DNA of 64,000 bases. Source: Defluviimonas salinarum (lineage in GTDB: Bacteria > Pseudomonadota > Alphaproteobacteria > Rhodobacterales > Rhodobacteraceae). The notes under the pieces were generated by a model. That model was not told where the DNA came from. It made no database searches and saw nothing but the letters and a program-made list of their open reading frames with translations. A program made the position numbers and the translations under genes. Of this stretch, positions 1 to 64,000 are shown one piece after another. The stretch spans positions 62,001 to 126,000 of the forward strand of contig NZ_JAPDOG010000013.1 of NCBI RefSeq assembly GCF_026013545.1. The letters are read 5' to 3'. How positions within the stretch are numbered: position 1 is the stretch's first letter; every line of letters starts with the position of its first letter.

Positions 1-2507
1 ACGGCGCTGGCGATCGCGGCATCGACCGCCTTGGCGAAGCCCGAGGGCTTTTCGGCCGGGCGTTGCGACGAGGCGACCGCGAGGCGGCTCGCGCTCGCCA
101 GAGCCTTGGCTTCCGCCTGGGCCGCAGCCTCGGTCTCCGCCGCGCGAGCGATCACCGCCTCGGGAACGGCGCGCGGCTTGCGCGCGGCATGGGCCGGGTC
201 GACGGGCGCGGGCAGCGGCGCGTCGATCGCGCCCGTTGCCGCCTCCGCTTCCGGAGCGGCGGCCGCGGCGTCGGCGTCGCGCGCGGCGAAGGCGGCGGCG
301 ACCGCTTCGGGCCGGGACGCCGGGGTTTGCGGCGGCTTGCCGGCGACGAGCGTGAAGCCGCCGGGCGTCACCACACCGTCCTCGGTGGGCCGGATCGAGC
401 CGTCGGGCATGAGGTCGTACTCGGTCCCGAAGGGCGGCGGCAGCGGCTGCAATGCCGGGGCGGTGTCGGCGGTGGTGGTGTCGGGCGCGGCCAGCGGGGT
501 CGCCGGCGCGACGTCCGGGCCGGGTGCTGCCTCGGCGATCGCCGGTGCGCCTGGCGCGTCGGCGGCAGGTTCCGGAACCGCTTTCGGTTCCGCCGTGCCG
601 TCGGCTACGGGAGAGGGGGCCGCGATCCCGGCCGGCTCGGTGGTTTCCGCCGGGTCTTCGGTCGGGGCGGTCGCGGCAAGTTCCGGCGCCAGGTCCGCTT
701 CGGCGGTTCCAGCGTCGATCGAAGGCGTCGGCGCGTCCGCCTCGGCCGGAACCTGCGGCGGGGGCACTTCCGCAAGGCCCGCGGTCTCCGTCGTGGTGGC
801 GGGGGCGGGCGCGGCGCCCAGGGTCTCACCGCCGGAGCCGAACCACAGCGACCAGAGCGCGATCGCGGTGATCAGGATCAGCGCGGCGGCGGCGAGGATA
901 ATGCCGATCCGAAGCCGGGCTGTCGACGGTGCACGATCCCCGCTCCAGACACCGAAGGCGCGCTCTTCGTCCGCTGCGGCGCCGGGCGCGGGTTTCGCCG
1001 GACCCAGCGCCTTCCGGGCGCGGCGAGCGGCGGGCGCGGCCGTTGCGGCGGGGGCGCTGCCGCTCCGCGCTGCATGGTTTTGCGGAACCGCGAGCCCCGG
1101 CGCGGTCACGCCATGCCCGTCGGCCGCCGCTTCGGAGCGCCGCGCGATAAGGCGAGGATCGGGATCGGAGGCCTCGGCGAGATGGAACCGGATACGCGAC
1201 AGCTGCGCAGCGGGGCCGGCCGGAGCGGCGTCGGCACCCTCGAGGTCGGGCAGGTCCTCGACGGCGATGAAGGGCGCCTCGGCGGCATCGGGCTCAGGGC
1301 CGAGCGACGCGGCGAAGTCGCCCGGCAGATCCTCCTCGGGTTTCGCGGCACGGTCCGCGGCGGCCTCCGGCAGATCGCCGTCGTCGGGAAGGGCGCCGGC
1401 GGTGATGTTCGGGGCGGCCACGGCGAGGGCCACTTCCTCCTCCTCGCCACCCGCGTCGTCGATGATTTCGGCGGCGAGAACGCCCGCGTCCTCCACCTCG
1501 TCCTGTGCGTCGGCGGCGGGCGCCTCCGCCTCGGTCTCGTCGTCGTCCGTCTCATCGGCGGCAAGGACGTCTTCGTCCTCCACCCCGTCCGACGTGTCGT
1601 CGGCGGGCGTCTCCGCCTCGGTCTCGTCGCGGTTCGCGTCCTCGGCCGCGAGGACGTCTTCGACCTCAACCTCGTCCGGCGCATCGTCGGCGGGCGCGTC
1701 AGGTTCGGTCCCGTCGTGGTCGGCGTCGGCGGCAAGGACGTCATCCGCCTCCACCGCGTCCGACGCGTCGTCGGCGGGCGCCTCCTCTTCCGTCTCGGCG
1801 CGATCCGCGTCACCAGCGGCATCGGCCGCGCCTTTCTCCGCGTCCGCTTCGGCGGGCGGCTCTCCGGCCTCCGCGTCATCGAGGACCTCGTCGCCCTCGG
1901 GCGCCGGCGCGTCGGACTTTCCGGCTTCGGCTTCTTGAGCGGGTTCCGCTGTGATCTCGGGAAGCGGGATGATCCGCACCGGCTTGCCGTCGCGCGCGGG
2001 CCGGTCGCCATCGGGCAGCAGCTCGGCGGCGGCGCGGGTCGTGCCGAAGAACGGCTCGCCCGCGAACTGGCCAGGTTCGGGGACCGTCACGAAGGAGACC
2101 GGGTTGAACCCGTGCGTCGCGGCAAAATCCTCGGCTTCGTCGAGCGTCAGCCGCGCCACCACGGCGACCTGAACTTCGGGGCCGTCGCCGGACCAGTCGA
2201 ACACGAGTTCCGCGACCGGGTAGGGCGTTTGGCCCTCTAGCGCGGCGGCGATCCGCTCCCGGCAGTTCGCCGTATCGGAGCCCTGGGTCTCCACCTCGGT
2301 GTAGAGGATCTGGGAAGCCGGCAGGATGAGCTTGGTCGTGAACCCCTCCGGCGCCATCGCCTCGGCCTGCGCGCGCAGGTCCGCGAGCGTCCGCTCAAGA
2401 TCGGGATCGTCGAACCCGGCACGGCCGAGTTCGGACCAGCCGTCCGGCACACGGCCGAGAAGGCTGACGCTGTCGTGACCGAGGTTGAGCGCGAAACGTG
2501 GAGTCAT
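1..2507 (-). CDS. Bitopic Ala/Glu-rich membrane protein with acidic repeats (3' end outside window)
   Basis: An open frame runs from ATG at 2507 off the left edge, giving 835 codons without a stop. Residues 1-200 look globular and begin MTPRFALNLGHDSVSLLGR. Residues about 245-345 are very acidic imperfect repeats. One hydrophobic helix (about 534-556, IGIILAAAALILITAIALW) follows a short basic stretch. The remainder is Pro/Ala/Glu-rich, ending in an Ala-rich region. The layout suggests a cytoplasmic N-terminal domain and a long periplasmic low-complexity tail, but the function is not recognised. Automated pipelines often label such proteins translation initiation factor IF-2 because of composition, which I would not follow. 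It is divergent from the SIMPL gene (160 bp apart). I prefer this strand because the translation has a structured start, a clear membrane helix and codon-periodic repeats. Confidence 0.8.
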   Translation of the reverse strand, partial: MTPRFALNLGHDSVSLLGRVPDGWSELGRAGFDDPDLERTLADLRAQAEAMAPEGFTTKLILPASQILYTEVETQGSDTANCRERIAAALEGQTPYPVAELVFDWSGDGPEVQVAVVARLTLDEAEDFAATHGFNPVSFVTVPEPGQFAGEPFFGTTRAAAELLPDGDRPARDGKPVRIIPLPEITAEPAQEAEAGKSDAPAPEGDEVLDDAEAGEPPAEADAEKGAADAAGDADRAETEEEAPADDASDAVEADDVLAADADHDGTEPDAPADDAPDEVEVEDVLAAEDANRDETEAETPADDTSDGVEDEDVLAADETDDDETEAEAPAADAQDEVEDAGVLAAEIIDDAGGEEEEVALAVAAPNITAGALPDDGDLPEAAADRAAKPEEDLPGDFAASLGPEPDAAEAPFIAVEDLPDLEGADAAPAGPAAQLSRIRFHLAEASDPDPRLIARRSEAAADGHGVTAPGLAVPQNHAARSGSAPAATAAPAARRARKALGPAKPAPGAAADEERAFGVWSGDRAPSTARLRIGIILAAAALILITAIALWSLWFGSGGETLGAAPAPATTTETAGLAEVPPPQVPAEADAPTPSIDAGTAEADLAPELAATAPTEDPAETTEPAGIAAPSPVADGTAEPKAVPEPAADAPGAPAIAEAAPGPDVAPATPLAAPDTTTADTAPALQPLPPPFGTEYDLMPDGSIRPTEDGVVTPGGFTLVAGKPPQTPASRPEAVAAAFAARDADAAAAAPEAEAATGAIDAPLPAPVDPAHAARKPRAVPEAVIARAAETEAAAQAEAKALASASRLAVASSQRPAEKPSGFAKAVDAAIASA
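1499..1775 (-). repeat. Four tandem acidic coding repeats of about 28-30 residues
   Basis: Within the acidic region of the left-edge gene, four imperfect units share the pattern (A/T)PA(D/A)D..D.VE..(D/G)VLAA. At DNA level the shared TCGTCGGCGGGCG-like core recurs near 1508, 1595, 1685 and 1768, a spacing of about 83-90 bases. The third position varies while the acidic residues are kept, which is typical of a protein repeat under selection. Confidence 0.8.
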
Positions 2508-2666
2508 TACGGGGCAGGTAGCATGTTCGCGGTCTTCACCAAAGCCGCCAGTGGGTTGGTCCCCCTCCTAAAGCAGATTTTCGCGCATGGAAAGGCGAAC
2601 CGCCAAGGATCGACTTGCGAGCGGCGTCAAAGCTCCGATGATCGAACGCACCACATGGAGGGTTTT

Positions 2667-3362
2667 ATGCGTTTTCTCAGTGTTTTCGTCACCGTTCTCG
2701 CGCTGGCACTGCCGGCGGCGGCGGACGAGGTCACGCCGGCCACGATCTCGGTGACCGGCGAGGGTCGGGTCGAGGCGGCGCCGGACATGGCGACGGTCTC
2801 GCTCGGCGTCACCAGCGAGGCGGCGACGGCGGCCGAGGCGATGGCGGCCAATTCCGAAGCCGTCGCGGCGGTGATCGGCAAGCTGCGGGGGGCGGGAACC
2901 GAAGACCGCGACCTGCAGACCACCGGCCTCTCGCTCGGGCCGCGCTACGATTACGACGGTTCCGGCGGGGCGCCGAAGCTCGCGGGCTATGTCGCCTCGA
3001 ACATGGTGACGGTGCGGGTCCGGGCGCTCGACACGCTCGGCGGCGTGCTCGACGCGGTGGTGTCGGAAGGCGCCAACACGCTCAACGGGCTGAGCTTCGG
3101 GTTGCAGGACGATCAGGCGGCGCTCGACGAGGCGCGGCGGCTTGCGGTGGCGGACGCGGCCCGCAAGGCGGCGCTTTATGCCGAGGCGGCCGGCGTGAAG
3201 CTCGGCCGGGTGGTGCGGATCGGCGAACAGGGCGGCCAGATGCCGCCGATGCCGATGGCGATGGGGGCCGAGGCCTTCGCGAAATCCGCCGACGTGCCGG
3301 TCGCGCCGGGCGAATTGAACCTGTCGAGCTCGGTTCTCGTCGTCTACGAGATCGACGACTGA
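2667..3362 (+). CDS. Exported SIMPL-domain (DUF541) protein
   Basis: A 231-residue protein with a Sec signal peptide (MRFLSVFVTVLALALPAAAD). A SIMPL/DUF541 domain follows, starting with ISVTGEGRVEAAPDMA, the usual opening of this family. The length fits (about 230-240). SIMPL proteins are periplasmic or outer-membrane associated and mostly uncharacterised; some are linked to oxidative stress. I chose ATG 2667 because GGAGGG lies four bases upstream and the signal peptide starts there. ATG 2655 (MEGF) is in frame but has no good ribosome binding site. It converges on the sulfhydrylase gene, with a shared hairpin between them. Confidence 0.88.
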   Translation: MRFLSVFVTVLALALPAAADEVTPATISVTGEGRVEAAPDMATVSLGVTSEAATAAEAMAANSEAVAAVIGKLRGAGTEDRDLQTTGLSLGPRYDYDGSGGAPKLAGYVASNMVTVRVRALDTLGGVLDAVVSEGANTLNGLSFGLQDDQAALDEARRLAVADAARKAALYAEAAGVKLGRVVRIGEQGGQMPPMPMAMGAEAFAKSADVPVAPGELNLSSSVLVVYEIDD

Positions 3363-3368
3363 AAATAA

Positions 3369-3398
3369 CGGCCGGCGCCCGGGTGAGGGCGCCGGCCG
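3369..3398. terminator. Bidirectional hairpin between convergent genes
   Basis: CGGCCGGCGCCC (3369-3380) pairs perfectly with GGGCGCCGGCCG (3387-3398) across a six-base loop. It sits between the ends of the SIMPL gene and the sulfhydrylase gene. There is no long T run, as is common in GC-rich genomes. Confidence 0.8.
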
Positions 3399-3409
3399 CG
3401 AAGTCCTGA

Positions 3410-4699
3410 TCAGGCCGTGGCCTTTGCCAGCGCCTGGTCGAGATCGGCGATGATGTCGTCGGCATCCTCGATCCCGATCGACACCCGGACCACGTTCGGC
3501 GCCGCGCCCGCCGCCTTCTGCTGCTCGGGCGAGAGCTGGCGGTGGGTGGTCGAGGCCGAGTGGATGATCAGCGAGCGCGTGTCGCCGAGGTTGGCGACAT
3601 GGGAGAAGAGATCGAGCGAATTGACGAGCTTCACGCAGGCCTCGTAGCCGCCCTTCACCGCGAAGGTGAAGAGTGCCCCCGCGCCCCTCGGATAAAGCGT
3701 CTGGGCGCGCTCGTAATAGGGCGAGGAGGGCAGGCCGGCATAGGTGACGTAGTCGACGCGCGGGTCGTTCTCGAGCCACTCGGCGACCTTCTTCGCGTTG
3801 GCCACGTGGCGCTCCATCCGCAAGCTGAGCGTTTCGATGCCGAGAAGCGTGTAATGCGCGCCTTGCGGGTTCATCGTCATGCCGAGGTCGCGCAGGCCGA
3901 TGGCGATCGAGTGGAAGGTGTAAGCGAGGGGCCCGAAGGTCTCGTGGAACTTCAGCCCGTGATAGGCGGGCTCGGGTTCGGAGAGCGAGGGGAACTTGCC
4001 CGATTTCGACCAGTCGAACTTGCCTGAATCGACGATCGCGCCGCCGGTGACGGTGCCGTTGCCGGTGAGGTACTTGGTGGTCGAGTGGACGACGAGCGTC
4101 GCGCCCATTTCGATCGGCCGGCAAAGCCAGGGCGTGGCCGAGGTGTTGTCGACGATCAAGGGCACCCCGACCTTGTCGGCGACTGCGGCGAGGGCAGGGA
4201 TGTCGGTGACATAGCCGCCGGGATTGGCGATCGATTCACAGAAGATCGCGCGGGTCTTGTCGTCGACGGCGGCCTCGACCGCGGCAAGGTCGTCGGTGTC
4301 GACGAAAGTTGCCGACCAGCCGAACCGCTTGATGGTCTGGGAGAACTGGGTGACGGTGCCGCCGTAGAGCCGCGTCGAGACGACGATGTTGCAGCCCGGC
4401 CCCATCAGCGGGAAGAGCGCCATGATCTGCGCCGCGTGGCCCGACGAGCAGCAGACCGCGCCCTGGCCGCCCTCGAGCGTGGCGATGCGTTCGGCCAGCG
4501 CGGCGACGGTCGGGTTGGTCAGCCGCGAATAGATGTAGCCCACTTCCTGCAGGTTGAAGAGCGCGGCGGCGTGGTCGCTGTCGCGAAAGACATAGGCGGT
4601 GGTCTGGTAGATCGGCACCTGACGCGCGCCGGTGGCGGGGTCGGGGCGGGCGCCGGCATGGATCTGCAGCGTGTCGAAACCGTAGGACTTGGCCATCAT
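3410..4699 (-). CDS. metY: O-acetylhomoserine aminocarboxypropyltransferase (sulfhydrylase)
   Basis: A 429-residue PLP enzyme of the Cys/Met metabolism family. It makes homocysteine (or methionine) from O-acetylhomoserine and sulfide (or methanethiol) in the cytosol. The start MAKSYGFDTLQIHAGARPDP is typical of the family. The PLP lysine lies in HSTTKYLTGNGTVTGG and the cofactor-ring stacking region in SSGHAAQIMAL. The 429 residues match MetY rather than the shorter MetB/MetZ group. ATG 4699 and 4696 are adjacent, with GGAG just upstream. It appears monocistronic. Cystathionine gamma-synthase is the main alternative, but the length and N-terminus favour MetY. Confidence 0.9.
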   Translation of the reverse strand: MMAKSYGFDTLQIHAGARPDPATGARQVPIYQTTAYVFRDSDHAAALFNLQEVGYIYSRLTNPTVAALAERIATLEGGQGAVCCSSGHAAQIMALFPLMGPGCNIVVSTRLYGGTVTQFSQTIKRFGWSATFVDTDDLAAVEAAVDDKTRAIFCESIANPGGYVTDIPALAAVADKVGVPLIVDNTSATPWLCRPIEMGATLVVHSTTKYLTGNGTVTGGAIVDSGKFDWSKSGKFPSLSEPEPAYHGLKFHETFGPLAYTFHSIAIGLRDLGMTMNPQGAHYTLLGIETLSLRMERHVANAKKVAEWLENDPRVDYVTYAGLPSSPYYERAQTLYPRGAGALFTFAVKGGYEACVKLVNSLDLFSHVANLGDTRSLIIHSASTTHRQLSPEQQKAAGAAPNVVRVSIGIEDADDIIADLDQALAKATA

Positions 4700-4795
4700 C
4701 GTCTCCGTGACTTGGGTTCGGCGGCGACGTTAGGGCAAGGCCGCGCGGCGCACAACCGGCCCGTTGTCGGCCGGCGCCGCGCCGGGCGGGCGGCG

Positions 4796-4945
4796 TTAGC
4801 GGTCCGATCCGGCGCCATGCGCCTTGGCGATGCCGACGTGAGGAGCGGCGTAGCCGGCCGTCCCGCTGGTGACGGCGTTCGGCGTGCAGCCGGCAAGGAG
4901 TAGGGCCAGGATCGCGGTGGTCGTCAGCAATGACATGGGGTTCAT
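4796..4945 (-). CDS. Tiny lipoprotein (49 aa)
   Basis: ATG 4945 is preceded by GGAGGT at good spacing and encodes MNPMSLLTTTAILALLLAGC, a short signal peptide ending in a lipobox (LAGC). About 30 small and polar residues follow, ending AHGAGSDR. It resembles entericidin-type small lipoproteins in size and layout, but I cannot assign a family. A second tiny lipoprotein lies about 110 bp upstream on the same strand. Confidence 0.6.
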   Translation of the reverse strand: MNPMSLLTTTAILALLLAGCTPNAVTSGTAGYAAPHVGIAKAHGAGSDR

Positions 4946-5058
4946 AGTGTACCTCCGGTGGTAGTGGCGGCGTTTCCGGCAGGGCCGACGGGGAGTGAAC
5001 TCGATTGCCGGAAACTCGGGAGCCGGGCAGCCGGACGCGAGCGCGCCCGGCCGCCGAC

Positions 5059-5199
5059 CTAGCGGGGGCGGTCGTCCCGATGGCGATCGGAGCGGCCCTC
5101 GACTGCCGCGTTGCCGGCGCCGAAGGGCTGATGCGGCACGCACGCCGCCAGCAGGCTGGCCGTGAGTGTGGCAATGGCAAGGCTGGCGAGGATGCGCAT
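5059..5199 (-). CDS. Tiny lipoprotein (46 aa)
   Basis: ATG 5199 follows GGGAGCA at a plausible ribosome-binding distance. The product begins MRILASLAIATLTASLLAAC, a signal peptide ending in a lipobox (LAAC), and ends in a charged tail (EGRSDRHRDDRPR). It has the same layout as the neighbouring 49-residue lipoprotein but little sequence identity beyond the signal. The function is unknown. Confidence 0.55.
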   Translation of the reverse strand: MRILASLAIATLTASLLAACVPHQPFGAGNAAVEGRSDRHRDDRPR

Positions 5200-5300
5200 C
5201 GGCTGCTCCCGGTCTCGGGGGGTCGTCCCTCGCCCTGATGATACGTCGCCGCCCCGATCACCGGGAAATCACATACCGGACAGGGCCGCGTGATCGCGCC

Positions 5301-6686
5301 TCAGCCGCCCGACAGGCGGACCATTGCGCGGCGGCCGCCGCGCAGGAACTCGATCTGCCAGAGCCGCGCCGGTTGGGCGGTCGCGGCGGCAAGATCCTCC
5401 GGCACCCGGATCGGCAGCCCGTTGACCGCGATCAGGATGTCGCCGGGCCGGAGCCGGGTACGCCGCGACGGCCCTGCGACTTCGGTCACCACCACGCCCT
5501 CGGCAGAGAGCGGCAGGCCCAGCCGCTCGATCAGTGCCGGGCCGAGCGCTGCGACCGCGAGCCCGTTCAGCGGCGAGCCCGAACCAAGCCGCAGGCTCTG
5601 CTCCGCGTCAGGGTCGGGCGCCGGCGACAGCACGATCTCGGTCTCCGCTTCGTCCCCGTCGCTCCAGTAGCGCAGGTCCGCCGTGCCGCCGGGGCCGAGT
5701 ATCGCGAGCCGGTAGTCGAGTTCCTGCGGCCCGTCCACCGGATGCCCGGCGATCCCCGTCACCACGTCGCCGGCGTCGAGCCCGGCCTTCGCGAAGGGGC
5801 TCTCGGGGTGGATCTGCCGGATCACCACGCCGCCGGGCGCCGCGAGCCCCAGCGCCTCGGCCATGCCGGCATCAACGGGCTGGACCTCGATCCCCGACCA
5901 GGGCCGCGCGAAATCGGCCGCACCCGCCTCGGCCTGCGCGACATATTGCGCGACGAGGTTCGACGGGATCGCGAATCCGATCCCGTGTGAGCCGCCAGAA
6001 CGGGTCAGGATCGAGGTGTTGATGCCGAGAAGCCGGCCCGCCGTGTCCACCAGCGCACCGCCGGAATTGCCGGGGTTGATCGCCGCGTCGGTCTGGATGA
6101 AGTAGCCCCTCCCGCGCCCCATATCGCCGCCCGCCCGCGCCAGCCCGGAGACGATCCCGCTCGTGACCGTCTGGCCGACGCCGAACGGGTTGCCGATCGC
6201 GAGCACGAGGTCGCCGACCTCGGCCAGGTCGGAATCGGCGAGGTCCAGCGCCGGCAGGTCTTCCGCCCCGTCGAGCCGGATCACTGCCAGGTCGGCGGCC
6301 TCGTCAGCGAGGATCACGCGGCCCGCGTATTCGCGCCGGTCGGCGAGCACGACGCGGATATCCTCGGCGCCGCCGACGACGTGGAAGTTCGACACCACGA
6401 TCCCGTCCGCCCGGAGGATCACCCCCGAGCCGAGCGAGTTCTGCACCCTTGGCACGCTCGGGCCGAAATCGAAGAACTGTGAGAACAGCGGATCGTCCGC
6501 GAAGGGGCTGAGGCGCTGGGCAACGATGCGGCTGGCATAGATATTGACCACCGTCGGCGCGGCGGCCTTCACCACCGGCGCGAAGCTGAGCCCGATCTCG
6601 GCCCGGTCGGCGGGCACCTTTGCCTGGGCAAGAAGCGGCAGGGGCAGGGCGGCGGCCACGATGAGGCAGAAGGCGGCGATGCGCAT
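5301..6686 (-). CDS. DegP/HtrA-type periplasmic serine protease
   Basis: A 461-residue exported protease with a signal peptide (MRIAAFCLIVAAALPLPLLAQA). The trypsin-like domain carries His102 (SNFHVVGGAED), Asp132 (ADLAVIRLDG) and Ser208 (INPGNSGGALVD). Two PDZ-like regions follow, at about 235-330 and 365-450, the second including RPGDILIAVNGLPI. This is the Do/DegP architecture for periplasmic protein quality control. ATG 6686 starts the signal peptide directly. An upstream TTG would add 12 basic residues and looks wrong. Several degP-like paralogues are usual in this order, so I do not assign degP or degQ. Confidence 0.88.
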   Translation of the reverse strand: MRIAAFCLIVAAALPLPLLAQAKVPADRAEIGLSFAPVVKAAAPTVVNIYASRIVAQRLSPFADDPLFSQFFDFGPSVPRVQNSLGSGVILRADGIVVSNFHVVGGAEDIRVVLADRREYAGRVILADEAADLAVIRLDGAEDLPALDLADSDLAEVGDLVLAIGNPFGVGQTVTSGIVSGLARAGGDMGRGRGYFIQTDAAINPGNSGGALVDTAGRLLGINTSILTRSGGSHGIGFAIPSNLVAQYVAQAEAGAADFARPWSGIEVQPVDAGMAEALGLAAPGGVVIRQIHPESPFAKAGLDAGDVVTGIAGHPVDGPQELDYRLAILGPGGTADLRYWSDGDEAETEIVLSPAPDPDAEQSLRLGSGSPLNGLAVAALGPALIERLGLPLSAEGVVVTEVAGPSRRTRLRPGDILIAVNGLPIRVPEDLAAATAQPARLWQIEFLRGGRRAMVRLSGG

Positions 6687-6691
6687 TCGGG

Positions 6692-6980
6692 TTACGGTCC
6701 GGGTCGTTGCGTGCTTCCGCAAAGATCGGGCGCCGCCGCGGTCAGTTCAAGCGCCGCCCGTGCCGTTTTCCGCCTGCCCTGTTCTACCTGCAGCGTCGAG
6801 AGATACTCGATCAGCGACAAGATCCGGGTGCGCACATAGGCCTCGGTCTCCCAGGGTGAGAAGTTCGGATCCTGCGCCGCGTTGACCCGCAACCGGTAGC
6901 GGCTGCCCCAGATCGGCATCTCGCGCGTGCCAAGCGCGCCGGCGTCGGAGCCCTCGATCACGCCGTAGGTCGCCGCGACC
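6692..6980 (-). pseudogene. Remnant of a c-type cytochrome (C-terminal part only)
   Basis: After the stop of the glycosyltransferase-like gene, another frame encodes about 70 residues resembling the C-terminus of a class I cytochrome c. It includes a haem-Met segment (GTREMPIWGSRYR) and a C-terminal helix (RTRILSLIEYLSTLQ). There is no CxxCH haem-attachment motif and no start codon or signal peptide in this frame. It ends six bases before the protease start. I read it as the decayed 3' end of a gene whose 5' part was replaced. A start inside the glycosyltransferase gene cannot be excluded but would give no haem site. Confidence 0.55.
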
Positions 6981-6987
6981 CCCGGCT

Positions 6988-7989
6988 TCAGCGCATCCAG
7001 AGGCCGGCGCGCTTGATCGTGTTGCGGATCGCCTGTTCGCGCTTGGGCAGGTCGGTCCGGTCGAACATCTCCCGGATTGCGTGGCCCTTCCTCTGGTAGA
7101 CGATCTTCTTCAGGGGCAGGTATTCCTTCAGAACCTTCTTGATCGGATTGGGCGCGATCGCGGTCTCGAGTATCTCCACCGCGCGGTCGCTCTCGCGCGC
7201 GTAAAGCAGCGGGAAGAGCCGGTAGTGGCAGGTCACCGCGCCGTCGAGCCCGGCAAGCTTCGGCCCCGGCCTGCCGCCGCCGAAGGAATGGATCACCAGC
7301 GGCAGCGCCACCTGGTCGAGCCAAGGGTCGAGCGACTGGCAGACCAGTTCCGCCGGCGCGTCGTCGCGGATCGCCAGCGCGTACTCAAGGAACCGCTCCC
7401 CGAACGCGCGCGGGCAGCGGTAAAAGAACCAGCCGGCGTTGAAGTAGAGGTAGCGCTCCCAGTATTCGTCGGGCTTCGAGCGGTCGAGCGAGCTTTCGTA
7501 GTCGAGCCCGAACTTGTCGTAGAGCGATTTCCAGGTCGCGCCGTAGCCCGGCCCGTAAAGCTCCAGCACCGGCCAGGTGCCCTCGCGCCGCATCGAGGCG
7601 GCGGGGCGGTCGAAGTCGAAGCCGACGCCGGAAAGCGGTCCGGTGAAGAGCGTGTCGGTGTCGAAGAAGACGAAGGGCTCGCCCTCGGGCAGGGCGGCGA
7701 GGCCCTCGATCTTGTTGCCGTAGGGATAGCGCTCGCCGAAATGGCGGCTCTCGAACGGGACGATTTCGGCGCCGAAGCCTTCGAGCAATGCGCGAAGCGG
7801 CGCGTCGATGCGGGGATCCCCGGTCCAGAGCGGGCCCGGCTGCGGCTCGCCGACGAAGAGCCGGCCGGGGAAGTCCGGATTGGCGGCGCGGAAGGTGGCG
7901 GCGAAGACCACCGCCTCGTAGCCGAGCCGCCCGGCCTGGCCGATGCAAAAGACGTTGAAGCCGCGCTCTCCCGCCGCGTTGCCCGACAT
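6988..7989 (-). CDS. Putative glycosyltransferase-like protein
   Basis: A 333-residue cytosolic protein without signal or membrane helices. A FVFFDTDTLF segment near residue 110 looks like the DxD sugar-nucleotide/metal site of GT-A fold glycosyltransferases, and a Trp/Tyr-rich middle part (YLYFNAGWFFYRCP) is typical of glycosyltransferase family 8-like folds. The basic C-terminus could bind membranes or polyanions. I do not recognise a specific family or substrate. ATG 7989 starts MSGNAAGERGFNVFCIGQAG. It lies downstream of the phosphonate transporter operon, separated by a hairpin, so it is probably transcribed separately. Confidence 0.6.
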   Translation of the reverse strand: MSGNAAGERGFNVFCIGQAGRLGYEAVVFAATFRAANPDFPGRLFVGEPQPGPLWTGDPRIDAPLRALLEGFGAEIVPFESRHFGERYPYGNKIEGLAALPEGEPFVFFDTDTLFTGPLSGVGFDFDRPAASMRREGTWPVLELYGPGYGATWKSLYDKFGLDYESSLDRSKPDEYWERYLYFNAGWFFYRCPRAFGERFLEYALAIRDDAPAELVCQSLDPWLDQVALPLVIHSFGGGRPGPKLAGLDGAVTCHYRLFPLLYARESDRAVEILETAIAPNPIKKVLKEYLPLKKIVYQRKGHAIREMFDRTDLPKREQAIRNTIKRAGLWMR

Positions 7990-8037
7990 GCCCGTTGCCC
8001 GTTTATTGGTTCCCTGTCCGCGCCCTTATAGGCGAGC

Positions 8038-8061
8038 CGCGCCGCCTGGGGAAGCGGCGCG
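8038..8061 (-). terminator. Hairpin after the phosphonate transporter operon
   Basis: CGCGCCGC (8038-8045) pairs with GCGGCGCG (8054-8061) over an eight-base loop, just after the stop of the permease gene. It has no T run. Confidence 0.55.
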
Positions 8062-8078
8062 ACGCCAGTGGTCCCGCC

Positions 8079-10091
8079 TCAGCGCAGCCGCCAGGCCTGG
8101 GTGCGGTTGAGGATCCGGCGCGAGGCCAGCGCATGCAGGATCCGCGCCCCGGCATTGGTGTAGAAGATCATCATCCCCATCGCCGCCGCGGGCGCGATGT
8201 CGCCCGCGTCGTCCATGTTCAGGACCGCGATCGAGGCGAGCGCGGTATGGGTCGAATAGATGAACACCACCGCCGAGACCGTCGTCATCGCGTTGACGAA
8301 GAGGTAGATCGAGATATCGAGGATTGCCGGCAGGCAGACCGGCACCGTGACCCGCGCGAAGAGCTTGTAGAAGGGCTGGCGCAGCGACGAGGCGACCGGC
8401 TCGAACTCCGCGTCGATCTGCTTCAGCGCGGTCAGCGCGGTCAGGTGGCCGACGGTGTAGAAGTGGGTCACGGTCGAGATGACGAGGATTATCATCGTTC
8501 CGTAGATGAAGTGCAGCGGATTGGCCGGATTGTTGAAGAAGAAGATATAGGCCAGCCCGAGCACCATCCCCGGTACCGCCATCGGCAGCATCGCGAGGAA
8601 CTGGAACAGGCCGCGCCCGGTTTTGAAGCCGTCGATCTTCTCGACCATGTAGGCGCCGGTGAAGATCACGACCGTACCGATCCCCGCCGTCATCAGCGCC
8701 AGCTTGATCGAGTTCCAGTAGGCCGCCCAGCCGCCGCCATCCATCCGGTCGAAGGCGTAGTTCTTGAGGCTGAGGCTGAGGTCGTAGGGCCAGAACCGGA
8801 TCAGTGCCGCATACTGGCAGATCGCGATGATCCCGACGATGAACACCGCCATCGTGCCGCACCAGGCAAGGCACAGCGCCTCCAAGCGGCGGTCGGGCCG
8901 CGGCTGGTAGGGGACCGAGCGCGCCGAGAGGAGCGAAACCTGCTTCTTCTGCACCTGCCGGTCGACGAGGAAGGCCACCACCGCCGGAATCAGAAGGATC
9001 ACCGAGACCACCGCGCCCATCTCGAAGTTCTGCTGGCCGATGACCTGCTTGTAGATGTCGATGGCGAGCACGTTGTACTGCCCGCCGATGACCTTCGGCA
9101 GGCCGAAGTCGGTGATCACCAGCGTGAAGGTCACGAAGGCCGCCGAGATCAGGCCGTAGCGCGCGCCGGGGATCGTCACCGTCCAGAAGGTGCGCCACTT
9201 GCTCGCGCGTAAGGATTCGGCCGCTTCGTACTGGCGCTGGTCGGCGATCGAGAGCGCGGTCGAAATGATGATCAGCGCATGCGGGAAGGTGAAGAAGACC
9301 GAACCGATGACAATGCCCAGGGGCCCGTAGATCGACTGCCCCATCAGGAGCGATTTCATCATCCCCTGGTTGCCGAAGAGATAGATGAGCGCGATCCCCG
9401 GCAACAGCGACGGCACGAGGATCGGCATCATCGCGATCATCCGGAATGCGCCCTTGAAGGGCATGCAACTGCGGTTGATCGCATAGGCGAACCCGAAGGC
9501 GAAGACGACGGTCAGCACCGTGCTCACGACCGCGATGTAGAGCGAGTTCTGGATCGAGGAGAACAGCGTCGGATTCGAGAAATACTCGACATAGTTCTGC
9601 GCCCCGACCGACTTGACCGGCCTGAGGTTGATCCGGCGGAAGGTGTTGCTGTCGTATTCCTGCCAGTCGGTGGTGTTCTTCAGGTCGAGGCCGACGAGCC
9701 AGGGCGCGTCATCCGTGGTGCCGCGCATCCGGTACTTGACCGGACTGCGGAAGCTGAAATCGGGAAAGAACGTTGTCGCCGTCAGCCGGCCATCGGAGCT
9801 GGAGCGCAGGTCATCGGCCGGGACCGAGCCCAGCTCCGCGTTCAGCGCCTCGGCGGTGACCGGCTCGCTCCAGACTGTGCCCGTCTCGTCGCTGACTTGG
9901 AACTCGTAGCGGGCGAGGTCGAAGCCGTAGGTGACGAAGCTCTTCGACAGCATCGCGTAGAGCGGAAGAGCCAGCGCCGCGACGAGGTAAAGCGCGATCA
10001 CCCCCATGAAGATCCGCTTGATGATTCCATCGCGGTCGAGGCTCAAACGAACCCGGCGACCGGGCGGCAGTTCGGCGGTCATTTCGGTCAT
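8079..10091 (-). CDS. 2-aminoethylphosphonate ABC transporter, fused permease
   Basis: A 670-residue inner-membrane protein with two ABC-2-importer permease halves in one chain, about 12 membrane segments. Each half has an EAA-type coupling loop, near YEAAESLRASKWRTFWTVTIPG in the first half and FEPVASSLRQPF in the second. A roughly 150-residue periplasmic insert follows the first helix. This is the layout of the Fe3+/AEP-type (PhnV/PhnU-like) permeases. ATG 10091 lies two bases after the ATPase stop codon, so the genes are co-translated. The neighbouring phnWAY and pbfA genes point to AEP rather than iron as substrate. Confidence 0.85.
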   Translation of the reverse strand: MTEMTAELPPGRRVRLSLDRDGIIKRIFMGVIALYLVAALALPLYAMLSKSFVTYGFDLARYEFQVSDETGTVWSEPVTAEALNAELGSVPADDLRSSSDGRLTATTFFPDFSFRSPVKYRMRGTTDDAPWLVGLDLKNTTDWQEYDSNTFRRINLRPVKSVGAQNYVEYFSNPTLFSSIQNSLYIAVVSTVLTVVFAFGFAYAINRSCMPFKGAFRMIAMMPILVPSLLPGIALIYLFGNQGMMKSLLMGQSIYGPLGIVIGSVFFTFPHALIIISTALSIADQRQYEAAESLRASKWRTFWTVTIPGARYGLISAAFVTFTLVITDFGLPKVIGGQYNVLAIDIYKQVIGQQNFEMGAVVSVILLIPAVVAFLVDRQVQKKQVSLLSARSVPYQPRPDRRLEALCLAWCGTMAVFIVGIIAICQYAALIRFWPYDLSLSLKNYAFDRMDGGGWAAYWNSIKLALMTAGIGTVVIFTGAYMVEKIDGFKTGRGLFQFLAMLPMAVPGMVLGLAYIFFFNNPANPLHFIYGTMIILVISTVTHFYTVGHLTALTALKQIDAEFEPVASSLRQPFYKLFARVTVPVCLPAILDISIYLFVNAMTTVSAVVFIYSTHTALASIAVLNMDDAGDIAPAAAMGMMIFYTNAGARILHALASRRILNRTQAWRLR

Positions 10092-10093
10092 GC

Positions 10094-11248
10094 TCAGGCC
10101 CCCCGCGCGAACACGAGCACCCGCTCGGCGGGCAGTTCGACCGCCATCGCGGTACCCGGCTCCAGTTCCAGACGCCGCACCGCGTTCATCGAGAAGTTGG
10201 CCACGAGCGGCGTCTCGCCGAGCGCGTCGCTCCGCAGATGGGTGCGCCAGTAGGAGCCGAGGAACTCCATGTCCGTGATCGTCACCGGCAGCATGTTGGC
10301 CGCGCCGTTCCCGGCATCCTCGGCCCGGTGGGGCAGGATGTCCTCCGGCCGCACCGCCACGGTGACGGCGGCGCCGTCGGCAATGCGGGTCTCGCTGGTG
10401 GCGAGCACCACGTCGCCAAGCGTCACCGAGCCGCCCTGATAGGTCGAGGCGACCTTGTTGGTCTCGCCGATGAAGTCAGCGACGAAGAGCGAGGCCGGCT
10501 CCCGGTAGATCTCGGTCGGGGTGCCGACCTGCTCGATCCGGCCGCGGTTGATGACCACGATGCGGTCGGCCATCGACAGCGCCTCTTCCTGGTCATGCGT
10601 CACCATGATCGTGGTGACGCCGAGCTTGCGCTGCAATTCCTTGATCTGGTGGCGCAGATGCACCCGCACCTTGGCGTCGAGCGCCGAGAGCGGCTCGTCG
10701 AGCAGCAGAAGCCCCGGATCGATGGCGATGGCGCGGGCAAGCGCGACGCGCTGCTGCTGGCCGCCGGAGAGCTGCGCTGGGTATTTCGACGCCTGCTCGG
10801 GCAGGCCGACGAGATCCAGAAGTTCAGTGACGCGGGCGTCGATCTCGCGCTTGCTGCGGCCGGTATTCTCAAGCCCGAAGGCGATGTTGCGGCGCACCGT
10901 GAGGTTCGGGAAGAGCGCGTAGGACTGGAACACGATGCCGAAGTCGCGCTGCGACGGCGGCAGGCTGGAGATGTCCGATCCGCCCTGCCGGATCGTACCG
11001 CGGGTCTGCGGGTCGAGCCCCGCGATTGCGCGCAGCAGCGTGGTCTTGCCGCAGCCGGACGGGCCGAGGAAACACACGAACTCGCCCTTCGCGATGTCGA
11101 GCGTGACCTCCCGCAGCGCCACGAAGTCGCCGAAGCTTTTCCAGAGATCGGCGATCTCCAGGTAGGGCTGCGCCGATCCTTCGGCGACATGATCCCCGGC
11201 GGACGCCTGAAGGGCGCCGCGTCTCGTCATTGCAACCATCTTTTCCAT
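10094..11248 (-). CDS. phnT: 2-aminoethylphosphonate ABC transporter ATP-binding protein
   Basis: A 384-residue ATPase of the MalK/PotA/FbpC group. Walker A is GPSGCGKTT, the signature LSGGQQQRVALARA, Walker B LLLLDEPLSALD and the switch His lies in VTHDQEEAL. A C-terminal TOBE-like domain (about 300-380) fits the spermidine/iron/AEP import class. Three in-frame ATGs (11248, 11239, 11230) are possible starts. None has a strong ribosome binding site, so the first 6 residues are uncertain. The gene sits between the binding protein and permease genes. The symbol is by analogy with AEP importers in this context. Confidence 0.82.
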   Translation of the reverse strand: MEKMVAMTRRGALQASAGDHVAEGSAQPYLEIADLWKSFGDFVALREVTLDIAKGEFVCFLGPSGCGKTTLLRAIAGLDPQTRGTIRQGGSDISSLPPSQRDFGIVFQSYALFPNLTVRRNIAFGLENTGRSKREIDARVTELLDLVGLPEQASKYPAQLSGGQQQRVALARAIAIDPGLLLLDEPLSALDAKVRVHLRHQIKELQRKLGVTTIMVTHDQEEALSMADRIVVINRGRIEQVGTPTEIYREPASLFVADFIGETNKVASTYQGGSVTLGDVVLATSETRIADGAAVTVAVRPEDILPHRAEDAGNGAANMLPVTITDMEFLGSYWRTHLRSDALGETPLVANFSMNAVRRLELEPGTAMAVELPAERVLVFARGA

Positions 11249-11268
11249 CCGGACGGAACTTTCGGGGA

Positions 11269-11294
11269 GGGCGCCGCGATCAGACGCGGCGCCC
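11269..11294 (-). promoter_or_regulatory. Intra-operon hairpin between binding-protein and ATPase genes
   Basis: GGGCGCCGCG (11269-11278) and CGCGGCGCCC (11285-11294) form a perfect 10-bp stem with a six-base loop, in the gap after the substrate-binding protein gene. Such stems often lower downstream expression and protect the 3' end of binding-protein mRNA, giving excess binding protein. It could also be a leaky terminator. Confidence 0.6.
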
Positions 11295-11315
11295 GGAGAG
11301 AGTCGAAGCCGGGGC

Positions 11316-12338
11316 TCAGCCCTTCGGTTCGGACTTGGTGTCGTAGCGCTTGGTCCATTCCTCGAGGATGGCGCTGCGGTTGTTGGCCGCCCATTCGAAG
11401 TCGTTGTCGATCATCGCCTCGGTGATGCCCTCTGGGAAGAACTCGACCGGCTTGGCGATGCCGGGAATGGCGACGACCGCGTAGCCGACATTGTACATCT
11501 CCATCGCCTTCGGCGTGATCGACCAGTCGACCAGCGTCTGCGCCGCTTCGGCATTCGCGGTGCCGGCAACGATGGCGGTCGATTCCATGTCCCAGCCGAT
11601 GCCCTCGCTCGGCACGATGATGTCGATCGGCGCGCCCTCGGCCTTGGACTTCGCGCCCCGGAACGCGAAGGAGACGCCGATTACGGTCTCACCCGCGGCG
11701 GCCATCTTGCAGGGCTTGGAGCCGGAATGGGTGTAGGCGCCGATATTCGCGTGCAGCGCGTCCATGTATTCCCAGCCCTTCTCCTCGCCGAACATCTGCA
11801 GCCAGCTCGACACGTCGAGGAAGCCGGTGCCCGACGAGGCGGGATTCGGCATCACGACATGGCCGGCATATTCGGGCTTGGTGAGATCGGCCCAGCTCGT
11901 CGGCGCGGTCAGGCCGAGCTTCTCGCCCTCGACCGTGTTGAAGCAGATCGCGGCCACCCAGGCATCCATGCCGACCCAGGAGGGCGGATTGTCGGCGTCC
12001 CGGAACCGCGGGTCGAGCGCGTCGAGCCCGGACGGGGCATAGGGCTCCAGCATGCCTTCGGTCTTCAGCACCAGAAGCGAGGTCGCGGCGAGGCCCCAGA
12101 CCACGTCGGCCTGCGGATTGTTCTTTTCCGCCAGGAGCTTGGCGGTGATGACGCCGGTGGAATCGCGCACCCAGTTGATCTTGATGTCGGGATGGTCCTG
12201 GTTGAAGGTCTCGGCGTAGCGCGCGAGATCCTCGGCCTCGACGGCGGTGTAGACCGTCAGTTCGGTCTCGGCATAGGCGGCGCCCGACAGCATCGCCGCG
12301 GCGGCAAGGGCCGGAACCAGTGTTTTCGCTTTGATCAT
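11316..12338 (-). CDS. 2-aminoethylphosphonate ABC transporter substrate-binding protein
   Basis: A 340-residue periplasmic binding protein of the FutA/PhnS-like cluster with a signal peptide (MIKAKTLVPALAAAAMLSGAAYA). The mature start ETELTVYTAVEAEDLARYAE is characteristic of extracellular solute-binding proteins annotated for AEP or iron. No Tyr-rich iron-binding pair is obvious, and the genes alongside are phosphonate catabolic, so AEP is the inferred ligand. GGGGAG precedes ATG 12338 by about five bases. It is the first gene of a three-gene transporter operon and probably the most highly expressed. Confidence 0.83.
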   Translation of the reverse strand: MIKAKTLVPALAAAAMLSGAAYAETELTVYTAVEAEDLARYAETFNQDHPDIKINWVRDSTGVITAKLLAEKNNPQADVVWGLAATSLLVLKTEGMLEPYAPSGLDALDPRFRDADNPPSWVGMDAWVAAICFNTVEGEKLGLTAPTSWADLTKPEYAGHVVMPNPASSGTGFLDVSSWLQMFGEEKGWEYMDALHANIGAYTHSGSKPCKMAAAGETVIGVSFAFRGAKSKAEGAPIDIIVPSEGIGWDMESTAIVAGTANAEAAQTLVDWSITPKAMEMYNVGYAVVAIPGIAKPVEFFPEGITEAMIDNDFEWAANNRSAILEEWTKRYDTKSEPKG

Positions 12339-12429
12339 GATACTCCCCAGTTTTATCGCAGACGCGGTCTGCAGGTCTGCCGGTCACGCTGCGGTCGTCC
12401 CGCCCGTGCCGCAGTTGCGTTCAGTAAGG

Positions 12430-12466
12430 CTGCCGGGTAACGGCAGAATTGCTGTTCGGTAACAGC
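12430..12466. promoter_or_regulatory. Two operator-like palindromes upstream of the AEP transporter operon
   Basis: CTGCCG-GGTAA-CGGCAG (12430-12446) and GCTGTT-CGGT-AACAGC (12451-12466) are perfect inverted repeats with centres about 20 bp apart. They also contain a direct repeat, GGTAACNGCAGNAT, at 12436 and 12458 (22 bp apart, two helical turns). They lie 92-128 bp upstream of the binding-protein ATG. This looks like a dimeric regulator site. The surrounding 12339-12650 interval holds no gene; it contains this site, AT-richer sequence (12520-12560) and a hairpin after pbfA. Confidence 0.5.
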
Positions 12467-12592
12467 AGGATAACACGCATCCTCCTTCGAGCCATCATCC
12501 ACAGGGAGTATGGGATCTGGCGGTCGATAGGAAAAATCTATTTATCTTATGACTTGATCACCAGGGCCGATGATGCGGGCGTCCGTGCGATA

Positions 12593-12624
12593 GGGCGCGA
12601 AAGGCGCGCGAAAGGCGCGCGCCC
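12593..12624 (-). terminator. Possible terminator after pbfA, with GCGCGAAAG repeats
   Basis: GGGCGCG (12593-12599) can pair with CGCGCCC (12618-12624). The loop consists of short direct repeats of GCGCGAAAG. It lies 27 bases beyond the pbfA stop codon. Confidence 0.4.
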
Positions 12625-12650
12625 GGTCGCGAACCGACGGCTTGAGGCAG

Positions 12651-14000
12651 TTACCGCGCTTCCGCGCGAATGGCGTCCGCGACGATGTCGAGGGCGCGGT
12701 CGAGGTCGGCCTGCGCGATGGTCAGCGGCGGCGACAGCGTCAGCACGGACCCTGCGGAAATCTTGAAGCTGAGCCCCGCCTCCAGACAGCGGTAATAGAT
12801 CCGCTCCGCCGCCTCTTTCGCGGGCGCCCGGCTCTCGCGGTCGGCGACGATCTCGACGCCGAACATCAAGCCGCGGCCGCGAATCTCGCCGACGCGGGGA
12901 TCGTCGTCCACCGCCTCGCGCAGGCGCGCGAGCGCATGCGCCCCAAGCTCGGCAGCGCGCGCCACCAGCCCCTCGTCGCGGATCACCGCGAGCGTCTCGA
13001 GCGCCGCCCGCGCCGTCACCGGGTTCTTCTCGTGGGTGTAATGGCCGATGGCGAAGTCCCCGCAGACGTCGAGATCGGCCCGCGCCACCACGGCGGCGAT
13101 GGGCAGGATGCCGCCGCCCAGGGCCTTGCCCAGCGTCACGATATCCGGGACCACCTCGTCATGCTCGAAGGCGAACATCCGGCCCGTCTTGCCGAGCCCG
13201 GTCGGGATCTCGTCCATGATCAGAAGCGCGCCCGCGCGGTTACAGGCCGCGCGCACCGCCTTCCAGAAACCCGGCGGCGGCACCACCGGCACCGCCCGCA
13301 TCGGCTCCGCGATCACGGCCGCGACATCGCCCTCGCGCTCGAGCACGAACTCGACCATCCTCGCGCAGGCCAGCCCGCAAACCTCCGGCCCGGCATGGCC
13401 ATAGGCGCAGCGGTAGCAGTTGAAGGGCGCCACATGCTCGGCCCCCGGCAGCAAGGGCCCGGCGATATGCGAGCGGAATGTCGCCTCGCCGCCGACGCTC
13501 GCGGCGCCGAAGCCCGCGCCGTGGAAGGCGTCCCAGAAGCTCACGGTCTTGAACCGCCCGGTCGCCGCCCGCGCGATCCGGAGCGCCACCTCGTTCGCAT
13601 CCGATCCGCCGGTGGTGAAGAGCACCTTTCCCAGATCCCCCGGCGCCAGCGCGCCCAGGGTCTCGGCCAGTTCCACCGACACGTCATTGGTGAAACGGCG
13701 CGGCGAGAAGCTCAAGGCATCGAGTTGGTCCTTGATCGCCGCCACCACCCGGGGATGGCCATAGCCGATGTGATGGACCGAGTTGCCATGGAAATCCATG
13801 TAACGCCGCCCGGCGGTGTCCTCGATCCAGATCCCTTCCGCCTTGGCGATGGTCGAAAGGCACGGCGAGGACAGCGACTGGTGCAGGAAGGCGTTCGCAT
13901 CGCGCGCCAGAAGCGCCCGCGTTGCCGCATCGGGATGCCGCGCCGCCCATGCGCGGCGCGCCTCCGACGTGTTGGACTCGCCCTCGGTATGGGTAATCAC
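12651..14000 (-). CDS. pbfA: PbfA-like (R)-1-hydroxy-2-aminoethylphosphonate ammonia-lyase, class III PLP enzyme
   Basis: A 449-residue class III aminotransferase-fold enzyme. The cofactor lysine is in TLGKALGGG, the ring-stacking Asp region in MDEIPTGLGKTGR, and the phosphate cup in TTGGSDANEVALRIARA. Class III enzymes beside phnW are now known to include PbfA, which eliminates ammonia from hydroxylated AEP to give phosphonoacetaldehyde and so feeds the same pathway as PhnW. The start is chosen at GTG 14000, preceded by AAAGGGA; an upstream TTG frame start is less likely. It follows phnY after about 60 bases. An ordinary transaminase (for example AEP or diamine) is the alternative. Confidence 0.72.
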   Translation of the reverse strand: MITHTEGESNTSEARRAWAARHPDAATRALLARDANAFLHQSLSSPCLSTIAKAEGIWIEDTAGRRYMDFHGNSVHHIGYGHPRVVAAIKDQLDALSFSPRRFTNDVSVELAETLGALAPGDLGKVLFTTGGSDANEVALRIARAATGRFKTVSFWDAFHGAGFGAASVGGEATFRSHIAGPLLPGAEHVAPFNCYRCAYGHAGPEVCGLACARMVEFVLEREGDVAAVIAEPMRAVPVVPPPGFWKAVRAACNRAGALLIMDEIPTGLGKTGRMFAFEHDEVVPDIVTLGKALGGGILPIAAVVARADLDVCGDFAIGHYTHEKNPVTARAALETLAVIRDEGLVARAAELGAHALARLREAVDDDPRVGEIRGRGLMFGVEIVADRESRAPAKEAAERIYYRCLEAGLSFKISAGSVLTLSPPLTIAQADLDRALDIVADAIRAEAR

Positions 14001-14010
14001 GCCATCCCTT

Positions 14011-14032
14011 TCTTCTTTTTCCAAATATCCCC
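14011..14032. repeat. Copy 1 of intergenic motif TCTTCTTTTTCCAAATATCCC
   Basis: The core CTTCTTTTYCCAAATATCCC recurs downstream of hisG (42756-42780). In both places it sits against a gene end or start and is followed by GC-rich sequence. I recall this motif as common between genes in Rhodobacterales genomes. Its role is unknown. Confidence 0.5.
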
Positions 14033-14061
14033 GCCGGAGGCTCCCGCAGCCGCCGCCGGGA

Positions 14062-15507
14062 TCACCGTGGCCAGGGCAGCGAATAGGTCTTCACATTGGT
14101 GAAGAACTTCATCGCCTCCGTCACGCCCTCCTTCACCCCGTTGCCAGAATCCTTGATGCCGCCGAAGGGCGAGGTCTCGATCCGGTAGCCGGGCTGTTCC
14201 CAGATGTTCACCGTGCCGACATTCAGCCCCTCGATATAGGCCTGCATGCGGCGGAAATCGTTGGTGCAGACGCCGGAGGAAAGGCCGAACTCGGTGCCGT
14301 TCGAGATCCGCATGACCTCGACGTCATTGTCCGGCACCCGGACGATCGGGATCACCGGGCCGAAGGTCTCCTCCATCACAAGCTCGCTGTCATGCGGCAC
14401 ATGATCGACCACGATCGGCGGCAGCAGCGCACCCTTTCGGCCGGGATCGTAGAGCACCTTCGCGCCCTGATCGGCGGCCATGTAGACGCGCTTCTCGAAC
14501 AGTTCCGCCGCCTGCGCATGGATCACGCAGCCGAGTTCGGTCGCCGGGTCCATCGGGTCGCCGAAACGGATCTTCTTGGCCTTCTCCAGCACCATCGGCA
14601 CGAAGCGGTCCGCCACCGACTCCTGCACGAGGATGCGTTTGATCGCCGTGCAGCGCTGGCCGGAATTGCCGGTGGCGCCTGCCACCGCGATCGTCGCGGC
14701 CTTCTCCAGATCGGCATCGTCGAGGTCATTGAGCACGATCAGCGGGTCGTTGCCGCCAAGCTCCAGCGCCTGCCGCTTGTAGACCGCCTTCGACGCGATC
14801 ATCTTGCCGACCGGCACCCCGCCGGTGAAGGTGATGATGTCGATGTTGGGGTTGGTGATCATCTCGTCGCCGATGTCGGCCGGCAGGCCGGTCACCACCT
14901 GGAACATCTCCGGCGGCAGCCCGGCCTCGTAGAGAATGTCCGCGAGCGTGATCGCGGTCAGCGGCGTCAGTTCCGTCGGCTTCAGCACCATGCAGTTGTT
15001 GGTGGCGATCGAGGGCGCGATCTTGTGGCTGACCATGTTCAGCGGATGGTTGAAGGGCGTGATCGCCGAGATCGCCCGGACCGGCTCGCGCTTGGTGTAG
15101 ATCTTGCGGTCCTTGCCGTTGTGGGTGAGGTCGCAGGAGAAGATTTGCCCGTCATCCTGCAAGGCCTGCGCCGCGGCGAAGGTATAGACGTCCTGCGCGC
15201 GCTTGGTCTCGTAGACCGCGTGCTGCCAGCAGATGCCGAGCTCCAGCACCAGCCACTTGGCGAGGTAATCGCGCCGCTCGCCGATGATCTCGCCGGTGCG
15301 CTTGAGGATCTGGCTGCGCTCGTAGCGGGTGAGCTTCGAACGGTAATTCGCCGCGATCTCGAAGGCCTTGCGGGCATGCTCGGCCGTTCCCGCCGGCACC
15401 GTGCCCACCACCTCGTCGGTATAGGGGTAGCGGACCTCGATCACCTTGTCGGTGAAGACGGTCTCGCCACCGATCCGCATGCCCTCGTGGCGGAGTTCAA
15501 TCTCCAT
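14062..15507 (-). CDS. phnY: Phosphonoacetaldehyde dehydrogenase
   Basis: A 481-residue NAD-dependent aldehyde dehydrogenase that oxidises phosphonoacetaldehyde to phosphonoacetate. The catalytic Cys lies in [16 protein letters not shown], the general-base Glu in [11 protein letters not shown], and the NAD-binding segment in [12 protein letters not shown] 15507 is chosen because AAGGA lies seven bases upstream. ATG 15522, two bases after the phnA stop, would add five residues but has no ribosome binding site. It is second in the phnA-phnY-pbfA series, and the neighbours support PhnY over a generic aldehyde dehydrogenase. Confidence 0.9.
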
Positions 15508-15524
15508 GTGCTGGTCCTTCATGG

Positions 15525-16775
15525 TCAGAGCGCCGCCGCGGTGGTGGCATAGAAGAAGGCGTCGAAGTTCCTGAGCTCCGGCGCGTCCGGCGAGTCGACC
15601 GTGCGGTTGACGATGAAGGGCACCTCCTGCTCGGTCAAGCCGCCGTGGGAGCGCAAGGGCTCCTTCAGCGCCGCGAGGTCGTGGCGATGCGCCGAGGTGC
15701 CGATAGTCATGTTCTCGCCCGAGATCATCACGATGTCGCCGATCCGGTCGGCGGGCAACTCGAACCGCTTCACCGCCTCCTCGCGGGTCACAACGAGAAT
15801 GATCTCGTCCCGCGCGGCGAGCTTGGCCATGATCGCCTCCCGGTCGGCCCCCGCCGGCAGGTAGGCGGTTGCGAACGACCCCAGCGCGCCGTGATGGACG
15901 ACGTAGGGATCGGTGATCGGCAGGATCACCCGCGCCGCGTCCTTGCCCAGCCACTCGTCCATCAGGTCCTGCACATAGATCACCGCCGGCGAGCCGTCTG
16001 CCTTGTGCTTGGGCTTCATGCCGTGATCGGCGGTGACGACCACCGCCGCCCCGAGCGCATCGAGTTCGGCGAGGTAGCGGTCGAACATCGCGTAGAATTC
16101 CTTGGCCCCCTGCTCGTCGGGGGCGAACTTGTGCTGGATGTAGTCGGTCGTCGAGAGATACATCACGTCCGGCTTCCACTCCTTCAGGAGCTTCACCCCG
16201 GCGGCGAAGACGAACTCCGAGAGATCCGCCGAATAGACTTCGGGCACCGGACGCCCGAGCCATTCGTTCGCCTTGTCGATCCCGTGCTCGGCCTTCGTCG
16301 TGGTGTCGGACTTCTCCGAGGAAAACGCGATCGCCCGGTCCTCGTCGAACTTGAGCCCCGCCCCCAGCAGCGCCCTGAGCTTGTCCTTCGCCGTGACGAC
16401 AGCGACACGCGCACCGGCCTCGTAGAAGCGCGAGAACACCGTCGGCGCGCGCAGGAACCGCACGTCGTTCATCATCACCTCCTCGCCGGTCTCCGGGTCG
16501 TAGAGGTAGTTTCCGCAGATCCCGTGCACCGCCGGCGGCCGGCCCGTCGCGATGGAGAGGTTGTTGGGGTTGGTGAAAGACGGAATGACCGAATGCGCGA
16601 GCCGATCGGTGCCCTCCGCGCGCATCCGCTTCAGGGTCGGCATCAGCCCCTCGGCGATGGCGACGTCGAGGTATTCCGGCTCGCAGCCGTCGAGGCAGAT
16701 CGCCACCGCCGGCACCTTCGGCCAGGGGTAGACGCGGTCATTGGCCGTCACGGGCTTGCGGGTGATCATGTTCAT
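15525..16775 (-). CDS. phnA: Phosphonoacetate hydrolase
   Basis: A 416-residue alkaline-phosphatase superfamily metalloenzyme that cleaves the C-P bond of phosphonoacetate to acetate and phosphate. Metal-site segments are visible: [14 protein letters not shown] with the nucleophile Thr region [17 protein letters not shown], then [24 protein letters not shown] and a C-terminal GTSAHRHDL. This set matches PhnA and not the unrelated zinc-ribbon PhnA of E. coli. GAAGGA precedes ATG 16775. It lies 32 bases after phnW. Confidence 0.92.
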
Positions 16776-16807
16776 TTCCAGTCCTTCCGTCATATTTCGG
16801 TGCCGCC

Positions 16808-17995
16808 TCAGGCGGCGAGCTTGGCGCGTTCGGCGATCGCCGCCTCGGGCGGTGCGGCGGAAGCGACGCCCATCTCGGCGAGCGCCTCCATCGCGGCCTG
16901 AACCACGCGTCGCATCACGTGTTCGTCCATCCTTCCAATGCAGCCGATGCGGAAACTCTCCACCACCGTCAGCTTGCCGGGATAGATGATGAAGCCTTTC
17001 TGTTTCATCTTTTCGTAGAAGTCGGAAAAGACGAAGGCCGGATCGGCCGGGCAGAAGAAGGTGACGATGATCGGCGAGAGCCAGCGGTCCTTCAGAAGCG
17101 TCTCGAAGCCCAAGCCCCGCATCCCCTCGACCATCACGTCGCGGTTCCGCGTATAGCGCGCCCCGCGCCCCGCGACGCCGCCCTCCGCCGCATGGAGCCG
17201 CAAGGCCTCGAGAAAGGCCGCGACGACATGCGTGGGCGGCGTGAAGCGCCACTGGCCGGTCTTCTCCATGTAGGCCCATTGCGCATGGACATCGAGGCTG
17301 AGCGAGTGGCTGTTGCCCTTGGCCGCCTCCAGCTCCGACCGCCGCGCGATCACGAAGCCGAAGCCCGGCACGCCCTCGATGCACTTGTTGGCCGAGGAGA
17401 CCATCGCCTCGTAGCGGATCTCGTTGACATCAAGGGGCAGCGCGCCGAAGGCCGACATCGAGTCGATCAAGAGCTTGCGGCCGCGCGAATAGACCGCCTC
17501 GGAAATCTCCGCGACCGGGTTGAGGATGCCGGACGATGTCTCGCAATGGATCGCCACGACATGGGTGATCGCCGGATCGTCGTCGAGCGCGGCCGCCACT
17601 TCGTCGCCCCGCGGCGGCATGTAGTCGCCCTTGTCGATCAGCGTGTATTCGCGGCCGAGATAGCGCATCGTCTCCGCCGCGCGGAGCCCGTAGGCGCCGT
17701 TCGCCAAGACCAGCGCCTTGCCGTCCCTCGGAACGAAAGTCCCGAGCATCGCCTCGACCGAGAACGAGCCCGAGCCCTGCATCGGCACGCAGACGAAAGC
17801 GCCCGTCGTATCCCCGGCGAGTGCCACGAGCTGGTCACAGACCGATTTCGTCATGGCGCGGAAATCGGCGTCCCACGACCCCCAGTCCCTTAGCATCGCC
17901 TCCTTCGTCGAGAACGCCGTCGTCAACGGCCCTGGCGTCAGAAGATAGGGCTCGCCCAGCCTCGGGGCGGGCAGCGGCTCGGGCGAATGCGGCAT
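16808..17995 (-). CDS. phnW: 2-aminoethylphosphonate--pyruvate transaminase
   Basis: A 395-residue class V PLP aminotransferase that converts AEP plus pyruvate to phosphonoacetaldehyde and alanine. Family marks are the start [19 protein letters not shown], the [11 protein letters not shown] loop and the PLP lysine in [18 protein letters not shown]. The C-terminus is about 25 residues longer than typical and Ala-rich ([16 protein letters not shown]). AAGGAG lies seven bases before ATG 17995. It is the first gene of the catabolic operon and divergent from the LysR gene. Confidence 0.93.
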
Positions 17996-18057
17996 GGCAG
18001 GCTCCTTCGGCAACACTTGGGCTGTAGTGATGCTTTTTCCACGCGCTCGTCCATATG

Positions 18058-18073
18058 TAAAATCGCTATTTTA
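18058..18073. promoter_or_regulatory. LysR-type operator candidate between phnW and its regulator
   Basis: TAAAAT-CGCT-ATTTTA (18058-18073) is a perfect 6-bp inverted repeat with four central bases, in the AT-rich divergent gap. It contains the T-N11-A pattern (TAAAATCGCTATT-type spacing) of LysR sites. It lies 63 bases upstream of the phnW start and 136 upstream of the regulator start. Confidence 0.5.
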
Positions 18074-18208
18074 GATTGATGTATAAGGCTAACTTATTCT
18101 TTGCTCAGTCGGCCCCTGCGACCGCGAGACGCGTAAGCGTTGCAACCCATAAACCGGGTCGTTAGCATCCCCGCAAACATAATCCTTCCCGATAAGGCCG
18201 CGGTTCCC

Positions 18209-19081
18209 ATGCGCTATGTCCAGCTTCGGGCCTTCCACTATGTGGCAATCTGCGGCGGCTTCTCGCGCGCGGCCGAGGAACTGTACCTCACGCAGCCCGC
18301 AATCTCCGACCAGGTGCGCAAGCTCGAGGAGGAATACGACGTCCTGCTCTTCAACCGGCACAAGAAGCAGGTCGTTATGACCTCGGCCGGCGAGCGCCTG
18401 CTCGAGATCACCCGGCGGCTCTTTGACCAGGAGCAGCAGGCGCTCGAGCTTTTGTCCGAGAGCCGCGCCCTGCGCTCGGGGACCCTGCAGATCGTCGCCG
18501 ACAGCGCGCACCATCTCTTGCACATACTAGGCCCGTTCCGCGAACGCTATCCGGGCGTCAGGATCAACGTCCGCGCCGGCAACACCGAGACCGTCATCCA
18601 GAGCCTTTACAATTACGAGTCCGACATCGGCGTCATCGGAGAGATCCCGCGCAGCCGCGACTTTCAGCATCTGCAGCTGATCTCCACGCCGATCGTGGCC
18701 TTCGTCGCCACCCACCACCCGCTTGCGCGGGTTCCGTCGTTCAGCTTCGACGAGCTCGCGCGCCATCCGCTGGTGTTCCGCGAGCAGGGCTCGCGCACCC
18801 GCAAGAAGCTCGAGGAAGCCGCGACGGCGGCCGGTGTCGCGCTGGTGCCGGCGATCGAGGCCGAGGGCCGCGAGGCGGTGCGCGAGATCGTCGCCTCGGG
18901 CGCGGGCGTCGGCTTCGTCTCGGCGGCGGAGTTCGGCGAGGACGCGCGGCTGGTGCGGATCCCGCTGATAGGAGCGGAGGCGATCGGCATGGACGAGGCG
19001 CTGATCTGCCTGCGCGAGCGCAGCGGCGGCAAGCTCGTCCGGGCCTTCTTCGAGATCGCCCGCGGCGTGGCCCTACGCTGA
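18209..19081 (+). CDS. phnR: LysR-family regulator of AEP catabolism
   Basis: A 290-residue LysR-type transcription factor. An N-terminal winged helix-turn-helix (about 3-62; [20 protein letters not shown] and [15 protein letters not shown]) precedes a type-2 periplasmic-binding-like effector domain (90-290). It starts at ATG 18209 ([12 protein letters not shown]), the family's usual beginning, although a longer frame opens at 18140. It is divergent from phnW, so the natural reading is AEP- or pathway-responsive control of phnWAY-pbfA from the palindrome between them. The symbol is by analogy with PhnR regulators. Confidence 0.82.
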
Positions 19082-19179
19082 GACAAGGCCGGGCGCACAC
19101 ACGATTTCGTCAAGGCATTGGCAATACCCCCCGCCGGATCCCACATTCGGCAGGACCGCAGCGACAGGAAAGGACCGCA

Positions 19180-19626
19180 ATGGCCTACCGCAAGTCCCCC
19201 GAGGCGATCGCCCGCCTCACGCCGGAACAGTACCGCGTCACCCAGGAGAATGGCACCGAGCGCCCCTTCACCGGCGAATACAACAGCACGAAGGAACCGG
19301 GCATCTATGTCGACATCGTCTCGGGCGAACCGCTCTTCGCCTCGTCCGACAAGTTCGAATCCGGCTGCGGCTGGCCGAGCTTCACCAAGCCGATCGTGCC
19401 CGCGAACGTGACCGAGCTGCGCGACATGAGCCACGGCATGATCCGCACCGAGGTGCGCTCGGCCCACGGCGACAGCCATCTCGGCCATGTCTTTCCCGAC
19501 GGGCCGCGCGACCGCGGCGGCTTGCGCTACTGCATCAATTCCGCGAGCCTGCGGTTCATTCCGCGCGCCGAGATGGAGGCGGCGGGCTACGGTGACTATC
19601 TCGACCAGGTGGAGGACGTGACATGA
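19180..19626 (+). CDS. msrB: Peptide-methionine (R)-S-oxide reductase
   Basis: A 148-residue MsrB. The catalytic Cys is in [14 protein letters not shown] and the probable resolving Cys in [25 protein letters not shown] is the substrate-binding stretch. The two CxxC zinc pairs found in many MsrB proteins are absent, so this is a zinc-free form. There is no signal peptide, so it acts in the cytosol. AAAGGA precedes ATG 19180. The stop overlaps the msrA start (ATGA), so the two reductases for R- and S-methionine sulfoxide are coupled. Confidence 0.93.
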
Positions 19627-20129
19627 CCGAACGCGCCATTCTCGCCGGCGGCTGCTTCTGGGGGATGCAGGACCTGGTCCGCAGGCTGCCCGGCGTCGTC
19701 GCGACCCGTGTGGGCTATACCGGCGGCGACGTGCCGAACGCGACCTACCGCGACCACGGCAGCCATGCCGAGGGGATCGAGATCCTCTTCGACCCCGACC
19801 GGATCAGCTACCGGCGGATTCTCGAGTTCTTCTTCCAGATCCACGACCCGACGACGAAGGACCGGCAGGGCAACGACCGCGGCGCGAGCTATCGCTCGGG
19901 CATTTACTACCTCTCCGAGGCGCAGCGCCAGGTCGCCGAGGACACGATCGCGGACGTCGATGCCTCCGGCCTCTGGCCGGGGCCGGTGGTCACCGAGGTC
20001 AGGCCCGCCGGCCCGTTCTGGGAGGCAGAGGCGGAGCATCAGGACTACCTGCAGCGGTTCCCGAGCGGCTATACCTGCCACTTCCCGCGCCCCGACTGGG
20101 TCCTGCCGAAGCGCGACGCCGCCGAGTGA
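19623..20129 (+). CDS. msrA: Peptide-methionine (S)-S-oxide reductase
   Basis: A 168-residue MsrA with the active-site GGCFWG motif at residues 9-14, the GYTGG stretch and the conserved [12 protein letters not shown] segment. It reduces the S form of methionine sulfoxide in proteins. It begins at the ATGA shared with the msrB stop. A hairpin follows. Confidence 0.93.
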
Positions 20130-20154
20130 GCCGCGGGGCCTGCCGGAATGAAAG

Positions 20155-20178
20155 AAGGCCCCGCCGTGGCGGGGCCTT
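20155..20178. terminator. Bidirectional terminator between msrA and the BMP gene
   Basis: AAGGCCCCG (20155-20163) pairs with CGGGGCCTT (20170-20178), extendable by GCC/GGC-type bases. It lies between the convergent ends of msrA and the BMP-family gene. Confidence 0.75.
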
Positions 20179-20205
20179 CGCGCCTTCCGTGAGTCCGTGG
20201 CGCGG

Positions 20206-21291
20206 TTACTGCGGGATCTCGCCCTCGATCCCCTCGACGTAGAAGTTCATCCCCGACAGCGTCGCGTCGTCGGCGGCCTCGCCCTCGGCGAGCCATGCCG
20301 AGCCGTCCTGCTTGTTCAGGGGCCCGCTGAACGGGTGGTATTCGCCCGAACCGATCTTGTCGCGCAGCGCCATCGCCTCGTCCCTGACCTCGGCCGGCAC
20401 CTCGTCGGAGATCTCGCCGATCACCACCTCGCCGTCGCCGATGCCCTTCCAGCTCGCCAGCGGCTCCCAGGTGCCGTCGATCACCGCCTGGGTGCGCTCG
20501 ATGTAATAGGGCGCCCAGTTGTCGATGATCGACGAGATCCGCGGCTTCGGCGCATAGGCGGTCATGTCGGAGGCCTGGCCGAAGGCATAGACGCCGGCTT
20601 CCTGCGCCTTGGCCATCACGGCCGTGGAGTCGGTGTGCTGCATCAGCACGTCGACGCCCTCGGCGATGAGCGCCGAGGCCGCGTCGGCCTCCTTCGCCGG
20701 GTCGAACCAGGTATAGACCCAGACCACCTTCATCTGCGCGTCGGGGTTGACCTTCTTGGCGTGGATATAGGCCGAGTTGATGCCCTGGATCACTTCCGGG
20801 ATCGGGAACGAGGCGATGTAGCCGATCTTGCCCGTCTTGCTCATCCGCCCCGCGATCGTGCCGATCACCGCGCGGCCCTCGTAGAAGCGGGCGTCATAGG
20901 TCGCGACGTTCGGCGCCTGCTTGTAGCCGGTCGCGTGCTCGAACTTGATGTCGGGGAATTTCTGCGCGACGTTCAGCGTCGCGTCCATGAAGCCGAAGGA
21001 CGTGGTGAAGATCAGCTTGTGGCCGGAAAGCGCGAGCTGGGTGATCGCGCGCTCGGCATCGGCGCCTTCCGGCACGTTCTCGATGAAGGTCGTCTCCACC
21101 GCGTCGCCGAAATGCTCCTCGACCGCGAGCCGGCCCTGGTCGTGCTGGTAGGTCCAGCCGCCGTCGCCCGGCACGCCGACATAGATGAAGCCGACCTTGA
21201 GCGGATCCTGCGCGAGGGCGGCACCGGCGAGGCCGAGGCCGAGCGCCGTTCCCGCAATCGCCGACGTGGCAAGGAACTGTCTGCGTTTCAT
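20206..21291 (-). CDS. BMP-family nucleoside/purine ABC transporter substrate-binding protein
   Basis: A 361-residue periplasmic protein of the Med/BmpA (basic membrane protein) family, the usual binding protein of nucleoside or purine importers. The signal MKRRQFLATSAIAGTALGLG has a twin-arginine look (RRQFL). The family stretches GGWTYQHDQG, FTTSFGFMDA and GKIGYIASFPIPEVIQG are present. It is the last gene of a seven-gene operon with xdhABC, which makes xanthine, hypoxanthine or a related purine the likely ligand. Confidence 0.87.
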   Translation of the reverse strand: MKRRQFLATSAIAGTALGLGLAGAALAQDPLKVGFIYVGVPGDGGWTYQHDQGRLAVEEHFGDAVETTFIENVPEGADAERAITQLALSGHKLIFTTSFGFMDATLNVAQKFPDIKFEHATGYKQAPNVATYDARFYEGRAVIGTIAGRMSKTGKIGYIASFPIPEVIQGINSAYIHAKKVNPDAQMKVVWVYTWFDPAKEADAASALIAEGVDVLMQHTDSTAVMAKAQEAGVYAFGQASDMTAYAPKPRISSIIDNWAPYYIERTQAVIDGTWEPLASWKGIGDGEVVIGEISDEVPAEVRDEAMALRDKIGSGEYHPFSGPLNKQDGSAWLAEGEAADDATLSGMNFYVEGIEGEIPQ

Positions 21292-21338
21292 ATCGTTACT
21301 CCCTGTGAATGGGCTTCATGGCCCGGTTTGGCTTCGCC

Positions 21339-22271
21339 TCAATGCGAGGCATGGAACACCCGGCCGAGTGCGGCGGGGGCGGCAAGCGTCGCCCTCCCGC
21401 GCGGGGCCGACATGATGACAAGCACGATGATCGTTATCAGATAGGGCGCCATCGACAAGACCTGCACCGGGATCGCGATGCCGGCCGCCTGAAGACGGAG
21501 CTGCAGCACCGTGACCCCGCCGAAGAGATAGGCGCCAAGCAGCACCCGCTCGGCCTTCCACGAGGCGAAGACGACGATGGCGAGCGCGATCCAGCCGGCG
21601 CCGGCGGTCATGCCCTCGGTCCATTGCGGGACCCGCACGAGGCTCAGATAGGCGCCGCCGAGCCCGGCGAGCGCGCCGCCGAACATCAGGGCCGCGATCC
21701 GCACCCGGATCACCCGGTAGCCGAGCGCATGGGCGGCGTCATGGCTTTCGCCCACCGCGCGCAGGATCAGCCCGGCACGGGTGTACTTCAGGAACGCCCA
21801 GGTGCCGCCGACGAGCAGGAGCGAGAGATAGACCACCCAGTCGTGGTTGAAGAGGATCGGCCCGAGCCCGGGAATGTCCGAAAGCGGCCCCATGTCGATC
21901 TTCGCCGTCGGCGGCGGCTTGATCCCCTGGTAGCCCTGGCCCATCAGCGCCGAGAGCCCGAGGCCGAAGAGCGTCAGCGCCAGACCCGTCGCCACCTGGT
22001 TGGACAGGAGGTACTGGGTCAGGAGCGCGAAGAGGAGCGCCATCACCGCGCCGCCCACGGCCGCCGCCATGAAGCCGACGAACGGGCTCTCCGTCGCCAC
22101 CGCCGCGGCGAAGCCGGAGATCGCGCCGATGATCATCATCCCCTCGACCCCGAGATTGAGGACGCCGGATTTCTCGGCGACCATCTCGCCCGTCGCCGCA
22201 AGAAGGATCGGTGTTGCCGCGACCATCATCGAGGCGATGAGAAGAACGATGTCGATACCGCCGATAACCAT
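21339..22271 (-). CDS. Nucleoside/purine ABC transporter permease (second subunit)
   Basis: A 310-residue inner-membrane permease of the BPD_transp_2 (branched amino acid/ribose/nucleoside) class, with about eight or nine helices. NLGVEGMMIIGAISGFAAA is the hallmark NLG-EG loop of NupC-type subunits. Its ATG shares one base with the stop of the preceding permease (TGATG), indicating coupled translation of the pair. Confidence 0.88.
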   Translation of the reverse strand: MVIGGIDIVLLIASMMVAATPILLAATGEMVAEKSGVLNLGVEGMMIIGAISGFAAAVATESPFVGFMAAAVGGAVMALLFALLTQYLLSNQVATGLALTLFGLGLSALMGQGYQGIKPPPTAKIDMGPLSDIPGLGPILFNHDWVVYLSLLLVGGTWAFLKYTRAGLILRAVGESHDAAHALGYRVIRVRIAALMFGGALAGLGGAYLSLVRVPQWTEGMTAGAGWIALAIVVFASWKAERVLLGAYLFGGVTVLQLRLQAAGIAIPVQVLSMAPYLITIIVLVIMSAPRGRATLAAPAALGRVFHASH

Positions 22272-23347
22272 CAGATCAGCCCCCCGATGCGGATGCGGAA
22301 ATTTGTGAGAAGGTCCAGGGCCAGCAGGAAGAAGAGAAGCATCCCCTGGAAGGCCTGGATCGCTGCGAGCGGCAGGCTGAGCGAAAGCTGCGCCATTTCG
22401 CCACCGATATAGGTCAGCGCCATCAGAAGCCCCGCGAGCAGGATGCCGACCGGATGCAGCCGCCCGAGGAAGGCCACGATGATCGCGGTGAAGCCGTAGC
22501 CGACGTTGAAGCTGTCGGTGATCTGCCCGCCCGGACCGGCGACCTCGAAGATCCCCGCGAGCCCCGCGAGCGCGCCCGAGATGCCGAGACAGATCGCGAC
22601 GAGCGTGTTGGGGTTGACGCCGGCGAACCGCGCCGCCCGTGGCGCCTGCCCCGCGACGGAGATCTGGAAGCCGAGAATGTGGCGGTTGAGAAGGATATAG
22701 GCGCCGATCACCGCGAGGAATGCCGTCACCACGCCCCAGTGCAGCCCGGTATTGGCGATCAGGTCGGCATTATGGGCCGAGGGGTACTGCTGCAGGTTGC
22801 GGCTCCCCGGGAAGCCGAAGCCCTCGGGGTTCTTCAAGGGTCCGAAGGCCAGGGTCGAGAGAATGTTCTCGGCCACATAGACCAGCATCAGCGAGACAAG
22901 GATCTCGTTCGTGCCGAAGCGGATCTTCAGAAGCGCCGGGATCATCGCCCAGATGAAGCCGCCGATCGCTCCGGCGATGATCATCGCCGGGAACAGCAGG
23001 AAGCTCTCCGCCGGATAGGCCGCGAGCGCCACGGACCCGCCACAGAGCGCGCCCATGATGTACTGGCCTTCCGCGCCGATGTTCCAGACCGCCGCCCGGA
23101 AGCCGAGGCTCAGGCCGATCGCGATGAGGATGAGCGGGCCGGCCTTCACCAGAAGCTGCGGCCGGAAATAGCTCGCATTGGCGCCGAACAGCGGCTCCCA
23201 GAAGATCGCCTTGATGGCGAGCACCGGGTCCTTGCCGAGCATGGCGAAGAGCATGCCGCCCGCGATCATCGTCAGGATGACGGCGAGGACCGGCGTGCCC
23301 CAGGACCAGAAGGTCGAGGGGGTCGGGCGTTTCTCAAGCCTGAACAT
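22271..23347 (-). CDS. Nucleoside/purine ABC transporter permease (first subunit)
   Basis: A 358-residue permease of the same BPD_transp_2 class, with about nine helices and the loop NIGAEGQYIMGAL. GGAGGTG precedes ATG 23347. The start lies inside the last codons of the ATPase gene (14-base overlap). With the second permease it should form a heterodimeric channel. Confidence 0.88.
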   Translation of the reverse strand: MFRLEKRPTPSTFWSWGTPVLAVILTMIAGGMLFAMLGKDPVLAIKAIFWEPLFGANASYFRPQLLVKAGPLILIAIGLSLGFRAAVWNIGAEGQYIMGALCGGSVALAAYPAESFLLFPAMIIAGAIGGFIWAMIPALLKIRFGTNEILVSLMLVYVAENILSTLAFGPLKNPEGFGFPGSRNLQQYPSAHNADLIANTGLHWGVVTAFLAVIGAYILLNRHILGFQISVAGQAPRAARFAGVNPNTLVAICLGISGALAGLAGIFEVAGPGGQITDSFNVGYGFTAIIVAFLGRLHPVGILLAGLLMALTYIGGEMAQLSLSLPLAAIQAFQGMLLFFLLALDLLTNFRIRIGGLI

Positions 23348-24935
23348 GGTGCACCTCCGCTTCATGCATGCCATGCGCCCCGCCGAGCATCAGGCCAATC
23401 TCGTCGATGGTCAGTCCCTGCGTCGGGACCGGGGCCGACAGCCGGCCCTCGTTCAGCGCCGCGAAGCGGTCGGCGATCTCCATGATCTCGTCGATGTCCT
23501 GGCTGATCACCACGACCGCCGCGCCCTTGGCCGCACGGTTCAGGAGCGCCTGCCGGATGAAGGCCGCGGCCGCGGCATCGACGCCCCAGGTCGGCTGGTT
23601 GACGATGATCACCTCCGGCTCCTGCATGATCTCGCGCCCGAGCACGAACTTCTGCAGGTTACCGCCCGAGAGCGCGCGCGCCGCCGTGCCGATGCCGGGG
23701 GTCCGGACGTCGAAGGTCTTGACCACTTCCTCGGCGAAGCGCCGGGTGCCGGCCCAGTCGATGAAGCCGTTCTTCGTCAGCTGTTTGCGGACCGCGCCCG
23801 AAAGAAGCGCGTTCTCCATCAGGCTCAGGTCCGGCACTGCGGCATGGCCCAAGCGTTCCTCGGGCGCGGTGCAGAGCCCCGCCTTGCGGCGCTCGTTCGG
23901 CCCGAGGTCGCCGACGTCGAGCCCGTTGATCTGCACGCAGTCGCGCGGCGTCTTCACCTCGCCCGACAGGGCCAGCAGAAGCTCGTCCTGGCCGTTCCCG
24001 GCGACGCCGCCGATGCCCAGGACCTCGCCCTGCCGGACCTCGAAGCCGATCTCGCGCAGGCTGGTGCCGAAGGCGCTCGGCGCCGGGACCGAGAGGTTGC
24101 GCACCTGCAGCGCCACCGGGCCGGGGTTGATCGGCGCCCGCTGGGGCGCGTTCAACTCCGCGCCGACCATCATCTCGGCCATCTCGCGCGCGGTGCTGTC
24201 CCTCGGCGTGCAGGTGCCCACGACCTTGCCGCGCCGCAGGATCGTCGCCTCGTCGCAGAGGGCTTTGATCTCTTCCAGCTTGTGGCTGATGTAGAGGATC
24301 GAGGTCCCCTCCGCCGCGAGCTGCCTGAGCGTTCCGAAGAGGATATTGACCTCCTGCGGGGTGAGCACCGAAGTCGGCTCGTCCATGATCAGGAGCTTCG
24401 GATCCTGAAGGAGACAGCGGATGATCTCCACCCGCTGGCGCTCCCCGGCCGACAGGTCGCCCACCAGCCGCTCGGGGTCCAAGGGCAGGCCGTAGCCTTC
24501 CGAGACCTCGCGGATCCGCCCGGCGAGCTCGCCCATCGGCGGCGGGTTGTCCATGCCCAAGGCCACGTTCTCGGCGACGTTCAGCGCGTCGAAGAGGCTG
24601 AAATGCTGGAACACCATCGCGACGCCGAGGCCCCGCGCCTCGCGCGGTTCGGAGGGCGTGTATTCCTCGCGCCGGAAGGTCATCCTCCCCTCGTCGGGCT
24701 TCACCAGCCCGTAGATCATCTTCACCAGCGTCGACTTGCCCGCGCCGTTCTCGCCCAGAAGCGCGTGGACCTCGCCCTCGCCGATCTGGAACGAGACGTC
24801 ATCATTGGCCTTCACGCCCGGATAGGACTTCGACAGTCCCTCGATCGTCAAAAGCACGTCCCTTGTCATCTCGCGTCTTCCCTCCCGGGGCGCCGTGCGC
24901 CCGGTTTCCTGTTCCTGAAGAGTCTTTCCGGTCAT
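23334..24935 (-). CDS. Nucleoside/purine ABC transporter ATP-binding protein (two ATPase domains)
   Basis: A 533-residue protein with tandem ATPase domains, as in sugar and nucleoside importers. Domain 1 has an intact Walker A (LLGENGAGKSTL), signature LSAGERQRVEI and Walker B LLIMDEPTSVL. Domain 2 has a degenerate P-loop (GIGGVAGNGQDELL), signature ALSGGNLQKF and VIIVNQPTWGVD, where Asn replaces the Walker B Asp as is usual for the second domain. ATG 24935 overlaps the xdhC stop as ATGA and has GGAGGAG upstream; ATG 24869 is an alternative that drops a 22-residue polar lead. Confidence 0.88.
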   Translation of the reverse strand: MTGKTLQEQETGRTAPREGRREMTRDVLLTIEGLSKSYPGVKANDDVSFQIGEGEVHALLGENGAGKSTLVKMIYGLVKPDEGRMTFRREEYTPSEPREARGLGVAMVFQHFSLFDALNVAENVALGMDNPPPMGELAGRIREVSEGYGLPLDPERLVGDLSAGERQRVEIIRCLLQDPKLLIMDEPTSVLTPQEVNILFGTLRQLAAEGTSILYISHKLEEIKALCDEATILRRGKVVGTCTPRDSTAREMAEMMVGAELNAPQRAPINPGPVALQVRNLSVPAPSAFGTSLREIGFEVRQGEVLGIGGVAGNGQDELLLALSGEVKTPRDCVQINGLDVGDLGPNERRKAGLCTAPEERLGHAAVPDLSLMENALLSGAVRKQLTKNGFIDWAGTRRFAEEVVKTFDVRTPGIGTAARALSGGNLQKFVLGREIMQEPEVIIVNQPTWGVDAAAAAFIRQALLNRAAKGAAVVVISQDIDEIMEIADRFAALNEGRLSAPVPTQGLTIDEIGLMLGGAHGMHEAEVHHVQA

Positions 24936-25882
24936 CCCGTCCGCTCCTCCCTCGTTCGGCCCTCGGCCCGGTCCCGGATCAGCTCGGCCGCAACCCCGAC
25001 GGCGATCGCCTGCGGATGCTTGCCGAGTGCCGGATCGCCGATCGGACATCGGATCCGCCCGATCTGCTCCTCGCCGTGACCGAGCGCCTTCAGCCGGCTT
25101 CGGAACCTTGCCCATTTAGTCGCCGATCCGATCAGCCCGAGCCGCCGGAAGCCGTGGCCGAGCAGCCGGTGGCAGAGCTCGAGATCGATGGCGTGCGAAA
25201 AGGTCAGCACCAGGTGCTCCGCCACTGCCGGCGCCTCCGCCACCAGATCGGCGGGGTTCGCAGCCACCCGCTGCACCACGCCCTCCGGTACTTCCGGAAA
25301 CCGCGCCGCATCGGTATCGACCCAGGTGAGCCGGAGGCCGGGCAGGGGCCCGAGCACCGCCACCAGCGCCCGCCCGACATGGCCCGCGCCCCAGATCCAG
25401 ATCTCGCGCTCCGCCATTGCCACCGGCTCCACCATCCAGCCGTGGACGATCCGCGCCACCGGCCGGAACCCCTCGCCGCGCGCCCGGTTGAGGATGCGCC
25501 GCACCGCGAGCGGAGCGTCGCCGCCCGTGCCGGGCAGCGGCCGCGCGACCACGGTCACGTCGCCGACAGCCTCCAGCCGCGCGGCGTCCCAGAGCTCCGA
25601 CAGGAGCGTGACCGCCCCGCCGCAGCACTGGTTCAGCCGAGGCCCGAGCGGCATCCGGTCGACCCGGTCGCCGGTTCCGGCCGCGAGCATCGCCCGCGCC
25701 CGCGCCGCCGCCTCGTATTCGAGCGCGCCGCCGCCGATCGTGCCCTCCTGACCGCCGGCCCAGACCAGCATCGCCGCGCCCGCCTCGCGCGGGGCCGAGC
25801 CCGCAATCTCGGCCACGACGACCCGGATCACCGCGCCATGCGCCGCGACCCTGCGCGCCAGCGCCTGGAGATCGACGCTCAT
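24932..25882 (-). CDS. xdhC: Xanthine dehydrogenase accessory protein XdhC
   Basis: A 316-residue XdhC/CoxI-family protein. In relatives XdhC binds molybdenum cofactor, supports its sulfuration and hands it to the XdhB subunit. The N-terminal domain (about 10-90) includes EGTIGGGALEYEAA and LGPRLNQCCGGAVTLL. The C-terminal Rossmann domain (about 165-300) has IWGAGHVGRALVAVLG. Both ends overlap neighbouring genes by four bases (ATGA), with xdhB upstream and the transporter ATPase downstream. Confidence 0.92.
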   Translation of the reverse strand: MSVDLQALARRVAAHGAVIRVVVAEIAGSAPREAGAAMLVWAGGQEGTIGGGALEYEAAARARAMLAAGTGDRVDRMPLGPRLNQCCGGAVTLLSELWDAARLEAVGDVTVVARPLPGTGGDAPLAVRRILNRARGEGFRPVARIVHGWMVEPVAMAEREIWIWGAGHVGRALVAVLGPLPGLRLTWVDTDAARFPEVPEGVVQRVAANPADLVAEAPAVAEHLVLTFSHAIDLELCHRLLGHGFRRLGLIGSATKWARFRSRLKALGHGEEQIGRIRCPIGDPALGKHPQAIAVGVAAELIRDRAEGRTREERTG

Positions 25883-28287
25883 GCCCCGGTCCCCCGCGCC
25901 CGCTTCACCGCCGCGAGCACCGCCTCCGCCGTCGCCGGCGCCTGCAGGTCGGGCCAGTTCGGCCCGCAGGCGGCGCAGGCATCGGCGAGGGCCGAGAAGA
26001 CCGAGATCCCGTGCATGAAGGGCGGCTCGCCCACCGCCTTCGAGCGGTAGATCGTGTCCTCGCGGTTCTGCCCGTCCCAGAGATCGACGTTGAAGACCCG
26101 GGGCCGGTCGGAACAGGCCGGGATCTTGTAGGTCGAGGGCGCATGCGTCATCAGCCGCCCCTTGTCGTTCCAGACCAGCTCCTCGGTCGTCAGCCAGCCC
26201 GCGCCCTGCACATAGCCGCCCTCGATCTGGCCCTTGTCGATCGCCGGATTGAGGCTCGTGCCGCAGTCATGGAGGATATCGGCCCTGAGGATCCGGTTCT
26301 CGCCGGTGAGCGTGTCGATCACCACCTCCGAGACGGCGGCGCCATAGGCGAAGTAGTAGAACGGCCGGCCGCGCCCCGCCTTCCGGTCCCAGGTGATCTT
26401 CGGGGTGGCGTAGAAGCCCGTGGATGAGAGGCTCACCCGCCCCATGTAGCAGCGCGCAGCGGCCTCCGCGAAGCTCATCTCGTCGCCGCCGACGATGACC
26501 TTGCCGTCCGCGAACCGCACCTTGGCGGGCACCGTCTGATGCTCGCGGGCAAGGTAGTCCGCCATCCGCTCCCGGATCGTGTCGCAGGCCGCCTTCACCG
26601 CCATGCCGTTGAGGTCCGACCCCGAGGAAGCCGCCGTGGCCGAGGTGTTCGGCACCTTCGCGGTATCGGTCGCGGTGATCGCGATCGTCGCCACATCGAC
26701 CCCGAAGGCAGATGCCGCCACCTGGCTCACCTTGCGGAAGAGCCCCTGGCCCATCTCGGTCCCGCCGTGGTTGAGATGGATCGACCCGTCCGAATAGACG
26801 TGCACCAGCGCGCCCGCCTGGTTGAGATGGGTGAGCGTGAACGAGATCCCGAACTTCACCGGTGTCAGCGCGATGCCCTTCTTCAGGATCGGGTTCGCCG
26901 CGTTCCACGCATCGACCGCGGCCTTGCGGCTGGCAAACCCGCTCGTCTCCTCAAGTTTCGCCACCAGCCCGTTGAGGATGAAGTCCTCGACCGGCATGTG
27001 GTAGGGCGTGGTCTGGAACCCCTCCGCCGCCGGTATCTTCGCGTCGGTACGGATCATCGTTTCGGAGCCGCGCGAAACCAGATCGACATCCGGATCATCC
27101 GGGAAGCTCTCATGGCCCGTCTCCGGCGCGGGGGCGACGCGGTCGGTCGCCTCGGCGTAGAAGTTCGCCTTGCGGACCGCGAGCGGGTCGCGCCCGAGCG
27201 CATGGGCGATGTGATCCATCACCCGCTCGATCCCGAGCATGCCCTGCGGGCCCCCGAAGCCGCGATAGGCGGTCGCCGACTGGGTGTTGGTCTTCAGCCG
27301 GTGGCTCTCGATCCGCACGTGGTCGAGGTTGTAGGCATTGTCCGAATGCAGCATCGCCCGGTCCGCGACCGGCAGGCTCAGGTCCTGCGCCCAGCCGCAG
27401 CGCGCGAGCTGCAGGAACTCGATCCCGAGGATCCGGCCCTCCTCGTCGACGCCCGCGCGGTAGGCGATGCGGAAGTCGTGGCGCTTGCCGGTGATCACCA
27501 TGTCGTCGTCGCGGTCATAGCGCATCTTCGCCGGCCGCCCGAGGAGATGCGCGACGAGCGCGCAGGAGACCGCGAGCGCGTTGCCCTGACTCTCCTTGCC
27601 GCCGAAGCCGCCGCCCATGCGGCGGATCTCGACCCGGACAGCGTTCATCGGCAGGCCGATCGCCTCGGCGACCTTGTGCTGGATCTCGGTCGGGTGCTGG
27701 GTCGAGGACTGGACGATCACGCCGCCCTCTGCCGGCAGCGCCAGCGCCGCCTGGCCTTCGAGGTAGAAATGCTCCTGCCCGCCCATCTCGAAGCGGCCCT
27801 CGATCACCCGCGGCGCCCCGGTGATGGCCTTCGCGGCATCGCCCTTGGTCCAGATCACCGGCCCGCCCTCGAAGCGGCTCCCCGCTGCCATCGCGTCATC
27901 GACCGTCAGGAGCGCGGGCAATTCCTTGTACTCGATCTTCCCCTTCCGCGCCGCCTTGCGGGCCGCCAGATGGCTTTCCGCGATGACGAGGAAGATGGGC
28001 TGGCCGACATAATGCACCGTCCCGGTGGCAAGAAGCGGCTCGTCATGGATCGAGGGCGAGACGTCGTTGGCAAAGGGCAGGTCGTCGGCGGTCCAGACCG
28101 CGATCACGCCGGGCGCCGCGCGGGCCTCCGAGAGATCCATCGAAACGATCTCGCCATGCGCGACGGTCGAGATCCCGAAGGCCAGATGCGCCGCGTTCGC
28201 GGGCAGCGGCACGTCGTCGATGTAGCGGGCCGTGCCGCTGACATGCAGCCGGCCGGAATCGTGGGTGACGGGCTTCGCAACGCTCAT
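25879..28287 (-). CDS. xdhB: Xanthine dehydrogenase, molybdopterin-binding subunit
   Basis: An 802-residue large subunit that binds the molybdenum cofactor and hydroxylates hypoxanthine and xanthine to urate. Key segments are [14 protein letters not shown] (cofactor dithiolene region), [14 protein letters not shown] (substrate Arg), [13 protein letters not shown] and the catalytic Glu in [11 protein letters not shown] near residue 752. The length is close to R. capsulatus XDHB. It begins at ATG 28287 in an ATGA overlap with xdhA and ends in another with xdhC. It assembles with XdhA as a heterotetramer. Confidence 0.95.
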
Positions 28288-29648
28288 GGGGTCACCTCCA
28301 GAACCGAAACGGGCGCGCCGGCGCGCTCGTGGAAATAGCGCAGGGCCATGTTCTGCGCCGCCTCCAGCCGGTAACCGGCCGAGGCGCGCATGTCGGTGAG
28401 CGGTGTGAAATCCTGCGCGAAGGCGGGCAGCGCCGCCTCGACCGTGGCAAGGGTCCAGTCCTTGCCCACCAGTGCTGCCTCGACCGCCGCGGCACGCTTC
28501 GGGATCCCCGCCATGCCGCCGAAAGCGATCCGCGCGGCCGTGACACGGCCTTCCGCCACGGTGACGTTGAAGCAGCCGCAGACCGCGGAGATATCCTGGT
28601 CGAACCGTTTCGACAGCTTGTAGCAGGCGAGGTCCGGCACCGTCTCGGGGATCGTCACCGCCTCGACGAACTCGCCCTTGGCACGGTCCTGCTTGCCATA
28701 GTCGAGGAAGAAATCCTCCAGCGCGATCTCGCGCCGCGCCGCGCCCTTCCTCAGATGCAGCGTCGCCCCCATCGCGATCAGCGCCGGCGGCGCGTCGCCG
28801 ATGGGCGAGCCGTTGGCGATATTGCCGCCGATCGTCGCGGCGCCGCGCACCTGTTCGGAGGCGAAGCGGCGCAGCAGCTCGGCGAAGGCCGGGTGCGGCG
28901 CCTCCATCGCGAGCCGCAGGCCCGCGATCGTGACCCCCGCGCCGACGCGCCAGCCGCCCGCGACCGTCTCGATCCGCTGCAGGTCGGCGCAGGCATGGAG
29001 GAAGGCCACCTCCGGCAGTTCGCGCAGCTGCTTCGTCACCCAGAGCCCGACATCGGTCGCCCCGGCGACGAGCATCGCGTCGGGATGGGCCGCGTACCAT
29101 TCGGCCAGCTCATCCGCCGATCCCGGCGCATAGGGCGCTGCGCCGTCGGACCGGGCGGGCTTGTCGTCGACCCATTTCGGCACCGGCGCCGTCGCGGCGG
29201 CCTCGGCGGCGCGGATGATCGGCGCGTAGCCGGTGCAGCGGCAGAGATTGCCCGCAAGCTGGTCGTCATGGTCGGTGGCCCCGTTCTTCTGTGCCACCGC
29301 CATCGAGACCACGAAGCCCGGCGTGCAGAAGCCGCACTGGCTGCCGTGATGCTCGACCATCGCCTCCTGCACGGGATGCATCTCGCCCTTCGGCCCGGTC
29401 AGACCTTCGACCGTGCGGACGGCTTTCCCGTGAAGCTGCGGCAGGAAGAGGATGCAGGCATTGAGCGCCCGGCACCCTTGGTCGTCGGTGACCATCACGG
29501 TGCAGGCGCCGCAGTCGCCCTCGTTGCAGCCTTCCTTGGTGCCGGTGAGTCCCTGCCTGTCGCGCAACCAGTCCAGAAGCGTCCGGGTCGGACGCTCGCC
29601 GGCTACGGTGACAGGCGTTCCGTTCAACAGAAACGCGATGTCGGTCAT
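28284..29648 (-). CDS. xdhA: Xanthine dehydrogenase, FeS/FAD subunit
   Basis: A 454-residue small subunit. Residues 1-165 hold two [2Fe-2S] centres: [15 protein letters not shown] with a later Cys in NACILF, then [10 protein letters not shown] and [10 protein letters not shown]. Residues about 195-450 form the FAD domain ([28 protein letters not shown]). Electrons pass from XdhB to NAD+ here. ATG 29648 starts [15 protein letters not shown]; its ribosome binding site is weak (GGAG about 20 bases away). It is the first gene of the seven-gene xdh-transporter operon. Confidence 0.94.
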
Positions 29649-29777
29649 CGAATGAACCCGCCGCCTTCTCCTCTCCCGGGCTAGTTGCGCCTCCGCCCGA
29701 TGCGGCGTAAAGCGGATATGCGCGCCCCGTCTCCCGCTTTCCATGAAGCGCCGAACCCGGCCACAAGGCAAGCAATA

Positions 29778-29798
29778 CTTAACGGGAAAACCGTTAAG
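29778..29798. promoter_or_regulatory. Perfect 21-bp operator-like palindrome upstream of xdhA
   Basis: CTTAACGG-GAAAA-CCGTTAAG (29778-29798) is a perfect 8-bp inverted repeat in an AT-richer patch, 130 bases upstream of the xdhA ATG and 124 upstream of the divergent gene. It contains T-N11-A and would suit a LysR- or TetR/GntR-type regulator of purine breakdown. The regulator itself is not in the window. Confidence 0.55.
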
Positions 29799-29921
29799 CA
29801 GTTTCTCGGAATCCCGCATAATCAGCGAAACTCGCGGCCCCTCCCCGCGTCACGCTGGCCTTGTCGGGACCGCTGGGCCATAGTGCCGCCCGGGTGACGT
29901 CGCCATGTCGGGGCGGGTGGG

Positions 29922-30743
29922 ATGCAGACGGCTTTCTATCTGGTATTGCTCGCGGTTATCGGGCTTCTCGCGCTGCAGGTCGCGGCCGCCAAGCGGTGTC
30001 GCGGCCGCGTTCTCCAGCTCGCCGCCCGGCTTCGCGACACGCCGCCCACCCGCGACATCGACATCGCCCTGCCGCCGCTCGTCGCCGATTTCGCCCGCCG
30101 CGCCGGCGCCGATCCGGGCCGGCCGATGCGCGCGGCGAGCTTCAACCAGACCGCCGAGCTCCGGCTGAAGCCGGGCGGCCGCTTCCACCGGATCGAGGCC
30201 TGGCAGGTCGTCTCGCTCGGCCGCGCCGGCTTCGTCTGGGACGCGCGCCAGCCGCTCGGCCCCCTGACGAGGCTCCGCGTCCTCGACGCCTTCGTCGGCG
30301 GCGAGGGTCTCCTCGAGGCGCGGCTCCTCGGCACCATCCCCGTCGCCCGCGCCTCCGGCGCCGAGATCGACCTCGGCGAGGCCTACCGCTACCTCGCCGA
30401 ACTGCCCTGGATGCCGGACGCGATCCTCGGCAATCCCGACCTCACCTGGCGGGTGACCGGCCCCGACACGGCCGAGGTCCGGATGACGACCCGCGACGGC
30501 ATCGCGCGGGTCACCTTCGGCTTCGACGCGCAGGGCGACATCGTCGCGATGGAGGCGAGGGACCGCCCGGCCCGCGATCCCGACGGCACGACCCGCCGCT
30601 ACGACTGGCGCGGACGCTTCTCCGACTACCGGGAGATCGGCGGGCGCCGCCTGCCCGGCTTCGGCGAGGTCGGCTATGTCTACCCCTCCGGCTACGAGGC
30701 CTATTTCCGCGGCCGGATCAGCGACTACCGCCTCGCGCCGTGA
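29922..30743 (+). CDS. DUF6544-family protein
   Basis: A 273-residue protein with one N-terminal membrane helix or signal anchor (MQTAFYLVLLAVIGLLALQV). A soluble domain with segments of the DUF6544 family follows, including YLAELPWMPDAILGNPDLTW and a C-terminal YRLPGF-like region (GRRLPGFGEVGYVYP). The function is unknown; relatives often sit in envelope contexts. GGGTGGG precedes ATG 29922. It lies 56 bases upstream of dnaE and could be co-transcribed. Confidence 0.72.
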   Translation: MQTAFYLVLLAVIGLLALQVAAAKRCRGRVLQLAARLRDTPPTRDIDIALPPLVADFARRAGADPGRPMRAASFNQTAELRLKPGGRFHRIEAWQVVSLGRAGFVWDARQPLGPLTRLRVLDAFVGGEGLLEARLLGTIPVARASGAEIDLGEAYRYLAELPWMPDAILGNPDLTWRVTGPDTAEVRMTTRDGIARVTFGFDAQGDIVAMEARDRPARDPDGTTRRYDWRGRFSDYREIGGRRLPGFGEVGYVYPSGYEAYFRGRISDYRLAP

Positions 30744-30799
30744 TCCATTCGCGCCGGTACGCCCTTCCGGGGCCCGCGCCCTTCGGCTAGGGTCCGGCC

Positions 30800-33700
30800 A
30801 TGACCAAGGCGCCGCGATTCATTCACCTCCGCACCCATACCGAATACTCGCTCCTCGAAGGCGCGGTGCCGGTGAAGAAGCTCGTCGGGCATTGCGACAA
30901 GATGGGCATGCCCGCCATCGCCGTGACCGACACGAACAACATGTTCGCGGCGCTGGAATTTTCCGTGATCGCCAAGGGGGCCGGGGTGCAGCCCATCGTC
31001 GGCTGCCAGCTCTCCCTCGACCACGATCCCGCCCAGCCGGGCGAAAAGCCCCGCCCGCCCGCGGCGCTCGTTCTGCTCGCCCAGAACGAGGCGGGCTACA
31101 TGAACCTGATGAAGCTCAACTCCTGCCTTTACCTCCGCGAGGACGGCGCCCTGCCGCATGTCACGGCGGAGGAACTGGAGACCCATTCGGAGGGGCTCAT
31201 CTGCCTCACCGGCGGCCCCGACGGCCCCGTTGGCCGGTTCCTGCAAGCAGGGCAGGGGCCGAAGGCCGAGGCGCTGATGAAGCGCCTCGCCGCGGCCTTC
31301 CCGGACCGGCTCTATGTCGAACTGCAGCGCCATCCCGGCGAGGGCGGCCAGTATACCGAGGCCGAGCGGCTGACCGAGCGCGGCCATGTCGAGATGGCCT
31401 ATGCGATGGGCCTGCCCTTGGTCGCCACAAACGACGTCTACTTCCCGAAACCGGCCATGTACGAGGCGCATGACGCGCTGATCTGCATCGCCGAGGGCGC
31501 CTATGTCGACCAGCAGGAGCAGCGCCGGCGGCTGACGCCGCAGCACTACCTGAAATCGCCCGAGGAGATGGCGGCGCTCTTCGCCGACCTGCCCGAGGCC
31601 TTGGAGAACACCGTCGAGATCGCGCGCCGCTGCGCCTTCGCCGCCTTCAAGCGCAAGCCGATCCTGCCGCGCTTCGCCGATGACGAGGTGCAGGAACTGC
31701 GGCGCCAGGCGAACGAGGGGCTCAAGGCGCGGCTCGCCGTCATCCCCCACGCGGTCAGCCTTGAGGATTACCAGAAGCGCCTCGATTTCGAGCTCGGCAT
31801 CATCGAGCAGATGGGCTTCCCCGGCTACTTCCTCATCGTCGCCGACTTCATCAAATGGGCCAAGGACCACGACATCCCCGTCGGTCCCGGCCGGGGCTCC
31901 GGTGCCGGTTCGCTCGTGGCTTATGCGCTGACGATCACCGACCTCGATCCCCTGCGCTACTCGCTCCTCTTCGAACGCTTCCTCAACCCCGAGCGGGTCT
32001 CGATGCCGGACTTCGACATCGACTTCTGCATGGACCGCCGCGAGGAGGTGATCCGCTACGTCCAGGAACGCTACGGCCGCGACAAGGTCGGCCAGATCAT
32101 CACCTTCGGCGCGCTCCTGTCGAAAGCCGCCGTCCGTGACGTCGGCCGCGTGTTGCAGATGCCCTATGGCCAGGTCGACCGGCTCTCGAAACTGATCCCC
32201 GTCGAGGGCGTGAAACCCGTCTCGATCGAGAAGGCGCTCGCCGACGAGCCGCGCCTGCGCGAGGCCGCCCGCGCCGAGGAGGTGGTGCAGCGGCTGCTCG
32301 ACTACGGCCAGCAGATCGAGGGGCTCCTCAGGAACGCCTCCACACACGCCGCCGGCGTCGTCATCGGCGACCGGCCGCTCGACGAGCTGGTGCCGCTCTA
32401 CCGCGACCCGCGCTCGGACATGCCCGCGACCCAGTTCAACATGAAATGGGTGGAGCAGGCCGGCCTCGTGAAGTTCGACTTCCTCGGGCTGAAGACGCTG
32501 ACCGTCATCCAGAACGCCGTTGACCTCATCCGCGCGGGCGGCCGCCACCTGCATCAGGCCGCCGACGGCCGCACGCTCTACACCCCGCCCGAGGGGGCCG
32601 AGGACCAGATCAACGCGATCCCGCTCGACGACGAGCCCACCTACAAGCTCTACGCCGCCGCCAAGACCGTCGCCGTGTTCCAGGTGGAAAGCTCAGGCAT
32701 GATGGACGCGCTGCGGCGCATGAAGCCGACCTGCATCGAGGACATCGTCGCCCTCGTGGCACTCTACCGGCCCGGCCCGATGGAGAATATCCCGACCTAT
32801 TGCGAGGTCAAGAACGGGGTGAAGGATCTGGAATCGATCCACCCCACCATCGACCACATCCTGAAAGAGACGCAAGGCATCATCGTCTATCAGGAACAGG
32901 TGATGGAGATCGCCCAGGTCATGGCCGGCTACACGCTCGGCGGCGCCGACCTTCTCCGCCGCGCGATGGGCAAGAAGATCGCCGAGGAGATGGCCAAGGA
33001 GCGGCCGAAGTTCATCGAGGGCTCCACCGCCAACGGGGTGGACAAGAAGAAGGCGGGCGAGGTCTTCGACCTTCTGGAGAAGTTCGCGAACTACGGCTTC
33101 AACAAGTCCCACGCCGCCGCCTATGCCGTCGTCAGCTACCAGACGGCGTGGCTCAAGGCCAACCACCCGGTCGAGTTCATGGCAGGCGTCATGAACTGCG
33201 ATATCCACCTCACCGACAAGCTCTCGATCTACGCCGAGGAGGTGCGGCGCGGGCTCGAGATCACCATCGTACCGCCTTGCGTGAACCGCTCCGAGGCGAC
33301 CTTCTCGGTCACGAACGGCCAGATCGTCTACGCGCTGGGCGCGCTCAAGAACGTCGGCGTCGAGGCGATGCGGCTCATCGTCGAGGCGCGGGGCGGGAAA
33401 CCCTTCGCCACGCTCTACGACTTCGCCCGCCGCGCCGATCTCAAGCGCATCGGCAAGCGCTCGCTGGAGATGCTGGCGCGGGCAGGGGCCTTCGACCAGC
33501 TCGATCCCAACCGCGCCCGCGTCTTCGCCGCGCTCGACGCGCTGTCGGCCTATTCGGCGGCGATCCACGAGGGCCGCGCCTCGGCTCAGGTCTCGCTCTT
33601 CGGCGAGGCGGGCGAGGACCTGCCCGAGCCGCGCCTGCCCTCCGGCGACGACTGGCTCCCGGCCGACCGGCTGGCGCAGGAGCACCAGGCGATCGGCTTC

Positions 33701-34309
33701 TATCTCTCCGGCCATCCCTTGGACGACTACGCCCCGGCGCTGAAGCGCAAGGGGATGCTGACGCTCGCCGAATTGCAGCAGAAGGCCGAACGCGACGGCG
33801 CGGCGGTGTCGCGCGTCGGCGTCCTCGTTTCCGGCCTTCAGGACCGCAAGTCCGCGCGTGGCACCCGCTTCTTCCGCATGAACATCTCCGACCCGACCGG
33901 GCAGGTCGCGGGCATGGCGCTGTTTCCCGAGGATTTCGACGCCTGCCGCAAGGTTTTCGACCAGACCAACCACGTCGTGATGTCGCTCGAGGCCCGCTTC
34001 AACGAGGGCCAGTTCGACCCCGTCGCCCGCTCCGTCGCGCCGATGGAGGGGGCGGTCGCCGATGCCGGCGGCGCCGGGCTGAAGATCCATATCGAGAGCG
34101 AGGCCGCCGTCGCCTCGGTCGCGGCCCTGCTCGCCCGCATGGTCGAGGAGGCGAAGATCCGCTCCCGCGGTCCGATCAGCTTCTGCATCGCCGACCGCGA
34201 GACCGGCGAGGAGGTCGAGGTCTCGGCCGGCCGCGACTTCCCGGTCAATCCCCAGATCAAGGGCGCGATCAAGGCGATGGGCGGCGTCGTCCTGGTCGAG
34301 GAGGTCTGA
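30800..34309 (+). CDS. dnaE: DNA polymerase III subunit alpha
   Basis: A 1169-residue replicative polymerase catalytic subunit. The N-terminal PHP domain (IHLRTHTEYSLLEGAV) is followed by the polymerase core with catalytic Asp residues 404, 406 and 408 in MPDFDIDFC, and GRGSGAGSLVAYAL just before. The tandem HhH region includes GFNKSHAAAYAVVSYQTAWL. A C-terminal OB-fold (about 1000-1080) has VSRVGVLVSGLQDRK. The length and layout match DnaE1, the main replicase, rather than error-prone DnaE2/ImuC, whose imuA-imuB partners are absent. Confidence 0.97.
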   Translation: MTKAPRFIHLRTHTEYSLLEGAVPVKKLVGHCDKMGMPAIAVTDTNNMFAALEFSVIAKGAGVQPIVGCQLSLDHDPAQPGEKPRPPAALVLLAQNEAGYMNLMKLNSCLYLREDGALPHVTAEELETHSEGLICLTGGPDGPVGRFLQAGQGPKAEALMKRLAAAFPDRLYVELQRHPGEGGQYTEAERLTERGHVEMAYAMGLPLVATNDVYFPKPAMYEAHDALICIAEGAYVDQQEQRRRLTPQHYLKSPEEMAALFADLPEALENTVEIARRCAFAAFKRKPILPRFADDEVQELRRQANEGLKARLAVIPHAVSLEDYQKRLDFELGIIEQMGFPGYFLIVADFIKWAKDHDIPVGPGRGSGAGSLVAYALTITDLDPLRYSLLFERFLNPERVSMPDFDIDFCMDRREEVIRYVQERYGRDKVGQIITFGALLSKAAVRDVGRVLQMPYGQVDRLSKLIPVEGVKPVSIEKALADEPRLREAARAEEVVQRLLDYGQQIEGLLRNASTHAAGVVIGDRPLDELVPLYRDPRSDMPATQFNMKWVEQAGLVKFDFLGLKTLTVIQNAVDLIRAGGRHLHQAADGRTLYTPPEGAEDQINAIPLDDEPTYKLYAAAKTVAVFQVESSGMMDALRRMKPTCIEDIVALVALYRPGPMENIPTYCEVKNGVKDLESIHPTIDHILKETQGIIVYQEQVMEIAQVMAGYTLGGADLLRRAMGKKIAEEMAKERPKFIEGSTANGVDKKKAGEVFDLLEKFANYGFNKSHAAAYAVVSYQTAWLKANHPVEFMAGVMNCDIHLTDKLSIYAEEVRRGLEITIVPPCVNRSEATFSVTNGQIVYALGALKNVGVEAMRLIVEARGGKPFATLYDFARRADLKRIGKRSLEMLARAGAFDQLDPNRARVFAALDALSAYSAAIHEGRASAQVSLFGEAGEDLPEPRLPSGDDWLPADRLAQEHQAIGFYLSGHPLDDYAPALKRKGMLTLAELQQKAERDGAAVSRVGVLVSGLQDRKSARGTRFFRMNISDPTGQVAGMALFPEDFDACRKVFDQTNHVVMSLEARFNEGQFDPVARSVAPMEGAVADAGGAGLKIHIESEAAVASVAALLARMVEEAKIRSRGPISFCIADRETGEEVEVSAGRDFPVNPQIKGAIKAMGGVVLVEEV

Positions 34310-34342
34310 CCGCAGCGGGCGGTCCCATCGAGAGGGCAAGCG

Positions 34343-35899
34343 ATGATGAAACTGCTCCGCTGGACCGTGTTCCTGGTTCTTGTCGGCGCCGTCGCGATCA
34401 TTCTGGCGCGGCTCGCGTTTCCGCTTGCGCCGCTCGATGGCCGCACGGAGTCCACGGCCCGCCCCGCGTCGCCCGCAACCGCGTTCGGCGCGGCCGTCCT
34501 GTCTGCCGCCGCACGCCATGCGGGTCTGAGCGGGGTCTATCCGCTGTCATCGGGGCTCGACGCCTATACCGCGCGCGCGCTCATGGCGCGGGCGGCGGCG
34601 GAGACGATCGACGCGCAGTACTACATCTGGGCCGACGACATGACCGGCCTCACGCTCCTGAAGGAGTTGCAGGATGCCGCCGACCGCGGCGTCCGGGTCC
34701 GTCTCCTCGTCGACGACAACGGCACGCCCGCGCTCGACCCCGAGCTTGCCGCCCTCGACGCCCATCCGAACGCCGAGGTGCGGATCTTCAACCCCTTCAC
34801 CCTGCGCGCCCCCCGGCTCGCCTCCTACCTCTTCGACTTTCCCCGCCTGAACCGGCGGATGCACAACAAGTCCTTCACCGTCGACGGCGCTGCGACCATC
34901 ATCGGCGGCCGCAACATCGGCGATGTCTATTTCGAGACCGGCACGGCGGGCATCTACTTCGATCTCGACGTGCTCGCCGTCGGCCCCGCGGCCGCCGAGG
35001 TCGCCGCCGATTTCGATCGCTACTGGAACAGCCGCTCGTCCTACCCCGCACTGTCGCTGATCGCCCCGGCACCGGGCAGCGAGGGCCGGCTCGCCGCGCG
35101 CGCCGCCGAGGCGGCGGCCTCCGAGCAGTTCGCGGGCTACCTGCGGGCGCTGACCGAAACGACCCTCGCGCGCGATCTCGCCGCAGGCACACTGGCGCTC
35201 GAATGGGTGCCCGTGCGGCTCTTTTCCGACGATCCGGCCAAGGGGCTCGGCCCGATGAACGGCGACGACCTCCTGATCTCCCGGCTCTGGCGCGACATGC
35301 CGCCGCCGCAAACCTCCTTCGATCTCGTCTCGGCCTATTTCATCCCGGGACGCGAGGGAACCGAGGCGCTGACCCGGTTCGCGGACAAGGGCATCAAGGT
35401 CCGGACGCTCACCAATTCGCTCGAGGCGACCGACGTGCCGGTGGTGCATTCCGGCTATGTCGAATACCGCGACCAGCTCATTGACGGCGGCGTCGAGACC
35501 TACGAGCTCCGCTCCGGGATCGAGGAGCGCCGCACCATCGACAAACTCGGCATGCTCGGCCAGTCGACCTCGTCCCTGCATGCCAAGAGCTTCGCCTACG
35601 ACCGCCGCCACATCTTCATCGGCTCGTTCAACTTCGACCCGCGCTCGGCCCGGCTGAACACCGAAATGGGCTTCCTCATCGACAGCCCGCGCCTCGCCGG
35701 TTCGATGCAGGACAGCTTCGACACGACGGTTCCCCTCGCAGCCTACCGCGTCACCCGCGACGCTGGCGGCAAGCTCACCTGGCACGAGGCGCTCGCGGAC
35801 GGGAAGGGGACGGACTACCGGCGCGAGCCGAACACCTCCTGGACGATCCGCGCCCTCGTCGCCGCCGTCGCCTGGCTGCCGATCGAATGGATGCTGTGA
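34343..35899 (+). CDS. Phospholipase D family protein (cardiolipin synthase-like)
   Basis: A 518-residue membrane-anchored protein with an N-terminal helix (LRWTVFLVLVGAVAIILARL) and two HxKx4D catalytic motifs: HNKSFTVDGAATIIGGRN (about residue 174) and HAKSFAYDRRHIFIGSFNFD (about 413). Both are needed to form one active site, so the enzyme should be active as a phosphatidyl transferase or hydrolase at the inner membrane. It resembles ClsC/YmdC-type proteins. ATG 34343 and 34346 are both possible, with GAGAGGG upstream. A hairpin follows the stop. Confidence 0.85.
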   Translation: MMKLLRWTVFLVLVGAVAIILARLAFPLAPLDGRTESTARPASPATAFGAAVLSAAARHAGLSGVYPLSSGLDAYTARALMARAAAETIDAQYYIWADDMTGLTLLKELQDAADRGVRVRLLVDDNGTPALDPELAALDAHPNAEVRIFNPFTLRAPRLASYLFDFPRLNRRMHNKSFTVDGAATIIGGRNIGDVYFETGTAGIYFDLDVLAVGPAAAEVAADFDRYWNSRSSYPALSLIAPAPGSEGRLAARAAEAAASEQFAGYLRALTETTLARDLAAGTLALEWVPVRLFSDDPAKGLGPMNGDDLLISRLWRDMPPPQTSFDLVSAYFIPGREGTEALTRFADKGIKVRTLTNSLEATDVPVVHSGYVEYRDQLIDGGVETYELRSGIEERRTIDKLGMLGQSTSSLHAKSFAYDRRHIFIGSFNFDPRSARLNTEMGFLIDSPRLAGSMQDSFDTTVPLAAYRVTRDAGGKLTWHEALADGKGTDYRREPNTSWTIRALVAAVAWLPIEWML

Positions 35900-35912
35900 T
35901 CCGTCGTCGGCT

Positions 35913-35939
35913 CCGCTCCCGGTCCTGCGCCGGGAGCGG
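35913..35939 (+). terminator. Hairpin terminator after the phospholipase D gene
   Basis: CCGCTCCCGG (35913-35922) pairs perfectly with CCGGGAGCGG (35930-35939) over a seven-base loop, 13 bases beyond the stop. A short TTTT follows at about 35947. Confidence 0.75.
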
Positions 35940-36080
35940 GACAGCGTTTTGAGCAGTTCCTGACCGGGGCTGTTTTTCGGAACGATGCCGCGATCATTGT
36001 GGCGATTTTCGGAAAAGCGTTCCGAAGCGCCGCTCCGAATGGGGCTTGCGCGCGCCATTGGCCCGGATAGCTTCGCGCCC

Positions 36081-36875
36081 ATGCCGCCTTCGGGTGTTCC
36101 GGAATCTCTCCAATTGGACAATTTCATCGCATTCGCCGTCGTCGGCTTCCTCGCGCAGCTCGTCGACGGGGCGCTCGGCATGGGCTTCGGCGTCATCTCC
36201 TCGGCCGTCCTTCTCGCCCAGGGCGTGCCGCCGCCGCTGGTCTCGGCCAGCGTCAATGCCGCCAAGCTGCCGACCTCGGGCACCTCGGCCACCTCGCACT
36301 GGCTGCACGGCAATATCGACTGGCGGGTGGTCCGCCCGGTCGTGGTGATGGGCGCGCTCGGCGGCTGCCTCGGCGCGCTTCTCCTGACATCGCTCAAGGG
36401 GGCGCTGCTGCTCTGGCTCACCAACCTCTACCTTCTCGCGATCGGCGCGCTCGTCCTGGTCCGCGCCTGGCGCGGCCGGGCGCCCGCGCTCGTCGCCGCC
36501 GGCCGGTTCCGCCTGATCGGCTTCGCGGGCGGCGCCATCGAGGGGATCGGCGGCAGCTGGGGCCCGGTCGTCACGACCGGCCTGCTCGGTTCCGGCGTGC
36601 CGCCCCGGCATGCCGTGGGATCGTCGAACCTCTCGGAATTCGTGGTGAGTTTCGTGGTCTTCGCGGTCCTGACGCTGGGCTTTCATGCCGGCCACTGGGG
36701 CGCGGACATGGAGTGGCGCTCGCTCATCGGCTCGGTCGCCGGCCTCGTCGCGGGCGGCGTTCCGGCGGCGATCTTCGGCGGAAGGCTCGCCGCGCGGGTG
36801 CCGCACCGGCCGCTGACCGTTGCAGTCGGGCTCCTGGCGATCGGCATCGCCGCCTACCGCTTCGCGACGATGTGA
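36081..36875 (+). CDS. TauE/SafE family membrane permease
   Basis: A 264-residue inner-membrane protein with about eight helices in two repeats. The conserved starts are FLAQLVDGALGMGFGVISS and GFAGGAIEGIGGSWGPVVTT. TauE/SafE proteins export sulfite, sulfoacetate or other small organic anions; the substrate here cannot be told. I start at ATG 36081 (MPPSGVPES). A longer frame opens at 35985 but has a low-quality basic lead. It converges with the AbrB-type gene. Confidence 0.85.
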   Translation: MPPSGVPESLQLDNFIAFAVVGFLAQLVDGALGMGFGVISSAVLLAQGVPPPLVSASVNAAKLPTSGTSATSHWLHGNIDWRVVRPVVVMGALGGCLGALLLTSLKGALLLWLTNLYLLAIGALVLVRAWRGRAPALVAAGRFRLIGFAGGAIEGIGGSWGPVVTTGLLGSGVPPRHAVGSSNLSEFVVSFVVFAVLTLGFHAGHWGADMEWRSLIGSVAGLVAGGVPAAIFGGRLAARVPHRPLTVAVGLLAIGIAAYRFATM

Positions 36876-36912
36876 GGCCCGCCGCCGCGCCTCGGCCTCG
36901 CCGGTCTAGGCG

Positions 36913-37986
36913 TTACTCCATGCGGCCCCCGAAGGCCCGGACAAAGCTCACCGCGAGGATGATCCGCACGAGGTGATGCGCGGTGACGTAGAGGATCGAC
37001 ATCTTCAGGCTGAGCGCGATCAGCCCCATCTCGATCAGCCCGCCCGGCGCGAAGGCGAGGAACACCGCGCGCACCGGCTCGCCCGTCAAGGGCGCCAGCG
37101 CGAGGGCGAAGCCGACCGCGGTCCCGATGGTGATGACCGCGTTCATCAGCGCGAGCCTGAGCGCCACGAGGATCCGCCCCTTCGGCATCCCCGCGAAGCG
37201 CACCCCGAGCGAGGTGCCGACCACGACCTGCGCCGCGGCCAGGAGCCAGCCGGGCGGCACGCCCTCGGTCCAGCCCGCCATGTGGGCGGCCGCCGACAGG
37301 AGGATCGGCCCCAGCACATGGCCCGCCGGCAGCCGGAGCTTGAGCCCGATGAGAGCACCCGCCACCGCCGCCACCGCCAGCACCGCCACGTCCCGGACCC
37401 CGAGCGCCGATCCCGCCACCGCCGCACCGGCCGCCGAGCCGACCGCATGGCCCTCCATCCAGGAAAACGCGACCGGCACCAGCACGATGGTCAGGATCAG
37501 CCGCAGGAACTGCAGCATCGCCAGCATCTGCACGTCGGCCCCCGCCTCCTCGCCCATCTGCACCGTCTCGACGAGCCCGCCCGGCGCGGTGCCGTAGAAG
37601 GCGGTCCGCCGGTCGACCCGCCTGGTCGCGGTCAGTAGCCGGAAGCCGAGGAAATGCACCAGCGGGATGAAGAGGCAGAGCGCCAGCAGAGACGGGACCC
37701 ACCGCGGCGCCTCGGCAAGGATCTCGGGCCGCGCCGCGCCGCCGATGGCGATGCCGATGACCGGGACGAAGACCATCCTGATCTTCTGCGGCGCCTGCGG
37801 CAGGTGGCCGAAGGGCTTCAGGCCGCCGACCGCCGCCGCGCCGACCGCGAGGAGCGAGCCGAGGAGCATCGGCAAGGGTAGGTGCAAGGCCTGCGCGCCG
37901 AAGCCGCCGGCAAGCCCGAGCGCATAGGTCAGTCCGACCGTCGGCCAGTGCGGAGCGCCGAGGAGGCGGTCGATCAGGTGGCGCAT
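36913..37986 (-). CDS. AbrB-family membrane protein (AbrB duplication type)
   Basis: A 357-residue protein of about ten helices made of two similar halves. Each half has a G-A-P-GG loop (YGTAPGGLVETVQM near 170 and AFAPGGLIEMGLIAL near 320). This is the Gram-negative AbrB-duplication family, sometimes mislabelled ammonia monooxygenase. The substrate is unknown. ATG 37986 (MRHLIDRLLG) gives a short cytosolic lead before the first helix; a longer frame to 38058 lacks support. Confidence 0.8.
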   Translation of the reverse strand: MRHLIDRLLGAPHWPTVGLTYALGLAGGFGAQALHLPLPMLLGSLLAVGAAAVGGLKPFGHLPQAPQKIRMVFVPVIGIAIGGAARPEILAEAPRWVPSLLALCLFIPLVHFLGFRLLTATRRVDRRTAFYGTAPGGLVETVQMGEEAGADVQMLAMLQFLRLILTIVLVPVAFSWMEGHAVGSAAGAAVAGSALGVRDVAVLAVAAVAGALIGLKLRLPAGHVLGPILLSAAAHMAGWTEGVPPGWLLAAAQVVVGTSLGVRFAGMPKGRILVALRLALMNAVITIGTAVGFALALAPLTGEPVRAVFLAFAPGGLIEMGLIALSLKMSILYVTAHHLVRIILAVSFVRAFGGRME

Positions 37987-38073
37987 GGATATCCCGGCAT
38001 CGCGGATCGCGGCCGCGACCCCTCCCGTCAACGTGTCAGCGCCGGCGCCCGAGGGCAAGCCCCGCGCCCGGCG

Positions 38074-38481
38074 CTAGAAGACCGTCTGCACAGCGCGCGA
38101 CAGGAAAAAGCCGTGCCCGTCCCGGTTGCGGCACTCGAGCCCCTTTTGCGACGAATGGCAGACGAAGCCGCCGAACGTCCCGGTCACGCCATAGTCCGCC
38201 CTGTGGAAGCCGTCGCGACCGCGATAGAGCGGTTCGCACAGCATCTGCACCGGTCCCCGGTCGAGCATCAGGAAGCTGTGCCCCCAGTCCGAGGCGCAAT
38301 CCGCCGGACGCGGCAGGGCGGGCGCGCCGTGCCGCTCGATGATCGTGCACTGGATGTCGGACATGCCGACCTCCATCCCCACCGTGCACTGGATGTTCTC
38401 CGACGGGGTCTCGAAGGTCCAGATGTCGGCATGGGCGGGCAGGGGGCCGAGAAGGAGGATCAGAACGGCAGGGCGCAACAT
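38074..38481 (-). CDS. Exported DUF6636-like protein
   Basis: A 135-residue secreted protein with a signal peptide (MLRPAVLILLLGPLPAHA). The mature part starts FETPSENIQCTVGM and ends ECRNRDGHGFFLSRA, both typical of DUF6636. Six Cys residues probably form three disulfides. The function is unknown; it is expected in the periplasm or outside. GGGGAA precedes ATG 38481. Confidence 0.72.
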   Translation of the reverse strand: MLRPAVLILLLGPLPAHADIWTFETPSENIQCTVGMEVGMSDIQCTIIERHGAPALPRPADCASDWGHSFLMLDRGPVQMLCEPLYRGRDGFHRADYGVTGTFGGFVCHSSQKGLECRNRDGHGFFLSRAVQTVF

Positions 38482-38571
38482 GGTCGTTCCCCATTCGATA
38501 TGGTCCGTGTGGACCCAGCCTGCCACCCGGATCGCGTGTTGTCATCAGAGAAGGCGGTCCCGGCGCGGGCC

Positions 38572-39111
38572 TCACCGCAGGTCGCGGACAAAGAGGTCGG
38601 CCGCGCCGTCCGACAGATCGGGATCGCGCCGGAACCCGGCCTTTTCGAGCACCCGTGCCGAGGCGGAGTTCGCCCGGTCGACGCCGCCGAGAAGAAGCAG
38701 CGGCCCGGCCGCACCCGCCGCGCCGATCAGCCCGGTGAGCAATTCGGTCGCGAGCCCCTTGCCCCAGTGCGCTTCGGCCAGAAGGTAGCCGATATGGATC
38801 TCTGGCACCCCGCCGTCCGCCCGGAACGCCGCAAGGATAAGAACCCCCGCGATGCGGCCCTCCGGCCGCGTGAGCGCAACGAAGAGATCGCTTTCCGCAA
38901 CTCGGTCGTCGATCCATCCGGCGATCGGGTCCGGCCCCGGCCCAAGCTGCAGAGAGACCGGCAGATGCGCCAGCACGCGCGGCGTCAGGACTGCGCCCAG
39001 TTCCGCCTCGAGCGCGGCGCGTCGGCCGGCATCCGGGGCGAGCGAGCGCCACCTCCGGAGCGACAGCCGTGGCGTATCGAACTCCGGAACCGGCGCGGCG
39101 ATGGCGGCCAT
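38572..39111 (-). CDS. GNAT-family N-acetyltransferase
   Basis: A 179-residue acetyltransferase of the RimJ/RimL type. It opens FDTPRLSLRRWRSLAPDA, has the acetyl-CoA loop LLAEAHWGKGLATELLTGLI and the ENXASARVLEKAGF-type helix (ANSASARVLEKAGFRR). The substrate is unknown. ATG 39111 is two bases after the slyX stop, so the two are likely co-translated. Confidence 0.85.
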   Translation of the reverse strand: MAAIAAPVPEFDTPRLSLRRWRSLAPDAGRRAALEAELGAVLTPRVLAHLPVSLQLGPGPDPIAGWIDDRVAESDLFVALTRPEGRIAGVLILAAFRADGGVPEIHIGYLLAEAHWGKGLATELLTGLIGAAGAAGPLLLLGGVDRANSASARVLEKAGFRRDPDLSDGAADLFVRDLR

Positions 39112-39113
39112 GC

Positions 39114-39320
39114 TCACCAGTGCGGTGGCTTCTGGTCGGCGAGCGGGATCGCGCCCGAGGCTTCGGCCTCCGCCTCCGCCGCCCGCTCCATCAGGAGCCG
39201 CACGCGCCGGGTCAGCACCTCGATCTCGCGCGCCTGGGCCGCGATCACGTCCGAGAGGTCGTCGACCGCGCGTCTGAGATGCGCGATCTCCTCCTCCGCC
39301 CTTTCCAGCCGTTCGTTCAT
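39114..39320 (-). CDS. slyX: SlyX family protein
   Basis: A 68-residue acidic coiled-coil protein. The heptad stretch [20 protein letters not shown] leads into the C-terminal DQKPPHW, the conserved end of SlyX proteins. The function is not established. It is divergent from hisS (149 bases apart) and immediately upstream of the acetyltransferase gene. Confidence 0.85.
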
Positions 39321-39469
39321 CGCTCCTCCCGTGCCGCCGCCGCTGGCCCGACGCCTGCCATACGTTTTGCCGTCGTGGCGCGGATGCCGGACTCCGTCCC
39401 CCGCAGCCGCTTGTTCCCGTCCCCCCCATCCGTTACACCCGCGCGCATCGAGATGTGAAGGGTCGGATC

Positions 39470-40960
39470 ATGGCCAAGGACAAGGGACCGCGCAGACCGA
39501 GGGCCGAGACGCCCAAGGGTTTCCGCGATTATTTCGGCGCCGAGGTGACGGAGCGCAAGGTGATGCTCGACCGGATCGCCGCCGTCTATCACCGCTACGG
39601 CTTCGATCCCCTGGAGACCTCGGCCGTGGAAACCGTTGAGGCGCTTGGGAAATTCCTGCCCGACGTCGACCGCCCGAACGACGGCGTCTTCGCCTGGCAG
39701 GAGGAGGACAGCGACTGGCTGGCACTCCGCTACGATCTGACGGCACCCTTGGCGCGGGTCGCCGCGCAGTACCGCAACGACCTGCCGACGCCCTACCGGC
39801 GCTACGCGATGGGCCCGGTCTGGCGCAACGAGAAGCCGGGACCGGGGCGATTCCGCCAGTTCTATCAATGCGATGCGGATACGGTCGGGTCGGGCTCCGT
39901 CGCCGCAGACGCCGAGATCTGTGCCATGCTCTCCGACGCCCTCGAAGAGGTCGGCATCCCCCGCGGCGACTACGTCGTTCGGGTAAACAATCGTAAAGTT
40001 TTGAATGGTGTAATGGAGGTCGCGGGCGTCCTCGATCCTGCCGACCCGTCGAAATTCGAACACGAGCGCGGCATCGTCATGCGCGCCATCGACAAGATCG
40101 ACCGGCTGGGCGAGGCGGGCGTGCGCGCCCTGATCGGCGCGGGCCGGATGGACGACAGCGGCGACTTCACCAAGGGGGCCGGGCTCTCGGAGGCGCAGGC
40201 CGATGTCGTCCTCGGCTTCATGTCCGCCCGCCGCGACACCGGGGCCGAGACCGTGGCGCGTCTCCGCGAGCTCGCCGGCGGCTCCGCCATCGGCACCGAA
40301 GGCGTCGACGAGCTTGAAAAGATTGCCGAACTTCTCGATGCCCAGGGCTACGGCCCCGACCGCATCGTGATCGACCCCGCAGTCGTCCGCGGCTTGGGTT
40401 ACTACACCGGCCCGGTCTTCGAGGCGGAGCTCACCTTCGAGATCCTCGACGAGAAGGGCCGCCCGCGCCAGTTCGGCTCGGTCGCCGGCGGCGGCCGCTA
40501 CGACGATCTCGTCAAGCGCTTCACCGGCCAGTCGGTGCCCGCGACCGGCGTCTCGATCGGCGTCGACCGCCTCCTCGCCGCGCTCCGCGCCAAGGGCCGG
40601 GTCGAGGCCGACACGCGCGGCCCCGTCGTCGTCACCGTCATGGACCGCGACCGCATGGCCGAGTACCAGAAGATGGCGACCGAGCTCCGCCAGGCCGGGA
40701 TCCGCGCCGAGGTCTATCTCGGCAACCCGAAGAACTTCGGCAACCAGTTGAAATACGCCGACAAAAGGAACTCCCCGGTCGCCGTGATCCAGGGCGGGGA
40801 CGAGGCCGCAAAAGGCGTCGTCCAGCTCAAGGACCTCTTCCTCGGCGCAAAGATCGCCGCCGAGGTCAGCCACGAGGAATGGAAGAGCCAGCCCGCCCAG
40901 ACCGAAGTTCCGCGCGACACCCTCGTCACCGAGGTCCGCCGCCTTCTGGGGATCGCCTGA
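39470..40960 (+). CDS. hisS: Histidine--tRNA ligase
   Basis: A 496-residue class II aminoacyl-tRNA synthetase. The motif 1 region is [12 protein letters not shown], motif 2 [22 protein letters not shown], the His-specific loops are [14 protein letters not shown] and GGGRYDDL, and motif 3 is [14 protein letters not shown]. The C-terminal anticodon domain (about 390-496) is complete. ATG 39470 has GAAGGG upstream. The next codon after its stop is the hisZ start, so hisS-hisZ-hisG form a tight operon. Confidence 0.96.
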
Positions 40961-42055
40961 ATGGCGCTGAAAGGGGCAGCCAGGGCCGAGGCCGACCGCC
41001 TCATGGCCGCTTTCCGCGCGGCGGGCGCGGTGCCGGTCGAGGCCGACATCCTGCAGCCCGCCGAGGTGCTTCTCGACCTTTACGGCGAGGACATCAGGGC
41101 GCGCGCCTATGTCACCGCCGACCCCTTGCGCGGCGAGATGATGCTGCGCCCGGACTTCACCGTGCCGGTGGTGCAGATGCACATGTCGGGCGGCGCCGAG
41201 CCCGCGCGCTACTGCTACATGGGCGAGGTCTTTCGCAAGCAGGAACACCTGACCGAGCGGAAATCCGAGTATTTCCAAGTAGGTTACGAGGTCTTCGACC
41301 GCGCGAACCCGGCGCTCGCCGATGCCGAGGTCTTCGCGCTTTTCGCGGACCTTCTCGCGCCCCTCCGCCTGCGCGCCGTCACCGGCGACATCGCGATCCT
41401 GATGGCGGCGGTGCAGGGCCTCAGGACGCTCGAGTCCCGCAAATCCGCACTCCTGCGCCACATCTGGCGGCCGCGCCGGTTCACCCAGCTCCTCGACCGC
41501 TTCGGCGGCCGCGCCCCGGTCCCCGAGACCCGCGCCCGCCTCCTCGCCGCCCTCGCCGCCGGCGAGACGCTGACGACCGCCCCGCGGATCGGCCTGCGCT
41601 CGGACGCCGAGATCGCCGCCCGCCTCGCGGCGCTCGAGGCCGACGCTCAGGCGGCCCCCATCGCCGCCGAGGAGGTCGCCCGCCTCGAGGACCTCCTGAA
41701 CCTCTCTGCGAAAAGCCCGGCCGCGCTCGCGCATCTGCGCGACCTGGCCCGCGAGATGCCCGCCATCGCATCCGCCACCGACCGGATGGAGGCGCGGCTC
41801 GACGCGCTCGGCGCGAAGGGCGTCGATGTCGACACCCTCGATTTCGAAGCCTCGCACGGCCGCACCACGCTCGAATATTACGACGGCTTCGTCTTTTCCT
41901 TCCACGGCAGGGGGCCCGACCTGCCGCCGATCGCCTCGGGCGGGCGCTACGACGCGCTGACCCAGGTCCTCGGTCAGGGGCGCTCGATCCCCGCCGTCGG
42001 CGGCGTGATCCGCCCCGGCCTCGTCGCCGACCTGACGGAGGGCGCGTCATGCTGA
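40961..42055 (+). CDS. hisZ: ATP phosphoribosyltransferase regulatory subunit
   Basis: A 364-residue HisRS-like protein lacking tRNA-synthetase activity. It keeps class II fold marks (LRPDFTVPVVQMHMSGG, RYCYMGEVFR, SGGRYDAL) but not the histidine-specific catalytic loops. HisZ forms a complex with short HisG and confers histidine feedback. Its neighbour HisG is the short form, which needs HisZ. Its end overlaps hisG by seven bases. Confidence 0.93.
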   Translation: MALKGAARAEADRLMAAFRAAGAVPVEADILQPAEVLLDLYGEDIRARAYVTADPLRGEMMLRPDFTVPVVQMHMSGGAEPARYCYMGEVFRKQEHLTERKSEYFQVGYEVFDRANPALADAEVFALFADLLAPLRLRAVTGDIAILMAAVQGLRTLESRKSALLRHIWRPRRFTQLLDRFGGRAPVPETRARLLAALAAGETLTTAPRIGLRSDAEIAARLAALEADAQAAPIAAEEVARLEDLLNLSAKSPAALAHLRDLAREMPAIASATDRMEARLDALGAKGVDVDTLDFEASHGRTTLEYYDGFVFSFHGRGPDLPPIASGGRYDALTQVLGQGRSIPAVGGVIRPGLVADLTEGASC

Positions 42056-42753
42056 AACTCGGCATCCCCTCCAAGGGCCGGCTCATGGAACAGTGCTTCG
42101 ACTGGTTCGCGAGCCGCGGCATCACGCTGCGCCGCACCGGGTCTGACCGCGAATATGCCGGCGCCGTCGAGGGCGCCGACGGCCTCGCCCTCGTCCTCCT
42201 CTCGGCGGGCGAGATCCCGCGCGAGCTCGCGGCGGGCCGCATCCATCTCGGCGTCACCGGCTCCGACCTCGTGCGCGACAAGCTCGCCGACTGGGACCGC
42301 CAGGTCGCCGAGCTTGCGCCGATGGGCTTCGGCCATGCCGATCTCATCATCGCGGTGCCCGCCTCTTGGCCCGATGTCGACACGCTCGACGATCTCGACG
42401 CCGCCGCCGCCGCCTTCCGCCGCAGCCATGGCCACCGGCTCAGGATCGCCACCAAGTACCACCGCCTCGTGCGCGAGTTTCTCACCCGGAACGGCGTCGC
42501 CGATTACCAGCTCGTCGACAGCCAGGGCGCGACCGAGGGCACCGTCAAGAACCTCACCGCCGAGGCCATCGCCGACATCACCTCGACCGGCGAGACGCTC
42601 CGCGCCAACCACCTGAAGATCCTCGCCGACGGCCTCGTCCACCAGAGCCAGGCCACGCTCTACGCCGCCCGCGCCGCCGACTGGGAAAACGGCGCCGCCG
42701 AAACCCTCGCCGGCCTCGCCCCGCGCCTCGGCTTCGACCCAAAAGCTCTCTGA
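42049..42753 (+). CDS. hisG: ATP phosphoribosyltransferase, short form
   Basis: A 234-residue enzyme for the first step of histidine synthesis (ATP plus PRPP). It begins MLKLGIPSKGRL and carries the PRPP loop QGATEGTVKN and the segment IADITSTGETLRANHL. There is no C-terminal regulatory domain, which marks the short type dependent on HisZ. ATG 42049 lies inside the end of hisZ. The repeat motif and a hairpin follow the stop. Confidence 0.95.
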   Translation: MLKLGIPSKGRLMEQCFDWFASRGITLRRTGSDREYAGAVEGADGLALVLLSAGEIPRELAAGRIHLGVTGSDLVRDKLADWDRQVAELAPMGFGHADLIIAVPASWPDVDTLDDLDAAAAAFRRSHGHRLRIATKYHRLVREFLTRNGVADYQLVDSQGATEGTVKNLTAEAIADITSTGETLRANHLKILADGLVHQSQATLYAARAADWENGAAETLAGLAPRLGFDPKAL

Positions 42754-42755
42754 TC

Positions 42756-42780
42756 TTCTTCTTTTCCCAAATATCCCGGG
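42756..42780. repeat. Copy 2 of intergenic motif CTTCTTTTCCCAAATATCCC
   Basis: Directly after the hisG stop. It shares CTTCTTTTYCCAAATATCCC with 14011-14032. Here it leads straight into the GC-rich hairpin at 42784, suggesting that motif plus hairpin works as a transcript end. Confidence 0.5.
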
Positions 42781-42783
42781 GGT

Positions 42784-42802
42784 CCGGGGGCAGCGCCCCC
42801 GG
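42784..42802. terminator. Hairpin after hisG
   Basis: CCGGGGGC (42784-42791) pairs with GCCCCCGG (42795-42802) over a three-base loop, between the convergent ends of hisG and the DUF1489 gene. Confidence 0.65.
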
Positions 42803-42811
42803 CGCCCGCCG

Positions 42812-43243
42812 TCAGCGCAACCCGATCTCGGCCAGCGCCAGCGCCATTTCCTCCGGCAGCGCCGTATCGGCCTCCCGCGCCTTCGGCAGGTCGCGCGGTG
42901 CGTCCTTTGGCTCGAGATAGCGCCAGCCCTGGAACGGCCGCCGCGGTGCCGCCTCGGTGCGCACCACCTCCGGGTCCATGACGATGCCGCAGCGCCGGAT
43001 CCCGTCCGCCCCCTCGATCTCGTCGAGCCTGAGGATCCGCTGGCGGCAGAGGATCACCCCCTTCACCACCCAGTAGAGCGAACCGCCCGCCAGCACCTCG
43101 GCCTCGCGCTTCGGCCACATCCGCGTGACATGGCGCCGCTCGCCGGTCGGGTAGGGCGCGGGATGCGTGCGCTGCCAGTCGAGGAGATCCTCGACACTCT
43201 CCGCACCGACACAGAGCTTCAGAAGATGAAGAGACTCGGCCAT
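42812..43243 (-). CDS. DUF1489 family protein
   Basis: A 143-residue cytosolic protein that opens MAESLHLLKLCVGAESVEDL and contains THPAPYPTGERRHVTRMWPK, both characteristic of the alphaproteobacterial DUF1489 family. The function is unknown. It is divergent from nrdJ, with 113 bases between the starts. GGGGGTG lies before ATG 43243. Confidence 0.85.
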   Translation of the reverse strand: MAESLHLLKLCVGAESVEDLLDWQRTHPAPYPTGERRHVTRMWPKREAEVLAGGSLYWVVKGVILCRQRILRLDEIEGADGIRRCGIVMDPEVVRTEAAPRRPFQGWRYLEPKDAPRDLPKAREADTALPEEMALALAEIGLR

Positions 43244-43356
43244 GACACCCCCAAGACCTTGCCATTCTACCCGCGCCACCCCCGAGATCAAGTTGACCGG
43301 CCCGGCGCCCAAGCGTATCGTGATCGCCCCTTCCGATACCCGAGGACCGAGGCCCG

Positions 43357-45867
43357 ATGACCCGTTTCGCTGCCCCCATCGCCGAACAGATCTGGGACAT
43401 GAAGTACCGCTTCAAGGAGGCGGACGGCACCCCCGTCGACGGCACGGTCGAGGACAGCTGGCGCCGCATCGCCCGCGCCCTTGCCGCCGTAGAAAAGGAT
43501 CCCGCCCGGTGGGAGGACCGCTTCTACACCGCGCTCGAGGATTTCAAGTACCTCCCCGCCGGCCGCATCACGGCGGGCGCCGGCACCGGGCGCACGGTCA
43601 CGCTCTTCAACTGCTTCGTCATGGGCACGATCCCCGACGACATGGGTGGCATCTTCGACGCGCTGAAGGAAGCCGCGCTGACCATGCAGCAGGGTGGCGG
43701 CATCGGTTACGATTTCTCTACCATCCGGCCAAGGGGGGCCGAGGTGAAGGGCGTCGCGGCCGATGCCTCGGGGCCCCTCTCGTTCATGGATGTCTGGGAC
43801 GCGATGTGCCGCACGATCATGTCGGCCGGCTCGCGGCGCGGCGCGATGATGGCGACGATGCGCTGCGACCACCCCGATATCGAGGCCTTCATCGCCGCCA
43901 AGCAGGACGCCGCGCGGCTCCGGATGTTCAACCTTTCCGTCCTCGTCACCGATCCGTTCATGGCGGCGGTCAAGGACGGCAAGCCCTGGGACCTCACCTT
44001 CGACGGCAAGGTCTACAAGACCGTCGAGGCGCTCGACCTCTGGAACCGGATCATGCGCGCGACCTACGACTACGCCGAGCCGGGCGTGATCTTCATCGAC
44101 CGCATCAACGCCGCCAACAACCTCGGCTACGCCGAGACCATCGCCGCCACCAATCCCTGCGGCGAGCAGCCCCTGCCGCCCTACGGCGCCTGCCTCCTCG
44201 GCTCGATCAACCTCGCCCGCCTCGTGACAGACCCGTTCGGCAAGGGCGCGGCGCTCGACGAGGGCGCGCTGGATGATCTCGTCACGACCGCGGTGCGGAT
44301 GATGGACAACACCGTCGACGCCTCGCGCTTCCCGCTGCCCCAGCAGAAGGCCGAGGCCGAGGCCAAGCGCCGCATCGGCCTCGGCGTCACCGGGCTCGCC
44401 GACGCGCTGCTCATGGTCGGCCTCCGCTACGGCTCGGAAAAAGCCGCCGTGCAGACCGAGGAATGGATGCACCGCATCGCCCGCGCCGCCTACCTCGCCT
44501 CGGTCGAACTCGCGAAGCAGAAGGGCGCCTTCCCGCTCTTCGACGCGGAAAAGTACCTCGCCTCGGGCAACATGATGCAGATGGACGCCGACGTGCGCGC
44601 CGCGGTCGCGGAACACGGCATCCGCAATGCGCTCCTGACCTCGATCGCCCCCACCGGCACGATCAGCCTCTATGCCGGCAATGTCTCGTCCGGGATCGAG
44701 CCGGTCTTCGCCTATGCCTACAAGCGCAAGGTCCTGCAGAAGGACGGCAGCCGCACCGAGGAGGAGGTCGTCGACTACGCCGTCCAGCTCTGGCGCGAAC
44801 GCTTCGGCGACAGGCCGCTGCCGGAGCATTTCGTCAACGCCCAGACCCTGCCGCCGCTCGACCACGTCCGGATGCAGGCGGCGGCGCAGAAATGGGTGGA
44901 TTCGTCGATCTCGAAGACCATCAACTGCCCCGAGGAGATCAGCTTCGAGGCCTTCAAGGACGTCTACATGGCGGCCTGGGACCAGGGCTGCAAGGGCTGC
45001 ACCACCTACCGGCCCAATGAAGTTACCGGCAGCGTCTTGAGCACTTCCGAGGAGAAAAAGCCGGAGTTGCCAGTTTTCTCGGAGCCATTCGAACGTTTGA
45101 AATGGGCACGTTCAAAGAAGAACCTAACGCTTGCAAATATAGCGGAAAAGGTTGGCTACTCTGTGCCGCACTTGTCTCAGCTAGAGTCCGGCATCAAGAA
45201 ACTTACCCCTTCCGGGGCGGAAAAGTTTGGGCAGCTGTACTCGTTGCCCAAGGGTTGGCTCCTCTTCGGTGAAGGGGGCGATGCTCCCGAAGTCCTCTCA
45301 AAAGACGGCGCCGAACCCCTCACGCCGCATGGCGACGTCGTCTATCTCTCCGAACCCTTGGACCGGCCGCAGGCGCTTGAAGGCGCGACCTACAAGCTGA
45401 AATGGCCCGACAGCGAGCACGCGATCTACATCACCATCAACGACATCGTGCAGGGCGGCCACCGGCGCCCCTTCGAGGTCTTCATCAACTCCAAGAACAT
45501 GGAGCACTACGCCTGGACGGTGGCGCTGACGCGGATGATCTCCGCCGTCTTCCGCCGCGGCGGCGACGTCTCCTTCGTCGTCGAGGAACTGAAAGCCGTC
45601 TTCGACCCGCGCGGCGGCGCCTGGATGCAGGGCCGCTACATCCCCTCGATCCTCGCCGCGATCGGCGGCGTCATCGAACGCCACATGATTGCGATCGGCT
45701 TTCTCGAGGGCGAGGGCCTCGGCCTCAAGTCCGACCCCAAATCGCAGGTCGTCGCGGTCGGCGAAGCACCCCGCGGCCCGACCTGCCCCTCCTGCGGCCA
45801 GTTCGGCATGCAGATGATCGAGGGCTGCCTGACCTGCCCGAATTGCGGCCATTCCAAGTGCGGATGA
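43357..45867 (+). CDS. nrdJ: Adenosylcobalamin-dependent ribonucleotide reductase with inserted HTH segment
   Basis: An 836-residue class II RNR that reduces ribonucleotides using adenosylcobalamin. Marks: Cys86 in TLFNCFVMG, the finger-loop NPCGEQPLPPYGACLLGS (Cys268, Glu270), APTGTISLYAGNVSSGIEP, and a C-terminal zinc-type Cys cluster (CPSCGQFGMQ, CPNCGHSKCG). Between the CKGCTTYRPN stretch (residue about 554) and DVVYLSEPLDRP (about 657) lies an extra roughly 90-residue segment with a Cro/C1-type helix-turn-helix. Without it the protein would have the usual length of about 750. The frame is intact throughout. A strong terminator lies 88 bases after the stop. Confidence 0.95.
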   Translation: MTRFAAPIAEQIWDMKYRFKEADGTPVDGTVEDSWRRIARALAAVEKDPARWEDRFYTALEDFKYLPAGRITAGAGTGRTVTLFNCFVMGTIPDDMGGIFDALKEAALTMQQGGGIGYDFSTIRPRGAEVKGVAADASGPLSFMDVWDAMCRTIMSAGSRRGAMMATMRCDHPDIEAFIAAKQDAARLRMFNLSVLVTDPFMAAVKDGKPWDLTFDGKVYKTVEALDLWNRIMRATYDYAEPGVIFIDRINAANNLGYAETIAATNPCGEQPLPPYGACLLGSINLARLVTDPFGKGAALDEGALDDLVTTAVRMMDNTVDASRFPLPQQKAEAEAKRRIGLGVTGLADALLMVGLRYGSEKAAVQTEEWMHRIARAAYLASVELAKQKGAFPLFDAEKYLASGNMMQMDADVRAAVAEHGIRNALLTSIAPTGTISLYAGNVSSGIEPVFAYAYKRKVLQKDGSRTEEEVVDYAVQLWRERFGDRPLPEHFVNAQTLPPLDHVRMQAAAQKWVDSSISKTINCPEEISFEAFKDVYMAAWDQGCKGCTTYRPNEVTGSVLSTSEEKKPELPVFSEPFERLKWARSKKNLTLANIAEKVGYSVPHLSQLESGIKKLTPSGAEKFGQLYSLPKGWLLFGEGGDAPEVLSKDGAEPLTPHGDVVYLSEPLDRPQALEGATYKLKWPDSEHAIYITINDIVQGGHRRPFEVFINSKNMEHYAWTVALTRMISAVFRRGGDVSFVVEELKAVFDPRGGAWMQGRYIPSILAAIGGVIERHMIAIGFLEGEGLGLKSDPKSQVVAVGEAPRGPTCPSCGQFGMQMIEGCLTCPNCGHSKCG
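45040..45306 (+). other. In-frame XRE-type helix-turn-helix segment inside nrdJ, lower GC than its host
   Basis: Residues about 562-650 of NrdJ. The core FERLKWARSKKNLTLANIAE, then KVGYSVPHLSQLESGIKKL, then KFGQLYSLPKGWLLFGEG is a complete Cro/C1 domain: helix 1, turn, recognition helix with SQLESG, and the WLL-GEG ending typical of phage-type repressors. By hand count, 45061-45240 has 92 G/C of 180 (51%), against clearly higher GC in the flanking nrdJ sequence. Codon use shifts too (TTG, AAA, GTT, ATA). It interrupts a linker, not the catalytic barrel. The role is unknown. Confidence 0.85.
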
Positions 45868-45894
45868 CCGGTCGCGCCGGGAGAGAACTGTTGT

Positions 45895-45960
45895 AGGACC
45901 CACGAATAAATGACCATTTCCGGGGTTTTTTGACCACTCCGGCACAGATCAAATGACCAC
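45895..45960. mobile_element. Possible IS21-family terminal remnant
   Basis: Three TGACCA repeats (45911, 45931, 45954), spaced 20 and 23 bases apart, lie in a patch with T runs starting near TGTTGTAGGACCCACGAAT. Spaced internal repeats of this kind occur at IS21-family ends, where transposase binds. No istA or istB gene and no partner end were found in the window. The whole gap 45868-46204 has no gene. It holds this patch, the nrdJ terminator and a minor AGAGCT/AGCTCT palindrome at 46016-46031. Confidence 0.35.
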
Positions 45961-45991
45961 CGGTCGCAGGGCGATCGGTGGTTTTTGTTTT
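45956..45991 (+). terminator. Rho-independent terminator after nrdJ
   Basis: ACCACCGGTCGC (45956-45967) pairs with GCGATCGGTGGT (45971-45982), with one G-T pair, over AGG, followed by TTTTTGTTTT. It is the clearest intrinsic terminator in the window. Confidence 0.85.
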
Positions 45992-46204
45992 ATATCAATG
46001 TGTTGCTGTGGGTTCAGAGCTTTGCAGCTCTTTGATGGCGCCGCGCCGGGGATCCGCAAACCCCCGGCTTGACCGGATCATGCCGCCATGGCCTCTATCC
46101 CGCCACACCCGGGTTCTTCTCTCTGCGCCTTAGCCCTGACCGATGCGGTCTGGCGGGCGCCGTGGCGGCGCGTGCCGCCCCTCGTATCGGAAAGGACCAT
46201 CCCC

Positions 46205-47299
46205 ATGCCCCGCATCGCCTTCATCGCGGCCCGCTTCCCCGACAAGACGGAGTCGAAGGATGACATCGAGATCCGCCTGAGCCGCCATCTCCGGGCCCTC
46301 CGCAAGCGCAAGGCGGAAGACCAGGCTGACGATGCGATCAGCGACACGCCGGAAGAGGACCGAAGCTATGGCTGGCGGCAGCCGACGGATCTCGGCGACG
46401 ACGACCGCCGCCGCATCCGGCGCCGGGCCACTGCGCTCGTCGCCCGGCGCGAGGCGGCCTCCGGGCTGGGCCATCTCAGGAAGGAGGAGCGCGAGCAGCT
46501 GTCCGTCCTGCGCGACGGGGTCCGCCTCGTCACCATCCCCAGTGAGCAGCGGGCCGACGAACTCGCGGCCGCGCTTCATGCCGAGATGCCCTGGATGGCC
46601 CCGGCGACCGAAGCGGTCTGGCATGCGATGCGCGCCTCGGTGCGCTCGGGCGCGCCCGGGTTCCGGCTGCGGCCGCTCCTGCTCGATGGCCCTCCCGGCA
46701 TCGGCAAGAGCACCTGGGCGCAGCGCCTGGCATCGCTGATCGGCACCGCGACGACGCAGATCGACGCTGCAGCCGAGGCCGCCGGTTTCGCCGTCGCGGG
46801 CTGCCAGCGCGGCTGGTCCAGCGCTGGGCCGGGTCGTCCACTGGAACTGATCCTGCGCCAGCTCGTCGGCAATCCGATCATCGTGGTGGACGAGATCGAA
46901 AAGCCCGGCAGGGTCACGTCGGACAAGGGACGCGCCCATGACCTGACCGATGCGCTGCTGGGCCTCTTGGAGCCCATGACGGCGCGGGGCTGGACCTGCC
47001 CCTATTTCCGCGTGAGCTTCGACATGGGCTGGATCGGCTGGGTCATGACTTCCAACGACTGGCGACGGCTCTCGGCCCCCTTTCTCAGCCGCTGTCAGCT
47101 GGTCCGCCTCGGGCCCCTCACGAGCAGGGACCTGCTCGGTTTCGTCGAGAGGGAAGCCGAGCGCCGCGGCATCGATGGGGACTGCGTGGAGGCGATCGCC
47201 GGGGCTTTGTCGCGTGCGGATACTCAACCGGATCTGCGCAGCCTGAACCGGCTGCTCGACCGCATTTCCGAACTGCAGAACCGTCCGCCCATCCACTAG
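46205..47299 (+). CDS. Lon-like AAA+ ATPase without protease domain
   Basis: A 364-residue protein. Residues 1-140 are charged and helical (IRLSRHLRALRKRKAEDQ). An AAA+ module follows with Walker A LLLDGPPGIGKSTWAQRL, Walker B PIIVVDEIEKPG, sensor-1 WVMTSNDWRRL and Arg-finger LSRCQLVRL, plus a helical lid to the C-terminus. The ATPase part resembles Lon, but no Ser-Lys protease domain follows. AAAGGA precedes ATG 46205. It is paired with a metallophosphoesterase 28 bases downstream, next to IS remnants. The partner and substrate are unknown; a defence or maintenance role is a guess. Confidence 0.8.
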   Translation: MPRIAFIAARFPDKTESKDDIEIRLSRHLRALRKRKAEDQADDAISDTPEEDRSYGWRQPTDLGDDDRRRIRRRATALVARREAASGLGHLRKEEREQLSVLRDGVRLVTIPSEQRADELAAALHAEMPWMAPATEAVWHAMRASVRSGAPGFRLRPLLLDGPPGIGKSTWAQRLASLIGTATTQIDAAAEAAGFAVAGCQRGWSSAGPGRPLELILRQLVGNPIIVVDEIEKPGRVTSDKGRAHDLTDALLGLLEPMTARGWTCPYFRVSFDMGWIGWVMTSNDWRRLSAPFLSRCQLVRLGPLTSRDLLGFVEREAERRGIDGDCVEAIAGALSRADTQPDLRSLNRLLDRISELQNRPPIH

Positions 47300-47327
47300 G
47301 ATCCGGCCGATTTCCGATGAGACTCAG

Positions 47328-48116
47328 ATGACGAAGACCTTGATCCTTGCCGACCTTCATCACGACTTCTGGCGCCAGGCCGGGCGCGATCCCCTGGAGC
47401 GTGCCGATTTCTCGGGGCTGGACCTGCTGATCATCGCCGGAGATCTCGCGAACAAGTCCCGCGTGCGCTGGAAGCTGGCGCTTGAGGCGATCGGGCGGCA
47501 CATCCCGCTCGACCGCGTCCACATCTTTCCCGGCAACCACGACTACTACGACGGGCGCCTGGACCGGGACGACAAGCTTGCGGTGATCGCCAAGGAGGCC
47601 GGGGCGCATTTCGCACAGAAACAGGAGATCGTCCGCGGCGGCACCCGTTTCCTCTGCTGCACCCTGTGGACGGACATGCTTCTCGGTGGTGGCGATGCCG
47701 AACAGAACGCGCGAGAAGCCGAGGCGCGGATGAACGACTACCGCTACATCCGTATCGAGGCCGAAAGATACCGCCGCGCCAGGCCGAGGCACACCGTCGC
47801 CGTTCACCTCGACCATCGCGCCTGGCTCGAGAGCCGCCTGAGCGCTCCTTTCGACGGGCGGACCATCGTCGTCACCCATCACGCGCCCCATGCACTCGGC
47901 CTCGCCGACAACGCCGAGGTCGGTCAGGCCTACGCCTCCGATCTGACTGGCCTCATCGTGCAGTACGCGCCCGACCTCTGGCTCTTCGGCCATACCCACC
48001 ACGGCACATCGTTCCGCTGTGGCACGACGCAGCTGCGCAACGTCTCGGTCGGATATCCCGATGCTCATGAGCGCGCGCCCGTGCTTGATCACCGATGGCC
48101 GGGACTTGTTGGTTAG
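47328..48116 (+). CDS. Calcineurin-like metallophosphoesterase
   Basis: A 262-residue cytosolic phosphoesterase with the full metal-site set: ILADLHHDFW, IIAGDLANKS, FPGNHDYYDG, VVTHHAPHAL and LFGHTHHGTSF. All five metal-ligand blocks are intact, so it should be active on a phosphodiester or phosphomonoester. The substrate is unknown. It follows the AAA+ ATPase gene and was probably acquired with it. The 3' end lies at the edge of the IS3 remnant region. Confidence 0.85.
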   Translation: MTKTLILADLHHDFWRQAGRDPLERADFSGLDLLIIAGDLANKSRVRWKLALEAIGRHIPLDRVHIFPGNHDYYDGRLDRDDKLAVIAKEAGAHFAQKQEIVRGGTRFLCCTLWTDMLLGGGDAEQNAREAEARMNDYRYIRIEAERYRRARPRHTVAVHLDHRAWLESRLSAPFDGRTIVVTHHAPHALGLADNAEVGQAYASDLTGLIVQYAPDLWLFGHTHHGTSFRCGTTQLRNVSVGYPDAHERAPVLDHRWPGLVG

Positions 48117-48520
48117 AAGACAGGCGGGCGGGTTCCGTGTGGGACCCGACAGCCCGGAAAGGACGCGTGCGAACTCGCCGCTAGACATCTATTCGAGCCG
48201 GCAGCATCGAGGCGCGGAAAGCAATTCGAACAGGAAGCACGCGGATGATCGAGCGGGCGGAGGCGGTGCTCGACCGGCCGGTCCTGCAGTGAGGCGGCAG
48301 GCGTACTCTTTGTAAGCCCTTCGTGTCGATTGGACGGTTCCGGTATGTCGCCCGGTGAACTCATTGCTCTTTTTGGGGTGCGCAACACGCGTTCAATCAT
48401 GCGGTTCTGCTGCGGGCAGTGTGGCGGGATAATCTTCTTGCGCGGTACATGCGGGTCGCGGTAGACGATGAGTTGATGACTGTCATCGCCCATATCCTGC
48501 GGCGGATTCTGATCGCCCTG
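48117..48520 (-). mobile_element. IS3-type transposase remnant and junk interval
   Basis: On the minus strand, 48372-48443 encodes RKKIIPPHCPQQNRMIERVL, the PxCPQQNxxIER block before the catalytic Glu of the IS3/IS481 integrase core. Upstream DDSHQLIVYRDP is recognisable, but there is no start, no DDE Asp blocks and the downstream frame is lost. So this is a broken orfB fragment. The rest of 48117-48475 has no gene I can support. It marks the junction between the ATPase/phosphoesterase module and the copper island. Confidence 0.6.
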
Positions 48521-48847
48521 GTCGTTGTCGCGACTGCCTATGGCAGCGCTTCGGCGGCCTCCAGGCCATCGGCTGAGGATTGCTCCACTGTCGAAACCGC
48601 ACATGCGCCCGAGCATCACGCCCACGAGGCGGCCCCTACGGCGACGGGGGCGACCGATGGAGCCGGGTTCCTAGACAGCGTTCACGATGCGCTGCATTGC
48701 GGCGTCCATGTCTGCGCCGCGGTCGTGGATCATGAACTGGTGACCCCGAAATCGGCACGCCTCGCTGCTTCGCTCGGCATCGACGACCATCCGCAATTGG
48801 TGGCGACCGATCGGTACGGTGCCCTTCACCGGCCGCCAGACGCCTGA
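48476..48847 (+). CDS. Small exported His/Cys-containing protein
   Basis: A 123-residue protein with a signal peptide (IAHILRRILIALVVVATAYG then SASA). The mature part is His-rich (ETAHAPEHHAHEAA) and has a Cys pair (DALHCGVHVCAAVVD). It is not a family I recognise. The His/Cys content and the position just before a TolC-type channel and multicopper oxidase suggest copper binding in the periplasm. The 5' region overlaps the IS3 remnant, so the native promoter is probably lost. The start is chosen at ATG 48476; an earlier ATG at 48419 reads through IS sequence. Confidence 0.55.
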   Translation: MTVIAHILRRILIALVVVATAYGSASAASRPSAEDCSTVETAHAPEHHAHEAAPTATGATDGAGFLDSVHDALHCGVHVCAAVVDHELVTPKSARLAASLGIDDHPQLVATDRYGALHRPPDA

Positions 48848-48938
48848 ACCAGCCCGATCTTGAGTGCCAGGCCTTTCGCCTCCGCGCATGAGCGGAGCGC
48901 GAGGGGTGGCCCGACTTCCAGCAATTTCAGGACCCTCC

Positions 48939-49178
48939 ATGAGAATGACCCTTGTTGCGGCATCCGTGCCGCTGGCGCTTGGCGCATGCATGTCGACCGA
49001 CGATGCTGCGCGCTCCACATCCGCTGATGCGGTTATCGCCGTCGCCGATCCAGCGGCCGGCATCCGGCCACAGAGCCCGGCCGGTTTTCCCGACTTCGAA
49101 GCGCGCCTGCCGTCGGAACCCGGCCCCTGGCAGGACATGAACAGCGCCCCGGCGCCTATGCATGGAGGTTCGAACTGA
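48939..49178 (+). CDS. Small lipoprotein preceding the efflux channel
   Basis: A 79-residue lipoprotein (signal MRMTLVAASVPLALGAC, lipobox ALGAC). The mature part is Pro/Ala-rich and ends SAPAPMHGGSN. Its TGA overlaps the ATG of the TolC-type gene (ATG at 49178), so they are translated together. The function is unknown. Confidence 0.65.
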   Translation: MRMTLVAASVPLALGACMSTDDAARSTSADAVIAVADPAAGIRPQSPAGFPDFEARLPSEPGPWQDMNSAPAPMHGGSN

Positions 49179-50644
49179 TGCGCCTTCGTATTGTGACAAC
49201 TATGGGGGCCGGCGGCGCGCTGCTGCTGTCGGCCTGCGCGACACCCCAGGGACTGAGCGGCATCTCCGCCCCCCGGGCAGGTTTCGACACCGTCGCCGCG
49301 ACGACCCGCACTGCCACCGGCAAGGAAAGCGTCTGGCTGCAGAGCGCCGCGGAAACCGAGGCGAACGCCAGGCGCGTCAAGGCGCTGACCCACGGCAAGA
49401 CAATCGGCGTCGAAACCGCCGTTCAGGTAGCGCTTCTCAACAACAGGGGCTTGCAGGCGGCCTATGCCGATCTCGGGCTTTCCGCTGCGGATGTCTGGCA
49501 GCAGACAATGCTGGTCAATCCGACCGTCTCGCTCGGCATTCGCGGCATCGGAGCGGATGGCTTGGGCGGGTATCGCAGCATCGAAGCCACGATCGCCAGC
49601 AATATCGTCGCGATTGCGACCCGCGACCGCCGCTTGAAGACCGCGGACATCCGCTTCCGCCAGGCCCAGCTTCTTGCCGCAAGCGAGACGTTGCGTGTCG
49701 CCGCCGAGACCCGCCGCGCCTGGATCGAGGCGGTGGCGGCCTTCGAGGCGGCAGCACTCGTGCGGGACTCCAGGGACACCGCGGACGCGGCCTCGGAACT
49801 GGCGGCACGGCTGGGCGATACGGGCTTTCTCAACAAGGCCGACCAGTCGCGCGAACATGCGGTCTATGCGGAGATGACCGGCCAGCAGGCGCAGGCGCGG
49901 CTCGCGGCCGAACTCGCCAAGGAGGCGCTGACGCGGCAACTGGGCCTGTGGGGAAGCGAGGTCGACTATTTCGTGCCGGACGCCCTGCCGCAACCGCCCG
50001 CCAAGGTACAGTCGCGGCCACGGATCGAAGAAGCGGCGCTCAAGCGGCGCGTCGATCTGGCGATGGCCCGGCTGGAGCTGGAGGCGATTGCTCAGGCGCA
50101 GGGCCTGACCGAGGCGACGCGCTATCTCACCGATCTTGAGGTCATCGCCGGCGCCGAGCGCGAACGCGAGCTTCATGAAGGCGCGGTCGAGGGCGAAACC
50201 ACGCCGCAGGTCGAGGTGGAGTTCGAGATCCCCGTTTTCGACAGCGGAAAGGCGCGGCTGCGCAAGGCGGAACTCGCCTATATGCGCGCGGCCAACGAGC
50301 TTGCCGAGCAGGCGGTCAATGTCCGCTCCGAGGCGCGGGCGGCCTACCATGCCTATACCGCCTCGCACCGGATCGCGCAGCACTACCGCGATGCGGTCGT
50401 GCCGCTCAGGCAGGCGATCGAGGAGGAATCGCTCCTTAGCTACAGTGGGATGATCACCAGCACGTTCGAGCTTCTGGCCGACATCCGGGCGCGGCTCAAC
50501 AGCAGCCTGGCGGAAGCCGCGGCGCGGCGCGATTTTTGGCTGGCCGATGCCGACCTGATGGCCGCGCTCTACGGCGGCGGCGGCTCGGCGGCGCCGGGCC
50601 AGGGCGCAATCTCCGTGGCTGGCGTTGCCAGCGCCGGTCACTGA
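49178..50644 (+). CDS. TolC/CusC-type outer-membrane efflux lipoprotein
   Basis: A 488-residue outer-membrane factor with a lipobox (GGALLLSACATPQGLS). Two outer-membrane-factor repeats span about 60-260 and 275-470 (VQVALLNNRGLQAAYADLGL in the first). It would form the trimeric exit duct of a metal RND pump. The matching RND pump survives only as a truncated cusA at 54.1 kb, so its current partner is uncertain. Here it heads the multicopper oxidase and cupredoxin genes. Confidence 0.85.
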   Translation: MRLRIVTTMGAGGALLLSACATPQGLSGISAPRAGFDTVAATTRTATGKESVWLQSAAETEANARRVKALTHGKTIGVETAVQVALLNNRGLQAAYADLGLSAADVWQQTMLVNPTVSLGIRGIGADGLGGYRSIEATIASNIVAIATRDRRLKTADIRFRQAQLLAASETLRVAAETRRAWIEAVAAFEAAALVRDSRDTADAASELAARLGDTGFLNKADQSREHAVYAEMTGQQAQARLAAELAKEALTRQLGLWGSEVDYFVPDALPQPPAKVQSRPRIEEAALKRRVDLAMARLELEAIAQAQGLTEATRYLTDLEVIAGAERERELHEGAVEGETTPQVEVEFEIPVFDSGKARLRKAELAYMRAANELAEQAVNVRSEARAAYHAYTASHRIAQHYRDAVVPLRQAIEEESLLSYSGMITSTFELLADIRARLNSSLAEAAARRDFWLADADLMAALYGGGGSAAPGQGAISVAGVASAGH

Positions 50645-50660
50645 TCCAAGGGAGGAAAGG

Positions 50661-51998
50661 ATGAACAGACGTCAACTCCTCGGCGCCGGCGCGGCGCTCG
50701 TCTCGACCGCCGCCTGGGGCCAGACCTCGAACACGGGCCTGCCGGAGGCAGCACTTGCCGACAGCGCCGCGACCCAGGTGCCGCCGAGGCCATCGACCGG
50801 GCCGGACTACAACCCGGTCGTGACACTCAACGGCTGGTCGCTGCCGTTCCGCATGAACGGCAACGTCAAGGAATTCCACCTCGTCGCCGAACCGGTGGAA
50901 CGCGAACTGGCCGAAGGCATGACCGCCCGGCTCTGGGGCTATAACGGCCAGTCGATCGGCCCAACCATCGAGGCGGTCGAAGGCGAGCGGGTGCGGATCT
51001 TCGTCACCAACAGGCTGCCCGAGCACACCACCGTCCACTGGCACGGCATGATCCTGCCCTCGGGCATGGACGGGGTCGGAGGGCTCAGCCACCCCGCCAT
51101 CCCGCCCGGCAAGACCTATGTCTACGAGTTCGACCTGATCAAGTCCGGCACCTTCATGTACCACCCCCATGCAGACGAGATGGTGCAAATGGCGATGGGG
51201 ATGCACGGCCTGTTCATCGTCCATCCGAAGGATCCGGCCTTCATGCCGGTCGACCGTGACTTCGCCTTCCTTCTGAATGCCTTCGACATCAATCCCGGCG
51301 CCTCGGTGCCGCGGGTGATGACGATGACCGACTTCAACCTCTGGTGCTGGAACAGCCGGGTCTTTCCGGGGATTGATCCGCTCGTCGTGCGCAAGGGCGA
51401 CCGCGTGCGGGTTCGGGTGGGCAACCTCACGATGACCAACCACCCGATCCACATGCACGGCTACGACTTCGAGGTCACCGGTACGGATGGCGGCTGGGTG
51501 CCGAAGTCGGCGCGCTGGCCCGAGGTTTCGATCGACATCCCGGTTGGCGCGATGCGGGCCTATGAATTCGATGCCGTGCATGAGGGCGACTGGGCGATCC
51601 ACTGCCACAAGTCGCACCACACGATGAACGCGATGGGCCATGACGTGCCGACCTTCATCGGCGCCGACATGACCCGTCTTTCCGAAATGATCGGACGGCA
51701 TCGGCCGGGCTACATGGCGATGGGCACCGCCGGCATGGCGGACATGGGCATGATGGAGATGCCGCTTCCGGACAACACGCTGCCGATGATGACCGGCTGG
51801 GGCCCCTACGGCCCCCTGGAGATGGGCGGCATGTTCTCGGTGGTGAAGGTGCGTGAAGGCATCGGTGCGGACGACTACGCCGATCCCGGCTGGTACGAGA
51901 ACCCGCCCGGCACCGAGGCCTATGAATGGACCGGCGAATTGTCGGAACCGGCCCGCAGCGGCAGCGCCGAGACGCAGGTCCCGGTGCGGAAATCGTGA
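50661..51998 (+). CDS. Multicopper oxidase (CopA/CueO-like)
   Basis: A 445-residue periplasmic oxidase with a leader containing MNRRQLLGAGAALVSTAAWG, a twin-arginine signal suited to folded copper proteins. Copper ligands are visible: HWHGMILP, MYHPHADEM, HPIHMHGYDF and HCHKSHHTMNAM (type 1 Cys and His), so all four copper sites look intact. A Met-rich C-terminal stretch (MAMGTAGMADMGMMEMPLP) could bind Cu(I), as in CueO. It probably oxidises Cu(I). GGAGG precedes ATG 50661. Confidence 0.9.
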   Translation: MNRRQLLGAGAALVSTAAWGQTSNTGLPEAALADSAATQVPPRPSTGPDYNPVVTLNGWSLPFRMNGNVKEFHLVAEPVERELAEGMTARLWGYNGQSIGPTIEAVEGERVRIFVTNRLPEHTTVHWHGMILPSGMDGVGGLSHPAIPPGKTYVYEFDLIKSGTFMYHPHADEMVQMAMGMHGLFIVHPKDPAFMPVDRDFAFLLNAFDINPGASVPRVMTMTDFNLWCWNSRVFPGIDPLVVRKGDRVRVRVGNLTMTNHPIHMHGYDFEVTGTDGGWVPKSARWPEVSIDIPVGAMRAYEFDAVHEGDWAIHCHKSHHTMNAMGHDVPTFIGADMTRLSEMIGRHRPGYMAMGTAGMADMGMMEMPLPDNTLPMMTGWGPYGPLEMGGMFSVVKVREGIGADDYADPGWYENPPGTEAYEWTGELSEPARSGSAETQVPVRKS

Positions 51999-52053
51999 CT
52001 CCAAACAGTTCAACCCACCCCGGCCGAAGCCGGATTACAGCAAGGAAGAGCAG

Positions 52054-52776
52054 ATGAAACGCGCATTCTTCATGACCACCGCCCTGATCCTGGCGGCAAG
52101 CACAGCACATGCCGGCGGCGGCCACACCGGCGGTCACGGCGACATGATGGCGATCGGCATGCCGGGCAGCGCCGAGGCCGCGACCCGGACGATCTCGATC
52201 ACGATGACGGAAAGCGAGGACGGCGAGATGCTGTTCGAACCGGGCGTACTCGAGTTCGCGGCGGGCGAGACGGTCCGCTTCGAGTTCCTTAACGCGGGCG
52301 AGCTTGAGCACGAATTTGTCATGGACACGTCTGAATCGGTCGCCGAGCACAAGGCGCTGATGGAAAAGTTCCCGGAGATGGAGCACGACGAGGCCAATGC
52401 CGTGCGGCTGCAGCCGGGCGAGAGCGGCGAGATCGTCTGGACCTTCGCCAATGCCGGCACCTTCGAATTCGCCTGCCTGATCCCGGGACACTACGAATCC
52501 GGGATGCACGGGGCGCTCGCGGTCGCGCCGGCCGACGCGCCGGGCGAAGAGGTGCTCTCGGGGACGTTCACCAAGGGCGTGGTGAAGAAGATCGATGCCA
52601 AGACCGGCAAGGTCACGATCGATCACGAGGACCTCGTCGACCTCGGCATGCCGGGGATGACGATGGTGTTCCACATGGCCGAGCCGGAGATGCTGCAACA
52701 CGTCACGGAAGGCGGCGAGATCCGCTTCGTCGCCGCGCGCGTGAACGGCAAGCTGACCGTCACCAGGCTGCAGTAA
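52054..52776 (+). CDS. Periplasmic cupredoxin-CusF fusion protein
   Basis: A 240-residue exported protein with a signal peptide (MKRAFFMTTALILAASTAHA) and a His/Gly linker (GGGHTGGHGD). A cupredoxin domain (about 45-165) has ligands in ELEHEFVMD and FACLIPGHYESGM. A CusF-like domain (about 175-240) carries the Cu(I) motif MPGMTMVFHM. Both halves look functional. It probably shuttles copper in the periplasm between oxidase and efflux channel. AAGGAAG lies upstream of ATG 52054. Confidence 0.88.
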   Translation: MKRAFFMTTALILAASTAHAGGGHTGGHGDMMAIGMPGSAEAATRTISITMTESEDGEMLFEPGVLEFAAGETVRFEFLNAGELEHEFVMDTSESVAEHKALMEKFPEMEHDEANAVRLQPGESGEIVWTFANAGTFEFACLIPGHYESGMHGALAVAPADAPGEEVLSGTFTKGVVKKIDAKTGKVTIDHEDLVDLGMPGMTMVFHMAEPEMLQHVTEGGEIRFVAARVNGKLTVTRLQ

Positions 52777-52898
52777 ACAAACGGCCGCCGGGGTCGCATC
52801 TGCGGTCCCGGCCTTGCCTGCCGATTGGGTAACAGCCTCGCGATGGCGGGTGGGCAAGTCCCGACTGCCGGTGCCTGCAGCCCAACAGGACATTGTCC

Positions 52899-52929
52899 TT
52901 GACCTTCCAGCGCTGGAAGCGGCTACCGT
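52899..52929 (+). promoter_or_regulatory. CueR-type operator/promoter 1 (upstream of the Rieske remnant)
   Basis: TTGACC (-35, 52899-52904), the perfect palindrome CTTCCAGCGCTGGAAG (52904-52919) and TACCGT (-10, 52924-52929) with a 19-bp spacer, the hallmark of MerR/CueR promoters. The Rieske start (52938) is only nine bases beyond the -10 box. Confidence 0.75.
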
Positions 52930-52937
52930 TTCCGATC

Positions 52938-53580
52938 ATGGACCGGGAAATGGATTCTTCGCGAAGGGATTTCCTCTACTACGCCACTGGCGGCGTTGCT
53001 GCAGTCGCAACCGGCGCCGCCGTTTATCCGCTGATCGACCAGATGAACCCTTCGGCCGACGTGCAGGCATTGGCCAGCATCCGGGTCGACATCTCTTCCG
53101 TCGCGCCCGGCAAGCAGCTGACGGTGAAGTGGCGCGGCAAGCAGGTCTTCGTCCGGTTCAGGACCGAGGCCGAGATCCTCGCCGCCAGCGCCGAGGATCT
53201 CGGCGTCCTTGTCGATCAGGTCGCCCGGAACCAGAACCGTCGAAGACGACGCGCCCGCGATGGACGAGAACCGCGCCGTGCCGGGTCATCCTGAACTGCT
53301 GGTCATGATCGGCGTCTGCACGCATCTCGGATGCGTGCCACTCGGGGATCGCGCCGGCGATTTCGGCGGGTGGTTCTGCCCGTGCCACGGATCTCACTAC
53401 GACACGGCCGGGCGCATCCGCAAGGGACCGGCGCCGGAGAACCTCTATGTTCCGAAGCTGAACCTGGCCGACGAGGGCATTCTCACGCTCGGCCGAGGCG
53501 TGGGCTGTGGCCTCGCTTTTCTGCCACGCGCCGCTCAGGGGAAGGGCCAATGCAGCCATGCCGAGGCGATCATGGCGTAG
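52938..53580 (+). pseudogene. Frameshifted Rieske iron-sulfur protein gene (petA-like)
   Basis: The first frame gives the Tat-type anchor [20 protein letters not shown] and [20 protein letters not shown]. The reading then has to shift near 53231-53241 to continue as [20 protein letters not shown] and the cluster motifs CTHLGCVP and [14 protein letters not shown]. The tail after ILTLG (about 53505) runs antisense into the DedA-like gene rather than ending as in PetA. No cytochrome b or c1 genes follow. It is an orphan copy, broken by a one-base-type shift and 3' rearrangement, unless the shift is a sequencing error. Confidence 0.75.
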
Positions 53581-53978
53581 CGTCCCGCCTTTCCGGCCGA
53601 TACGAGCAGGAGGAAGCGCCAGAACCCCACCCGCGCCAGTCCGGCGATCACGGTCAGGGGATCGCCGACGACGGGGAGCCAGGATACGAGAAGCGACCAG
53701 ACGCCATAGCGGTCGAACCATTGGCGGGCCTTGCGTGCGCGGTCGGGATCGACCGGGAACCAGCGACGGCCCTCGTACTGTGCCAGGAACCGGCCGATGG
53801 TCCAATTCACCGCCGCCCCCGTCACGTTGCCGACCGAGGCGATCAGCACAAGCGTGGCTGGCTCGCCGTTTCCAGCCGCCAGAAGGCCGATCAGGACCGC
53901 TTCGGACGATCCCGGCAGGAGCGTTGCCGACAGAAAGGCCGAGAGGGCGATCAGCGCGTAGGCGGAAAGCTCGTCCAC
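53535..53978 (-). CDS. DedA/YqaA-like membrane protein
   Basis: A 147-residue protein with about four helices. [20 protein letters not shown] and the later [20 protein letters not shown] are conserved in the YqaA/SNARE-associated (VTT) group, which is linked to lipid or metal-cation handling. The frame is complete from ATG 53978. It lies antisense between the Rieske and cusA remnants, a position that fits insertion during rearrangement. Confidence 0.78.
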
Positions 53979-54062
53979 TGTGGCCTTTCCTGCAGTGAAA
54001 CCGGTCGCGGCTGGCCCCGGGCGTCGCCTCCCGATGGAGGCGACCTCCTCCTGTCATGGCGC

Positions 54063-54698
54063 ATGCCCAAGTGCTACTGGCTCGGCTGGAGCGGCCAGTT
54101 CGAGTACCTGGAGCGCGCCAAGCAGCGGCTCGCTCTGGTCGTGCCGCTGACGCTCGCGCTGATCTTCCTGCTGCTCTATCTCAACTTCCGCCGGCTCACC
54201 GAGACGCTGATCGTGATGCTCTCGCTCCCGTTCGCCATGGTGGGGGGCATCTGGCTGATGTGGTTCATGGGCTTCAACTTGTCGGTGGCGGTCGCGGTCG
54301 GGTTCATCGCGCTCGCCGGGGTCGCCGCCGAGACCGGGGTGATCATGCTGATCTACCTCGATCATGCCCTGGAGGAGGCACGCACCGCGGCGCGGGAAAG
54401 CGGGCGGTCCCTGACCCGTGCAGACCTCCATTCGGCGATCATGGTCGGGGCGGTGGAGCGGGTGCGGCCGAAGATGATGACGGTGGTGGCGATCACGGCC
54501 GGTCTGATGCCGATCCTCTGGGCCGACGGCACGGGCTCGGAGGTCATGCAGCGCATCGCGGTGCCGATGATCGGCGGCATGGTCTCCTCGACGCTCCTGA
54601 CGCTGATCGTCATTCCGGCCGTCTACGGGAGCGTCAAGGGATGGCGCATGGGGCGCGGCCCGCTTCGCGAGGGGGCGCCGGAGCGAATGGCGGCCTGA
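54063..54698 (+). pseudogene. cusA: 5'-truncated CusA/CzcA heavy-metal RND pump
   Basis: Only about 210 C-terminal residues remain of a protein normally over 1000 long. WSGQFEYLERAKQRLALVVP, LLLYLNFRRLTETLIVMLSL and AETGVIMLIYLDHALEEAR are near-canonical for CusA, and the C-terminus is natural. The frame upstream of 54063 is unrelated sequence, so the gene has lost most of its 5' part. It cannot make a working pump. Confidence 0.85.
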
Positions 54699-54919
54699 TC
54701 TTGCCGGCGCACCGGTGAGAGGGCCCGACCCCGGGCAAGCGCCGCTTTCGGGCGGCTGAAGGTCAGGGATCGGGCTACCTTGACGCCGGAGCCCGGACCC
54801 GGTCCGATGGGTCCCGAAAATGCGGCAGCCCGATCGCGCTGCAGTGACGGCTCCGGCGACAGCCGCCGTTCGGCAGACCGGGACCACGATGCCATGCCCG
54901 ACGATCCCAGAGCGCAATC

Positions 54920-55399
54920 ATGAACACTCCGGCGCACATGCTCGTCGGTGCCGCGCTTTTCGGGCGCCGCGACCGGCCGCGCACGATCGTGATGGGCCTT
55001 GCCGGCGGGCTTGTGCCCGATATCTCGATGCTCGTGCTGGTCGGCTGGTCGGTCTGGATCGAAGCCATCCCGGCGCGGGAGGTGTTTTCCCGCCTGTGTT
55101 TCACGGAAGCCTGGCAGCGGGCTTTCGCCATCGACCACAGCTTCCTGGTCTGGGGCGCACTCGCGGCCCTCGCGATCCGGTCCCGCATGGCAGCGGCGAC
55201 GGCCTTTGCCGGCGCGGGCCTCGTCCATGCCGCGGTCGATTTCCTGCTTCATAACGGTGACGCGCGCCGCCAGTTCTGGCCAGTGTCGGAGTTCGCGTTC
55301 CAGAGCCCGGTGAGCTACTGGGATCCGGCGCGCTACGGAGCCATCGTCGCACCGCTCGAGGCTGCGCTGGTCCTGGCGTTAACGGTGTTGCTCGTATGA
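54920..55399 (+). CDS. Conserved membrane protein, possible DUF457-like
   Basis: A 159-residue protein with about four helices. Conserved His/Asp positions (NTPAHMLVGAALFGR, GLVPDISML, FAIDHSFLVWG, AGLVHAAVDFLLHN) resemble YdjM/DUF457-type membrane metallohydrolases. Relatives in this order are often labelled CobQ without basis. The function is unknown. The gaps on either side (54699-54919 and 55400-55644) hold no gene I can support. Confidence 0.65.
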   Translation: MNTPAHMLVGAALFGRRDRPRTIVMGLAGGLVPDISMLVLVGWSVWIEAIPAREVFSRLCFTEAWQRAFAIDHSFLVWGALAALAIRSRMAAATAFAGAGLVHAAVDFLLHNGDARRQFWPVSEFAFQSPVSYWDPARYGAIVAPLEAALVLALTVLLV

Positions 55400-55644
55400 C
55401 GCCAGAAACTCTTTTGGGAACGGGGGTTGATCCTTTTTGTGGCGTCGGTCCAGCTTTTGCCGATCGCCGTCTCCGGCGGGTTTCACGGCCTGCATGGGGC
55501 TGGATGAGAGCCGATAATCTCGACCGCCCGCTGTCAATCCGGTCGCGCTCCCCGAGCGTCGGGCGGGACGCGGGCAAGCGACGCCTTCTGCCGCGGCGAC
55601 ACAGCCGCCTGTTTCCGGGTGGCAAACACCGTCGTGACAGGGCC

Positions 55645-56070
55645 CTAATTGCCGGCAAGGCGGCTTGGTTCGCAAAGGTCCGTGTCCTCGGCGGCAAGGT
55701 CGGCCAGGATCGGACAATCTGGGCGGTGATCGCCGGCGCAGGCCTCGATCAGATGCGCGAGCGTCCTGCGCATCTCGGCCAACTCCGCGAGCTTGCGATC
55801 GATCCGGTCGAGATGTTCCGACGCAATCCCTTTGACATCCGCGCTCGCCCGGTTTCCGTCTTCATAGAGTTGCAGGAGGCTCCGGCAGTCCTCGATGGAA
55901 AAGCCCATGGACCGCGCGCGGCCAAGAAAGGCGAGCTTGTGCAGATCCGACTGGCGGAAGGCGCGATAGCCGTTGCCGCTGCGCAGGGGCTGCACAAGGC
56001 CTATGTCCTCATAATAGCGAATGGTCTTTGCCGGCAGTCCCGAAAGCCGGGAGACATCTCCGATGTTCAC
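55645..56070 (-). CDS. cueR: Copper-responsive MerR-family regulator CueR
   Basis: A 141-residue MerR regulator with the winged HTH at the N-terminus (MNIGDVSRLSGLPAKTIRYY) and a long dimer helix. The Cu(I)/Ag(I) loop CAGDHRPDCPIL has two Cys eight residues apart, as in CueR, and the single-Cys or PbrR patterns are absent. GTG 56070 is the start, with GAGGAGG upstream. It is divergent from the CopZ-like gene. Three operators of CueR type lie in this island. Confidence 0.9.
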   Translation of the reverse strand: MNIGDVSRLSGLPAKTIRYYEDIGLVQPLRSGNGYRAFRQSDLHKLAFLGRARSMGFSIEDCRSLLQLYEDGNRASADVKGIASEHLDRIDRKLAELAEMRRTLAHLIEACAGDHRPDCPILADLAAEDTDLCEPSRLAGN

Positions 56071-56307
56071 GCGTTCCTCCTCAGTCTGCGGCGTCGTCCC
56101 AAGTCCGCGAATTCGTAGGTCGACCCGCGCCTGATCGGCGGGTTCCGCCTATGCGGCACAGGAACAGACGTCGATCAAGTGCAGCGACCGCCCCGGCCCA
56201 TGCAATCGGCGACGCCGTGTCAATGTCGCTGACTCACCTAATCCTTCCACCAACTGTAAGGTCAATGGCGCAAGTCGAAAATAACGATTCGCCGTCGGAA
56301 CCGCACC

Positions 56308-56338
56308 TTGACCTTCCCACGCTGGAATAGGCGAAGCA
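56308..56338 (+). promoter_or_regulatory. CueR-type operator/promoter 2 (upstream of the CopZ-like gene)
   Basis: TTGACC at 56308-56313 overlaps ACCTTCCCACGCTGGAAT, the CueR half-site pattern CTTCC-N6-GGAA. The -10 box is weak by eye (around 56333-56338). It lies 25-50 bases upstream of the CopZ-like ATG. The 56071-56360 gap otherwise has no gene. Confidence 0.7.
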
Positions 56339-56360
56339 GCCAGGAAGACAGGAGAAGACC

Positions 56361-56567
56361 ATGATCAGATTCGACGTTCCCGAGATGACCTGCGGACACT
56401 GCACGGCAGCGATCCAGAAAGCGATCCGCATTGCGGATCCGATGGCGAGCGTGGATTGCGACCTCGCCGCGCGCCTGGTTTCGGTCGACAGCGCGCTCGA
56501 AGCGGAAACTCTCATCATCGCTATCAAAGAGGCAGGTTACGACGCGACCGCACTCACCGGCGACTGA
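56361..56567 (+). CDS. copZ: CopZ-like heavy-metal-associated metallochaperone
   Basis: A 68-residue HMA-domain protein (ferredoxin-like fold) with the MxCxxC motif MTCGHC at residues 9-14. Small HMA proteins carry Cu(I) in the cytosol to ATPases or to CueR. GGAGAAG precedes ATG 56361. No copper P-type ATPase is in the window, so its delivery partner lies elsewhere. Confidence 0.88.
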   Translation: MIRFDVPEMTCGHCTAAIQKAIRIADPMASVDCDLAARLVSVDSALEAETLIIAIKEAGYDATALTGD

Positions 56568-56590
56568 CGGGGCCGGCGACATGCCGGACG

Positions 56591-57319
56591 TCAGTCGGAG
56601 GCGCGGCTATCCGCAACGAGTTTCGTCAGTTCCTCGCGCGCGGCGAACCCGGCCAGGAGCGTCTCGCCGATCACGAAGGACGGCGTTCCCTGAAAGCCGA
56701 GCGCCTGAGTCAGTCGCATTGAGGTCGCGATATGCGCGTCAACTTCGGGTGCCGTCATGTCCTGCCTTAGCCGATCGATATCAAGTCCGATTTCCGCGGC
56801 CACACGCAGCACCGAAGTTTCCTCGGCGCGACCGTTCAGCCGCATCATCGCCTTGTGGAACTCCTCGTACTTACCCTGCGCGCGCGCTGCCAGCGCGGCC
56901 CGCGCGGCGAAGACCGAGCCGTCGCCGAGGATCGGCCATTCCCGATAGACGAGCCGGATTCCTGTGTCGGCGGCGATCAACGCCTCGACCTCGGGAGCGG
57001 CGCGGCGGCAATAGGGGCAGTTGTAGTCGAAGAACTCCACCACCGTGACGTCGCCGTCGGGATTGCCGGCGACCGGCGCGTTCGGGTCGCGTTCGATCAA
57101 CTCGCGTTCATTCGCCAGAACATCGGCCTTCGCGGCGGTCTCGGCCTCGGCCTGCCTCTGCTGAAGGGCCGCGAGAGCCTCCATGACGATGTCTGGGTTT
57201 TCCCGGATCGCCTCGTAGACCAGTTGCTTCACGCGCGCCTCGTCGAGTTCGCCGGCCTGCGCGGCGATCGGCATGGCCAATGCCGCGACAAGGAATAGTC
57301 TGCGCATTATCTCGGTCAT
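56591..57319 (-). CDS. Exported DsbA-family thiol-disulfide protein
   Basis: A 242-residue protein with a signal peptide (MRRLFLVAALAMPIAAQAG), an N-terminal helical dimerisation-like segment (LVYEAIRENPDIVMEALAAL) and a thioredoxin fold with EFFDYNCPYCRRAAPEV and the cis-Pro region GTPSFVIGE. The extra helix and CPYC motif resemble ScsC/Com1-type DsbA proteins, several of which act in copper tolerance. ATG 57319 overlaps the cytochrome stop (ATGA). It is the last gene of the operon from operator 3. Confidence 0.87.
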   Translation of the reverse strand: MTEIMRRLFLVAALAMPIAAQAGELDEARVKQLVYEAIRENPDIVMEALAALQQRQAEAETAAKADVLANERELIERDPNAPVAGNPDGDVTVVEFFDYNCPYCRRAAPEVEALIAADTGIRLVYREWPILGDGSVFAARAALAARAQGKYEEFHKAMMRLNGRAEETSVLRVAAEIGLDIDRLRQDMTAPEVDAHIATSMRLTQALGFQGTPSFVIGETLLAGFAAREELTKLVADSRASD

Positions 57320-57780
57320 TCGCCCGTGTCTCCCTCAAGGCGCTCGGCAGCGGTTCGGGCCGCTTGAACCTCGCGCTGCCGGTCCGGCCATGTCGATCTG
57401 ATATAGGCCAGGATGTCCCGGATCTGCCGGTCGCTCAGCGCATCGGCAAAGCCCGGCATGCCGCTGTCGAATTTCACGCCCCGCGCGGCAAGCGCCGCCT
57501 TGCCGCCCAGCTTGGTATAGCTGAACAGCATGCCGTCTCCGTGATGCCAGGTGTGGCCAGACTCGTCATGCGGCGGTGCCGGAAGGCGCCCGTCCGGCCC
57601 CGGCGTACGCCAGTCGGGCTGCCCCTCGAGATCGGCACCGTGACAGGAAGCGCAGTTCTCGGCATAGAGCCGTTCTCCGGCCGCGACATCCTCCGCGACC
57701 GGGCCGCGCGGAAGATACCACGCAGCCGCGGCGATCACCGCAAGACTTAAGGCCAGGACGGTCGCGAGACCGGCTTTCAT
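57316..57780 (-). CDS. Membrane-anchored c-type cytochrome (A)
   Basis: A 154-residue cytochrome c with an N-terminal signal anchor (LATVLALSLAVIAAAAWYL), haem motif CASCH in RLYAENCASCHGADLEGQP and the axial Met probably in DSGMPGFADALS. The acid/His-rich SGHTWHHGDG lies between. It is periplasmic. GGAGAGG precedes ATG 57780. It lies between another small cytochrome c and DsbA in one operon. Confidence 0.88.
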   Translation of the reverse strand: MKAGLATVLALSLAVIAAAAWYLPRGPVAEDVAAGERLYAENCASCHGADLEGQPDWRTPGPDGRLPAPPHDESGHTWHHGDGMLFSYTKLGGKAALAARGVKFDSGMPGFADALSDRQIRDILAYIRSTWPDRQREVQAARTAAERLEGDTGE

Positions 57781-57863
57781 ACTGTCCTCTCCACCCTCAG
57801 GAAGCCTTGCTGGAAAAGGCCCAAGGTACGATCCTCCCCCGCGGCGCGTTCCGCCGGGACGTG

Positions 57864-58325
57864 TCAGCGAATGCCATTGGCCTGCTGAAGTTCGCGCACA
57901 TAGCGGGCGATGTATCTGACGTCGGCGTCCGTCAATCCCTCGACCGGGGGCATGCTGCCGAAGTTCCAGTGATGCGAGCGCACCCCGTTCTTCGCGGCCA
58001 ACACGAACGCGATATCCGAATGGTGGCCGGGTTCGTAGATCTTGTGAACGAGCGGCGGCGCGACGCCATTTTGGCCGGCGGCGTTGGACCCGTGGCAGCT
58101 GGCGCATTTCGCCTCGTAGCCCCGCTTGCCGATCTCAGCTTCCGCCGAAAGCGCGCTTGGCAGCGCGACCTGAACGATCGCCGCCCCCTTGGCGATGCCG
58201 CTGGTATTCGGGGGCGTCATCGAATGCGTCTGGGGTTGCGGTTGCGGCGGGCCCATCGAATTCCAGACGAAGGCGACGGCGCCGATGATAAAGAAGGCGA
58301 GGATCGCCCAGGCAGATTTGTTCAT
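57864..58325 (-). CDS. Membrane-anchored c-type cytochrome (B)
   Basis: A 153-residue cytochrome c anchored by NKSAWAILAFFIIGAVAFVW. The haem motif is in CASCHGSNAAGQ and the axial Met probably in FGSMPPVEGLTDADVRYIAR. The HKIYEPGHHSDIAF stretch adds exposed His. AAAGGAT precedes ATG 58325. It follows the L,D-transpeptidase gene in the operator 3 operon. Confidence 0.88.
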   Translation of the reverse strand: MNKSAWAILAFFIIGAVAFVWNSMGPPQPQPQTHSMTPPNTSGIAKGAAIVQVALPSALSAEAEIGKRGYEAKCASCHGSNAAGQNGVAPPLVHKIYEPGHHSDIAFVLAAKNGVRSHHWNFGSMPPVEGLTDADVRYIARYVRELQQANGIR

Positions 58326-58391
58326 ATCCTTTTCCGTCCGTTCCTTTCCTGTTTGTCCTCGCGTGAACCCGCCGGCATGGGTCGGTCGCAC

Positions 58392-58976
58392 TCAGATCAA
58401 CTTGACCTGGGTGCCCACCGGTGTTCGTGCGAAGACCTCCGCGATCTGCTCGTTGTAAAGGCCGATGCAGCCGTTCGACGAGCGTCGGCCGATCTTGCGG
58501 GTATCGTTGGTGCCGTGGATCCGGTAGTACTGCCACGACAGGTAGAGCGCATGGGTCCCGAGCGGGTTGTCCGGCCCCGGCCCCACGTAGTCGGGCCATT
58601 CGGGGTTACGCTCCTTCATCGACGGCGTCGGCGCCCAACTCGGCCCGTCCACCTTTCGCACCACCTCGGTATAGCCGCGCCGGGTAAGCTCGTCGGTAAG
58701 CGGAGCCGAGGTCGGATAAACCCGCATCCCGCCTTCGGCTGCCCAGTGCTGAAGGAAACGCGCATTGGTGTCCGCGAGCAGAATCCCCTTGCCGAGCGCA
58801 TCGAAATGGTCGCGCCAGTCGTGCAGCTTGAAGGACGAGACGTTGCGGCGGCTGAACGACTCGTCGGAGTCGAACTCCTGGGCGCGCGAGACGCCCGGAG
58901 CGGCCAGCGTGATCGCCGACGCGGACATTGCGAGAAACCACCGTCGGTTCCAGTGTTGATCGCTGGATCTTGCCAT
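58392..58976 (-). CDS. L,D-transpeptidase (YkuD domain) under a CueR-type promoter
   Basis: A 194-residue exported YkuD enzyme that makes 3-3 peptidoglycan cross-links or attaches proteins to the wall. The leader RRWFLAMSASAITLAAPG is Tat-like. The catalytic block is HGTNDTRKIGRRSSNGCIGL, with His, Ser-Asn-Gly-Cys and Arg in place. ATG 58976 is the first gene after operator 3 and begins the ldt-cyt-cyt-dsbA operon. Copper blocks L,D-transpeptidases in E. coli, so copper-inducible supply makes sense, but this is inference. Confidence 0.88.
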   Translation of the reverse strand: MARSSDQHWNRRWFLAMSASAITLAAPGVSRAQEFDSDESFSRRNVSSFKLHDWRDHFDALGKGILLADTNARFLQHWAAEGGMRVYPTSAPLTDELTRRGYTEVVRKVDGPSWAPTPSMKERNPEWPDYVGPGPDNPLGTHALYLSWQYYRIHGTNDTRKIGRRSSNGCIGLYNEQIAEVFARTPVGTQVKLI

Positions 58977-59018
58977 TTACTGCCTCTTCGTTCCGTTGTC
59001 TCGGGACCGTTTGTTGAA

Positions 59019-59050
59019 ATTTTAGCGGCCTTCCAGCGCTGGAGGGTCAA
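59019..59050 (-). promoter_or_regulatory. CueR-type operator/promoter 3 (upstream of the L,D-transpeptidase operon)
   Basis: On the minus strand: TTGACC (59050-59045), CTCCAGCGCTGGAAGG, then TAAAAT or CTAAAA around 59024-59019, with a 19-20 bp spacer. The core CCAGCGCTGGA is identical to operator 1. It lies about 45 bases upstream of the ATG at 58976. Confidence 0.72.
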
Positions 59051-59170
59051 TCGCTTTCGGCACTCCAATGCGTGGAAAAGTGTCGCAGCGACCTCTCGGC
59101 AGACGGCCATCGCAGGCCCGCCGCAGCCGCGGATGCGGCGTGGACGCGAAGGCGAACCATCCCCGCAGCC

Positions 59171-59746
59171 TTACTCTTGCGGATAGAGTAACACGCGCGC
59201 GCCGATCGGCACGCGGTCATAGAGTTCCACGATCTGCTCGTTGACGAGACGCGCGCAGCCATTGGAAACCGCGCGACCGATGGCGGTGGGATCGTTTGTC
59301 CCGTGAATCCGCAGCATCGTGTCGCCGCGCCCGGGCTCGAAAAGGTAGAGCGCCCGCGCGCCAAGGGGATTGTCGATCCCGCCCGGCATCCCGTCGGCGA
59401 ATTGTGCATAACGGTTGGGTTCGCGCTCGATCATCTCCGCGGTCGGTTTCCAGTTCGGCCATTCCTTCTTGGCGCCGACATAGAAGGCGCCGGCGTGATA
59501 GAGACCGGGGCGCCCGATTCCCACCGTGTAGTGGATCGCCCTGTTGCCCTCCTGCGTGAAATAAAGCGCGAAGCGGCTCGGCAGCACATGGATCTCGTAG
59601 GGCGCGAAACCGGCGCGGATCGGGACTACGCGTGGCCGGAATTCGTCCGGAAGCGTGTAACCGGGGCCGGGCGGGTGCGCCCTTGCGGCTCCTCCCGGCA
59701 TCGCGGTGGCGGCGGCCATCGTCATGATGAAAGTGCGTCTGTTCAA
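59171..59746 (-). CDS. Second L,D-transpeptidase (YkuD domain)
   Basis: A 191-residue exported YkuD protein (leader NRRTFIMTMAAATAMPGGAA, Tat-like). The catalytic block is HGTNDPTAIGRAVSNGCARL with the Cys and His in place. It shares little outside the active site with the neighbouring enzyme, so this is not a recent duplication. TTG 59746 has GGAAGG seven bases upstream and puts the twin-Arg at the N-terminus; in-frame ATGs near 59779 and 59803 are alternatives. It lies upstream of operator 3 and is not under that promoter. Confidence 0.8.
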   Translation of the reverse strand: MNRRTFIMTMAAATAMPGGAARAHPPGPGYTLPDEFRPRVVPIRAGFAPYEIHVLPSRFALYFTQEGNRAIHYTVGIGRPGLYHAGAFYVGAKKEWPNWKPTAEMIEREPNRYAQFADGMPGGIDNPLGARALYLFEPGRGDTMLRIHGTNDPTAIGRAVSNGCARLVNEQIVELYDRVPIGARVLLYPQE

Positions 59747-59941
59747 ATCGGGGCCTTCCAAAAATCTCATGTCGTTCATACCTGGCACAGTTGCATCATC
59801 CATATTGTCGACCACCGCGCGCTCCGTCGCACCCGAGGCTGCTTGATCGAGCCGCAGGGGCCACGGCGTTCCTTCCTCGATTGAAAACCGGATCTCCGGC
59901 TGGGCGGTTCACAATCGAGTCAAGCGGCACGGCACGACGCG

Positions 59942-61321
59942 TCAGGCGGCGGGAATGTCGAGCCTGGCCTCCAGCCCGCCGCCGTCGCGATTCTTGAGCG
60001 TGATCGTGCCGCCATGGGCCTGGACGATGGTGCGCGCGATCGCAAGGCCAAGCCCACTGCCGCCTGTCTCGCGCGAGCGCGACTTTTCCAGCCGGTAGAA
60101 CGGTTCGAACACTCGTTCCTGTTCGTCCTCGGGAATCCCCATGCCACGGTCGGAGACGCAGATCCGGATCACCTCGTCGACGCGCCGGGCGGTCACCTCC
60201 ACGTTGCCGCCATAGCGCAGGGCGTTGTCTATCACGTTGCGCAGCGCTCGGCGCATGGCCCGCGGCCGGATCCGCGCCATGAGCCCCGCCGGCGCGTCCA
60301 GCGCGAACTCTCTTGCCATGTCGGCGCGAAGTTGACCGAGATAGTCACCAATCTCCACCTCCACGGAGGGCTCGGCCGTCGCCATGCCCCGAGCGAAGGA
60401 CAGCGTTACGTCGACCATTCCGTGCATTTCATCGATCGAGGCTATCAGACGATCCCGGTTCTCTTCGTCCTCGACCATTTCTGCGCGCACCCGCATCGCA
60501 GTCAGCGGCGATTTCAAGTCGTGGCTCAACGCCGCGAGAAGCTGGGTCCGATCGGCGATGAACCGGGTGAGGCGGGACTGCATCCGGTTGAACGCCTCAG
60601 TCAAATGGCGGACCTCTGACGGTCCCCGCGGCTCGATCGGCGCGACCCGCTCGCCGCGTCCCAGTCCCTCGGCCGCCTCCGAAAGGTGCGTGAGCGGGCG
60701 GGTGATCCGGGAGAGGATGAACCAGAAGGCCGCGATCAGGAGCAGGGCCGCCGTCAGCGCGAAGCTGACCGCCTGAGCCCAGGGCCATTGCAGCGGCGGA
60801 CGCTGGAACCTGGTGCCGACGTTCAGCCAGCGGCCGTCAGCCAGCGCGATCGACAGACGCATCTCGACGCCGGGGAGCCCGCCCTGCATCATCACCTTAT
60901 GCATTGCGGCCATCTCCGGCGGCACATGCGGCATGGTCGGCATCGCCACTTGGAACTCGTGCAGTTCCACCCGGATCTCGCGCGGGTTGCCAGCCCGCAT
61001 CAGGGTGCGGATCCGGCTCGCGACGGCGCCGCCGTCTCCATGGTCGCCATGATCGACCTCGGGTTGATTGGACAGGCTGAACCGAACCAGCGGCGAATCC
61101 GCAGCACGCAGAATCGATGCGTGCAGTTCCTCAGGCGCCTCTTCGATCAGCCGCGCGACATTGGCGGCGCGCCCCGCCGCTTCCAGCCCCTGCGCGGTCC
61201 GAAGGGCGAGACTGCGCTCGTCAACGAAGAGCCAGAGGCTGAAGGCCTGCGCGATGGCGAGCGCGACGATGATCAGGAGCACGAGTTGGCCACGAAGGCT
61301 GTCCACGAAGCGCCGCATCAC
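59942..61321 (-). CDS. Sensor histidine kinase with His/Met-rich periplasmic loop
   Basis: A 459-residue kinase: two membrane helices (about 12-32 and 185-205), HAMP (about 205-258), the phosphoacceptor ALSHDLKSPLTAM (about 269), and an ATPase domain with NVIDNALRYGGN, DRGMGIPED and SGLGLAIA. The periplasmic loop holds DHGDHGDGG and MPTMPHVPPEMAAMHKVMMQ, an unusual density of His and Met that suggests Cu(I)/Ag(I) sensing. Its ATG overlaps the response regulator stop (ATGA), and both face away from the Met-rich EF-hand gene. Confidence 0.88.
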   Translation of the reverse strand: MMRRFVDSLRGQLVLLIIVALAIAQAFSLWLFVDERSLALRTAQGLEAAGRAANVARLIEEAPEELHASILRAADSPLVRFSLSNQPEVDHGDHGDGGAVASRIRTLMRAGNPREIRVELHEFQVAMPTMPHVPPEMAAMHKVMMQGGLPGVEMRLSIALADGRWLNVGTRFQRPPLQWPWAQAVSFALTAALLLIAAFWFILSRITRPLTHLSEAAEGLGRGERVAPIEPRGPSEVRHLTEAFNRMQSRLTRFIADRTQLLAALSHDLKSPLTAMRVRAEMVEDEENRDRLIASIDEMHGMVDVTLSFARGMATAEPSVEVEIGDYLGQLRADMAREFALDAPAGLMARIRPRAMRRALRNVIDNALRYGGNVEVTARRVDEVIRICVSDRGMGIPEDEQERVFEPFYRLEKSRSRETGGSGLGLAIARTIVQAHGGTITLKNRDGGGLEARLDIPAA

Positions 61322-62040
61322 GGCCGCTCCGTCACGCCCGTAGCCAGGCAGTAGCCGCCGCCCCGCACTGTGGTGATGATCTCCGGCCGGGCCGGATCTT
61401 TCTCGATCTTGCGCCTGAGCCGGCTCACCTGGTTGTCGATCGCCCGGTCGAAGCTCTGCGCCGCACGCCCCGACGTCAGATCGAGAAGCTGATCACGACT
61501 GAGAACCATGCGCGGCCGTTCCAGCAGGACGGTGAGAAGTCGGAACTCCGCCGTCGTGAGGCTGGTCTCCGCCCCGTCACGCGAGATCAGCACACGCCGG
61601 TCGGTGTCGAGCTCCCAGTCGGCGAAGCCGACCCGGCGGCCGGAGAGCCCGCCGGCATGGAGCTCGCCCCGTTCGGAGCGGCGCAGGATCGCCTTGATCC
61701 GGGCCAGGAGCTCGCGCGGGTTGAAGGGCTTGGGCAAATAGTCATCGGCGCCGAGTTCGAGCCCGACGATACGGTCGGTCTCCTCACCAAGCGCGGTCAG
61801 CATCAGGATCGGCACCTTGCCCTCGGCCGAGAGCCGGCGGCAGACCGAAAGCCCGTCCTCGCCGGGCATCATCACGTCGAGCACGATCAGGTCGAAATGG
61901 CCGGCCGCGAGTTTCGCATCCATCTCGGCGGCGTCGCGCGCGGAGCTGGCGCGCAGACCGTTCTTCTCCAGGTACCGGCTCACGGCATCGCGGATCTCGC
62001 GGTGGTCGTCGACGACGAGGATATGGGGCGTTGCATTCAT
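61318..62040 (-). CDS. OmpR-family response regulator
   Basis: A 240-residue regulator with a receiver domain (phospho-Asp in FDLIVLDVMMPGEDG, Thr in LMLTALGE, Lys in YLPKPFN) and a C-terminal winged helix (FRLLTVLLERPRMVLSRDQL, VSRLRRKIEKDPARPEIITT). It forms a two-component system with the overlapping kinase. Candidate binding sites lie in the 170-bp divergent gap in front of the EF-hand gene. Confidence 0.92.
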   Translation of the reverse strand: MNATPHILVVDDHREIRDAVSRYLEKNGLRASSARDAAEMDAKLAAGHFDLIVLDVMMPGEDGLSVCRRLSAEGKVPILMLTALGEETDRIVGLELGADDYLPKPFNPRELLARIKAILRRSERGELHAGGLSGRRVGFADWELDTDRRVLISRDGAETSLTTAEFRLLTVLLERPRMVLSRDQLLDLTSGRAAQSFDRAIDNQVSRLRRKIEKDPARPEIITTVRGGGYCLATGVTERP

Positions 62041-62121
62041 GTCCCATTCCTATGCCATCGGATCGTGGTCTTTCACGGAAAATTGTCGCGACGCGTCTCG
62101 GCGGGGGTCTTTGCGACAAAC

Positions 62122-62164
62122 CGTTACAAATCTCCCGGCCCGTGGACATGGTAACGTGGAGATT
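62122..62164. promoter_or_regulatory. Candidate response-regulator sites
   Basis: In the divergent gap, CGTTAC (62122-62127) and GTAACG (62151-62156) are inverted, and so are AATCTCC (62129-62135) and GGAGATT (62158-62164), with about 29-bp steps. OmpR-type regulators usually bind direct repeats, so the exact unit is uncertain. Confidence 0.35.
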
Positions 62165-62210
62165 GGCCGACATATTGATAGCGAAGCAATCTTGGACATG
62201 AGGTGATGTC

Positions 62211-62861
62211 TTGAAACGCAGATCTCTTCTCGCGATCGTACTGATCGCTTCGACAATTGCCGCCGGTTTCGCCAACGCCCAGGGGGCGGGCGACGACAGC
62301 GGCCATTTTCCCGGTCAGGGCATGATGATGCAGCCGGGCGGGTTCGGCATGATGGGCGGGCAAGGCGCGGCGGGCGGCATGGCCGGCATGGGTCAGATGG
62401 GCGACATGATGCAGATGATGCGCATGCACGGCCCGATGATGGGCGGCGGCATGATGGGCGGCATGGGAATGCCTAGCGACATGATGGGGCCGATGGGCTT
62501 CGGCATGATCGGCGGTCAGTTCGCCGAGGGCTTCGACGCCGACGGCAACGGCACTGTCAGCTCCGCGGAGCTGCGCGGCGGGCTCGAGGCGCGCCTCACC
62601 CAATATGATGCCGATGGCGACGGTTCTCTGTCGCTCACCGAGTTCGAGACGCTGCATGCGGCGATGATCCGCAACCTCATGGTCGATCATTTCCAGGCGC
62701 TCGACGAGGACGGCGACGGGGCGATTACCAGGACGGAGATGACCGCGCCGGCCGACCGGATGCAGCGAATGGAAATACTGCGAAGCCGAGTCCAGGGCGG
62801 CTCCGGCGGCCAGACCCCCGAGGGTCAGGGCAGCGGCGGCATGATGATGGACGGCAACTAA
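62211..62861 (+). CDS. Exported Met-rich EF-hand protein
   Basis: A 216-residue secreted protein with a signal peptide (RSLLAIVLIASTIAAGFANA). A very Met/Gly-rich segment (about 35-100, with MMRMHGPMMGGGMMGGMGM) is followed by three EF-hand loops: DADGNGTVSSAE, DADGDGSLSLTE and DEDGDGAITRTE. Met clusters suit Cu(I)/Ag(I) and the EF-hands suit Ca2+. The start is TTG 62211 with AGGTGA upstream; no ATG precedes the signal peptide in frame. It is divergent from the two-component system that probably controls it. Confidence 0.85.
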   Translation: MKRRSLLAIVLIASTIAAGFANAQGAGDDSGHFPGQGMMMQPGGFGMMGGQGAAGGMAGMGQMGDMMQMMRMHGPMMGGGMMGGMGMPSDMMGPMGFGMIGGQFAEGFDADGNGTVSSAELRGGLEARLTQYDADGDGSLSLTEFETLHAAMIRNLMVDHFQALDEDGDGAITRTEMTAPADRMQRMEILRSRVQGGSGGQTPEGQGSGGMMMDGN

Positions 62862-62880
62862 ACGCAGCGGGAGAGATGCG

Positions 62881-62976
62881 ATGATGGGATCTGGATTTGG
62901 CGGCCTCTGGATGCTGCTCTTTGCCGTGCTGATCATTCTGGCGATCGTGGCGCTCGTGAAATACATCAGCAAATGA
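62881..62976 (+). CDS. 31-residue single-helix membrane peptide
   Basis: ATG 62881, preceded by GGGAGAG, encodes a short N-terminus (MMGSGFGG), one hydrophobic helix and the charged end ALVKYISK. It lies 19 bases after the EF-hand gene and is probably co-translated. Such peptides often tune membrane pumps or kinases, but the role here is unknown. Confidence 0.6.
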   Translation: MMGSGFGGLWMLLFAVLIILAIVALVKYISK

Positions 62977-63147
62977 AGGGGCCGATGGGGTGGCTTGAAC
63001 GGTCGACCGGCCGATTCCCGACACCGACTTCAACGACGTAGACAGGCGGATACGGGCGGCACCCGCCGGGCGTTCGTGGCTTGTGACGCAGATCAAGGCG
63101 GCGAGGCGCTTGTCATGGCATAAGACGCTTTGAAAGTGGTGGGAAAC

Positions 63148-63501
63148 ATGCGGATAAGGCTGCAAGATAGCGGTTCGGAGGGGCCGCGGCTTCGCGCCGC
63201 GCTCCTGCTGGCGCTTGTGGCCGCCCTTTTGTTCGCAACGGTCGCCGACGCGTTCCACCTGCACGAGGTCCACGCTTCCGCCACCCAGCTGCACATGGAG
63301 CGGGCGGGCGCCGACGACGGTTCCGGCCAGGCGATCGGCGCACCTGACTGCGGCATTCATCCAGGCTGTTCAGCGGCGCTGATCCCCGACATATCGACGA
63401 TGGCGGACGTTGTTCTCATCGGCGTTAGAGAGCCGATGACGCGGCGGGAGCGGCCTTCAGTGGCCGAAGGTGAGCCCTACCACCCACCGATCTTCTCCTA
63501 A
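63148..63501 (+). CDS. Small exported His-rich protein
   Basis: A 117-residue protein with a long signal or anchor (RAALLLALVAALLFATVADA) and a short His-rich mature start (FHLHEVHASATQLHMERAG) and two Cys (DCGIHPGCS). Its layout is like that of the 123-residue exported protein at 48.5 kb, with no clear sequence match. ATG 63148 is chosen; an upstream TTG at 63130 is possible. The gap 63502-63704 holds no gene I can support. Confidence 0.5.
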   Translation: MRIRLQDSGSEGPRLRAALLLALVAALLFATVADAFHLHEVHASATQLHMERAGADDGSGQAIGAPDCGIHPGCSAALIPDISTMADVVLIGVREPMTRRERPSVAEGEPYHPPIFS

Positions 63502-63704
63502 CCGTCCTCATCGCACGACGCATGTTGAGCCGTGCCGTGATCATCGGCATTTCATGGGCCGGGATCGTTCTGGGCAACCAGCGGTTCATGGATGTTCGCG
63601 CACCTTGTCGACCCCGGATCCGAGCTCGTTCCTGCGTCGCAGTGGCATGGCGCCCCTAGCCTTTTCTTTTGCGTTGGCGGGGGCCTATCCCAAAGGGAAA
63701 CTCA

Positions 63705-64000
63705 ATGCGACACCGAAATCTTGCCATGAAAGCGCTCGGCCTTTTGGTCATCGCTCTGCCCGCGGTGGCAGAGCCTCGGATGGTCTTCATTCCCGAGGGC
63801 AGCGCCGATTCCATTCTCTTGGTCGGCGCCGAAACCGGGGAAACCGTGCGGCGGATCGAAGGCATCGAAGCGGTCCACGGACTGTCGGGAGCGCCCGGCG
63901 TGCCCTACCTCGTGGCCGGCAGCTATGCCGAGACGCCGCGTGACGGCATTGCCGCGATGGCGCAGCCCGAAGGCGTCTCTGCCGACGATCATGCTGCCCA
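63705..64000 (+). CDS. Exported protein, start only (right window edge)
   Basis: ATG 63705, with AAAGGGAAA upstream, opens an uninterrupted frame to the edge (98 codons). The signal region is MKALGLLVIALPAVAEPRMV, followed by GSADSILLVGAETGETVRRI, which looks like the first blades of a periplasmic beta-propeller of the YVTN/PQQ-like kind. It continues outside the window. The family call is tentative. Confidence 0.6.
   Translation, partial: MRHRNLAMKALGLLVIALPAVAEPRMVFIPEGSADSILLVGAETGETVRRIEGIEAVHGLSGAPGVPYLVAGSYAETPRDGIAAMAQPEGVSADDHAA

Follow-up and report, generated by a model that had tools for sequence, protein, structure and literature searches.

A helix-turn-helix domain, exchanged between relatives, in the linker of a class II ribonucleotide reductase of the Rhodobacteraceae

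Introduction

What would a repressor-type DNA-binding domain do inside a ribonucleotide reductase (RNR)? The question is raised by nrdJ in a 64,000-nucleotide stretch of the Defluviimonas salinarum genome (contig NZ_JAPDOG010000013.1, positions 62,001 to 126,000), which we call the window. An earlier note, made from the letters of this DNA, had read a complete Cro/C1 helix-turn-helix (HTH) placed in frame in the linker of the enzyme, and had named regulation of its own gene and a role as tolerated passenger among the explanations. Our comparison with related genomes and with phages points, tentatively and with a little less than even confidence, to NrdJ as the carrier of an exchangeable HTH cassette that would bind operator-like DNA in pairs, at targets outside the nrdJ promoter.

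Results and Discussion

The reductase and its inserted domain

Judged by sequence, the window NrdJ is a working class II RNR, B12-dependent by family. It is full-length (578.9 bits against TIGR02504, cut-off 399.95), has the all-alpha, barrel and TSCPD domains of Pfam, and its barrel finds Thermotoga maritima NrdJ (1xje, 30% identity) as best Foldseek match. Across a 35-row NrdJ alignment the finger-loop motif N266 P267 C268 G269 E270 and cysteines 810, 813, 824, 827 and 830 are invariant, Cys 835 nearly so. The barrel, the NPCGE finger loop, the IscU-like TSCPD domain and the C-terminal cysteine cluster are thus held in common with the dimeric class II RNR NrdJ (TIGR02504; T. maritima 1xje), to which the window protein adds an HTH domain in the linker before TSCPD. 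The parts of the gene are as follows.

43357..45867, forward strand: nrdJ, adenosylcobalamin-dependent ribonucleotide reductase with inserted HTH, 836 aa (open reading frame and profile matches)
43609..45009, forward strand: catalytic barrel, residues 85-551 (PF02867, 3e-124)
45022..45042, forward strand: 5' flank of the cassette, codons of residues 556-562 (synonymous codons common to HTH-bearing genes)
45040..45336, forward strand: exchangeable segment of linker, HTH and downstream linker, residues 562-660 (comparison of homologues)
45085..45267, forward strand: HTH domain, residues 577-637 (HTH_3 match, AlphaFold2, Foldseek)
45391..45687, forward strand: TSCPD domain, residues 679-777 (PF12637, 3.7e-11)
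45784..45864, forward strand: C-terminal cysteine cluster, Cys 810, 813, 824, 827, 830 and 835 (35-row alignment)

A search of the whole protein with HTH_3 (PF01381), which the earlier note had proposed for residues 560-650, gave a match at residues 581-619 (E 3.2e-5; score 24.3 bits, gathering score 23), and E fell to 2.4e-6 when only the 117-aa segment was searched. AlphaFold2, run on the 35-row alignment (mean pLDDT 77, pTM 0.64), places helices at 577-588, 592-599, 603-611, 618-628 and 632-637, with block means of pLDDT of 87-92 for residues 571-630 and 80 for 631-640; confidence is low at 558-568 and 642-668, to the two sides of the domain. In this model the HTH is a separate five-helix domain carried on two linkers predicted to be disordered, between the barrel and the TSCPD/cysteine tail. 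Modelled alone, the segment reaches pLDDT 83-90 across the helices, and Foldseek finds it to resemble DdrO, SinR, 434 Cro and P22 c2, although E falls below 0.001 in one hit only; the fold is lambda-repressor-like, with a TM of 0.85-0.90 on target for the DdrO N-terminal domain, 434 Cro and P22 c2. The profile match and the predicted domain bear out the in-frame Cro/C1 HTH of the earlier note, and its hand count of 51% GC lies close to the 52% computed for 45037-45276, against 65-72% in upstream windows of the NrdJ body. The domain is like the CI/Cro-type repressors DdrO, SinR, 434 Cro and P22 c2 in sequence profile and predicted five-helix fold; unlike them, it is internal to an enzyme in which a Pfam search found no S24/LexA-like or other repressor C-terminal domain.

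Occurrence and exchange of the cassette

Our sample of 295 genomes (294 genera) was drawn from the family, and a search at the level of the order yielded members of the same family only. This NrdJ is present in 265 of the 295, at least 34 of which have an HTH at the same place. Within the genus (22 genomes), NrdJ carries an HTH in 8 and a short linker in 11, and is unreadable in 3. Among the named loci, six NrdJs from Rhodospirillales or other Alphaproteobacteria showed no HTH, the linkers being read in L123, L125, L126, L127 and L134; the sixth, L117, comes from a Rhodobacterales MAG. Since most genera do without it, the cassette is dispensable, and its absence from most genera counts against the reading that we favour.

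Linker length is bimodal: 105 of 155 distinct linkers have 40-89 residues, 50 have 120-169, and none lies between. A cassette profile built from 58 cassettes matches all 50 long linkers, which are mostly its own training sequences, and none of the 105 short ones; HTH_3 is matched by 55 of the 58 cassettes at E up to 0.01 (25/26 and 30/32 in two sets). At this place, homologues show a short linker or a different HTH and nothing in between, not the unrelated low-complexity linker that the earlier note had allowed for. In one case (L115) a Gly-Glu repeat run, GEGEGEGE, stands directly behind the HTH.

Between relatives the HTHs differ far more than the enzymes that carry them. Median pairwise identity is 23% for the HTH core and 84% for the body (Spearman 0.02, p 0.48, 1176 pairs), and 49 HTHs fall into 26 groups at 50% single linkage. 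Congeners may be 96% identical in the body and 21% in the HTH (L010 and L011), or 94% and 18% (L008 and L013), while the HTH of L009, from the genus of the window, is 70% identical to that of L189, from another genus, and 32% to that of the window. Members of one HTH group lie far apart on the body tree, where the smallest clade that unites a group has 37 to 148 of the 153 tips, and within one genus L374 differs from L380 and L381 by a clean in-frame presence or absence of the HTH. As the sequences read, one species has the cassette, another lacks it and a third has an unrelated HTH in its stead, and the rest of the enzyme stays the same.

Composition, selection and relatives of the cassettes

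The cassettes retain a foreign codon usage: HTH cores have a GC3 of 0.593 against 0.843 in the bodies, uncorrelated with that of the host (rho 0.15, p 0.31). As a control, HTH-less linkers proved somewhat low as well (0.754 versus 0.811), linker GC3 lying under every 240-nt body window in 40 of 104 HTH-less genes versus 45 of 49 with an HTH; the low value of HTH-less linkers counts against the favoured reading. The impression of the earlier note that the segment was acquired with frame and flanks intact is supported by its low GC3, by HTH-associated codons in the 5' flank (see below) and by HTH-less alleles in congeners. In ten within-group HTH pairs pS was 0.46-0.85 and pN 0.13-0.29, several dS values being saturated, and HTH pS exceeded body pS in eight pairs and was about equal to it in two group-D pairs involving L104. 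By these values, with pN far below pS, the HTH fold is under purifying selection and within-group divergence is old. The turn and recognition helix (GLNATAVYDILKGKSK type) are strongly conserved within group B.

Within the 295 family genomes the eight best non-self matches of the window HTH core are all NrdJ-borne, as are the best matches of an L099-type core; for an L109-type core the first three are NrdJ-borne, after which free-standing proteins alternate with NrdJ. A 616-aa frame in G253, among the L109-type matches, has no NrdJ linker motif. That the window and group-A cores are nearest to NrdJ-borne HTHs and not to free-standing repressors counts against the favoured reading. So does a search of 50,697 phage records with three cassettes, in which the window core matched 8 records, repressors of CI-like and other types, at 32-44% identity, the L099-type core matched 14 records at 38-46% and the L109-type core had no match. 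PHROG matches of the cassettes are mostly phage transcription regulators, and free-standing regulators of 109-112 aa on IMG/VR contigs share 10-14 of 16 turn-plus-recognition-helix positions with group-B cassettes, against 7-11 of 21 positions in helices 1-2; for the window's own cassette IMG/VR yielded no such free-standing regulator. By this pattern of matches, the NrdJ-borne HTHs form a pool that is akin to regulators of phage type, and a phage-related role of the cassette is possible.

Phages as carriers of NrdJ-HTH fusions were considered and rejected: the cassette profile matched none of the 52 phage-contig NrdJs with a readable linker, in a set of 62 loci of which 10 had no readable linker and from which the more distant L288-L298 and L300-L306 were left out. 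For plasmid NrdJs, near matches that span 89-95% of the query in two pieces suggest that these, too, have no HTH. Several phage-contig NrdJs are unusual in other ways. The frames in L283, L284, L285, L287 and L269 are 1063-1155 aa long, some 300-390 longer than usual, perhaps through inteins. Short phage NrdJs (L239-L247, L250, L253, L255 and others) end soon after the linker start in a cysteine-containing GACELRVDPETGQLIRSCE-type tail, without TSCPD and the cysteine-cluster tail; L028 in G019 also stops early in a similar way. PADLOC gave no defence-system match beyond generic HTH: its hits, over residues 579-637 only, were to HTH_VI and to the HTH portion of RmrA models.

Proposed function

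On the reading that we favour, the cassette is an exchangeable specificity module, probably one that binds DNA, carried by a second class II RNR and directed at targets elsewhere. The NrdJ dimer, or a larger oligomer induced by dATP or dGTP, would present the HTHs in pairs. The class II RNR of S. nassauensis, whose C-terminal cluster is the same, is reported to form tetramers and hexamers with dATP or dGTP (PMC5704485), and oligomerisation of this kind would pair the HTHs in a dNTP-dependent manner. Paired HTHs could then bind operator-like DNA, as CI/Cro-type repressors do, at targets presumed to lie outside the nrdJ promoter. The driver of cassette change would probably be a moving DNA target, for which mobile elements such as phages are candidates.

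Type I restriction specificity subunits (HsdS) have a conserved scaffold with exchangeable DNA-recognition domains. NrdJ may be likened to them in this respect, and exchange of its cassette would alter which DNA is bound, much as swaps of target-recognition domains do there. There is, however, no sequence relation, the NrdJ scaffold is a metabolic enzyme, and its DNA recognition is putative. In a stronger form of the proposal, phage-type repressor domains would plug into the linker, the dNTP-responsive oligomer would display them as interchangeable operator-binding domains that silence invading phages or mobile elements, and diversifying selection would act on their exchange between species; we consider this form quite unlikely.

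An alternative, possible but unlikely, is that the HTH fold has a structural role without DNA binding: in oligomerisation, in tail spacing, or in contact with a partner protein, for instance a further HTH protein. Cyanase and methylphosphonate synthase, like the window NrdJ, have an XRE-like HTH-type fold inside an enzyme, and to our knowledge these folds do not bind DNA. The HTH-type domains of these two enzymes are fixed and conserved, whereas those of NrdJ are exchanged between close relatives. The cassettes have profile matches to methylphosphonate synthase (6b9s) and to Pfam CYNS_N and a fold match to a cyanase structure, and Stl-dUTPase complexes among the fold matches are cases in which an HTH repressor interacts with a nucleotide enzyme. 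Moreover, 10 of 51 HTH cores, including 4 of 5 in group D, are net negative, which argues against DNA binding for some of them. A structural role, however, has no need for wholesale replacement by unrelated HTHs, and the recognition helices show conservation both inside groups and towards regulators of phage type.

The same low likelihood attaches to a tolerated passenger or selfish cassette, where the disordered linker would merely accept insertions and HTH segments would spread by homologous recombination at conserved flanks. Presence is patchy: on the body tree, HTH presence or absence takes 36 changes to explain, where shuffled labels take 41.5 on average (as low in 10 of 300 shuffles), and thus has only weak phylogenetic signal, and for 26 of 49 HTH-bearing tips the nearest tip is HTH-less. 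Flank-guided exchange is suggested by common 5' codons, TTG at L561 being found in 31 of 50 HTH-bearing genes versus 14 of 105 HTH-less ones and AGT at S562 in 26 of 50 versus 3 of 105, in rows that are related, so that p values are optimistic; the window nrdJ has TTG but AGC at S562. These codons fit exchange by homologous recombination with the flank carried along. Some phage-contig NrdJs (L229, L273) have other, long non-HTH insertions in the same linker, as an accepting linker would. Against a passenger stand the nature of the insert, HTH-type in nearly all cases (55 of 58 by HTH_3), and a frame open in all readable cases but one (L373; G030:C3:466000-471500), in which it is lost in the linker after the HTH through a frameshift, either genuine or a sequencing error. 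The passenger role raised by the earlier note is weakened by this near-constancy of type and by the purifying selection on the cassettes.

Upstream region, neighbouring genes and other reductases

The features upstream of nrdJ, and a further reductase of the genome, are as follows.

43244..43356, forward strand: nrdJ upstream region, 113 bp, common to the divergent gene (congener comparison by eye)
43249..43295, forward strand: two 16-bp motifs 31 bp apart, 43249-43264 and 43280-43295 (congener comparison)
42812..43243, reverse strand: divergent neighbour gene (neighbourhood comparison)
G000:C1:297398-301075: long class II RNR, PRK07562 type, elsewhere in the window's genome

Autoregulation would have NrdJ bind this promoter via the HTH, with dNTP-driven oligomerisation switching repression on. 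The tetramers reported for the S. nassauensis enzyme on dATP/dGTP (PMC5704485) make such a dNTP-sensing repressor mechanically plausible, and one 8-mer, CTACAATA, is marginally enriched upstream of HTH-bearing nrdJ (31/48 versus 30/103, permutation p 0.035, uncorrected for relatedness). However, the upstream region is conserved by eye in congeners with and without HTH, though their HTHs differ totally, and in five HTH groups no group-specific 8-mer was found in the 200 bp upstream (p 0.47-0.89). Of 68 genomes, 66 encode the general RNR repressor NrdR, whether or not they have the HTH, and the window's genome is among them. We regard autoregulation as improbable, and the suggestion that the reductase controls its own gene is not supported. 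Tethering of the enzyme to DNA, the third role named in the earlier note, is possible.

NrdR would likewise link RNR and DNA binding; it is, unlike the cassette, a separate protein encoded beside NrdJ, and its domain types (zinc ribbon, ATP-cone) were absent from the window NrdJ in a Pfam search. The 16-bp motif pair, seen in congeners with and without HTH, resembles an NrdR box pair and is a candidate for one. The divergent gene is presumably DUF1489-like, and its homologue adjoins nrdJ in 17 of 18 HTH-bearing and 53 of 61 HTH-less named loci. Since the upstream region looks the same with and without HTH, has no group-specific 8-mer and is bordered by like neighbours, the target of the proposed DNA-binding cassette, if any, is probably elsewhere.

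Two further candidates were discarded. A partner gene was sought within 8 kb around nrdJ by clustering the downstream open reading frames of 18 HTH-bearing and 61 HTH-less named loci, and the best cluster occurred in only 3 of the 18. A separate HTH-tail protein made from an internal start was set aside after inspection by eye of 50 cassettes, in which no in-frame start codon ahead of the HTH proved to be conserved. In L013 a tRNA-like stretch lies about 50-190 bp upstream of nrdJ, between conserved promoter elements and the gene; ARAGORN did not call it and found a tRNA-Gly downstream at 4095-4168.

A long (1222-position) class II RNR of the PRK07562 type accompanies the HTH-type NrdJ in all 68 genomes, 35 with and 33 without the HTH, so that the HTH-bearing NrdJ is not the sole RNR. 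The window's genome also has a second NrdJ (L414 4464-6899, G000:C14) with a short linker and no HTH, 85% identical to the window NrdJ over residues 2-570 and only 55% in the tail.

An assembly artefact, which the earlier note had allowed for, or chance similarity has negligible probability: the genome assembly is in 88 contigs and no support for either was found, HTHs stand at the same place in at least 34 family genomes and 8 congeners, and an artefact is excluded by the recurrence of this architecture across many independent genomes.

Novelty and significance

Word searches of the main text of PMC9669993, on insertions and extensions in the RNR family, and of PMC9531940, on RNR phylogeny, found 'HTH', 'helix-turn-helix' and 'DNA-binding' zero times in each. 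At the level of titles and abstracts, a scope outside which most subscription papers and bioRxiv preprints fall, the searches turned up no RNR with such an HTH design. The earlier note's statement that no such RNR had been described therefore holds for the literature searched, but the design is not a one-off: it turns up again and again in the family, each time with other HTHs.

A metabolic enzyme on which DNA-binding cassettes are exchanged may turn out to be a new kind of arrangement. Near-constant catalytic parts combined with a DNA-binding domain replaced at one site would be an unfamiliar coupling of dNTP synthesis to DNA, and silencing by NrdJ cassettes, if true, would be innate immunity built on an enzyme of nucleotide metabolism. 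Dozens of HTHs on one scaffold offer a natural panel for asking whether an RNR acts as a DNA-binding protein, and the cassettes raise the question of which target forces such rapid exchange.
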